Of a stretch of 37,874 nt of DNA, positions 1-37,874 are shown piece after piece. Made by a program: the position numbers and the translations under genes. Every line of letters starts with the position of its first letter. Position 1 is the first letter of the stretch. The stretch lies in NCBI GenBank assembly GCA_029934065.1, contig JAOZMX010000008.1:1-37874 (forward strand), written 5' to 3'. The stretch is from Bacteroidales bacterium (GTDB lineage Bacteria > Bacteroidota > Bacteroidia > Bacteroidales > 4484-276). The notes below the pieces were generated by a model. It was not told the origin of the DNA. It saw only the letters and a list, made by a program, of their open reading frames with translations, and did not search any database.

Positions 1-2
1 AC

Positions 3-1811
3 GGGCTCCTCTTTTCCGGGGCGGGAGCTACATCCTATGAAGCTTACCTGCCGGCGTTTTACTCCAAATCGGGTGTAACGTTCGCCTTTCTGGCGGCTTC
101 CGACCGGACGGGGCAATACAACAATTACCAACCCTACCTCAACGCCGGATACAATAAGCCGGGCTTTGCCAACCTGAAAAAATATTACATCAAAAAGCAG
201 ATCAACGCCGTGAAAGATGTGGTTGACCTTGTGGTGATGGAGTGGCATACGGGCAGTGAGTACTCCCTGACGGTGAAAGAAAGGAGACGCAACGGTTTTG
301 AGACTTCCGGCGATGCCGACGAGGATTATTGGCCGTTGGAAGAGGTCCCCGATGCACGCGGCCGCGAAATCAGACACTATGCCATCGACAACGGGGCCGA
401 CCTTGTGGTGTGCCATCACCCGCACGTCATTCAGGCGGTGGAAGCCTACCACGGCAAAGTGATCGCCCATTCGCTGGGAAATTTCGCCTTCGAGCTGGAT
501 TATCCCGAAACTTTTCCGACGTTGATCCTGAATGCCAAAGTCAACGAAACGGGATTCTACGAATATACCCTGACACCCATGTACATCGACGATTACATCC
601 CCGTGCATGCCGGCGGCGGCCTGGGCTTGCACATCCTCGACTACATTGCCCGGCGTTCGCGCGATCTGGACACTTATTTGTGGATTGACCGCGAAAACGT
701 CGTAGCGACCATTATCACCGATACGCTGAACATGAATACGGTGGTGTCATCCATGCATGCGACGCTCCCGGCGGAACAAAACGGCGGGCATTGGGAAACG
801 GTGCCCTTTGCCATCGAGAAGCAGGGAAGCATCTCCTCCGTCAACGACATTCAGCCGGCGGGCGATTACACATTCAGGCTCGGCAGGGAAATCATCTGGT
901 TCGGCAACATGGAAGACGAAGGTTGCACGCTCTGGAACCTCAACAGCAACGACGAAAACTACTGCGACACCGTGGCGTTTGCAGGCCAACGGTCAATCCA
1001 ACACCGGAGGGATGCCGGCATGCCGAGCAACATTGTTACGAATCTGGAAAAAAGAATTATCTGCCGCACCGACACGGTGAAATATTCGCTGTGTGGGTAC
1101 ATCAAAACCCAAAACGGAAAAAACGTTACCATCAAGGTTGTTTATTACGAAGACCGCGAAACGGAGTTTCCTTTGGGAGATGAAACCGTCGGCACGCTGG
1201 TGAACGGCGACACGCCCTGGACATTTTACCATAAACAATTGACTCTTCCCTACGGAACGAAATTTTTCGACATCAAGCTCGTCAGCAAGGTGCCGGTTTC
1301 GGGCACGGCTTATTCGTGGTTCGACAATGTGGGGATCATCAGGTGGAACAACTGGGGAGCATACGGTTTGGGAGCATCCGTTCCCGCACCCAACGACTAT
1401 TATTTCCTTCAGGTAAAAACATCGCAAAACACGGACGAAATCGCAGTTGATTATTCACTGACCGATTACAACGGCTTGCCGGTGGGTATAGAAGAACCGG
1501 TAGAGACAAAAGAAAGTCGGGAGGCCGGAATATCCCTCCAGAACTTCCCCAATCCCTTCGACCCGCACAAAGGCTCCACGCAGGTTTCATTTACACTCCG
1601 TAAAGCGGAAAATGTGAAAATCACCGTCGCCGACATCCACGGCCGGCAAATCAGGGTATTGACCGATGCCTTATTTCAACCCGGAAAGCATCATTTGATC
1701 TGGGATGGAAAAAACAGTGCGGGAAAGATTGTCGAGCCGGGAATTTATTTTCTGATCCTGCAATCGGCCGGAAATCGAAGGGCTTGTAAATGTGTTGTTA
1801 CGGGCGGCTAA
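3..1811 (+). CDS. CapA-like (poly-gamma-glutamate synthesis type metallophosphatase) protein, 5'-truncated by window edge, with C-terminal FlgD-like/T9SS-type domain
   Basis: The frame stays open from base 3 through the annotated M at 210 (GLLFSGAGATSYEAYLPAFYSK...), so the real start is upstream of the window. CHHPHVIQAVEAYHGKVIAHSLGNFAF resembles the CapA/PGA_cap family. The C-terminus YPNP-like NFPNPFDP...GRQIRVLTD...IWDGKNSAGKIVEPGIYFLILQ is a FlgD-Ig-like/T9SS-associated domain. Confidence 0.75.
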   Translation, partial: GLLFSGAGATSYEAYLPAFYSKSGVTFAFLAASDRTGQYNNYQPYLNAGYNKPGFANLKKYYIKKQINAVKDVVDLVVMEWHTGSEYSLTVKERRRNGFETSGDADEDYWPLEEVPDARGREIRHYAIDNGADLVVCHHPHVIQAVEAYHGKVIAHSLGNFAFELDYPETFPTLILNAKVNETGFYEYTLTPMYIDDYIPVHAGGGLGLHILDYIARRSRDLDTYLWIDRENVVATIITDTLNMNTVVSSMHATLPAEQNGGHWETVPFAIEKQGSISSVNDIQPAGDYTFRLGREIIWFGNMEDEGCTLWNLNSNDENYCDTVAFAGQRSIQHRRDAGMPSNIVTNLEKRIICRTDTVKYSLCGYIKTQNGKNVTIKVVYYEDRETEFPLGDETVGTLVNGDTPWTFYHKQLTLPYGTKFFDIKLVSKVPVSGTAYSWFDNVGIIRWNNWGAYGLGASVPAPNDYYFLQVKTSQNTDEIAVDYSLTDYNGLPVGIEEPVETKESREAGISLQNFPNPFDPHKGSTQVSFTLRKAENVKITVADIHGRQIRVLTDALFQPGKHHLIWDGKNSAGKIVEPGIYFLILQSAGNRRACKCVVTGG

Positions 1812-2143
1812 TAGCCCTGAATCCGGTTGTGTTTCTTCAAGAAAAAGAAGCCGAAGTTTACTATTCATCGTATTTATCGGCCATTGGCGATTTGCCGGGC
1901 GGCGGGATGGCCAGTGACCGTTTTTGTTACCCGAACCCTGCCTCCGCACAAATTACCGTGATGAATCCTTACCAAAAAGAAGCACATCTGAAAATATTCG
2001 GCATGACCGGTGCGCTGATCAAAGAAACCGGACTCAACAAAGGTGAAAACACGGTTTCAGTGCAAAACCTGCCGAAGGGGATCTATCTTTTCCGGTTGCA
2101 ATCGGGCAATTCGGTCATTCAAAATAAGGTGATGGTATATTAG
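1790..2143 (+). pseudogene. Orphan T9SS type A sorting-domain fragment (remnant of a larger secreted protein)
   Basis: The ORF has no signal peptide and overlaps the end of the previous CDS. CYPNPASAQITVMNPYQKEAHLKIFGMTGALIKETGLNKGENTVSVQNLPKGIYLFRLQSGNSVIQNKVMVY is a typical Por-secretion C-terminal domain. Confidence 0.6.
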
Positions 2144-2209
2144 TGGCAGCCGGTTTCCCGGATGATAATTTCGGTATTAACCATGCGGAACCAAAGACAA
2201 TACCGTTGA

Positions 2210-3040
2210 TCATGTGATGGCTTGTCTGATCTTCAGCAGTTTTTTCAGCAAATCTTCAAGAAGCTCCAGTTTGAGCATGTTGGCGCCGTCGGAGAGGGCA
2301 ACGGCAGGATTGGGATGGGTTTCGATGAAGAGTCCGTCGGCCCCCACGGCAATGGCTGCTTTGGCCATGGTTTCGATCAGGTCGGGGCGGCCACCCGTAA
2401 CTCCTCCGGGCTGGTTGGGCTGTTGCAGCGAGTGGGTGCAGTCAACGACCACGGGAACGTCAAACTTTTTCATTTCCGGGATGCTTCTGAAATCCACCAC
2501 CAGGTCCTGATAGCCGAAGGTTGTGCCCCGTTCGGTGAGGATCACCCGGTTATTTCCCGCTTCCCTGATTTTTTCCACAGCAAAACGCATGGCGCCGGGC
2601 GAAAGAAACTGTCCTTTTTTGATGTTTACGGTTTTGCCCGTTTTGGCGGCAGCCGTCAGCAGGTCGGTTTGCCGGCACAGAAAAGCCGGTATCTGCAACA
2701 CGTCCGCATATCCGGCAGCCAGTGCCGCTTCACGTTCGGAGTGAATGTCGGTAACCACCGGAATATCGAAAGTGCGGCCTACCTCGCGGAGCACTTTCAG
2801 GGCTTTTTCGTCGCCAATGCCCGTGAAAGAACCGGCTTTCGAACGGTTTGCTTTACGGTAAGAAGCCTTGAAAATAAACGGAATTTTCAGCTCGTTGGTG
2901 ATGGTTGTAATCAGTTCTGCAATCTCAAACGGCATCTTTTCGTTTTCAACCACGCAGGGGCCGGCCATTAAAAAGAAATTCCCCGTTCCTGCATTTTTTA
3001 TCTTCGGGATTTGACCCAATATGTCGTTGGTGTGCAACAT
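2210..3040 (-). CDS. kdsA: 3-deoxy-8-phosphooctulonate synthase
   Basis: MAGPCVVENE, KASYRKANRSKAGSFTGIGDEKAL, KKGQFLSPGAM, DCTHSLQQPN, FIETHPNPAVALSDGANML are KdsA signatures. Confidence 0.95.
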   Translation of the reverse strand: MLHTNDILGQIPKIKNAGTGNFFLMAGPCVVENEKMPFEIAELITTITNELKIPFIFKASYRKANRSKAGSFTGIGDEKALKVLREVGRTFDIPVVTDIHSEREAALAAGYADVLQIPAFLCRQTDLLTAAAKTGKTVNIKKGQFLSPGAMRFAVEKIREAGNNRVILTERGTTFGYQDLVVDFRSIPEMKKFDVPVVVDCTHSLQQPNQPGGVTGGRPDLIETMAKAAIAVGADGLFIETHPNPAVALSDGANMLKLELLEDLLKKLLKIRQAIT

Positions 3041-3158
3041 TTCAAAAACAATTTTTTATTTATGCCCCCAAAGGTATTGATTTAATTTATTTTGCCCGGT
3101 TTAAAATTTCAGATGCCAGCGGAAAACACTCTTAAGGATTTATGATGTTCAAAATGTC

Positions 3159-4454
3159 TCAATATCCATATTTCTCTCCCCATCTTATTTTCAGCCATTT
3201 TCTAATCTCATTTTCACGGGCATTTCCCCCCGGTTCATAAAATTTCCGGCCTTTGATCTTTTCGGGTAAAAACTCCAGCTCCACAAAATTTTTGTCGTAG
3301 CCGTGTGCATATTTGTAATCTTTGCCGTAGCCGATATCCTTCATCAGCTTGGTGGGGGCATTCCGGATATGAAGCGGCACGGGCAGGTCGCCGGTTTTGC
3401 GGACCAGGGACAGGGCATCGTCAATGGCGAGGTAGGTAGAGTTGCTCTTGGGGGATGTGGCAAGGTAAACGGCCGTTTGCGAAAGGATGATGCGCCCTTC
3501 GGGCCAGCCGATCTTGTTGATGGCGTCAAAACAGGCATTGGCCAGCAACAGGGCGTTGGGGTTGGCATTGCCGATATCTTCCGAGGCAAGGATCACCATG
3601 CGGCGGGCAATGAATTTAGGGTCTTCGCCGCCTTCGATCATCCGTGCCAGCCAGTAAACCGCAGCGTTGGGATCGCTGCCGCGCATGGATTTGATGAAAG
3701 CCGAGATGATGTCGTAGTGTTGTTCGCCGGCTTTGTCGTAAATGGCCAGATTTTGCTGGATGGTTTCGGTGACCATGGCATTGCTGATCTTCAGTTCGCT
3801 GGCTCCGGCATTTGCAGCAACCACCAGCTCAATGGCATTGAACAGTTTGCGCGCATCGCCGCCCGAAAACCTGAGCAGGGCCTCATTTTCCATGATTTCG
3901 ATCTTTCGGCCGGTCTCTTTTTCAAGATGCTGAATAGCCAGTGTCAGCATTTTCAGCAGATGAGACTTATCCAACGGTTTTAGGATATAAACCTGACAGC
4001 GTGACAGCAATGGTGAGATCACCTCGAAGGACGGGTTTTCGGTGGTGGCTCCGATCAGGGTGATGATCCCCGTTTCCACCGCCCCAAGCAGCGAATCCTG
4101 CTGCGATTTGCTGAAACGGTGGATCTCGTCAATAAACAGGATGGCATTGGCCTGCGCTCTGGCAGTGTCGATGACCTTGCGCACATCGCGCACACCCGAA
4201 CTGACTGCACTTAATGTATAAAACGGGCGATTGAGTGTTTGTGAGATGATGTATGCCAGTGTTGTCTTGCCGACACCCGGCGGCCCCCACAGGATCATCG
4301 AAGGGATGTTTCCCGATTCGATGCTGCGACGCAGGATGGCATTTTTGCCAAGCAAATGCTCCTGCCCGATATAGCCATCCAGCGTAGAAGGACGGAGGAT
4401 TTCGGCCAAAGGTTTCTTGCTGTTGCTGCTTGTTTGATCCATCGTATTCATCAT
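3159..4454 (-). CDS. rarA: Replication-associated recombination protein A (AAA+ ATPase, RarA/MgsA/WRNIP1 family)
   Basis: LRPSTLDGYIGQEHLLG, Walker A GPPGVGKTTLA, Walker B ILFIDEIHRFSKSQQD, IGATTENPSFEV, and C-terminal YGKDYKYAHGYD. Confidence 0.93.
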   Translation of the reverse strand: MMNTMDQTSSNSKKPLAEILRPSTLDGYIGQEHLLGKNAILRRSIESGNIPSMILWGPPGVGKTTLAYIISQTLNRPFYTLSAVSSGVRDVRKVIDTARAQANAILFIDEIHRFSKSQQDSLLGAVETGIITLIGATTENPSFEVISPLLSRCQVYILKPLDKSHLLKMLTLAIQHLEKETGRKIEIMENEALLRFSGGDARKLFNAIELVVAANAGASELKISNAMVTETIQQNLAIYDKAGEQHYDIISAFIKSMRGSDPNAAVYWLARMIEGGEDPKFIARRMVILASEDIGNANPNALLLANACFDAINKIGWPEGRIILSQTAVYLATSPKSNSTYLAIDDALSLVRKTGDLPVPLHIRNAPTKLMKDIGYGKDYKYAHGYDKNFVELEFLPEKIKGRKFYEPGGNARENEIRKWLKIRWGEKYGY

Positions 4455-4742
4455 CCTTTTTCTTACCTGAGATTATCCTCTCCAAAACTAATATTTACTT
4501 TTTAATCTGGTAAAAAAAACTTTTTTGTAAAGAATAATCCGGACATTGGAACGCCCTGTTCCCTGCCATTCACTTTTCACTTTTGTTTTTTGATATCAGA
4601 TAGTCTGTCCTCGAGTTGTCGGGATCCGATGTTAGATGTAAGATGTTGATTTCGGATTTCCCCAAACGGCCGGTGTCTTCCTCCACTAAAATTAATTATG
4701 AATAATTTTTCAACAAACGGTTAACATATTTAATTATTAACA

Positions 4743-4750
4743 TATTTTTG
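4743..4750 (+). promoter_or_regulatory. Candidate Bacteroidetes -7 element (TATTTTTG, matches TAnnTTTG) upstream of nqrA
   Basis: TATTTTTG lies ~205 bp upstream of the nqrA ATG, next to a tandem TTAACATATTT repeat (4721-4731 and 4737-4747). No clear -33 motif was found. Confidence 0.35.
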
Positions 4751-4956
4751 TACGTCGGAAAGGAGAAAAAAGACTGATGAAGATCAGTATTTTTTAAAAA
4801 ATAGGTCAGGAACAGGGGTGTTTGGCCGGTTTTGAGGGTGATTTTTTTCAAAAGTGCGAAGGGAAAATAAAATTAATTCATATTATTGCACTGCTGTTAT
4901 CAGTGTGATTTTCGAAAACAGCATTAGAAAAAGTTTCATAGATTTTAACGATTAAT

Positions 4957-6309
4957 ATGTCAGAAACAATAACGATTAAAAAAGGATTTGACATTCGCCT
5001 TGCCGGTGAAGCGGAAAAGACGATCACCGAGATGGAAGCGGACATGTATGCCGTCAAACCGACCGATTTCACGGGTGTTTTTCCAAAAATGCTTGTGCGC
5101 GAAGGTGATAAAGTAAAGGCAGGTACTTTGCTTTTTTACGACAAATACCGGGAGAACATCAAATTTTCGTCACCGGTAAGCGGTACGGTAAAAGAGATCA
5201 AACGTGGCCCCAAACGGGTGTTGCTCGAAATAAAGATCGTGCCCGATGCCGCACAGGAGTATGAGGATTTTGGTGCCGCCGATCCCAGTAAGCTGGGCAG
5301 GGAGGAAATTGTTGAAAAGATGCTTGCCAGCGGGGTATGGCCGGTCATCAGGCAAAGACCTTACACCGTGGTGGCCAATCCTGAAGACGACCCGAAGGCC
5401 ATTTTCATCTCTGCTTTCGACACGGCACCGCTGGCACCCGATTACGATCTGATCATTCACGGACACGGCGACGCTTTTCAGGCCGGCCTTGATGCCCTGA
5501 AAAAGCTGACTTCGGGGGAGGTACACCTGAACCTGCCTGCCGGAGTCACGGTATCCAAAGTTTTTTCCAACTCAAAGAATATACGGTTTAATTATTTCAA
5601 AGGGCCTCATCCTGCCGGGGACGTTGGCCCCCAGATCAACAAAACCGACCCCATCAACAAAGGTGAAGTAGTATGGCATCTGCGTCCGCAGGAAGTGCTG
5701 ACCATCGGCAGGCTTTTTCTCGAAGGCCGTTTCAATGCCGAACGCCTCGTTGCCCTTACCGGCTCGGAAGTGCTGAAACCCCGTTATTACAAAACGAAAA
5801 TGGGAGCATCGATAAAAGGGATGGTGGAAAACAACGTTGCCGACGGACATTTGAGGTACATCAGCGGCAATGTGCTGACAGGAAAAAAGATTGCTCACGA
5901 CGGTTTTATCGGATTCTACCATTCGCAAATAACAGTAATTCCTGAAGGGGACTACTACGAGCTTTTCGGATGGTTGTTGCCGGGATTCGGAAAATTCAGC
6001 TTTTCGGGCGCCTATCCCACTTTCCTTAATCCGGGCCATAAAAAATTCCGTCTCGACACGAACCTTCACGGTGGGCGCCGGGCATTGGTGATGACCGGGA
6101 AGATGGAAAAAGTCTTTCCTTTCGACATTTACCCCATGCAACTGCTCAAAGCAATCATTGTCGAGGATATTGATGCAATGGAAAATCTCGGCATTTACGA
6201 AATTGACGAAGAGGATTTTGCCTTGTGCGAATACGTCGATACCTCAAAGACCGAAATCCAGTCCATCATAAGAAAAGGGCTGGATATGATGAGAAAAGAA
6301 ATGAGTTAA
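4957..6309 (+). CDS. nqrA: Na+-translocating NADH:quinone reductase subunit A
   Basis: The N-terminal KKGFDIRLAGEAEK...VKPTDFTGVFPKMLVREGDKVKAGTLLFYDK and gene order nqrABCDEF support NqrA. Confidence 0.96.
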   Translation: MSETITIKKGFDIRLAGEAEKTITEMEADMYAVKPTDFTGVFPKMLVREGDKVKAGTLLFYDKYRENIKFSSPVSGTVKEIKRGPKRVLLEIKIVPDAAQEYEDFGAADPSKLGREEIVEKMLASGVWPVIRQRPYTVVANPEDDPKAIFISAFDTAPLAPDYDLIIHGHGDAFQAGLDALKKLTSGEVHLNLPAGVTVSKVFSNSKNIRFNYFKGPHPAGDVGPQINKTDPINKGEVVWHLRPQEVLTIGRLFLEGRFNAERLVALTGSEVLKPRYYKTKMGASIKGMVENNVADGHLRYISGNVLTGKKIAHDGFIGFYHSQITVIPEGDYYELFGWLLPGFGKFSFSGAYPTFLNPGHKKFRLDTNLHGGRRALVMTGKMEKVFPFDIYPMQLLKAIIVEDIDAMENLGIYEIDEEDFALCEYVDTSKTEIQSIIRKGLDMMRKEMS

Positions 6310-6334
6310 TGTTTTCATTCACGATTGAATAATT

Positions 6335-7501
6335 ATGAGTTCATTAAGAAAAACCGTTGATAAAATAAAGCCCTATTTCGAAAAAGGCGGGAAATTTGAA
6401 TACCTGCATTCAACCTTCGAGGCTTTTGAAACTTTTTTGTTTGTCCCCGATACCACCACCACATCAGGAAGTCATATCCGCGATTATATCGACATGAAAC
6501 GGACGATGACGATAGTGGTTCTGGCGCTTACGCCGCTGCTGTTGTTCGGGATGTGGAACGTAGGTTACCAGCATTTTTTGTCGTACGGCGAAGAGGCCAG
6601 CTTGTGGCAAAATTTCTGGTTCGGCTTTTTGAAAGTCTTCCCCATCCTTGTGGTTTCTTATGTTGTGGGGCTGGGGATTGAGTTTGCTTTTGCACAGGTG
6701 AGAGGCCACGAAGTGAACGAAGGATTTCTGGTGACGGGTTTTCTGATCCCGTTGATTGTTCCGCCCGACACGCCGTTGTGGATGGTTGCGCTGGCTACTG
6801 CCTTTGCCGTTATCATCGGCAAGGAGGTTTTCGGCGGCACGGGGATGAATATCCTGAACCCGGCGTTGCTGGCACGTGCGTTTCTCTTTTTCGCCTATCC
6901 GCAGGACATGTCGGGCGAGAAGGTGTGGATTGCCGAAAAAGCGGATGCCTTTTCGGGCGCTACTCCGCTGGGCAAATTGCTCGTGGGTGAGCCGTTGAGC
7001 ACACTGCCCCATGCTTCGGATATGTTTTGGGGGCTGATACCCGGCTCCATCGGCGAAACTTCAACATTCCTGATCCTGCTTGGAGGCCTTTTCCTGATCA
7101 TCACGGGCATCGGAAGCTGGCGGGTGATGCTATCGGTTTTCATCGGCGGATTCGGCCTTGCCGGATTTTTATGGATACTGGCTCATTATACCGGCGTGGA
7201 CAATGCCTATATGTCTATCCCGCCTTATTACCACCTGATCATGGGCGGATTTGCATTCGGCGCGGTGTTCATGGCCACCGACCCGGTAACTGCGGCGCAG
7301 ACCAACAAAGGGAAATGGATTTACGGAATACTGATCGGGGTGCTGGTCATTATCATACGTGTGTTCAATCCCGCCTATCCCGAAGGGATGATGCTTGCCA
7401 TCCTGCTGATGAATGTATTTGCTCCGCTCATTGATCATTTTGTGGTGGAAGCCAATATTAAAAAGCGGTTGAAAAGAATTAAAGTTCAAACAGTGAAATA
7501 A
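6335..7501 (+). CDS. nqrB: Na+-translocating NADH:quinone reductase subunit B
   Basis: Polytopic membrane protein with FMN-attachment-type motif SGATPLG and GKEVFGGTGMNILNPALLARAFLFFAYP; operon context. Confidence 0.96.
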   Translation: MSSLRKTVDKIKPYFEKGGKFEYLHSTFEAFETFLFVPDTTTTSGSHIRDYIDMKRTMTIVVLALTPLLLFGMWNVGYQHFLSYGEEASLWQNFWFGFLKVFPILVVSYVVGLGIEFAFAQVRGHEVNEGFLVTGFLIPLIVPPDTPLWMVALATAFAVIIGKEVFGGTGMNILNPALLARAFLFFAYPQDMSGEKVWIAEKADAFSGATPLGKLLVGEPLSTLPHASDMFWGLIPGSIGETSTFLILLGGLFLIITGIGSWRVMLSVFIGGFGLAGFLWILAHYTGVDNAYMSIPPYYHLIMGGFAFGAVFMATDPVTAAQTNKGKWIYGILIGVLVIIIRVFNPAYPEGMMLAILLMNVFAPLIDHFVVEANIKKRLKRIKVQTVK

Positions 7502-7512
7502 ATTATTGTCCT

Positions 7513-8304
7513 ATGTTTACAAACAGATATATTTTTACGTATTCCTCGGTGATGGTAATCCTGGTGGCGGCTATTCTTTCAACGGCTTCGATGGTTTTGA
7601 AGCCATACCAGGAGGCCAACATAAGGGCTGAAAAGATACAGGGCATCCTTGCTTCGGCCAATATCCAAACCAGCCGTAAGGATGCCGAAGAGAATTTCAG
7701 GAAACATATTCTTGAAGAGATCGCCGTGGATACCGCCGGCAACGTGGTGATGAAAACCACTGACGGCAAGACGGAGTGGACCAAAGAAGGGGAAAAAATT
7801 AAAAATGCCGTGAAGTACACCCGCCCTTTCGACATTAACCTGAAGGAAGAGCTGGCCCTTGAAGAAGAGGCCCGACAGGGCAAAGCAACGCGCTCGCCCA
7901 TCTTTCCGCTGTTCAAAATGAAAAACAACGGAAAAGAATATTATGTGGTGCCGGTAAGGGGCACGGGACTGTGGGGGCCCATCTGGGGAAATATCGCTTT
8001 TGAAAAGGATTTCAACACCATTGCAGGTGCCACCTTCGATCACAAAGGAGAAACCCCGGGGCTCGGTGCCGAGATCAAAACCGCATGGTTTGAAGATGAA
8101 TTCAAAGGGAAAACAATCTTCGACAAAGACCGTCATTTTGTTTCGGTAGCCGTGGTCAAGGGAGGTGTGAAAAACAGCAACATCCCGCTGATCCATGGCG
8201 TTGATGCGATTTCCGGAGGCACCATCACCAGTCATGGCGTTGACAAAATGTTGAGAACCTGCCTGAAAAATTATGTACCGTACATCGAAAAAAACATTCA
8301 ATAA
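7513..8304 (+). CDS. nqrC: Na+-translocating NADH:quinone reductase subunit C
   Basis: Single N-terminal [41 protein letters not shown], and FMN-attachment-like motif [13 protein letters not shown]; operon context. Confidence 0.95.
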
Positions 8305-8305
8305 A

Positions 8306-8953
8306 ATGAGCAATAACAGAGAATCATTATTTTCGGCGAAAAACAGAAAGTTGCTTCTTACTCCGTTGAGTAAGGAAAATCCGATTACGATCCAGGTGCT
8401 TGGAATTTGCTCTGCACTGGCGGTTACCGTGAAATTACAACCGGCTTTTGTCATGGCCGTTTCGGTGATGGCGGTGCTTGCCGTGGGCAATGTGCTGATC
8501 TCGGCACTTCGCAAAACCATTGCACCCCGCATCCGCATCATCGTTCAACTGGTGGTCATCGCTTCGCTGGTGATACTCGTCGATCAGGTATTGAAAGCCT
8601 TTGTTTACGACATCAGCAAACAACTCTCGGTGTTTGTGGGGCTTATCATCACCAACTGCATCATCATGGGACGTTTCGAAGCCTTTGCCATGAGCAATAA
8701 ACCGTGGCCTGCTTTTTTGGACGGTATCGGCAATGCCGCCGGCTACGGACTCATCCTCATCATCGTGGCCTTTTTCAGGGAGTTATTCGGGTCGGGAACA
8801 TTGTGGGGCTACAAGGTCATACCGCAGGGATTTTATGAGTTCGGCTACAAAGACAACGGCCTGATGATCCTTCCGCCCATGGCACTGATCGTGGTGGGCA
8901 TCATCATCTGGGTGCAGAGGAGCAAGGATAAGGAACTTATTGAGGACAAATAG
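8306..8953 (+). CDS. nqrD: Na+-translocating NADH:quinone reductase subunit D (start moved to ATG at 8306, just after nqrC stop)
   Basis: [54 protein letters not shown] and [18 protein letters not shown] are typical of NqrD. The provided ORF begins earlier, inside nqrC, so the in-frame ATG at 8306 is preferred. Confidence 0.94.
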
Positions 8954-8978
8954 TTATTGAAATAATTATGAATATCAA

Positions 8979-9019
8979 TTGATATATGATGTCAGATGTT
9001 AGATGTGAGATATCAGATG
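8979..9019 (+). repeat. Left arm of imperfect inverted repeat flanking the four-helix-bundle ORF
   Basis: TTGATATATGATGTCAGATGTTAGATGTGAGATATCAGATG matches the reverse complement of 9435-9475 at 33 of 41 positions (hand alignment, no gaps). Confidence 0.85.
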
Positions 9020-9060
9020 TTAGATTTGAGTAAAATTTTGATTTTAAGAAATTAATACGG

Positions 9061-9420
9061 ATGAAGCAAGAAGATTTGGAAAATAGGTTGATTGAATATG
9101 CGGCAAATATTGTTGAACTTATCAATTTGCTACCTGTATCAGTTGCCGGGAATCATCTTGCAAAGCAACTCATCAGATCGGGCACAGCACCGGCATTAAA
9201 TTATGGAGAGGCAAGAGGAGCAGAATCGAGAAATGATTTTATTCATAAAAATAAAGTTGTTTTAAAAGAATTAAGAGAATCGTTGATCACCTTAAAAATA
9301 ATCAACTCGGTTAGTTTAATTTCTAACGATAATCATTTGTTAAATCAACTTCTAAACGACAGCAATGAGTTGGTTTCAATTTTTGTTGTAACTCTAAAGA
9401 CTCTTGGAACTAAACAATAA
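9061..9420 (+). CDS. Four-helix bundle protein (23S rRNA intervening-sequence/S23-like family)
   Basis: 119 aa: ANIVELINLLPVSVAGNHLAKQLIRSGTAPALNYGEARGAESRNDFIHKNKVVLKELRESLITLKIIN is the characteristic IVS/S23-like signature (Q-x-x-R-S-G/T-x-A-x-x-N-x-x-E-A...SRxDFIHK...LKELRE...L). Confidence 0.9.
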   Translation: MKQEDLENRLIEYAANIVELINLLPVSVAGNHLAKQLIRSGTAPALNYGEARGAESRNDFIHKNKVVLKELRESLITLKIINSVSLISNDNHLLNQLLNDSNELVSIFVVTLKTLGTKQ

Positions 9421-9434
9421 ACGTATTATCAAAA

Positions 9435-9475
9435 CATCAAACATCTGAGATCTAAGATCGGACATCAAATATCAA
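9435..9475 (-). repeat. Right arm of imperfect inverted repeat flanking the four-helix-bundle ORF
   Basis: The reverse complement TTGATATTTGATGTCCGATCTTAGATCTCAGATGTTTGATG aligns to 8979-9019. Confidence 0.85.
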
Positions 9476-9513
9476 ACAAAAGTGAATTAAACAGATAAAA
9501 AAAAAGATAAATT

Positions 9514-10131
9514 ATGGAAAACCTCATTAACATATTTGTAAAGTCGATTTTTATCGACAACATGATTTTTGCCTATTTCCTCGGCATGTGTTCGTATCTT
9601 GCGGTTTCCAAAACCGTCAAGACATCCATGGGGCTGGGAATTGCCGTGGTTTTTGTGCTTGGCATCACCGTTCCGGTGGATTACCTCATCAACAAATACC
9701 TGTTGACGGCTGGGGCATTAACATGGATTTCGCCGGCACTGGCCGATGTTGATTTGAGCTTTTTAAGCTTTATCATGTTCATCGCGGTCATCGCTTCGAT
9801 GGTGCAACTGGTGGAGATGGTTATTGAGAAGTTTTCGCCGGCACTTTATTCTTCGCTCGGCATCTTTCTTCCGTTAATTGCTGTCAATTGTGCCATACTC
9901 GGGGGGTCGCTTTTCATGCAGGAGCGCGAATATGCATCGGTTGCGGAAGCCACCTCCTTCGGTCTGGGGTCGGGTGTGGGCTGGTTTCTGGCCATCGTAG
10001 GCATTGCCGCCATACGGGAAAAAATCAGGTACTCGAATGTTCCCGCTCCGCTCAAAGGGCTGGGGATCACCTTTATCATCACCGGACTCATGGGCATTGC
10101 CTTTATGAGCTTCATGGGCATTAAACTGTAA
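9514..10131 (+). CDS. nqrE: Na+-translocating NADH:quinone reductase subunit E
   Basis: [45 protein letters not shown] and [20 protein letters not shown] are NqrE signatures. Confidence 0.96.
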
Positions 10132-10192
10132 GGAGATTGCAATAATCCGATCATTAACAACAAAAAATATTAAACATTAAATACGGAATAAA

Positions 10193-11449
10193 ATGGTTTT
10201 AGAAATTGGAATAGGCGGAGTAATCGGCATCAGCATTGCCATTTTTCTGACCATCATCATTTTGTTGGTGGCTTTGCTGCTTTTTGCCCGGAAAAAACTC
10301 ACCCCGCAGGGAAAAGTAACCATTACCATCAACGACGAGAAAGAGCTTGAGGTGGATCCCGGGAGTTCGTTACTTACAACTCTTGCCACAGAGGGCATCT
10401 ATCTTCCGTCGGCATGCGGAGGCGGCGGCACCTGTGCCATGTGCAAAGTTCAGGTGCTCGAAGGCGGCGGCTCGATACTTCCCACCGAAGTGGGCTATTT
10501 TACCCGCAAAGAGCAGATGAACCACTGGCGGCTGGGTTGTCAGGTCAAGGTGCGCGAAAGCCTGAAAATTCATGTTGCCCCCGAAATTTTCGGGATCAAG
10601 AAATGGGAGTGTGAGGTAATTTCAAACCGTAATGTGGCCACCTTCATCAAAGAGTTTGTGGTGAAACTTCCGGAAGGCGAAACGCTGAATTTCAGATCGG
10701 GAGGCTACATCCAGATCGATGTGCCGCCCTGCGAAGTGGATTTCAAAGATATCGAGGTGGAAGAGGAATACCGCGACGAATGGGACAAATTCAAGATGTG
10801 GGATCTGAAGATGAAGAATCCCGAACCCATTTTCAGGGCCTATTCCATGGCCAACCATCCCGCCGAAGGAAATATCGTGATGCTGAATATCCGTATTGCC
10901 ACCCCGCCGTGGGACAGAAAAGCCAACGCCTTTATGAAAGTCAATCCGGGAATATGCTCATCCTACATCTTCTCGCGCAAGCCCGGCGACAAAGTGATGA
11001 TCTCGGGTCCCTACGGCGAGTTTTTCATCAAAGATACCGACAAGGAGATGATGTTCATCGGTGGTGGTGCCGGCATGGCGCCCATGCGCTCACATATTTT
11101 TGACCAGTTCCAGACCAAAAAAACAAAACGCAAAGCAACGTTCTGGTATGGTGGTCGCTCGCTACGGGAACTTTTCTATATGGATCATTTCAAAAAGATC
11201 GAAGAGGAATTTCCGAATTTTAAATTTTACGTTGCCCTGTCCGAGCCCAAAAAAGAGGACAACTGGACCGGTTACACGGGATTTATCCATCAGGTCATTT
11301 ACGATAATTATCTGAAAGACCATCCCGAACCCGAAGAGATTGAATATTACATCTGCGGCCCGCCCATGATGAACGACGCCGTGGTAAAAATGCTTGACGA
11401 TCTCGGCGTACCTCCCGAAAATGTGATGTACGACGACTTTGGCGGCTAA
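10193..11449 (+). CDS. nqrF: Na+-translocating NADH:quinone reductase subunit F (2Fe-2S/FAD, NADH-oxidising)
   Basis: The 2Fe-2S ligand motif [17 protein letters not shown], the FAD/NAD domain [26 protein letters not shown], and C-terminal [22 protein letters not shown]...DDFGG. Confidence 0.97.
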
Positions 11450-11476
11450 CAAAAATTCAGAAACGATTTGTTAAAG

Positions 11477-11506
11477 ACTCCCGGGAAAAAACCGGGAGTT
11501 TTTTTT
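11477..11506 (+). terminator. Rho-independent terminator after nqrF
   Basis: Perfect 8-bp stem ACTCCCGG / CCGGGAGT with GAAAAAA loop, followed by a T8 tract. Confidence 0.9.
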
Positions 11507-11678
11507 GCCGGTATTCCATTGTGTGAAAATAATGTACATTTGAAATATAACATTTCGGAAAGCAAAGTGTTTTATTATTGTAATATGAAATATTTCCTTT
11601 GGCATTCTTAATGATCATCGTTTTAAGATAATAGGTGCCAAATAACAGAAATCCAACAAAATAATAAATTATAACCAC

Positions 11679-13910
11679 ATGATAAAATTAATGATCATCG
11701 GACTGTTCGTAATGTGCATCGTTCAAATGGCGTTTGCGGATGATCCGGAAGGCTATTCATGGCCTAAAGAGATTGAAAAGAACGGTACCACCGTGATTTT
11801 GTATCAACCTCAACTTGAAAAACTTGAAGGAAACGTATTGACCGGGCGAATGGCGCTTTCGGTAAAACCCAAGGACGGAGATATTATTTTCGGTGCACTT
11901 TGGTTTGATGCCACGATTTCGGCCGATTACGACCAACGCACTGCAGTGTTGCAAAAACTCGATATCACTAAAATCCATTTTCCCGATTTTGAAGATACGG
12001 CGAAAATAGAAAGGTTTACCGGGTTGTTAACAAAGGAGATCGAGTCGTGGGATGTGGTCATGTCGCTCGACAGAATAATTGCAGCTTTGGAAGATACGGA
12101 ACATTTAAAAGAGATTTCGGCCAAACTCAATAATAATCCTCCCGATATTTATTTCAGGACCAAACCTGCCGTACTGATCACCATTGACGGCGATCCCATT
12201 ATCAAAGATGTGCAGGGGCAGAAATTCAAATATGTAGTGAACACACCGTTTTTTATTGTTGAAAAAAAACACGACTATTACATCAAAGGCGGCAAGTTCT
12301 GGTATATTTCCGACAAACTGACATCGGGTTATCAGGAGACCACAAAAGTGCCTTCCGATGTGAGTAAATTTGCCGAGGAAAACCTGCCCGACAATGAGCT
12401 GGATTCCATCTCCAAAACCATGACAACAGCTCCGGAGATCATTGTTGTCACCAAGCCTTCGGAATTAATCACCACAGACGGCAAACAGGAATATGCACCC
12501 ATTGAGCATACCAAATTGTTGTTCGTATCCAACACCTCCTCGGATGTCATCATGGATATCGACACACAGGAGCATTACGTATTGCTGGCCGGCAGGTGGT
12601 ACAAATCAAAATCGCTCGAAGACGGCAGCTGGACATTCGTGGAGCCCGGCGACCTTCCTGCCGATTTTTCCAAAATCCCGGAAGATTCAGATATTGCCGA
12701 TGTGAGGGTCAGCATACCCGATACTCCGGAGGCGCAGGATGCCCTGCTGGAACAAACCATTCCGCAAACAGCCACAGTTGACCGGAAAACTACCACAACG
12801 TCCGTGAAATGGGACGGTGACCCGAAATTTGAAAAAATAAAAGATGCCGATGTCTCCGTGGCCAAAAACAGTGATAAAACGGTGCTTCTCATCAACAACA
12901 AATACTATTGCGTTGACGACGGGATATGGTTCGTTGCGGATGCTCCCGACGGGCCGTGGGCCGTTAGCGATGTGCGCCCGAATGAGGTGGATGATATTCC
13001 GCCGGAATCGGAGGCTTACAACGTAAAATACGTTTACGTTTACGAGTCCACGCCCGAAGTGGTTTACGTGGGATACCTGCCCGGCTACAACTGGTCGTTC
13101 GCCTACAACGGATGTGTGGTTTACGGTACAGGATACTGGTACCGGCCGTGGTATCACCATTATTATTATCCTCGTCCGGTAACATGGGGTTTCGGCGTGC
13201 ATTACAATCCATACACCGGGTGGGGGTTTTCGTTCGGTGTCAGCTTCGGCTGGATCGGCTGGAGTTTCCATCCGTACGGCGGATGGTGGGGCCCGCGGGG
13301 TTATTATCCCGGATACCGCCACGGCTACTACCACGGTTACCACCGTGGGTATTATCATGGTTACCGCCGGGGAGCGGCGGCAGGTTATTATGCCGGCAGG
13401 CGGCAGGCCTACAACAATGTTTACCGCCGTCGTGCTTCCCAGGGCGTTCGCACCACCACGGCAAGACCCACACGTGACCTGAACACCAAAGCCAGACCGG
13501 CCAAATTGCCCAACAATGTTTACACCGACAGGAAAGGAAACATCTATCGCAGGGATAAAAGCGGCAACTGGAATCCCATTCAAAACAGGCCGTCAACGCG
13601 TCCTGTTCAACAGCCTGCCGAAAGACCTTCGACCAAGCCCGCACAGAGACCGTCAACACAGCCTGTTCAGAGACCGTCAACACAACCTGTGCAAAGACCG
13701 GCACAGAAGCCGGCTACACGTCCGGCTACACAACCGAAGACAAGACCGGCCACACAGCCGGCACAAAGACCTTCAATCACTCCGCAGCAAAGGCAACAAC
13801 TCAACAAAGCCTATCAAAGCCGCAGCCGGGGAAACTACAACTATAACCGCGCACGATCTTACGGTGGTGCGTCAAGATCAATGCCGAGAGGAGGCGGTAG
13901 AAGAAGATAA
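11679..13910 (+). CDS. Secreted modular protein with internal domain repeats, Tyr/Gly/His-rich segment and Arg/Pro/Thr/Gln tandem repeats; function unknown
   Basis: Signal peptide MIKLMIIGLFVMCIVQMAFA. Repeated modules (PPDIYFRTKPAVLITIDGDP..., APEIIVVTKPSELITTDGKQ...) are followed by YRHGYYHGYHRGYYHGYRRG and RPSTQPVQ-type repeats. Confidence 0.75.
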   Translation: MIKLMIIGLFVMCIVQMAFADDPEGYSWPKEIEKNGTTVILYQPQLEKLEGNVLTGRMALSVKPKDGDIIFGALWFDATISADYDQRTAVLQKLDITKIHFPDFEDTAKIERFTGLLTKEIESWDVVMSLDRIIAALEDTEHLKEISAKLNNNPPDIYFRTKPAVLITIDGDPIIKDVQGQKFKYVVNTPFFIVEKKHDYYIKGGKFWYISDKLTSGYQETTKVPSDVSKFAEENLPDNELDSISKTMTTAPEIIVVTKPSELITTDGKQEYAPIEHTKLLFVSNTSSDVIMDIDTQEHYVLLAGRWYKSKSLEDGSWTFVEPGDLPADFSKIPEDSDIADVRVSIPDTPEAQDALLEQTIPQTATVDRKTTTTSVKWDGDPKFEKIKDADVSVAKNSDKTVLLINNKYYCVDDGIWFVADAPDGPWAVSDVRPNEVDDIPPESEAYNVKYVYVYESTPEVVYVGYLPGYNWSFAYNGCVVYGTGYWYRPWYHHYYYPRPVTWGFGVHYNPYTGWGFSFGVSFGWIGWSFHPYGGWWGPRGYYPGYRHGYYHGYHRGYYHGYRRGAAAGYYAGRRQAYNNVYRRRASQGVRTTTARPTRDLNTKARPAKLPNNVYTDRKGNIYRRDKSGNWNPIQNRPSTRPVQQPAERPSTKPAQRPSTQPVQRPSTQPVQRPAQKPATRPATQPKTRPATQPAQRPSITPQQRQQLNKAYQSRSRGNYNYNRARSYGGASRSMPRGGGRRR
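13588..13785 (+). repeat. Degenerate coding tandem repeat encoding (R/Q)P(S/A)T(Q/R)P(V/A)Q units
   Basis: Period 24 bp at its clearest: 13647-13670 AGACCGTCAACACAGCCTGTTCAG and 13671-13694 AGACCGTCAACACAACCTGTGCAA, flanked by diverged units. Confidence 0.85.
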
Positions 13911-14014
13911 CTATTCGGAATGCGGAGGCTATCTTCTATGGGGCGGCATTTAATTATTGCCAGAAATTTGTTTTTAGCTCTATCAAAAATATTCTCATAT
14001 TAATTTTTACGGCG

Positions 14015-17000
14015 ATGAAAATTTTGCGTTTTTTCCCTGTTCTTTTAATTCCGGTAATACTGTTCTTTTCCTGTGGTCGTCAAGAATCCGGCCGGGAAAC
14101 AAAAAACCGGTCACAATTTGAAAAATTCATTAGCGGATATCCTTCGGGATATCTGCCTTCGCGGTCACCCGTAAGGATTATCCTCAACAAATCCGTAACC
14201 GGTCACCGGCCGGGAAGCAAGCTCAATGGAGATATCCTGAAGCTGAAACCGCATGTTGACGGAAAACTTTTTTTGATCGAACCCAATATTTTGGAGTTCC
14301 GTCCGGACAAGCCCTTTCATTCCGGAACAAAATACGAAGTCACACTTTCGCTCGATAAGTTGTTTGAAAAAAGAACCGGTGCCGGTGACTTTCATTTTAC
14401 TTTTCAGGTGATGCAGCAGGATTTCAAGGTGCTTACCGGAAAGTGCGTTTCTGCGGGCAATGCGGAGGACAATCTGAAACGCTACGAAGGGAAGATCAAA
14501 ACCGCCGATGCCATGAGCCTTGAGGATGCCCAAAAACTTTTGTCGGCAACATCACCTTACGGCCTGCTGACGGTAAAGGTTACGCCGGCCGGATACAATG
14601 AATTTTCATACCTTATTGACAGCATACCGCGCAAAGACGAAAGTTATACCGTCACCGTTTCCTGGAACGGCAACCCCATTGGCATCTCAAAAAAAGGGAC
14701 ATTGCAATTTGAAGTGCCCTCTTTGCATGATTTTTCGTTACAGGATGTGTCGATGGATCAGGACAACGAACAAACTGTGACACTGACCTTTTCCGACCCG
14801 GTGGATCCCAGTCAGGATTTGCACGGGCTGATCCGCATCGAGGATGTTGACAACCTGCGGATTTCGGTTTCAGGCACAACGGTTTTTTTGTATCCGGGCA
14901 AAAGGATAACAGGGAAGAAAACGCTTTATGTGGAAGGATCGGTAAGAAGCAGCCATGGTGTAAAATTGGGTAAAACTAAAACCTTTCCGGTGGTATTTGA
15001 TCTATTGAAACCACAGGTTGAAATAGTGGGTAACGGCAGCATCACTCCCGGTCCCGACGGATTGATCCTGCCATTTAAAGCGGTCGGGCTGCGGGCTGTT
15101 GATATCACCGTTTTCAAGATCTTTTCGGAAAATATTGCCCAATTCTATCAGGTTGACCAGCGAGACTTTTCGTACCTGAACAGCATCCGTCCGGTGGGGC
15201 GTCCCGTTTACCGCAAAATGCACCGGCTGGACAATGTCGTCGGGATTAACCTTAAAAAATGGAACATCTTCTCGGTGAACCTAAATGATTTGGCAGGTGA
15301 TGACAAAGGCGCTTTTTACGTTGTGAAATTTTCATTTCGAAAGGAATATGCCGATTATCCATGCAGTGTTACAACATCCGCCGACCTCTCGAAATACGAA
15401 TCCGAAGATTTGATCACCGACAGGGAATGGCAATACTGGGACGGTGAAAAAAATTGGTACAACAACTGGCCGAACGATTACAACTGGCTCGAAAGGGACA
15501 ATCCTTGTACCGATTCTTATTACATCAATGACCGTTTTCCGGTCAGAAATTTGATTTGGTCAAATCTCGGCGTCATTGCCAAATCTTCCGACGGGCTCCG
15601 TTTCACTGTTGTCGTTACCGATTTGCTGACGGCCATGCCTGTGCCGGGTGCAAAAGTTGAGTTTTTGAATTTTCAACAGCAACTTCTTTCCGAAGGCAAT
15701 ACCGATGAAAACGGCATGTTGACCATAACTACGGAGCGAAGGCCTTTCTTACTGAAAGTGTCCTACGACGGAAACCGGTCATGGCTGCGTGTGGACGACG
15801 GCTCATCGTTGTCGGTGAGCAATTTCGATGTCTCGGGACAAGAGGTAACCGACGGCATCAAAGGAATGATCTATGGCGACCGCGGTGTATGGCGCCCCGG
15901 CGATACATTATTCCTCACTTTCGTGATGGACGACCGGGAGCAACAACTTCCTCCTGACCATCCCGTTGTACTCGAACTTTACAATTCGAGGGGACAACTT
16001 GCCGCCCGCAGGGTTACGCACCACGGCACGGACGGTTTTTACCGGTTCGTGGTTAAGACAGATGACGATGCTCCTACGGGAAACTGGTCGGCAACGGTCA
16101 AGGTAGGAGGTGCTGTTTTTCACAAGAAACTGAAAGTTGAAACCATCAGACCCAACAGGCTGAAAATTAACATTGATTTCAACCGGAAGCTGCTCTCGTC
16201 CAACGATAAGGGGCAATCGGGATTTTTGAAAGTGAAATGGTTGCATGGTGCGGATGCTTCCGGCCTTAAAGCCCAAGTGAACCTGAAGCTGCTGAAATCC
16301 ACAACGGGATTTCCCGGTTACGAACGCTATACCTTCGATGATCCCACGAAAAATTACTGGCCATTTGAAAACACGGTATTCGACGGCCGTCTGGATAAAG
16401 AGGGCCATGCTCAATTCCCTCTCGATCTGCAAGTGAACAAAAATGCGCCGGGGATGCTGAAAGCCGTGTTCCAAACCCGTGTTTTTGAACAGGGTGGGGG
16501 TTTCAGTACCGATTACCTCACCGTTCCGTTTGCTCCCTACAACCGCTTTGTGGGATTATACCTGCCCGACGGCGGCGGATACGACGATATGCTCCTCACC
16601 GATACCACACATTTGATCCGTATTGCTGCGGTGGACAAATCCGGCCATCCCGTTTCCATCAAAAGTGTGGACGTAAAGGTATATAAAATCAACTGGCGAT
16701 GGTGGTGGAGCTCCTCCGATGACAATCCGGCATCGTGGATAAGCGGAGAAGAGGCGGAGTTGGTTTTTCACGAACAAACCGCCATCGTCAACGGAGAAGG
16801 AACGGGGAAATTCAGAATTCGCTATCCCGAATGGGGAAGATATTTTATCCTTGTCAGCGACCTCACCGGCGGACACAGCGCCGGAAAAACCGTATATGTT
16901 GACTGGCCTGAATACGTGGACCGCCGAAACCGCACCAATCCTTCAGGGGCTACCCTTTTGAGTTTCTCAACGGATAAAGATACTTACCATCCGGGTGAGA

Positions 17001-19567
17001 TGGCTACAGTGAGCTTCCCGAGTGCCCGGGGAGCACGGGCGCTGATCAGCCTTGAATCAGGAAGCCGAACGATAACAACCAATTGGATAAAATGCGATTC
17101 GGCAGAAACAAACTATCGTTTTGAGATAACCCCCGACATGGTGCCCAATATTTATGTTGATCTTACTTTGCTGCAACCCTGGATGCAAACGGCAAACGAC
17201 CGCCCCATCAGGATGTATGGCATTGTCCCCATTAAGGTTGAAGACCCCGAAACCGTTTTGTATCCTCAAATCAAAGTTCCGGATGAGATCAAGCCACAAT
17301 CGGAATATACGGTTGAAATTTCCGAAAAAAACGGACGTGCCATGACCTATACCCTTACGGTGGTAGATGAAGGACTGCTGGATTTGACGCGCTTTCAAAC
17401 GCCCGATCCGTGGAAGGTCTTTTTTGCAAAAGAGGCGCTGGGGGTGAAAACATGGGATTTGTTCGATGACGTTCTTGGTGCTTACGGTGGTGAGATTACG
17501 AAAGTGCTGGCCATTGGCGGAGATGAAGAAGCCGAGGCGACAGGCGACCGGAAAGCATCGCGTTTCAAACCGGTAGTAACTGCGTTGGGGCCCTTTACGC
17601 TACGGCAGGGAAAAACAGCGGTACACCGGTTGAAGATGCCCAATTATGTCGGGTCGGTAAGGGTGATGGTGGTGGCCGGTAAAGCAGGTGCCTGGGGATC
17701 GGCAAAAGCCGAATGTCCCGTGCGGCAGGCCGTGATGGTATTGCCCACGGCGCCGAGGGTCATCAGTCCGGGCGAAAGGATGGAGCTGCCCGTGAGTGTT
17801 TTTGCCATGAAGGACAATGTAAACAATGTCTCCGTCAGCGTTTCGGTGGAGGGCGGATTGGAGCTCCAGGGAAAACCGGTACGGAAAATGATTTTTGAAA
17901 AACCGGGTGAGCAAATGGTTTATTTCGAAATTCTTGCCAAAGAAACGGAAGGAACAGGAAAAATCAATGTTACCGCAAAAGCAAACGACGAGGGGGCTTC
18001 CGCCCGTATCGAACTGAAAATCGAAAATCCCAATCCACCCGTAACACAATCGGAAACCCTGAAACTTGAGCCTGGCGAAACAACCGATGTAAACTGTGTT
18101 TTCTTCGGAATGAAAGGAACCAATAGCGGGACGGTGGAGGTGTCCTCATTTCCCGCTTTCGATCTCGATAAAAATTTAAAATATTTGATCACCTATCCGT
18201 ACGGTTGTGTCGAACAGGTGGTTTCGTCGGTATTCCCGCAATTGTATCTCGACCGTTTTGCAGCCTTGACCGATAAACAAGCGGAGGAGGTCAGCAACAA
18301 CATCAGCACTGCCATTGACAGGCTCAAACGCTTCCAGCTCCGCGACGGCGGCATGTCGTACTGGCCCGGAGCACACCGGTTCTCGGACTGGGGCAGCAGT
18401 TACGCCTGTCATTTTTTGCTGCTTGCCGAACAAAAAGGATACCTTGTCCCGTTTGACATGAAAAAAAAGCTCCTCATCCGGCAAAACGAACTTGCATCGG
18501 CTTTTGATGTCAACAACAGTGGGATGCAAAACCAATACGGAGCATTAATGCAGGCATACCGCCTTTATACGCTGGCGCTTGCCGGCCAGCCCAACATCGG
18601 GGCCATGAACAGATTGCGCGAAACGCCGGATATGCCGGTTAATGCAAAATGGCGCCTTGCAGCAGCATATCTGCTTGCAGGAAAACCCGAAGTAGCCGGC
18701 AGCATGGTCAGCATGGACGAGATGGACGATTTGCCGGATTACCGTACGCCGGGTACGGTATTCGGGTCGAAACTCCGCGACAGGGCCATGATGCTCGAAA
18801 CACTGGTGCTGATGAACGATCTTGAAGATGCCTATTCGCTTGCAATGTTAATGATCGATGACATGAACAACCGGAGCTACATGAGCACGCAAACCACAGC
18901 ATTCGCCTTATATGGCCTCTTTAGGTTTGCTTTGGCAACAAACAACTCCGATAAACTAATGTTCGATTATGCTTACGCCGGTAAAAATGAAAAGGTAAAC
19001 ACTTATTCGAGTGCTTATACCATTGAGCTCCATCCCGCAGGTGCAGCCGCCACGTCCTTGAACATCACCAACACAGGCAAGAGCGTGCTGTTCGTTACCA
19101 AAACCATGACCGGGCAGCCGGCCTCCGGAAACGAGATCAGCGAAAGCAAAAACCTGAAGATGAAAATCAGTTATCTCACTCCCGACGGGAAACCGCTTGA
19201 TGTTGATACCCTGAAGCAGGGAACCGATTTTTCGGCACATGTTACCATCAGCAAGGCAAGCGTGACATGGGATTATGAAAACATGGCTTTGCGTCAGATT
19301 TTTCCGTCAGGGTGGGAAATCATCAACGAGCGGATTGCAAATGTTGCCCCTGCTCAAAACGAAAGTTCCTTTATTTACCGCGATATCCGCGACGACAGGG
19401 TTTATACATTTTTCGATATGGATAACACAGGTGACGTAACATATATTGTGAAACTGAATGCCGCTTACACGGGAAGGTTTTATCTCCCGGCAATAACCTG
19501 TGAAGCCATGTACAGCAACAATGTATATGCAAGACAAAAAGGCCGCTGGGTGAATGTGGTGAAGTAA
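14015..19567 (+). CDS. Bacterial alpha-2-macroglobulin family lipoprotein (YfhM-like), thioester-containing
   Basis: 1850 aa. Lipobox-like IPVILFFSC at the N-terminus, MG-domain-like regions, GVYGDRGVWRPGD-like text (GMIYGDRGVWRPGDTLFLTFV), and thioester motif GCVEQ at 18203-18217, followed by an alpha-helical TED-like region (RFQLRDGGMSYWPGAHRFSDWGSSYACHFLLLAEQKGY). Confidence 0.93.
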   Translation: MKILRFFPVLLIPVILFFSCGRQESGRETKNRSQFEKFISGYPSGYLPSRSPVRIILNKSVTGHRPGSKLNGDILKLKPHVDGKLFLIEPNILEFRPDKPFHSGTKYEVTLSLDKLFEKRTGAGDFHFTFQVMQQDFKVLTGKCVSAGNAEDNLKRYEGKIKTADAMSLEDAQKLLSATSPYGLLTVKVTPAGYNEFSYLIDSIPRKDESYTVTVSWNGNPIGISKKGTLQFEVPSLHDFSLQDVSMDQDNEQTVTLTFSDPVDPSQDLHGLIRIEDVDNLRISVSGTTVFLYPGKRITGKKTLYVEGSVRSSHGVKLGKTKTFPVVFDLLKPQVEIVGNGSITPGPDGLILPFKAVGLRAVDITVFKIFSENIAQFYQVDQRDFSYLNSIRPVGRPVYRKMHRLDNVVGINLKKWNIFSVNLNDLAGDDKGAFYVVKFSFRKEYADYPCSVTTSADLSKYESEDLITDREWQYWDGEKNWYNNWPNDYNWLERDNPCTDSYYINDRFPVRNLIWSNLGVIAKSSDGLRFTVVVTDLLTAMPVPGAKVEFLNFQQQLLSEGNTDENGMLTITTERRPFLLKVSYDGNRSWLRVDDGSSLSVSNFDVSGQEVTDGIKGMIYGDRGVWRPGDTLFLTFVMDDREQQLPPDHPVVLELYNSRGQLAARRVTHHGTDGFYRFVVKTDDDAPTGNWSATVKVGGAVFHKKLKVETIRPNRLKINIDFNRKLLSSNDKGQSGFLKVKWLHGADASGLKAQVNLKLLKSTTGFPGYERYTFDDPTKNYWPFENTVFDGRLDKEGHAQFPLDLQVNKNAPGMLKAVFQTRVFEQGGGFSTDYLTVPFAPYNRFVGLYLPDGGGYDDMLLTDTTHLIRIAAVDKSGHPVSIKSVDVKVYKINWRWWWSSSDDNPASWISGEEAELVFHEQTAIVNGEGTGKFRIRYPEWGRYFILVSDLTGGHSAGKTVYVDWPEYVDRRNRTNPSGATLLSFSTDKDTYHPGEMATVSFPSARGARALISLESGSRTITTNWIKCDSAETNYRFEITPDMVPNIYVDLTLLQPWMQTANDRPIRMYGIVPIKVEDPETVLYPQIKVPDEIKPQSEYTVEISEKNGRAMTYTLTVVDEGLLDLTRFQTPDPWKVFFAKEALGVKTWDLFDDVLGAYGGEITKVLAIGGDEEAEATGDRKASRFKPVVTALGPFTLRQGKTAVHRLKMPNYVGSVRVMVVAGKAGAWGSAKAECPVRQAVMVLPTAPRVISPGERMELPVSVFAMKDNVNNVSVSVSVEGGLELQGKPVRKMIFEKPGEQMVYFEILAKETEGTGKINVTAKANDEGASARIELKIENPNPPVTQSETLKLEPGETTDVNCVFFGMKGTNSGTVEVSSFPAFDLDKNLKYLITYPYGCVEQVVSSVFPQLYLDRFAALTDKQAEEVSNNISTAIDRLKRFQLRDGGMSYWPGAHRFSDWGSSYACHFLLLAEQKGYLVPFDMKKKLLIRQNELASAFDVNNSGMQNQYGALMQAYRLYTLALAGQPNIGAMNRLRETPDMPVNAKWRLAAAYLLAGKPEVAGSMVSMDEMDDLPDYRTPGTVFGSKLRDRAMMLETLVLMNDLEDAYSLAMLMIDDMNNRSYMSTQTTAFALYGLFRFALATNNSDKLMFDYAYAGKNEKVNTYSSAYTIELHPAGAAATSLNITNTGKSVLFVTKTMTGQPASGNEISESKNLKMKISYLTPDGKPLDVDTLKQGTDFSAHVTISKASVTWDYENMALRQIFPSGWEIINERIANVAPAQNESSFIYRDIRDDRVYTFFDMDNTGDVTYIVKLNAAYTGRFYLPAITCEAMYSNNVYARQKGRWVNVVK

Positions 19568-19625
19568 AGGAAAACCGGAAACGTTTTGGAAGGGGATTCT
19601 TTTCGTGATGGATTGTGAAGGCTCA

Positions 19626-19670
19626 TTTGATGTCAGATGTATGATGTATGATGTTTGATTTTAGATTTGG
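19626..19670 (+). repeat. Solo copy of the GATGT(C/T)AGATGT-type intergenic repeat
   Basis: TTTGATGTCAGATGTATGATGTATGATGTTTGATTTTAGATTTGG. TGATGTCAGATGT (19628-19640) is identical to 8987-8999. Confidence 0.7.
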
Positions 19671-19774
19671 GCTAAAGGTGCACGAAAAATTTATGCTTAT
19701 GCGTTGTTGCAGAAGCATCGTCAGCTGAAAGTTTTTGCTTCCTTTTTGATCTTTCAAAAAGAAGAAAAAAGTGA

Positions 19775-20020
19775 CCGGATTTTATTCTCGAAATATGTTC
19801 TTGTAAAAGTTTCAGGATCGAAGGTCTGGGTATTGAGACTTGTGTGATAAAAGTAAAAAAGATAGCCTGTAAGAGTTTGAAGGGAAAGGGGGTAAACTCG
19901 GGCTTACGGTTGATATATGCGTACTTTGAGGAAGAAGAACGGGTTGTCCTGGTAGAGCTCTACCATAAGAATAACAAGGCCAATGAGGATCGGGATAGAA
20001 TAGTAAATAATTTCAAATAA
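19775..20020 (+). pseudogene. Truncated RelE/ParE-like toxin remnant (C-terminal part only, no credible start)
   Basis: The frame between stops at 19772 and 20018 reads PDFILEICSCKSFRIEGLGIETCVIKVKKIACKSLKGKGVNSGLRLIYAYFEEEERVVLVELYHKNNKANEDRDRIVNNFK*, resembling the C-terminal half of RelE/ParE toxins (K-S-L-K-G-K-G-x-x-S-G-x-R-x-I-Y...ELYHKN...NEDRDRI). Confidence 0.6.
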
Positions 20021-20081
20021 ATATTTTCTGCGATTTTTGTAACCCCTGTTATCATTCGTTATCATTCCTTATCTTTGCGCA

Positions 20082-20765
20082 ATGATGCGAAAACAAATTG
20101 ATTTTCTTACCAGGTTTCAGGTGGTAACCTTCAATGTGGCCATGTTCTTTGTGGCCGCTGTTGCATTTGTGGCCGGCTGGTACCTTTTGGGGTTGCGCCT
20201 TTCCGGATCGGGCGGATGGTTATTGTTGTACGCATCCCTCTTTTTGCTTGCCACGGGTCTGGTATGGGCATGGCTGTGGGTGATGGTGAAAATCCCCCAG
20301 GAGATGGCTGCCCGGTACGATGAAATTAAAAACAGGATCGCAAGCGGTGCCATCACCGACAGCAAGGAGTTTTCGCATGAACTGGCCCGTTTTCTTGTAA
20401 GGTATTTCAATTTTTACCGGTTTGATGTGGTTGCAGCACAGGTCAAGGTTGGTCAAAGTAAAGCGGTGCACTTTTCCGACGAAGGATTGTCGCCTGTTGC
20501 CGGAGAAGAAGAATTTTCCGAAAGAAGCAGGCAAACCGAAGCACTGATACGGCTTGGTACTGTTACTGCGGGTAACCGGAAACTATACGGCTACCTTGTT
20601 CCTGTTTGGTTTGACGAAAAGTGGTTGGGATATTTTGCCGTTTTTACCGATACGCGGTTACTCAAGGTTTATCAAAATTATCTTACGGATTTTGAAGCGT
20701 ACTATGTGGACGATCAACTGATGTATGTTCTGCAAATCGAACAATTATCGGGTAAAGAATGTTAA
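20082..20765 (+). CDS. Membrane protein with two predicted N-terminal TM helices and a soluble C-terminal domain, unknown function
   Basis: 227-aa ORF. Hydrophobic stretches VVTFNVAMFFVAAVAFVAGWYLLGL and GGWLLLYASLFLLATGLVWAWLWVMV; no family recognised. Confidence 0.6.
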   Translation: MMRKQIDFLTRFQVVTFNVAMFFVAAVAFVAGWYLLGLRLSGSGGWLLLYASLFLLATGLVWAWLWVMVKIPQEMAARYDEIKNRIASGAITDSKEFSHELARFLVRYFNFYRFDVVAAQVKVGQSKAVHFSDEGLSPVAGEEEFSERSRQTEALIRLGTVTAGNRKLYGYLVPVWFDEKWLGYFAVFTDTRLLKVYQNYLTDFEAYYVDDQLMYVLQIEQLSGKEC

Positions 20766-20824
20766 TTTAACGGATTCGGTTTGAAGCGAATCAATATGGG
20801 AAAAATGATTAAATATAAACCGGC

Positions 20825-21928
20825 GTGGAAATGATATTTACATTGCTGTTCATGCTTATCAGCGGCTATCTGATCTGGCGTTCAAGCGACGGATTCGAGC
20901 TGGCTTCGGATTATCTCGGGCGCCGTTTCAGCAAAGGCATCAAAGGAGCCACCATCAATGCCGTAGCCAGTTCCATGCCCGAGTTGCTCAGCACGTTTTT
21001 TTTCCTGTTTTATCTGAAAGACTCCGACAGCTTTTCGGGAGGGCTCGGCATTACAGGCGGTAGTGCCATCTTCAATATTTTGATCATTCCCATTTCCATC
21101 TATTTTGCACTGTTCTTTTCAAAGAAGATCAGGAAAATTCCCGTATCACGCAGGACTTTCATGCGGGATGGATTGTTTTTGCTTTTGCTGACCGGTTTTG
21201 TGGCTGCCATCATTCATTCGCCCGGAGGATTGAAATGGTGGCACGGCGCTTTGCTTATGGCTCCTTATTTCGGCTATGTCGGATACCTCTTTTTTCACGT
21301 ACATAAAAAACATCCCGGCGATCCCGATATTTTTGAATACGATCCTCCGGATAAAAAGACTAGCATAAGGGATGTTCTGAAGATTGATCTTGAAAAAATG
21401 GTTTTGCGGAGCAAAATGATCAACCGCAAAAGTGCATGGATGCTGCTTATGGTTAGTGTGGCCATACTGGTGGTGGCTACGTGGATGCTGGTATATAGCA
21501 CCGATATGCTCGGCAAAGAGATCGGAATACCTATATTGTTTATCTCCGTGATCTTATCGGCAGCGGCATCCAGTGTTCCTGACACGGTGATCTCCATTCG
21601 CGACGCTGCCAAAGGCAATTACGAGGATGCCTTTTCCAATGCTCTCGGCTCCAATATCTTCGACATCAGTTTTGCCCTCGGATTTCCCTTGATGATCTAC
21701 ACGGCCATTTACGGTAAGATCATTATGCATTCCGAAATTGTAAATGCCTCGTCCGATATCTGGGTGGTATTGTTTCTGATCACGGGAATTACCTTATTGA
21801 TTTTCGGGATCGGCAAATCTTTTAATCTGTTTAAAGTCCTTTTACTTTGCCTGCTCTATGTGGCGTTCCTGATCTTTATCTACTTCGTTTATGCTCACGA
21901 AATGAATTTTATCAGCAGGCTGTTTTAA
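20825..21928 (+). CDS. CaCA-family Na+/Ca2+ exchanger-like membrane protein (GTG at 20825 or ATG at 20831)
   Basis: Alpha-repeat-like motifs GATINAVASSMPELLSTFFF...GGSAIFNILIIP and ILSAAASSVPDTVISIRDAAKGNYEDAFSNALGSNIFDISFALGFP. Confidence 0.85.
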   Translation: MEMIFTLLFMLISGYLIWRSSDGFELASDYLGRRFSKGIKGATINAVASSMPELLSTFFFLFYLKDSDSFSGGLGITGGSAIFNILIIPISIYFALFFSKKIRKIPVSRRTFMRDGLFLLLLTGFVAAIIHSPGGLKWWHGALLMAPYFGYVGYLFFHVHKKHPGDPDIFEYDPPDKKTSIRDVLKIDLEKMVLRSKMINRKSAWMLLMVSVAILVVATWMLVYSTDMLGKEIGIPILFISVILSAAASSVPDTVISIRDAAKGNYEDAFSNALGSNIFDISFALGFPLMIYTAIYGKIIMHSEIVNASSDIWVVLFLITGITLLIFGIGKSFNLFKVLLLCLLYVAFLIFIYFVYAHEMNFISRLF

Positions 21929-21961
21929 TAGAAAGTATCGTGAATTTTCAGGGATGTGGTG

Positions 21962-22969
21962 TTAGAGGTGCTTCACCACTTGATGTCCGCAACGCGTGCA
22001 TTTTCCTTTGTTGTCGAGGCCGTTGACCCATGTGTTGTATCTGCTGCGGTCGATCACTTTCTGTCCGCATTTGGGGCAATAGGTGTGCTGGCCTGTGGCC
22101 GAAGCGATATTTCCAAGGTAAACGTAGTTCAGTTTTTGGCGGGCGATGTCGAAAAAATCCTCCATCAGGCTTAAGGAGGTGGGCGGTGCCGACATTTTAT
22201 AAGTGGGGAAATAACGCGAAAGGTGCAATACGGTATCTTCGCCCAGTTCGCCGGCGATCCATTTCACCATTTCGGTAAACTGGCGGGTGTCGTCGTTGTG
22301 ACCTGTGATCAAAAGGTTGGTGATCTCCAAATGTTTGCCGCTCCGGCGTATCCTTTTCAGCGTATCCTTTACCGGTTCCAGTTTCGAGATGGTTTGCGTT
22401 TTGTAAAATTCCTCCGTAAAAGCTTTCAGGTCAACATTGAACGCGTCGGTCACTTCGAGGAGCTCATCCAGCGGTTCGGGGTTGATGTAGCCATTGGTCA
22501 CCACCACGTTCTTCAACTCTTCTTTTTTGGCCGCTTCTGCAATATCCATCATGTATTCAAACCAAACAACAGGTTCGTTATAGGTATAGGCCACGCCGAT
22601 ATTGGTGTTTTTTGCCAGGGCCATCTTCATTAGTTCCTCTGGTGAATGTTTTCGGAGTCTGTGAACGTCGGCAGGCACCTCCTGTGAGATTTGCCAGTTT
22701 TGACAAAATTTACAGCGCAGGTTACAGCCGAAATTGCCGATGGAAAAGATGATGCTGCCCGGATAGAAATGATAAAGCGGCTTTTTTTCGATGGGATCAA
22801 AACCCACCGAAGATACCACGCCCCAGGTTGTCAGGTACAGGTCGCCGTCAATGTTCTTTCTGATCCTGCAGATGCCTGTCTTACCCTCACCGATATAGCA
22901 CCGGTGAGGGCAGAGCAAACATCGCACTTCGTCGCGACGACCCAATTCGTAATATCTGGCGGTTTTCAT
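21962..22969 (-). CDS. amrS: AmmeMemoRadiSam-system radical SAM enzyme
   Basis: Radical SAM motif CNLRCKFCQNWQISQ, N-terminal CLLCPHRCYIGEGKTGICRIR, YTYNEPVVWFEYM, and C-terminal CPKCGQKVIDR...CTRCG. Confidence 0.88.
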   Translation of the reverse strand: MKTARYYELGRRDEVRCLLCPHRCYIGEGKTGICRIRKNIDGDLYLTTWGVVSSVGFDPIEKKPLYHFYPGSIIFSIGNFGCNLRCKFCQNWQISQEVPADVHRLRKHSPEELMKMALAKNTNIGVAYTYNEPVVWFEYMMDIAEAAKKEELKNVVVTNGYINPEPLDELLEVTDAFNVDLKAFTEEFYKTQTISKLEPVKDTLKRIRRSGKHLEITNLLITGHNDDTRQFTEMVKWIAGELGEDTVLHLSRYFPTYKMSAPPTSLSLMEDFFDIARQKLNYVYLGNIASATGQHTYCPKCGQKVIDRSRYNTWVNGLDNKGKCTRCGHQVVKHL

Positions 22970-23040
22970 CCTGATTTATTATTACCAAAAAATCTATACA
23001 AAGATAATCGGTAAATCAATATATTTCAATAATAGTGGAT

Positions 23041-24378
23041 TTAATGAATGTTTTCGCTCTCGGGCAAACCGTATTCTTCCACCATTTTGATGTCCATATC
23101 TTCAAGACGGTCGAGGACCGGATTGTAGATTTCCGGGATCACAGGAATGTGGACGCCCTGAACATTCATTTTCCCTTCGAGCAACATCTCCACACCCACG
23201 GCAGCCGGCAATGCCACGGTACGTGCCACGGCCGTGTCGGTGGCCAGTGTGCCGAAATCAAGCATCCGCGATTTGATCACCTCTTTTTTGCCGTCGGGAT
23301 AGCTGGCAAGGAAAGTATGTTGCATCACCACCATGTCGCGTTCATCTTTTCCGAGCACCATTTTTCCGATCATCACATCCGATGTAATCTCAAAAGGCGT
23401 ATCCTCTTTCCTGTTCATGGGTTCGTTGCTGAACAATCCCAGCCATTCGATGGCATCAAGGGCATAACTGTTTACATCAATGCCAAGATAATCGGCGGCT
23501 TTTTGACGAATATTTTCAGAATTGTCCGCTCCGATCATAGCGGCAACAAAATCGGCATACGTCATTCCGGTAAAATCTTTTTTGTCGTTGGTGATCAGAT
23601 GCAGCCGTTTGATGGCATCCAGCGATTCGCACCAACCCTTGTGTCTGAAGGTGCCACGGAACATGGTTTCGGTTTCGGGGATGCCGTACAATTCGATGTA
23701 GGGGAACGAATCCCTGTTGGGGTAAACCTCCATGGGGCCAACCTGGGGAAAATCAACAACAAAAGGATTTTTGAACAGGTCGATGGGTTCCACATAAATT
23801 TCTTTGCCGTGGCGCAGGTAGCGGCCGTCGTTGTTGCTGGCCATTACTACACCTTTGGGGCTCCACGAAAATTTGTAATTGAACGGATTGTCGCAGGCTT
23901 CGGGAGCCGGAAGCGCACCGCACAGCGAATAGAATTCTTCGATTTTACCGCCGAGATTATGCACATGGTCAATGATGCGCATGGCCGACATGTGGTCGAT
24001 GCCGGGATCAAGCCCCAGTTCGTTAAGGATCAAAACGCCGGCTTCTTTGGCGGCACTGTCGAGGGCTTTCATTTCCGGTTTTACGTAAGATGTCGTCACC
24101 ATGTTTTTGCCGTGGCTGATACATTTTTTGGCCACCATCACGTGGTAAGCATAGGGCAAAAGGCTTACGGTGATATCGTGTTCGGCGATCAGCCTGTCCA
24201 GGGTTGCTTCGTCGTCAACGGTCCATGCCAGTGATGTTCCGTGGGGGTGTCCGTCGATCATTTTATCGGCTTTGGATTTTGTACGTGTGGCCACGGTTAC
24301 TTCATAACCCCGGTTCAACAGATACTGCACGATGGGTTTTACCACCATTCCCGCTCCGAGAATTAAAACTTTTTTCAT
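23041..24378 (-). CDS. Saccharopine dehydrogenase family protein, copy 2 (LYS9/SDH-like)
   Basis: VLILGAGMVVKPIVQYLLNRGYEVTVATRT, NELGLDPGIDHMSAMRIID, YKFSWSPKGVV; C-terminal GVHIPVIPEIYNPVLDRLEDMDIKMVEE. Confidence 0.9.
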   Translation of the reverse strand: MKKVLILGAGMVVKPIVQYLLNRGYEVTVATRTKSKADKMIDGHPHGTSLAWTVDDEATLDRLIAEHDITVSLLPYAYHVMVAKKCISHGKNMVTTSYVKPEMKALDSAAKEAGVLILNELGLDPGIDHMSAMRIIDHVHNLGGKIEEFYSLCGALPAPEACDNPFNYKFSWSPKGVVMASNNDGRYLRHGKEIYVEPIDLFKNPFVVDFPQVGPMEVYPNRDSFPYIELYGIPETETMFRGTFRHKGWCESLDAIKRLHLITNDKKDFTGMTYADFVAAMIGADNSENIRQKAADYLGIDVNSYALDAIEWLGLFSNEPMNRKEDTPFEITSDVMIGKMVLGKDERDMVVMQHTFLASYPDGKKEVIKSRMLDFGTLATDTAVARTVALPAAVGVEMLLEGKMNVQGVHIPVIPEIYNPVLDRLEDMDIKMVEEYGLPESENIH

Positions 24379-24395
24379 ATCAATTTATTTTTATG

Positions 24396-25754
24396 TTAGT
24401 AATGCAAATAATCTTCAACGGCAATTTGTTCTTCGATAAATTTTATTCCGTATTCCTGCAGTTCGTCGAGTACAGGCTGATAAATGTCTTTGATGGTGGG
24501 CACATGAACTCCCGTTAGTTTCAGTCTTCCCTGAAGGATCAGCTTGGAGGCAATGGCAACCGGCAATCCGACGGTTTTCGACATGGCCGTATGCGTATGG
24601 TCGTCGCCCTCCACAACCATTGACGAAATGATCTTTTCCTTTTCTCCGTTAAGGGTGGTAAAGCCGAATTGGTGCTGCATGACGATCATATCGCGGTCAT
24701 GTTTTTCAAAATGCCATTTTTCTTCCAGCAGGTGCTGAAGTATCTGTGCGGGTGTGGCGTTCTTCAGGCCGATTTTGCGACGTTTATCAAACAGGCCCAG
24801 CCAACGCAGCCGATACATGATGGTTGAATCTTCATCTATTCCTACATATTCCGCCACATTCCGTTCAAGCGATACTTCCGGGCGGTATTTCAGGAAGGTT
24901 TCGGTAAAATCGCTGTAGGTCATGTTTCCGGAATTTTCCAGCGTATAGGTGTCGTCGGTCATGCCCAACTGCACCAGCACATTCCAGGTGCGCGAATAAC
25001 CCGGACGGCGCAATGTGCCGCGGATCATCGTCGGAATGTTGTCCAATCCGTAAATGGAACGGTATTTCAGCGAATCGCGGTTCAGGTAAGCTTCAAATTC
25101 GCCGTAATCCAGCACGTTGATCCGTTGAATGCGCGTAAACAACCGGTGATATGGAATGTATTTGTACATCCCGTTGACAATGATCTGTGCCGTGCCTTGT
25201 CCGGCAAGCACTACATTTTTGGGTGCCCAGGTGAATTTGTAGTTCCACGGGTTGTTGTCGTAGCGGGGTGCCACCAGTCCTCCCGTAAAGGAACGGAACG
25301 AAAGCAGTTCGCCTCCCATTTCCCTGATCTGATCGATGATCTGCATGGCCGACATGTGGTCAATACCCGGGTCAACACCCATTTCGTTCAACAGCAGAAC
25401 ACCTGCCCGTTTGGCTTCCTCATCCAGCAGCTTGATCTCGTCGGATACATACGAAGCATTGACCATGGATTTTCCCAGTTTAACACAACTGCGTGCAATC
25501 CCGTAGTGCATTTTTGCCGGCAGCATCGAAATGATCAGGTCGGCACGGCTTACCTCATGCAAGCATTGTTCCTCGTCCGTGGCATCAAATTTTATAGTCG
25601 ATCCGTTGGGATGACCGTTAACCTTTGCCCTGGCCAAATCCTCGTCGATATCGGCAATTTTTACTTTCCAGCCGTATTCTTCCGATTGGTCAAGCAGATA
25701 ACGGATAAGGGTGGATGCCGATAATCCTGCGCCGATTACAAGTATATTCTTCAT
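24396..25754 (-). CDS. Saccharopine dehydrogenase family protein, copy 1 (LYS9/SDH-like)
   Basis: VIGAGLSASTLIRYLLDQ, NEMGVDPGIDHMSAMQIID, NPWNYKFTWAPKNVVLAGQGTA; C-terminal GVHVPTIKDIYQPVLDELQEYGIKFIEE. Confidence 0.9.
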   Translation of the reverse strand: MKNILVIGAGLSASTLIRYLLDQSEEYGWKVKIADIDEDLARAKVNGHPNGSTIKFDATDEEQCLHEVSRADLIISMLPAKMHYGIARSCVKLGKSMVNASYVSDEIKLLDEEAKRAGVLLLNEMGVDPGIDHMSAMQIIDQIREMGGELLSFRSFTGGLVAPRYDNNPWNYKFTWAPKNVVLAGQGTAQIIVNGMYKYIPYHRLFTRIQRINVLDYGEFEAYLNRDSLKYRSIYGLDNIPTMIRGTLRRPGYSRTWNVLVQLGMTDDTYTLENSGNMTYSDFTETFLKYRPEVSLERNVAEYVGIDEDSTIMYRLRWLGLFDKRRKIGLKNATPAQILQHLLEEKWHFEKHDRDMIVMQHQFGFTTLNGEKEKIISSMVVEGDDHTHTAMSKTVGLPVAIASKLILQGRLKLTGVHVPTIKDIYQPVLDELQEYGIKFIEEQIAVEDYLHY

Positions 25755-25811
25755 TTCGGTAGTTGGTGAATGTTTGTTTGTTATGCCGTGACATAACGTC
25801 AGATGGTTGAG

Positions 25812-27122
25812 TTATTTTAAGTATTCCTCGATATATTTGAATTTCGGGGTCAGTTTTCCTTTGTGAAGGATCATGGCTCCTTTAATTTCGTCAGGTAGTT
25901 CCAGTTGCTCGAAATCAACATTATAATCTGCCGTTGCAATGGCCGGAACAAATTTTTCAAGGGCTTTCCCGAAGCTTTCCGACGACTCGCGCGGCAACTC
26001 GCTGGGCAAAATATCAACTGCCATCACCAGAATGCCGTAACCTTCAAAACCCATTGTCGGCTTGCGTTTCACGGGGTCGTATACAAAAACCGGGTCTTCG
26101 ATCTCGGTGCCTTTGTGCGTAAACTCGATAGATCCGTCGGGATCGCAGGTAACATCGCCGATGACTTTGAGTTTCGGCTCTCCCTTCTCAAACAACGAAG
26201 CGATATAGTCTTTGGTTAAGATTCGCGGATAACGCTCATCCCAATACATGCAATTCATCAATATGGTAAGATGAGGAGGGTATTTTTCGAATTGCGATTT
26301 GTACTTTTCGGGATGATTGTAATAATCAAGCAATTCAAATTTGTATCCTTCCTCTACGGGCTCCACAATGTCTTCTTCCTTAAAAACGACCTTATAAACC
26401 AGCTTGTTGGAATACTCGCCGCTCTTTTTCAGTTTGAGCAGTTCATTCGGGGAAATTTCTACCGAAGGCAACAGGCTTGCAATGTGCTGTGCTCCCCGGC
26501 TGACGTTGCCGTATCCGGTAAAGCCGATGGTAAGCGGTGCCAGTTCGTCGGGCAGTCCGTTTTTGCGTATTTCTTCGCCTACCGCTTTAACGGCATGTTC
26601 GGCTTCAGTCAGCGAATTGTATTTGTGCGACTGACTGATTTTGGTAAACGGTGTATCAATACCCTGTACCTTCAACCGTTGTCCCAACGACCACAAAGAG
26701 TTGATCATTCCGGCAAGCCCGGCAAACCGCCCGAAAAAGATCAGCCGCTTTCCGATGTTGTCTTCAATCTTTTCGTATTCGATCAGGTTGGTTTTTTTCT
26801 CCATCATCTTCTTCAGCATCGGCATGTTGTATGGCTGTCCTTTGATGACGTGCGAAAAGAAGATATAGGTTTTCCCCTCTTCAAAAAACGATATCGGCAT
26901 CTCCTTTACCCCGAAAATAACATCGCATTCGTCCAGCGAATCCGTTAAAACAGCACCAACGGCTTTGTATTCGTCATCGGTAAAGATTCTTTTGGGTGAT
27001 TTTTGAACATGGACTTCAAAACCCTGTTCAATGAGGTCTTTTACAACATCGGGAGGCAAAGCAACACGCCGCTCCATTTTGTATTTATCTTCGTGCCTGA
27101 TTCCAATTTTATGTTTCATCAT
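25812..27122 (-). CDS. Lysine-ketoglutarate reductase-like protein (alanine dehydrogenase/PNT-type N-terminal domain)
   Basis: IGIRHEDKYKMERRVALPPDVVKDLIEQGFEVHVQKSPKRIFTDDEY, FFSHVIKGQPYNMPMLKKMMEKKTNLIEYEKI, IGFTGYGNVSRGAQHIASLLP; adjacent to two SDH genes on the same strand. Confidence 0.85.
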   Translation of the reverse strand: MMKHKIGIRHEDKYKMERRVALPPDVVKDLIEQGFEVHVQKSPKRIFTDDEYKAVGAVLTDSLDECDVIFGVKEMPISFFEEGKTYIFFSHVIKGQPYNMPMLKKMMEKKTNLIEYEKIEDNIGKRLIFFGRFAGLAGMINSLWSLGQRLKVQGIDTPFTKISQSHKYNSLTEAEHAVKAVGEEIRKNGLPDELAPLTIGFTGYGNVSRGAQHIASLLPSVEISPNELLKLKKSGEYSNKLVYKVVFKEEDIVEPVEEGYKFELLDYYNHPEKYKSQFEKYPPHLTILMNCMYWDERYPRILTKDYIASLFEKGEPKLKVIGDVTCDPDGSIEFTHKGTEIEDPVFVYDPVKRKPTMGFEGYGILVMAVDILPSELPRESSESFGKALEKFVPAIATADYNVDFEQLELPDEIKGAMILHKGKLTPKFKYIEEYLK

Positions 27123-27330
27123 TATTCTATTTGCTTTAATGAATTAAGGCGGCAAACATACAAAATTTGAATTGGTTGGTCAAAGATATTTGTAAAATAT
27201 TAATATGGGGTGTTTTTGCAATGCTTCAGCATGAGAAAATGCTTGACCCGCTGAAAAGTATGCAAAAAAAAGTTGCTTTTTAATGCGTTTGATTATTTGA
27301 TAAAAAGCAGGATCCCGATGGGGTCGGCTT

Positions 27331-28863
27331 CTATATTTGCTCTGTCAAATAATCGTCAATCCTCTTTTCTTCAATATTAAAGTTGATCCCGATCAGGGTC
27401 ACGGGCTTGTTTTCGGAAAGGTATTTCTTGTAGTAACCTTTGGCTTTTATCTGTTCCATGGCTGTTTTTGCATCCTGCCCCGCGTTGAATTCAATGACGT
27501 AGATGTATTTGTCCGTAGTGATGACGCAGTCGATGCATCCGTCAATGGTCATCACTTCGGTTTCGATGGTGAAGCCAATCAATTTTACTACGAGATAGAA
27601 AACGGAATGAAAATATTTTTCTTTCTGATCAACAATCACATAAGACAGGCCTTTGAAAAGGATATCAATCAGTTCGATAAATTTCTCAATTTTATTGTCA
27701 CGCAAAGCAAATCGCATGTTGATGAGCAATGAATCCGCTTTGTCGATATGTCCGTCGTTGAGCGAAGCCAGCAGATATATTGTGAACGAGCTTTCCACTT
27801 CCTTATTCGGGAAGTCCAGAATGAGAGCCATTTCACGCAAGTTGATTTTCTTTATGGTCAGATAACCCGTTTGAAAAAGTAAAGGAATCAATGAAATTGA
27901 TGTGATTTCATATTTTTCAAGGGCATTAACAGATATCATTTTGTTTTCAAGATCGAAAACCGTAAAGTTGTTTTCTTTGATCATCTTCATCAGGAAAGTG
28001 GGCGTTCCGGTGCTGAACCAGAAATCGCGAAATGCCCTCGATGCAAAAAAGTTTAAAATGGAAAACGGGTTATAAACGAAATTGATGCCGTCCCATGAAT
28101 AGCCGTTATACCATTTTTTGATTTCAACCATGATATCGGGGAATATCTCCTTATACTTTTCACCAACATTTTTAATGTGTTCCTGAAAATAATTCTCAAG
28201 TTCCTGCTGTGTATAGCCTGTGACAGTAGCATAATTTTCATCAAGTGTAATGTCCCTCAAATTGTTCAGGTCAGAAAAGATGGAGACCTTGCTGAATTTG
28301 GACACCCCGGTGACAAAAAAGAAACGGATGTATTGGTCGCTGTCTTTGATTACCGAATAAAAACTCTTGAGTATCTTGCGGTTCTCATCCGCCTGCGGAA
28401 TGTCGTCAATGTAATCTATGATGGGCTTATCATATTCGTCTATCAGTAAAACAACCTTCTTTTTTTCACCGAGCGTATAAATCAATTCCCTGAATTTGGA
28501 ACTGAAATCTGCCGATTCAAGCACAATATTGTTTTGTTTGGCTAATAATAACATTTCGTTATCAATTGCCTTTTCCAGCCCAAGATTGAAGTAGTCAACG
28601 GAAGAAAAAGAGATTTTGATGATTGGATAGGCTTCCCATTCGATTTTGTCGTAAATCCATAACCCTTCAAACAGTTTTTTATTCCCTTTGAAAACTTCTT
28701 TGATGGTATTCAGAAACAAAGATTTCCCGAAACGGCGGGGGCGGGAGAGAAAATAATATTTGTTGGGCAGCAGGTTGAAGATGTGTTCCGTTTTGTCAAC
28801 ATATAAATAGTTTCCTACCGAAAATTCCGAAAACTCCTGTATGCCGATGGGTAATGCTTTCAT
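27331..28863 (-). CDS. AAA-ATPase-like protein with C-terminal PD-(D/E)XK nuclease-superfamily-like domain (DUF1703-type)
   Basis: IGIQEFSEFSVGNYLYVDKTEHIFNLL...FLSRPRRFGKSLFLNTI (Walker A), KVVLLIDEYDKPIID (Walker B), and C-terminal GCIDCVITTDKYIYVIEFNAGQDAKTAMEQIKAKGYYKKY. Confidence 0.9.
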   Translation of the reverse strand: MKALPIGIQEFSEFSVGNYLYVDKTEHIFNLLPNKYYFLSRPRRFGKSLFLNTIKEVFKGNKKLFEGLWIYDKIEWEAYPIIKISFSSVDYFNLGLEKAIDNEMLLLAKQNNIVLESADFSSKFRELIYTLGEKKKVVLLIDEYDKPIIDYIDDIPQADENRKILKSFYSVIKDSDQYIRFFFVTGVSKFSKVSIFSDLNNLRDITLDENYATVTGYTQQELENYFQEHIKNVGEKYKEIFPDIMVEIKKWYNGYSWDGINFVYNPFSILNFFASRAFRDFWFSTGTPTFLMKMIKENNFTVFDLENKMISVNALEKYEITSISLIPLLFQTGYLTIKKINLREMALILDFPNKEVESSFTIYLLASLNDGHIDKADSLLINMRFALRDNKIEKFIELIDILFKGLSYVIVDQKEKYFHSVFYLVVKLIGFTIETEVMTIDGCIDCVITTDKYIYVIEFNAGQDAKTAMEQIKAKGYYKKYLSENKPVTLIGINFNIEEKRIDDYLTEQI

Positions 28864-28965
28864 AATGATGAATCCTTTAAAGTTTTACAAACTTACTAAA
28901 AATTCATGATCAAAGATATGCAAAACGGAAAACCATTGGAACGTGACGGAAAAATGTTTTTCCCG

Positions 28966-29526
28966 TCACTCTAAATCTTTGATGATATCCCTGATCGTAA
29001 ATGCCAGGACGATGAGAACGATCCCCATGATTACGGCAATGATCCCCGAAAGGATGACCAGAAATGAAGCCGTTTCGAACGGATTAAAAAACAGAATGAT
29101 CCCGAAAACAAGCATTAAAATTCCGTTGAAAAGCATCGAATTTTTGTTGCCCCTGCTCATCTCATATTTCAGGGCGTAATAGAGTTGCGAAATGCCGACG
29201 ATAATAGCCCATATTCCGATGATCACTACAAAGACCGTCAATGTTTTTTCGGAATAAAAGGTGATGATCGCCCCTACGATCAGGGTTGCAATGGCCAAAA
29301 GCATTTCCGATTGCCAAGGCAGTTTGTTTTTGATATGACTGATGGCGCCGAACAGCATGATCAGCCCGATAATCAGAATGACGATTCCAAAATACATTAC
29401 CACGGCGATGACCGTTTGTTTCGGAACAAACAAAGCCAGCACCCCGTAAAGCAGGGCAATAAAACCATTAAGGGCAAGCGTTTTCCAGTTGTTTGATAAG
29501 TTTTTCATAATTTGATTATTTTCCAC
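28966..29526 (-). CDS. HdeD-like (DUF308) multipass membrane protein; start may be the second Met near 29508
   Basis: Hydrophobic repeats GFIALLYGVLALFVPKQTVIAVVMYFGIVILIIGLIMLFGAI and GIWAIIVGISQLYYALKY. Confidence 0.75.
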   Translation of the reverse strand: MENNQIMKNLSNNWKTLALNGFIALLYGVLALFVPKQTVIAVVMYFGIVILIIGLIMLFGAISHIKNKLPWQSEMLLAIATLIVGAIITFYSEKTLTVFVVIIGIWAIIVGISQLYYALKYEMSRGNKNSMLFNGILMLVFGIILFFNPFETASFLVILSGIIAVIMGIVLIVLAFTIRDIIKDLE

Positions 29527-29590
29527 AAAGGTAATATTTTCTTTTTTTTTCTGGTATTGAAGTATGCAATTACGGCAGTAAAGCCTTTGG

Positions 29591-30802
29591 TCAGTTATCC
29601 ACGAAATTTTCGTCTCCGAACATGGCCAGTCCGCCCAGTGCCGTTTCGCGGTAAAGGCTGGGCAGGTCTTTGCCGGTTTGTTTCATCACCTTGGTCACCA
29701 CATCGAAACCGATGAAATGTTTTCCGTCGGAAAGCAGGGAATAGCGTGCCGAGTCGAAAGCCCGGGCAGCGGCATGTACGTTCCGTTCGATGCATGGGAT
29801 CTGTACCAGTCCGTTCACGGGGTCGCAGGTCAGCCCGAGGTGGTGTTCGAGGCCCATTTCGGCAGCGTATTCGATTTGTGCCGGTGATCCGCCTGCCAGT
29901 TGTGCGGCAGCAGCGGCAGCCATGGCACACGCCGTACCCACTTCACCCTGACATCCCACCTCTGCTCCCGAGATGGAAGCGTTGAACTTGACAATGTTGC
30001 CGACAAGCCCTGCGGTAGCCAGCGCACGAATGATTTGTTCGTCGCTGAGCTCGTAGTACTCCTGCGTTATTTTGAGCACTGCCGGCAAAATACCCGAAGA
30101 GCCGCAGGTAGGCGCCGTAACGACCACGCCACCCGAGGCATTTTCTTCCGAAACCGCCAGCGCATAGGCAAAAATACGGCTGATGATCCCGCCGTAACCT
30201 TTCATCCTTTTCGATTTAATGTAGTAAGACGAAGCTTTTCGTTGCAACTTCAGCCCGCCGGGAATCAGCCCCTCGTGTGTCAGTCCGTTCTGGATGGCCG
30301 CCTGCATCGTTTGCCACACTTCCATTAAGTAATCTTTAAAATCCTGCGCCTCGGTTTCGAAAACCAATTCCCAGAAAACCTTACCCGTGGCTTTGTAATG
30401 ATCCAGCACATCCTGCATGTTTTTTTGCCGGTAGATCAATTCTTCGGGAACGTCCTTTGTTTTATCGTCCACGATCTTTCCTCCTCCCACGCTGTAAACC
30501 AGCCATTTGTCCGGAACGGCACCATCATCGGTAACTTCAAATTCCAAAGCATTGGGATGAAATTCCTTTGCTTCTTGTGTTTTCCAAACGATTTCCACCT
30601 TTGCCGGTTTTAATGCATCCGTTATGGCAACATCTGTGAGGTGTCCTTTGCCGGTGAGTGCCAGGCTGCCGTACAACGTCACTTTGAAATTGCCGGTATC
30701 GGGATGCTTCTGCCGGTATTGTTTTGCAGCAATGGTCGGCCCCATGGTGTGACTGCTCGACGGTCCCCGCCCGATCCTGAATATCTCTTTTATCGACTCC
30801 AT
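29591..30802 (-). CDS. sdaA: L-serine ammonia-lyase (iron-sulfur dependent, single-chain)
   Basis: GRGPSSSHTMGP, VVTAPTCGSSGILPAVLKI, EVGCQGEVGTACAMAAAA, GLTCDPVNGLVQIPCIERN. Confidence 0.95.
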   Translation of the reverse strand: MESIKEIFRIGRGPSSSHTMGPTIAAKQYRQKHPDTGNFKVTLYGSLALTGKGHLTDVAITDALKPAKVEIVWKTQEAKEFHPNALEFEVTDDGAVPDKWLVYSVGGGKIVDDKTKDVPEELIYRQKNMQDVLDHYKATGKVFWELVFETEAQDFKDYLMEVWQTMQAAIQNGLTHEGLIPGGLKLQRKASSYYIKSKRMKGYGGIISRIFAYALAVSEENASGGVVVTAPTCGSSGILPAVLKITQEYYELSDEQIIRALATAGLVGNIVKFNASISGAEVGCQGEVGTACAMAAAAAAQLAGGSPAQIEYAAEMGLEHHLGLTCDPVNGLVQIPCIERNVHAAARAFDSARYSLLSDGKHFIGFDVVTKVMKQTGKDLPSLYRETALGGLAMFGDENFVDN

Positions 30803-30874
30803 TTACATTAATTTTTCGTGTGTTAGTAATTTGTTTGTGCAAGTGCAACATGCCTTTGCCAAGGCTTCGGCGGA

Positions 30875-30920
30875 CAGATATAAATCTCAAATCTCAAATC
30901 TGCAATCGTTAATCTGAAAT
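30875..30920 (-). repeat. Solo, inverted copy of the GATTTGAG/GATGTTAG-type intergenic repeat
   Basis: CAGATATAAATCTCAAATCTCAAATCTGCAATCGTTAATCTGAAATC. The reverse complement contains GATTTGAGATTTGAGATTTATATCTG, similar to 9011-9030. Confidence 0.55.
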
Positions 30921-30962
30921 CCCCTATCCCCTTTCGAGGTGAAATCCAGACTTTTGTGCCGG

Positions 30963-32579
30963 TTATTCTTCAACCGGCTCCCATTCGGCAAAGCGATCGG
31001 AAACCACGTATGTTTTCGGCTCGGTAGTCCAAAAGTCATTGCTGTTGTAAGTCCATTCCATGGTTTCGGAACCGCCTCCACCTTCCGTAGTGATCAAAAA
31101 ACGATTGGCAAGGTGTCCGATATAATTGGCCTGATTTCCCGGCCAATCCTGGTCGCCGCCCGAAGGATCGATGGGTACCCAGCCGTAGTTGGGCAGGTAA
31201 ACCTCAACCCAGCGGTGAAAGACGTCATCTATGCAAGCCAGGTCACCACGTACCACAACAGAACCTACGTATCTTGCAGGCAGCCCCGCTGCCCGGCACA
31301 TGGCGATGTAAACAAACGAATATTCGGAACAGGAGCCGTTGCCGCGTGCCAGAACCGTAGGTGCAGTATTCCAGCCCCCCGACATTTCATAATACATGTG
31401 ATCGATCAAATAATTGAAAATTCCTCTGAAAATAAGATAAGCGTTGGTTTCACCGCCGATGGCTTCCTTGACTGCATTTTGAATTACCGGGTGATCGTAA
31501 TGGTATTTTTCATTGTTTTCAAGGTATTTCTCTTTGATCTCCTGCGGGATATCATCCAGCGTTCCCACCTCTTCGGGATAGATAAAATAACGTACCTCGC
31601 TGATCTTTGCCTTTACCTTCATTTTTCCTTCCACGTTTTTTCCGTCGGCCACATTTTTAAAATGGAAATGCGCCGTTTGTTGCCCCCATTTGTCGGTAAC
31701 GATTTCGGGTGACCGGGGGAAATATTCGGGTTCGGTTAAAATGGTTTGATTGGGCCGGTTTTTGGGGATGGCAATATGTACATCGGCAGAAAGAATTTTC
31801 CCGGGACCGAAATTGGTGATTTGGTCCGTAACCGTGATGGTGGAGACATGTGAATTGAATACCCTGAATTGCTCCCCGTCGCGGGTTTTAAGCTGATAAA
31901 TTTTGTCGCGCTGGTAATCAACGGCCCATATCGTGTTTCCGTCGTAGCACATCCCCCGGGTATATTCGCCCGGTGCATCGGTGATGATGATCACCATGCC
32001 GTTGTCGGGATCAACCATATAGATTTTGTCCCTGCTCCGGTCCGATATCCACAAATATTTGCCGTCGAAAGTAATGCCCGTGGGATTGGATGACGGTGAA
32101 CGAAATGCTTTGATGGTGGTGCCGTCATCGGGACTGAACTGGATCACCTGATCGGAGGAGGCGTCAACGCACCACAGGTATTGGCCGTCCCACGTAAGTC
32201 CGCGGGGCGCTTTGGTCGGCGACTGAATGGTTTTTAAAATATCACCGTTTGCCGGGTCAACACGGTAAATCACACCGTTGTAGTTCTCCGAAAGGGGAAT
32301 ACCTCCTTTGATGTCGGCATTCCACAGGGCTTCACCGTCCCAGGCCAAACCTTCGGGCCAGTATGCCGGAGCGGGAATGCTTCGCAATACTTTGCCGCTT
32401 GCAGGATCAATGCAATAAAGCAGGTCGCTTTTGTAATCGGCAAGCCAGATGTTTTGCCCGTCAAAAGTCATTCCCGTCGGAAAATGTCCTGGGGTGTCGA
32501 ATGAGAGGATCACTTCACCGGTGTATGAAAACAACATTGCCGGCAACAATACGGAAAAAATCGTAAAAAGCTTTTTCAT
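30963..32579 (-). CDS. Secreted beta-propeller (NHL/SMP-30-like repeats) fused to a transglutaminase-like protease domain
   Basis: Signal peptide MKKLFTIFSVLLPAMLFSYTG. Repeats of the form P(T/E/R)G(M/L/I)(T/A)(F/W)DG(Q/E/K)(N/A/Y)(I/L)W. Transglutaminase triad context GNGSCSEYSFVYIAMCRAAGLPARYV ... DDVFHRWVEVYLPNYGWVPIDPSGGD. Confidence 0.88.
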   Translation of the reverse strand: MKKLFTIFSVLLPAMLFSYTGEVILSFDTPGHFPTGMTFDGQNIWLADYKSDLLYCIDPASGKVLRSIPAPAYWPEGLAWDGEALWNADIKGGIPLSENYNGVIYRVDPANGDILKTIQSPTKAPRGLTWDGQYLWCVDASSDQVIQFSPDDGTTIKAFRSPSSNPTGITFDGKYLWISDRSRDKIYMVDPDNGMVIIITDAPGEYTRGMCYDGNTIWAVDYQRDKIYQLKTRDGEQFRVFNSHVSTITVTDQITNFGPGKILSADVHIAIPKNRPNQTILTEPEYFPRSPEIVTDKWGQQTAHFHFKNVADGKNVEGKMKVKAKISEVRYFIYPEEVGTLDDIPQEIKEKYLENNEKYHYDHPVIQNAVKEAIGGETNAYLIFRGIFNYLIDHMYYEMSGGWNTAPTVLARGNGSCSEYSFVYIAMCRAAGLPARYVGSVVVRGDLACIDDVFHRWVEVYLPNYGWVPIDPSGGDQDWPGNQANYIGHLANRFLITTEGGGGSETMEWTYNSNDFWTTEPKTYVVSDRFAEWEPVEE

Positions 32580-32750
32580 TGTTATTGAATTGATTTAAAA
32601 ATAATAATGTCAATCATTTTGATTGGAATTGTGCAGTAAAAGTACAATTTCGTTTTCAATGACCAAGGATGTTATGCCAATTATTAGCATAAAATAGTCC
32701 GAAAACTATTTTATCCTTTATTTTTGTCCGCTAAAATCAATATTTATCAA

Positions 32751-34694
32751 TTGCTTTCGGTCAATAACATATCGGTACATTTTACGGGCGAATACATTTT
32801 CGACGGTGTTTCGTTTCTGATCACCCCGCGTGACCGTATAGGTCTGGTGGGCAAGAACGGATCGGGGAAAACCACTTTGCTGAATGTGATTGCCGGTGAA
32901 TTGATTCCCGAAAAGGGAGAGGTGGCAAAAATTTCCGGCCTTTCCATCGGTTACCTGAAACAGGAGATGATTACCGAAGGCAAACGGACGGTCATCGGGG
33001 AAGCCCGGCAGGCTTTTAAAGAGATGCTGGAGATGGAAAAACAAATCACATCGCTGACAAGCCAACTGGCCGAACGTACCGATTACGAATCGAAAGAATA
33101 CCTTCAACTTATCAGCAGGATCAACGATCTGAACGATCGCTTCAACCTGCTTGGCGGACACAATCTGGACGAAAATACCGAGAAAGTGCTGATGGGACTG
33201 GGTTTTGAACGGAAGGATTTTACTCGCCCGGTAAACGAATTCAGCAGCGGCTGGCAAATGCGGGTGGAGCTGGCGAAGATCCTGTTGCGCATGCCCGATG
33301 TCCTGTTGCTCGACGAGCCTACCAACCACCTCGACATCGAATCCATCCAGTGGCTCGAAGAATTTCTGACCGGTTATCCCGGCGGCGTTTTGCTCGTGTC
33401 GCACGACAGGGCTTTCCTCGACAACGTAACCAACCGCACCATCGAGATCAGCCTGAAAAAGATCATCGACTATAAAGCGCCTTACTCCGAGTTTGAACGC
33501 CTGCAGGCCGAACGAAGGGCAAAAGAAACTTCGGAATACAAAAACCAGCAGCAGCAAATCGCACAGATCGAACGTTTTATCGAACGGTTCAGGTATAAGA
33601 ATACCAAGGCAAAACAGGTGAAGTCGAAGCTCAAAATGCTGGAGAAGATGGATAAGGTGGAAATAGAGGGCAAAGACAATGCCGCCATCCGGTTTCGGTT
33701 TCCGCCGGCGCCACATTCGGGCAAGGTGTCCGTAAGGGTGGAAAAGCTTTCGAAAAGTTATGGCGACCTGCAAGTGTTGAAAGCGCTCGAATTTTCTATT
33801 GCAAGAGGCGAAAAGGTGGCTTTTGTGGGACGCAACGGCGAGGGAAAGACCACCCTCTCGAAAGTGATCGTCGGCGAATTGCCTTACGACGGTACGCTGG
33901 AGTTGGGACACCTTGTAAAAATCGGCTATTATGCCCAGAACCAGCACGAAATGCTGGACATGGAAAAAACCGTCTTCGAAACCATTGATGATGTGGCCAC
34001 CGGCGAATGGCGCACCAAAGTGAAAGGCCTGCTGGGCAGTTTTCTCTTCAGGGGCGAAGATCTCGACAAAAAAGTAAAGGTGCTTTCGGGTGGCGAAAAA
34101 TCAAGACTTGCCCTGGCCAGAATGCTCCTGACACCGGTAAATTTGCTGGTGCTTGACGAGCCTACCAATCACCTCGATATGATTTCGAAAGATATCCTGA
34201 AAAATGCTTTGCTGCAATTCGACGGGACTTTGATCGTGGTGTCGCACGACCGGGATTTTCTGACCGGACTCACGCAAAAAGTTTTTGAATTTCGCAACAG
34301 AGGGATAAAAGAATACATCGGTGACGTCACCGAATTTCTTGCCCGCCGAAAGCTGGACCACCTCAACGAACTGGAACAACGAAAAAGACCGGGGCAAAAA
34401 AAGGATGTCGCCGATACGCCGTCCAAAAATAAACTGGAATATGAACAAAGAAAACAGCGTGAACGCGAAATACGAAAACTGAAATCAAAGATCGAAAAAA
34501 CAGAAACGGTAATTGATGAGCTGGAAAGCAAGATGGCTTTGATTGATGAAAAATTAAGCCTGCCTGATAAATATGCTGACGAGATCAACTCGGGGAAGTT
34601 ATTCGCTGATTATGAAAACCTGAAAAAAGAACTGGAACGGCAAATGGAAGAATGGGAAAAACTGAATCTTTTAATGGAAGAATCCCGGGAATAA
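32751..34694 (+). CDS. ABC-F family ATP-binding cassette protein (no ATG; TTG at 32751 favoured over TTG at 32724)
   Basis: Two ABC domains (GLVGKNGSGKTTLLNVI, SSGWQMRVELAKILLRMPDVLLLDEPTNHLDIESIQWLEEFL; FVGRNGEGKTTLSKVI, LSGGEKSRLALARMLLTPVNLLVLDEPTNHLDM) with a coiled-coil C-terminus. The natural family start is near LLSVNNISVHF. Confidence 0.93.
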   Translation: MLSVNNISVHFTGEYIFDGVSFLITPRDRIGLVGKNGSGKTTLLNVIAGELIPEKGEVAKISGLSIGYLKQEMITEGKRTVIGEARQAFKEMLEMEKQITSLTSQLAERTDYESKEYLQLISRINDLNDRFNLLGGHNLDENTEKVLMGLGFERKDFTRPVNEFSSGWQMRVELAKILLRMPDVLLLDEPTNHLDIESIQWLEEFLTGYPGGVLLVSHDRAFLDNVTNRTIEISLKKIIDYKAPYSEFERLQAERRAKETSEYKNQQQQIAQIERFIERFRYKNTKAKQVKSKLKMLEKMDKVEIEGKDNAAIRFRFPPAPHSGKVSVRVEKLSKSYGDLQVLKALEFSIARGEKVAFVGRNGEGKTTLSKVIVGELPYDGTLELGHLVKIGYYAQNQHEMLDMEKTVFETIDDVATGEWRTKVKGLLGSFLFRGEDLDKKVKVLSGGEKSRLALARMLLTPVNLLVLDEPTNHLDMISKDILKNALLQFDGTLIVVSHDRDFLTGLTQKVFEFRNRGIKEYIGDVTEFLARRKLDHLNELEQRKRPGQKKDVADTPSKNKLEYEQRKQREREIRKLKSKIEKTETVIDELESKMALIDEKLSLPDKYADEINSGKLFADYENLKKELERQMEEWEKLNLLMEESRE

Positions 34695-34778
34695 TTCATT
34701 CGCAAAAGATACAATATACCGGCAACGAACGTTACTAAATATTACATTTGTTGTTGATAAAATCAAATACCATAAAAC

Positions 34779-35972
34779 ATGAAAACAATTGACGATTTGA
34801 ATTTTAAAGGATTAAGAGCCATCGTCAGGGTGGATTTTAATGTTCCGCTGAATGATAAATATGAGATTACCGATGAGACGAGGATAAACGCGGCCATTCC
34901 TACCATAAAGAAGATTCTGAACGATGGAGGAATGGTGATCCTGATGTCGCATCTGGGGCGCCCGAAAAACGGCCCGGAAGAGAAATATTCGCTGAAACAT
35001 CTCTTGCCCGCGCTGAACCGCAAGCTGGGACTGGAAGTGAAATTTGCGTCCGACTGCATTGGCGAAATACCGCGCAAACTGTCTGCCGGATTAAAAAACG
35101 GGGAGGTACTGCTGCTTGAAAATCTCCGTTTTCACAAAGAAGAGACCAAAGGCGATGAAGATTTCGCACAGGAGCTTGCCAGTCTGGCCGACGTTTATGT
35201 GAACGATGCTTTCGGTACGGCACACAGGGCACATGCCTCCACGGCAGTTATTGCAAAGTTTTTTCCGAAAGACAAGTATTTCGGCTATGTGATGGCCAAT
35301 GAGCTGACCCACATCAACAAAGTGCTGAAGGAGGCCGAAAGTCCTTTCACTGCCATTCTGGGCGGAGCCAAGGTCTCCGGAAAGATCGAGATCATCAAAA
35401 ACCTGCTCGACAAAGTGGATAACCTGATCATCGGTGGCGGAATGATGTTCACCTTTATCAAAGCCCTTGGCGGAAATGTCGGCAACTCTCTCATCGAAGA
35501 CGATTTGCTCGAAACCGCACGACAGGCTGTGGAAGATGCCAAATCGAAAGGCGTCAACCTGTATCTTCCCGTTGACACGGTGATCGCAAATCAATTTGAT
35601 AATGATGCCCATCGCAAAACATGCGACTCCAGGGACATTCCGGAGGGATGGATGGGTCTGGATATCGGTGAAAAATCGTGCAGCCAGTTTGCCGGGGTGA
35701 TCAAACAGTCGAAGACAATCCTCTGGAACGGCCCCATGGGGGTTTTTGAGATGGAAAACTTTTCGCACGGCACACGCGCAGTTGCCGAGGCTGTGGCAGA
35801 AGCTACCGATAACGGGGCTTTCTCGCTGATCGGCGGCGGCGACTCGGTGGCAGCCATCAATAAATACAATCTTGCCGGCAGGGTAAGCTACGTTTCGACC
35901 GGCGGCGGGGCTATGCTCGAATTTATTGAAGGAAAAGAATTGCCCGGGGTGAAAGCCATTGAAGAAGAATAA
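34779..35972 (+). CDS. pgk: Phosphoglycerate kinase
   Basis: [105 protein letters not shown]. Confidence 0.98.
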
Positions 35973-35996
35973 TTATCAATCTAAATATATTAAATA

Positions 35997-36641
35997 ATGA
36001 CGAAAAAAACCGTTTTATCAATTATCATTGCCAGCCTTTTGCTGCCAATGATTGCCGGTGCGCAGGACAAATTTGAACTTACTCCTTCCATTGGCTATTT
36101 TTTCGGCGGTCGTATTGATTTTATTCAGGGCGATCTGAATATCAGAGATGAAGTTTCATGGGGAATCACAGCCGGCAAGCCCGTTCGCCCTGACATGGTT
36201 GTGGAGTTTTCCTATACCGGAATGAACTCGGTAGCTCATTGGAGCCCTTATTTTGGTTACGGCAATGAATTTCCAGAAAAAGAATTCGATGTGGTGGTCA
36301 ATTATTTTAACATCGGTGCCACACAGGGCTCTGAAATCGCTCCGAGATTACACGGTTTCGGCGGAGTGTATCTCGGTGCGGCATGGTTCAATGCTCAAAG
36401 CGGTATTGAGGATATCTGGCGTTTTAACATTACTTTGGGCGCCGGACTGAAATATTATTTTACCGATAAGCTTGGCCTGCGTCTTCAGGGGAACATCCGC
36501 TTTCCGATGTTCTTTTCCGGCGGCGGGTTTTATTGTGGCATTGGCTCCGGCGGGTCGGGATGCGGCTTAAGTATCGGGTCCACATCTTCCATCATTGAGG
36601 GTGACCTGACGGCAGGACTGATCTTTAAGCTTGGCAAGTAA
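35997..36641 (+). CDS. Outer-membrane beta-barrel-like protein
   Basis: Signal peptide MTKKTVLSIIIASLLLPMIAGAQDKF; alternating amphipathic strands; GFGGVYLGAAWFN...FNITLGAGLKYYFTDKLGLRLQGNIRFPMFFSG. Confidence 0.7.
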   Translation: MTKKTVLSIIIASLLLPMIAGAQDKFELTPSIGYFFGGRIDFIQGDLNIRDEVSWGITAGKPVRPDMVVEFSYTGMNSVAHWSPYFGYGNEFPEKEFDVVVNYFNIGATQGSEIAPRLHGFGGVYLGAAWFNAQSGIEDIWRFNITLGAGLKYYFTDKLGLRLQGNIRFPMFFSGGGFYCGIGSGGSGCGLSIGSTSSIIEGDLTAGLIFKLGK

Positions 36642-36666
36642 AAGTTCACAAAGGTGAAAGCCTTTG

Positions 36667-37680
36667 TTACACCGTTTCGGCGGGGATCACCTCAAAACTT
36701 TCCGGCATTCCTTTTCTTATCACAACAATGGGAAGAGCCTTTCCGATGGTATCTTCCGTTAGTAATTTGTGCAGGTCGTCAATGGAACCTACGGGTTGAC
36801 GGTTGAAGCTGATGATGATGTCTCCCGGGAGGATGCCCTTGTGCGATGTGTCGGTTTTTGTTGTGGTCTCGGTTACATAAACGCCGGTATTTTTCGTGAG
36901 TTGATGACCGGTAATTAAACGTGGTGACAATCGTATGGTTTGCCCGACAATACCGAGGTATGCGCGTTTGATCTTTCCCTCTGCGACCAGTTTTTCGGTA
37001 ATGAATTTTGCCATATTGGCCGACACGGCAAAACAAATTCCCTGTGCTCCTTTGATAATGGCTGTATTCACGCCGATCACTTTTCCTGCCGAATCCATCA
37101 GCGGGCCGCCGGAGTTGCCCGGATTCAGTGCCGCATCGGTTTGTATCACATCGTCGATCAACCGTCCCGACTGCGAACGGAGTGTTCTTCCCAAAGCACT
37201 CACCACACCTGCCGTGATCGTTTGCTGAAACCCCAGCGGATTACCCACGGCAATGGCAATCTGTCCGGCTTGCAGCCTGTCGGAATTGCCGAATGTGAGT
37301 GGCTGGCAATCGTCGTGTTTGATTTTTAATACGGCCAGATCGGTGGCGGCATCAAATCCTTTTACTGCTGCTTTCAGCTCTTCTCCTCCGGGCAGTGTCA
37401 CCAGGATGTTTTTGGCATGATTGATCACATGGTGATTGGTGACGATGTATCCGTCGGCGGAGATCAAAAAGCCGGAACCCATCGTCATTGGTTGGCCCTG
37501 CGGCGACCGGTTTTGTGCGGTTTGTTGTCCGCGATCAACACGAATGTTGACTACCGAACGTGCCGTAAACCGGGCCACATTTACAATGGTTTCGGAATAG
37601 GCATCCAGTGCGGTTTGTTCCCCTTCGGGATGCCCGCCTCCGGAGGAGTTGGGTGTGTGCGTATCAATAAAATCAATCAT
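36667..37680 (-). CDS. HtrA/DegP-like trypsin-type serine protease with PDZ domain (start at ATG 37680 favoured; ORF extends to 37767)
   Basis: Triad contexts GYIVTNHHVINHA, DAATDLAVLKI, ALNPGNSGGPLMD; C-terminal PDZ-like GVYVTETTTKTDTSHKGILPGDIIISFNRQPVGSIDDL. Confidence 0.9.
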   Translation of the reverse strand: MIDFIDTHTPNSSGGGHPEGEQTALDAYSETIVNVARFTARSVVNIRVDRGQQTAQNRSPQGQPMTMGSGFLISADGYIVTNHHVINHAKNILVTLPGGEELKAAVKGFDAATDLAVLKIKHDDCQPLTFGNSDRLQAGQIAIAVGNPLGFQQTITAGVVSALGRTLRSQSGRLIDDVIQTDAALNPGNSGGPLMDSAGKVIGVNTAIIKGAQGICFAVSANMAKFITEKLVAEGKIKRAYLGIVGQTIRLSPRLITGHQLTKNTGVYVTETTTKTDTSHKGILPGDIIISFNRQPVGSIDDLHKLLTEDTIGKALPIVVIRKGMPESFEVIPAETV

Positions 37681-37822
37681 AATGGTAAAAATTACAAATA
37701 TTCGTTGCGTTTGCTTCAATTGAAAGCAATAGCTTACCAGAATCGGGCCAGCGGGAAATAATGACATTGTGACCGGAACAAATCATTTGCTTTCCGTTGA
37801 GGGTTTCCGGCCGGCCATAAAA

Positions 37823-37855
37823 AAAAGCCGTTTGCCACAATGACAAACGGCTTTT
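37823..37855. terminator. Bidirectional-type intrinsic terminator hairpin
   Basis: Perfect 12-bp stem AAAAGCCGTTTG / CAAACGGCTTTT with CCACAATGA loop; A-tract on one side and T-tract on the other. Confidence 0.85.
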
Positions 37856-37874
37856 ATAAAAAGTTTCAGTGTGA

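What the first reader, a model, noticed from the sequence alone, without database searches (positions are those of the whole stretch)
8954..9513. IVS-like four-helix-bundle cassette with long inverted repeats splitting the nqr operon between nqrD and nqrE
Seen: nqrC/nqrD are separated by 1 bp, but nqrD and nqrE are separated by ~560 bp containing a 119-aa four-helix-bundle ORF bracketed by arms 8979-9019 and 9435-9475 (33/41 matching positions as inverted repeats). The ORF is co-oriented with nqr. Known: relatives of this protein are encoded inside 23S rRNA intervening sequences, whose inverted-repeat ends pair into a stem that RNase III cleaves; the fold is also shared by DGR accessory protein Avd. 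Inference: this may be an IVS-like element relocated into an mRNA. The arms could pair in the nqr transcript and be processed, possibly uncoupling nqrABCD from nqrEF expression, or the unit could be a non-autonomous mobile element mobilised in trans. No transposase, RT or rRNA context is visible.
Basis: partly seen in the sequence, partly recalled or inferred. Interest (0 to 1): 0.78.

Follow-up and report, generated by a model that had tools for sequence, protein, structure and literature searches.

The report
Mobile helix-bundle cassette with heptamer arms
A small insert between two respiratory genes belongs to a widespread, apparently unrecognised kind of mobile cassette: one helical-bundle protein gene flanked by mirror-image arrays of 7-letter repeats, almost always lying in sense inside operons, which links two long-unexplained features of bacterial genomes.

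Summary
The 560-bp nqrD-nqrE gap holds a 119-aa TIGR02436/PF05635 four-helix-bundle (FHB) gene between inverted arms 8979-9021 / 9433-9475 (35 of 43 columns pair). The arms are imperfect heptamer arrays (NNGATNT). The junction is filled in four family members (window included), short in four, and holds an ORF-less remnant in one; order-level relatives lack the cassette.

The anatomy is general. Of 109 FHB loci in Bacteroidales-order relatives, 57 have flanks complementary beyond the 99th percentile of mismatched flanks; so do 46 of 77 named loci from many phyla (score over 14.5; 8 of 308 controls). The heptamer differs between loci, yet the two arms match. Cassettes lie in sense in 138 of 141 co-directional gene pairs; in Flavobacterium the protein is under purifying selection (dN/dS about 0.11). 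In Nostocales plasmids two clean empty sites show 5-bp target duplications (GTAAT, TTCTA).

So this is a mobile, IVS-like cassette, not something unique to nqr. RNase III processing is untested, wobble-pair counts do not support selection on the sense RNA stem, and no mobility enzyme was found. No paper found in the open library links FHB genes to heptamer repeats.

The parts
8306..8953 (+). nqrD, upstream neighbour (start taken 1 bp after the nqrC stop; the mechanical ORF opens at 8273)
   Evidence: TIGR01939 300.8 bits, cut-off 244.85; sequence
8979..9027 (+). 5' heptamer array, seven imperfect units (consensus NNGATNT)
   Evidence: Read from the sequence; pattern AGATNTNAGATNTNAGAT matches here; 21-nt direct repeat at spacing 21
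8979..9021 (+). 5' inverted-repeat arm
   Evidence: Pairs with 9433-9475, score 23.0
9061..9420 (+). four-helix-bundle (FHB) gene, 119 aa
   Evidence: TIGR02436 E 5e-17, PF05635 E 4e-8; profile matches 2rld and 2gsc
9433..9475 (+). 3' inverted-repeat arm, reverse complement of the heptamer array
   Evidence: pairs with the 5' arm in the predicted fold
9514..10131 (+). nqrE, downstream neighbour
   Evidence: TIGR01940 311 bits, cut-off 247.55

Best explanation
The nqrD-nqrE insert is one copy of a small mobile cassette of about 0.4-0.5 kb: a four-helix-bundle gene of the 23S-IVS protein/Avd superfamily bracketed by inverted arrays of heptamers. Shown: the anatomy recurs at many unrelated operon junctions across phyla; each locus has its own heptamer but matched arms; the cassettes lie in sense with the host operon; relatives of the element have entered precise sites with 5-bp target duplications; arms travel with the gene between sites in one genome. 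Inferred: the cassette lives on read-through transcription of the host operon; its arms form a hairpin (in RNA, and perhaps in DNA during movement); the FHB protein, probably a ring-shaped pentamer like a solved relative, binds the heptamer arrays and serves the element's own maintenance or movement. RNase III trimming of the stem in the nqr transcript, as in 23S IVSs, is plausible but unproven. The effect on nqrEF is unknown; both flanking genes stay intact.
For: Filled, short and remnant nqrD-nqrE junctions in one family. Matched arms: 57 of 109 loci above the 99th percentile of mismatched flanks and 46 of 77 named loci over 14.5 against 8 of 308 controls; 7-nt period in both sets. Arms vary yet stay matched: own pairing beats cross pairing at the nqr junction and at gmk-nadD in Flavobacterium (16.6 against 13.0, 0 of 20,000 permutations). 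Sense orientation 85 of 87 and 53 of 54. Purifying selection in Flavobacterium, dN/dS about 0.11. Empty sites with 5-bp duplications GTAAT and TTCTA. Two copies in one genome at unrelated sites carry the same arm type. ORF-less hairpins occur at the same junctions.
Against: The two clean target duplications come from related cyanobacterial elements, not from the window's lineage; at the nqr site itself no duplication could be read. About half of FHB loci have no detectable arms. No mobility enzyme was identified. Mismatches in the stems are 79 G-U against 115 A-C, so selection on the sense-strand RNA stem is not supported. The permutation test at gmk-nadD does not correct for shared ancestry.
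Confidence: 0.75

Rival explanations
1. A domesticated regulator: the FHB protein is a host RNA-binding protein that binds the heptamers around its own gene and controls the downstream part of the operon (here nqrEF).
For: Sense orientation, purifying selection and arms directly next to the downstream start codon.
Against: Patchy presence among close relatives, unrelated host operons, empty sites with duplications, recent copies at new sites in one genome.
Confidence: 0.12
2. A non-autonomous MITE-like element moved in trans by an ordinary transposase; the FHB gene is a passenger.
For: Short inverted ends, 5-bp duplications, ORF-less derivatives at the same junctions.
Against: End sequences differ from locus to locus while keeping the 7-nt period, which does not suit recognition by one transposase; the same protein family recurs across phyla; strict sense orientation and purifying selection.
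Confidence: 0.1
3. Chance proximity: heptamer arrays are common in these genomes and FHB genes merely sit beside them.
For: The window's genome holds heptamer arrays away from its FHB genes; heptameric repeats are reported as over-represented in bacteria generally (PMC4692102).
Against: Matched inverted arms in about half of the loci against 1-3% of controls, unit differs per locus but agrees between arms, arms move with the gene.
Confidence: 0.03

Closest known systems
23S rRNA intervening sequence (IVS) with S23p ORF, e.g. Coxiella burnetii (PMC4990558)
   Same: Same protein family by profile, about 0.43 kb, terminal inverted repeats that can form a stem, an ORF inside the loop.
   Different: Lies in a protein operon, not in 23S rRNA; arms are heptamer arrays; RNase III excision shown for Coxiella but untested here; the Coxiella ORF is reported as probably not expressed and decaying, whereas the ORFs tested here are under purifying selection.
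Avd accessory protein of diversity-generating retroelements
   Same: Cyanobacterial cassette proteins match the PHROG 'Avd protein of DGR' (E 4e-5 and 2e-9).
   Different: The window protein does not match it, and no reverse transcriptase (PF00078) was found in the window's genome.
MITEs and REP/REPIN-type small mobile repeats
   Same: Short inverted-repeat ends, target duplication in two cases, ORF-less derivatives at the same sites.
   Different: Ends are not one conserved sequence; the cassette encodes a non-transposase protein; orientation is almost always in sense with the host operon.
Short tandem heptamer repeats: STRRs of cyanobacteria, TAACTGA repeats (PMC4679880), GGGAATC repeats (PMC4692102)
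   Same: Period of 7, intergenic, many different units.
   Different: Those papers describe direct repeats without a link to an FHB gene or to matched inverted arms.

Membership tests
TIGR02436 / PF05635 four-helix-bundle (23S IVS protein) family | Profile score above the curated cut-off | tested here: met
   62.1 bits (cut-off 24) and 34.0 bits (cut-off 33.8)
23S rRNA IVS | Location inside a 23S rRNA gene | tested here: not met
   Lies between nqrD and nqrE; no Rfam match in the window
23S rRNA IVS | Inverted-repeat ends able to form a stem around the ORF | tested here: met
   Arms 8979-9021 / 9433-9475; pair in the predicted fold, z -2.74
23S rRNA IVS | Excision from the transcript by RNase III | not testable with these tools
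   No RNA data available
Mobile genetic element with target-site duplication | Empty site and duplication flanking the insert | tested here: inconclusive
   Met for two related Nostocales elements, GTAAT and TTCTA; at the window's own site short junctions exist in relatives but are too diverged to read a duplication
DGR Avd | Association with a reverse transcriptase and template/variable repeats | tested here: not met
   PF00078 not found in the window's genome, 95% complete; template/variable repeats not searched
Anti-phage defence system | Match to a PADLOC defence model | tested here: inconclusive
   Only weak partial matches (E 6e-4, 0.02) for the window protein and none for three relatives

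The most novel reading that the evidence does not exclude
FHB genes and inverted heptamer arrays together form a previously unrecognised class of mobile element, spread over much of the bacterial tree, whose ends are recognised by repeat period and hairpin shape instead of fixed sequence, with the ring-shaped FHB protein as its binding factor; its decay products are a main source of the unexplained heptamer repeats of bacterial genomes.
Probability: 0.35. Interest if true: 0.92.

Novelty: new variant of a known kind. Interest (0 to 1): 0.82.

Why it matters
It joins two orphan observations: the abundant S23/four-helix-bundle family, known mainly from 23S rRNA inserts and from DGR Avd, and the over-representation of 7-nt tandem repeats in bacteria. 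If right, a common cassette has been inserted into core operons (nqr, gmk-nadD, cas, restriction-modification and others) across phyla without being recognised as one element, and how arms of free sequence stay matched to each other becomes a directly testable question.

Tried and rejected
Wobble test for an RNA-selected stem: no support; the excess is in the opposite direction. RT dependence: not supported; 22 of 44 FHB-carrying genomes show no PF00078, and FHB number follows genome size more closely than RT number. A shared heptamer consensus: only weak (A-R-T-N-G-K-S; information 3.35 against shuffles mean 2.83, maximum 3.00). 23S context: a crude screen of the named loci for nine 23S words found none. 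Further empty sites: TraM operon (L173/L187), cas6-cas4 (L174/L345, where the other plasmid carries a different insert) and L175/L349 were not clean. A single origin of the nqr cassettes: the tree needs two changes in all bootstrap trees, but well-supported branches do not force two. Literature searches for a link between the FHB family and heptamers returned nothing; only open-licence papers are held. A first broad alignment was too divergent for the genome scan.

Full report
OBSERVATION. The window is contig C231 of a 3.64-Mb, 297-contig genome (95% complete). The nqr operon is nqrA 4957-6309, nqrB 6335-7501, nqrC 7513-8304, nqrD 8306-8953, nqrE 9514-10131, nqrF 10193-11449. The 560-bp nqrD-nqrE gap holds a 119-aa ORF (9061-9420) of TIGR02436/PF05635 between inverted arms. 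The best pairing is 8979-9021 with 9433-9475, 35 of 43 columns, score 23.0; the same score for 436 mismatched flank pairs has 99th percentile 14.5 and maximum 20.5. The arms are built of heptamers of the form NNGATNT, and relatives of these arrays are scattered elsewhere in the genome. As RNA the arms pair in the MFE and centroid structure, z -2.74.

THE NQR JUNCTION IN RELATIVES. NqrE was found in 53 of 59 relatives, and the nqrD-nqrE junction was read in 30 loci. Within the same family, G005, G010 and G011 carry an FHB gene at the same junction (63%, 49% and 48% identity to the window's); G008 has 139 bp with heptamer-like repeats but no ORF; G003, G004, G007 and G009 have 32-63 bp. Most order-level relatives have 5-35 bp and no FHB match; in three of them the printed gap includes nqrD itself because a stop was met in the wrong place, but they too show no FHB match. 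The cassette therefore most simply entered inside this family. A tree of 119 FHB proteins places G000+G005 and G010+G011 as two separate pairs, with two changes needed in all bootstrap trees, although one origin is not strictly excluded. The arms of the two pairs differ in sequence, yet pair within their own group: the G000 5' flank scores 23.0 and 17.5 with the 3' flanks of G000 and G005 but 13.5 and 11.0 with those of G010 and G011; the reverse holds for the others.

THE ANATOMY IS GENERAL. TIGR02436 was found in 44 of 59 relatives. For 109 loci with flanks, 57 have upstream/downstream complementarity above the 99th percentile of mismatched flanks, where about one is expected; none of 109 dinucleotide shuffles exceeds it, and 2% of other genes in the same loci do. 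Flanks show excess identity at lags 7, 14 and 8. The unit differs per locus (for example GACTGTA, GGGTTGC, GAGTTCT, GGAAGAC, AAGGCTC, GGCAGTC) while the downstream array is the reverse complement of the upstream one. Plasmid-borne members show the same in Nostoc (GGGAACA), Anabaena (GACAGGT, between cas6 and cas4), Euhalothece, Treponema, Gemmatirosa and Monoglobus (between hsdS and hsdR); several others on plasmids show weak or no inverted arms, and Pseudanabaena has direct rather than inverted arrays. A scan of one genome per species (80 loci kept, many phyla) gives 46 of 77 loci above 14.5 against 8 of 308 controls (35 of 77 above that set's own 99th percentile of 17.0), again with a 7-nt period.

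ORIENTATION AND SELECTION. Where both neighbours point the same way the cassette is in sense in 85 of 87 Bacteroidales-order loci (p 5e-23) and 53 of 54 named loci (p 6e-15). Neighbours were called mechanically from ORFs. Among loci with arms above 14.5 the 5' arm has more G than C in 52 of 57 and 44 of 46. The FHB gene is under purifying selection: median dN/dS 0.11 over 184 pairs of Flavobacterium copies; dN 0.08, dS 0.78 between the G010 and G011 nqr copies.

MOBILITY. (1) In Trichormus variabilis plasmid C (L176) and a Scytonema plasmid (L192) the cassette lies between two genes upstream of trbI/virB10; plasmids 97.4-97.8% identical lack it. Empty: GTTAAAAAGTAATTAACAAATAATTATG. Filled: GTTAAAAAGTAAT-[AAATCAGAATTCAGGAGTCAG ... 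CTGACTCCTGAGTTCTTCTTT]-GTAATTAACAAATAATTATG, a 5-bp duplication GTAAT. (2) Nostoc ATCC 53789 (L185) against Nostoc C057 (L346): duplication TTCTA, overlapping the stop codon of the upstream gene. These two elements are related to each other. (3) In G033 two closely related copies sit at unrelated sites with the same AAGGCTC-type arms, so arms travel with the gene. (4) In Flavobacterium the gmk-nadD junction holds the cassette in 27 distinct examples; many other species have ORF-less hairpins there (16 of 20 tested exceed all 20 of their shuffles), and some have almost nothing. Among the 27 filled examples the 5' arms pair better with their own 3' arms than with those of other species (16.6 against 13.0, 0 of 20,000 permutations; the permutation does not correct for shared ancestry).

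HOW IT MAY WORK. Shown: mobility of relatives, matched but freely varying arms, sense orientation, a maintained protein. Inferred: life as a passenger of operon transcripts. Two solved relatives are found by sequence (2rld, 2gsc; five chains each), and the Xanthomonas campestris S23p is described as a homopentameric ring of four-helix bundles (PMC4990558, citing Lin et al. 2006); a ring facing an array of short units would suit heptamer binding, which is my inference. RNase III cleavage of an IVS stem is established for Coxiella 23S rRNA (PMC4990558) but untested here. If the RNA stem were under selection on the sense strand one might expect G-U to exceed A-C among mismatches; the counts are 79 against 115, so the pairing may be kept by a copying or conversion process between arms, or by action at the DNA level. 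A reverse transcriptase is not required in the same genome as far as these assemblies show.

KNOWN OR NEW. The protein family, and the idea of an IVS as a mobile element, are known. The cassette fails one defining feature of a 23S IVS (location), so I do not file it as one; it resembles one. No paper found in the open library connects FHB genes to heptamer arrays or describes the operon-borne form; MacGregor 2015 (PMC4679880) and Rehm 2015 (PMC4692102) describe heptamer repeats without that link. A Flavobacterium columnare table lists an FHB gene between guanylate kinase and the nicotinate mononucleotide adenylyltransferase gene without comment (PMC5524665). I rate it a new variant of a known kind, with a real chance that it is a class of its own.

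Noticed in passing
window 19625-19669: An unpaired heptamer array of the same NNGATNT type lies behind the alpha-2-macroglobulin gene, with no inverted partner and no FHB gene.
   Followed up: partly
window 30884-30917: A short array AAATCTCAAATCTCAAATCTGCAATCGTTAATCTG between two genes on the minus strand side, also without an inverted partner.
   Followed up: partly
L004, L005, L006, L007, L012, L013, L015: In the window's genome a composite intergenic repeat (GATATCAGATGTCCGATGTTAGATGTTTGATAT followed by AGATTGAAGATTAACGATTTTAGATTT) recurs at many sites away from FHB genes; decayed cassettes or an independent repeat family.
   Followed up: partly
L171, L174 (cas6-FHB-cas4); L186 (hsdS-FHB-hsdR): FHB cassettes sit inside type I-D cas operons and a type I restriction-modification operon, which could make them look like defence genes by association.
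   Followed up: partly
L325-L335: Flavobacterium gmk-nadD junctions without FHB often carry a roughly 110-bp hairpin (CGCAGAGATTCACAAAGA ... CTTTGTG ... CGAATCTCTGCG), an abundant-looking ORF-less relative or a different element at the same hotspot.
   Followed up: partly
L322, L323, L344: Some Flavobacterium species have a different insert of about 570 bp at the same gmk-nadD junction, without FHB-type arms; not identified.
   Followed up: no
L189 (Nostoc sp. ATCC 53789 plasmid pNsp_c): An ORF-less element of about 250 bp with GGGAAC-type inverted arms occupies the site where relatives carry a full FHB cassette.
   Followed up: partly
L169 (G038:C67): Two almost identical FHB genes lie in tandem about 540 bp apart, as if a cassette had been duplicated in place.
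   Followed up: no
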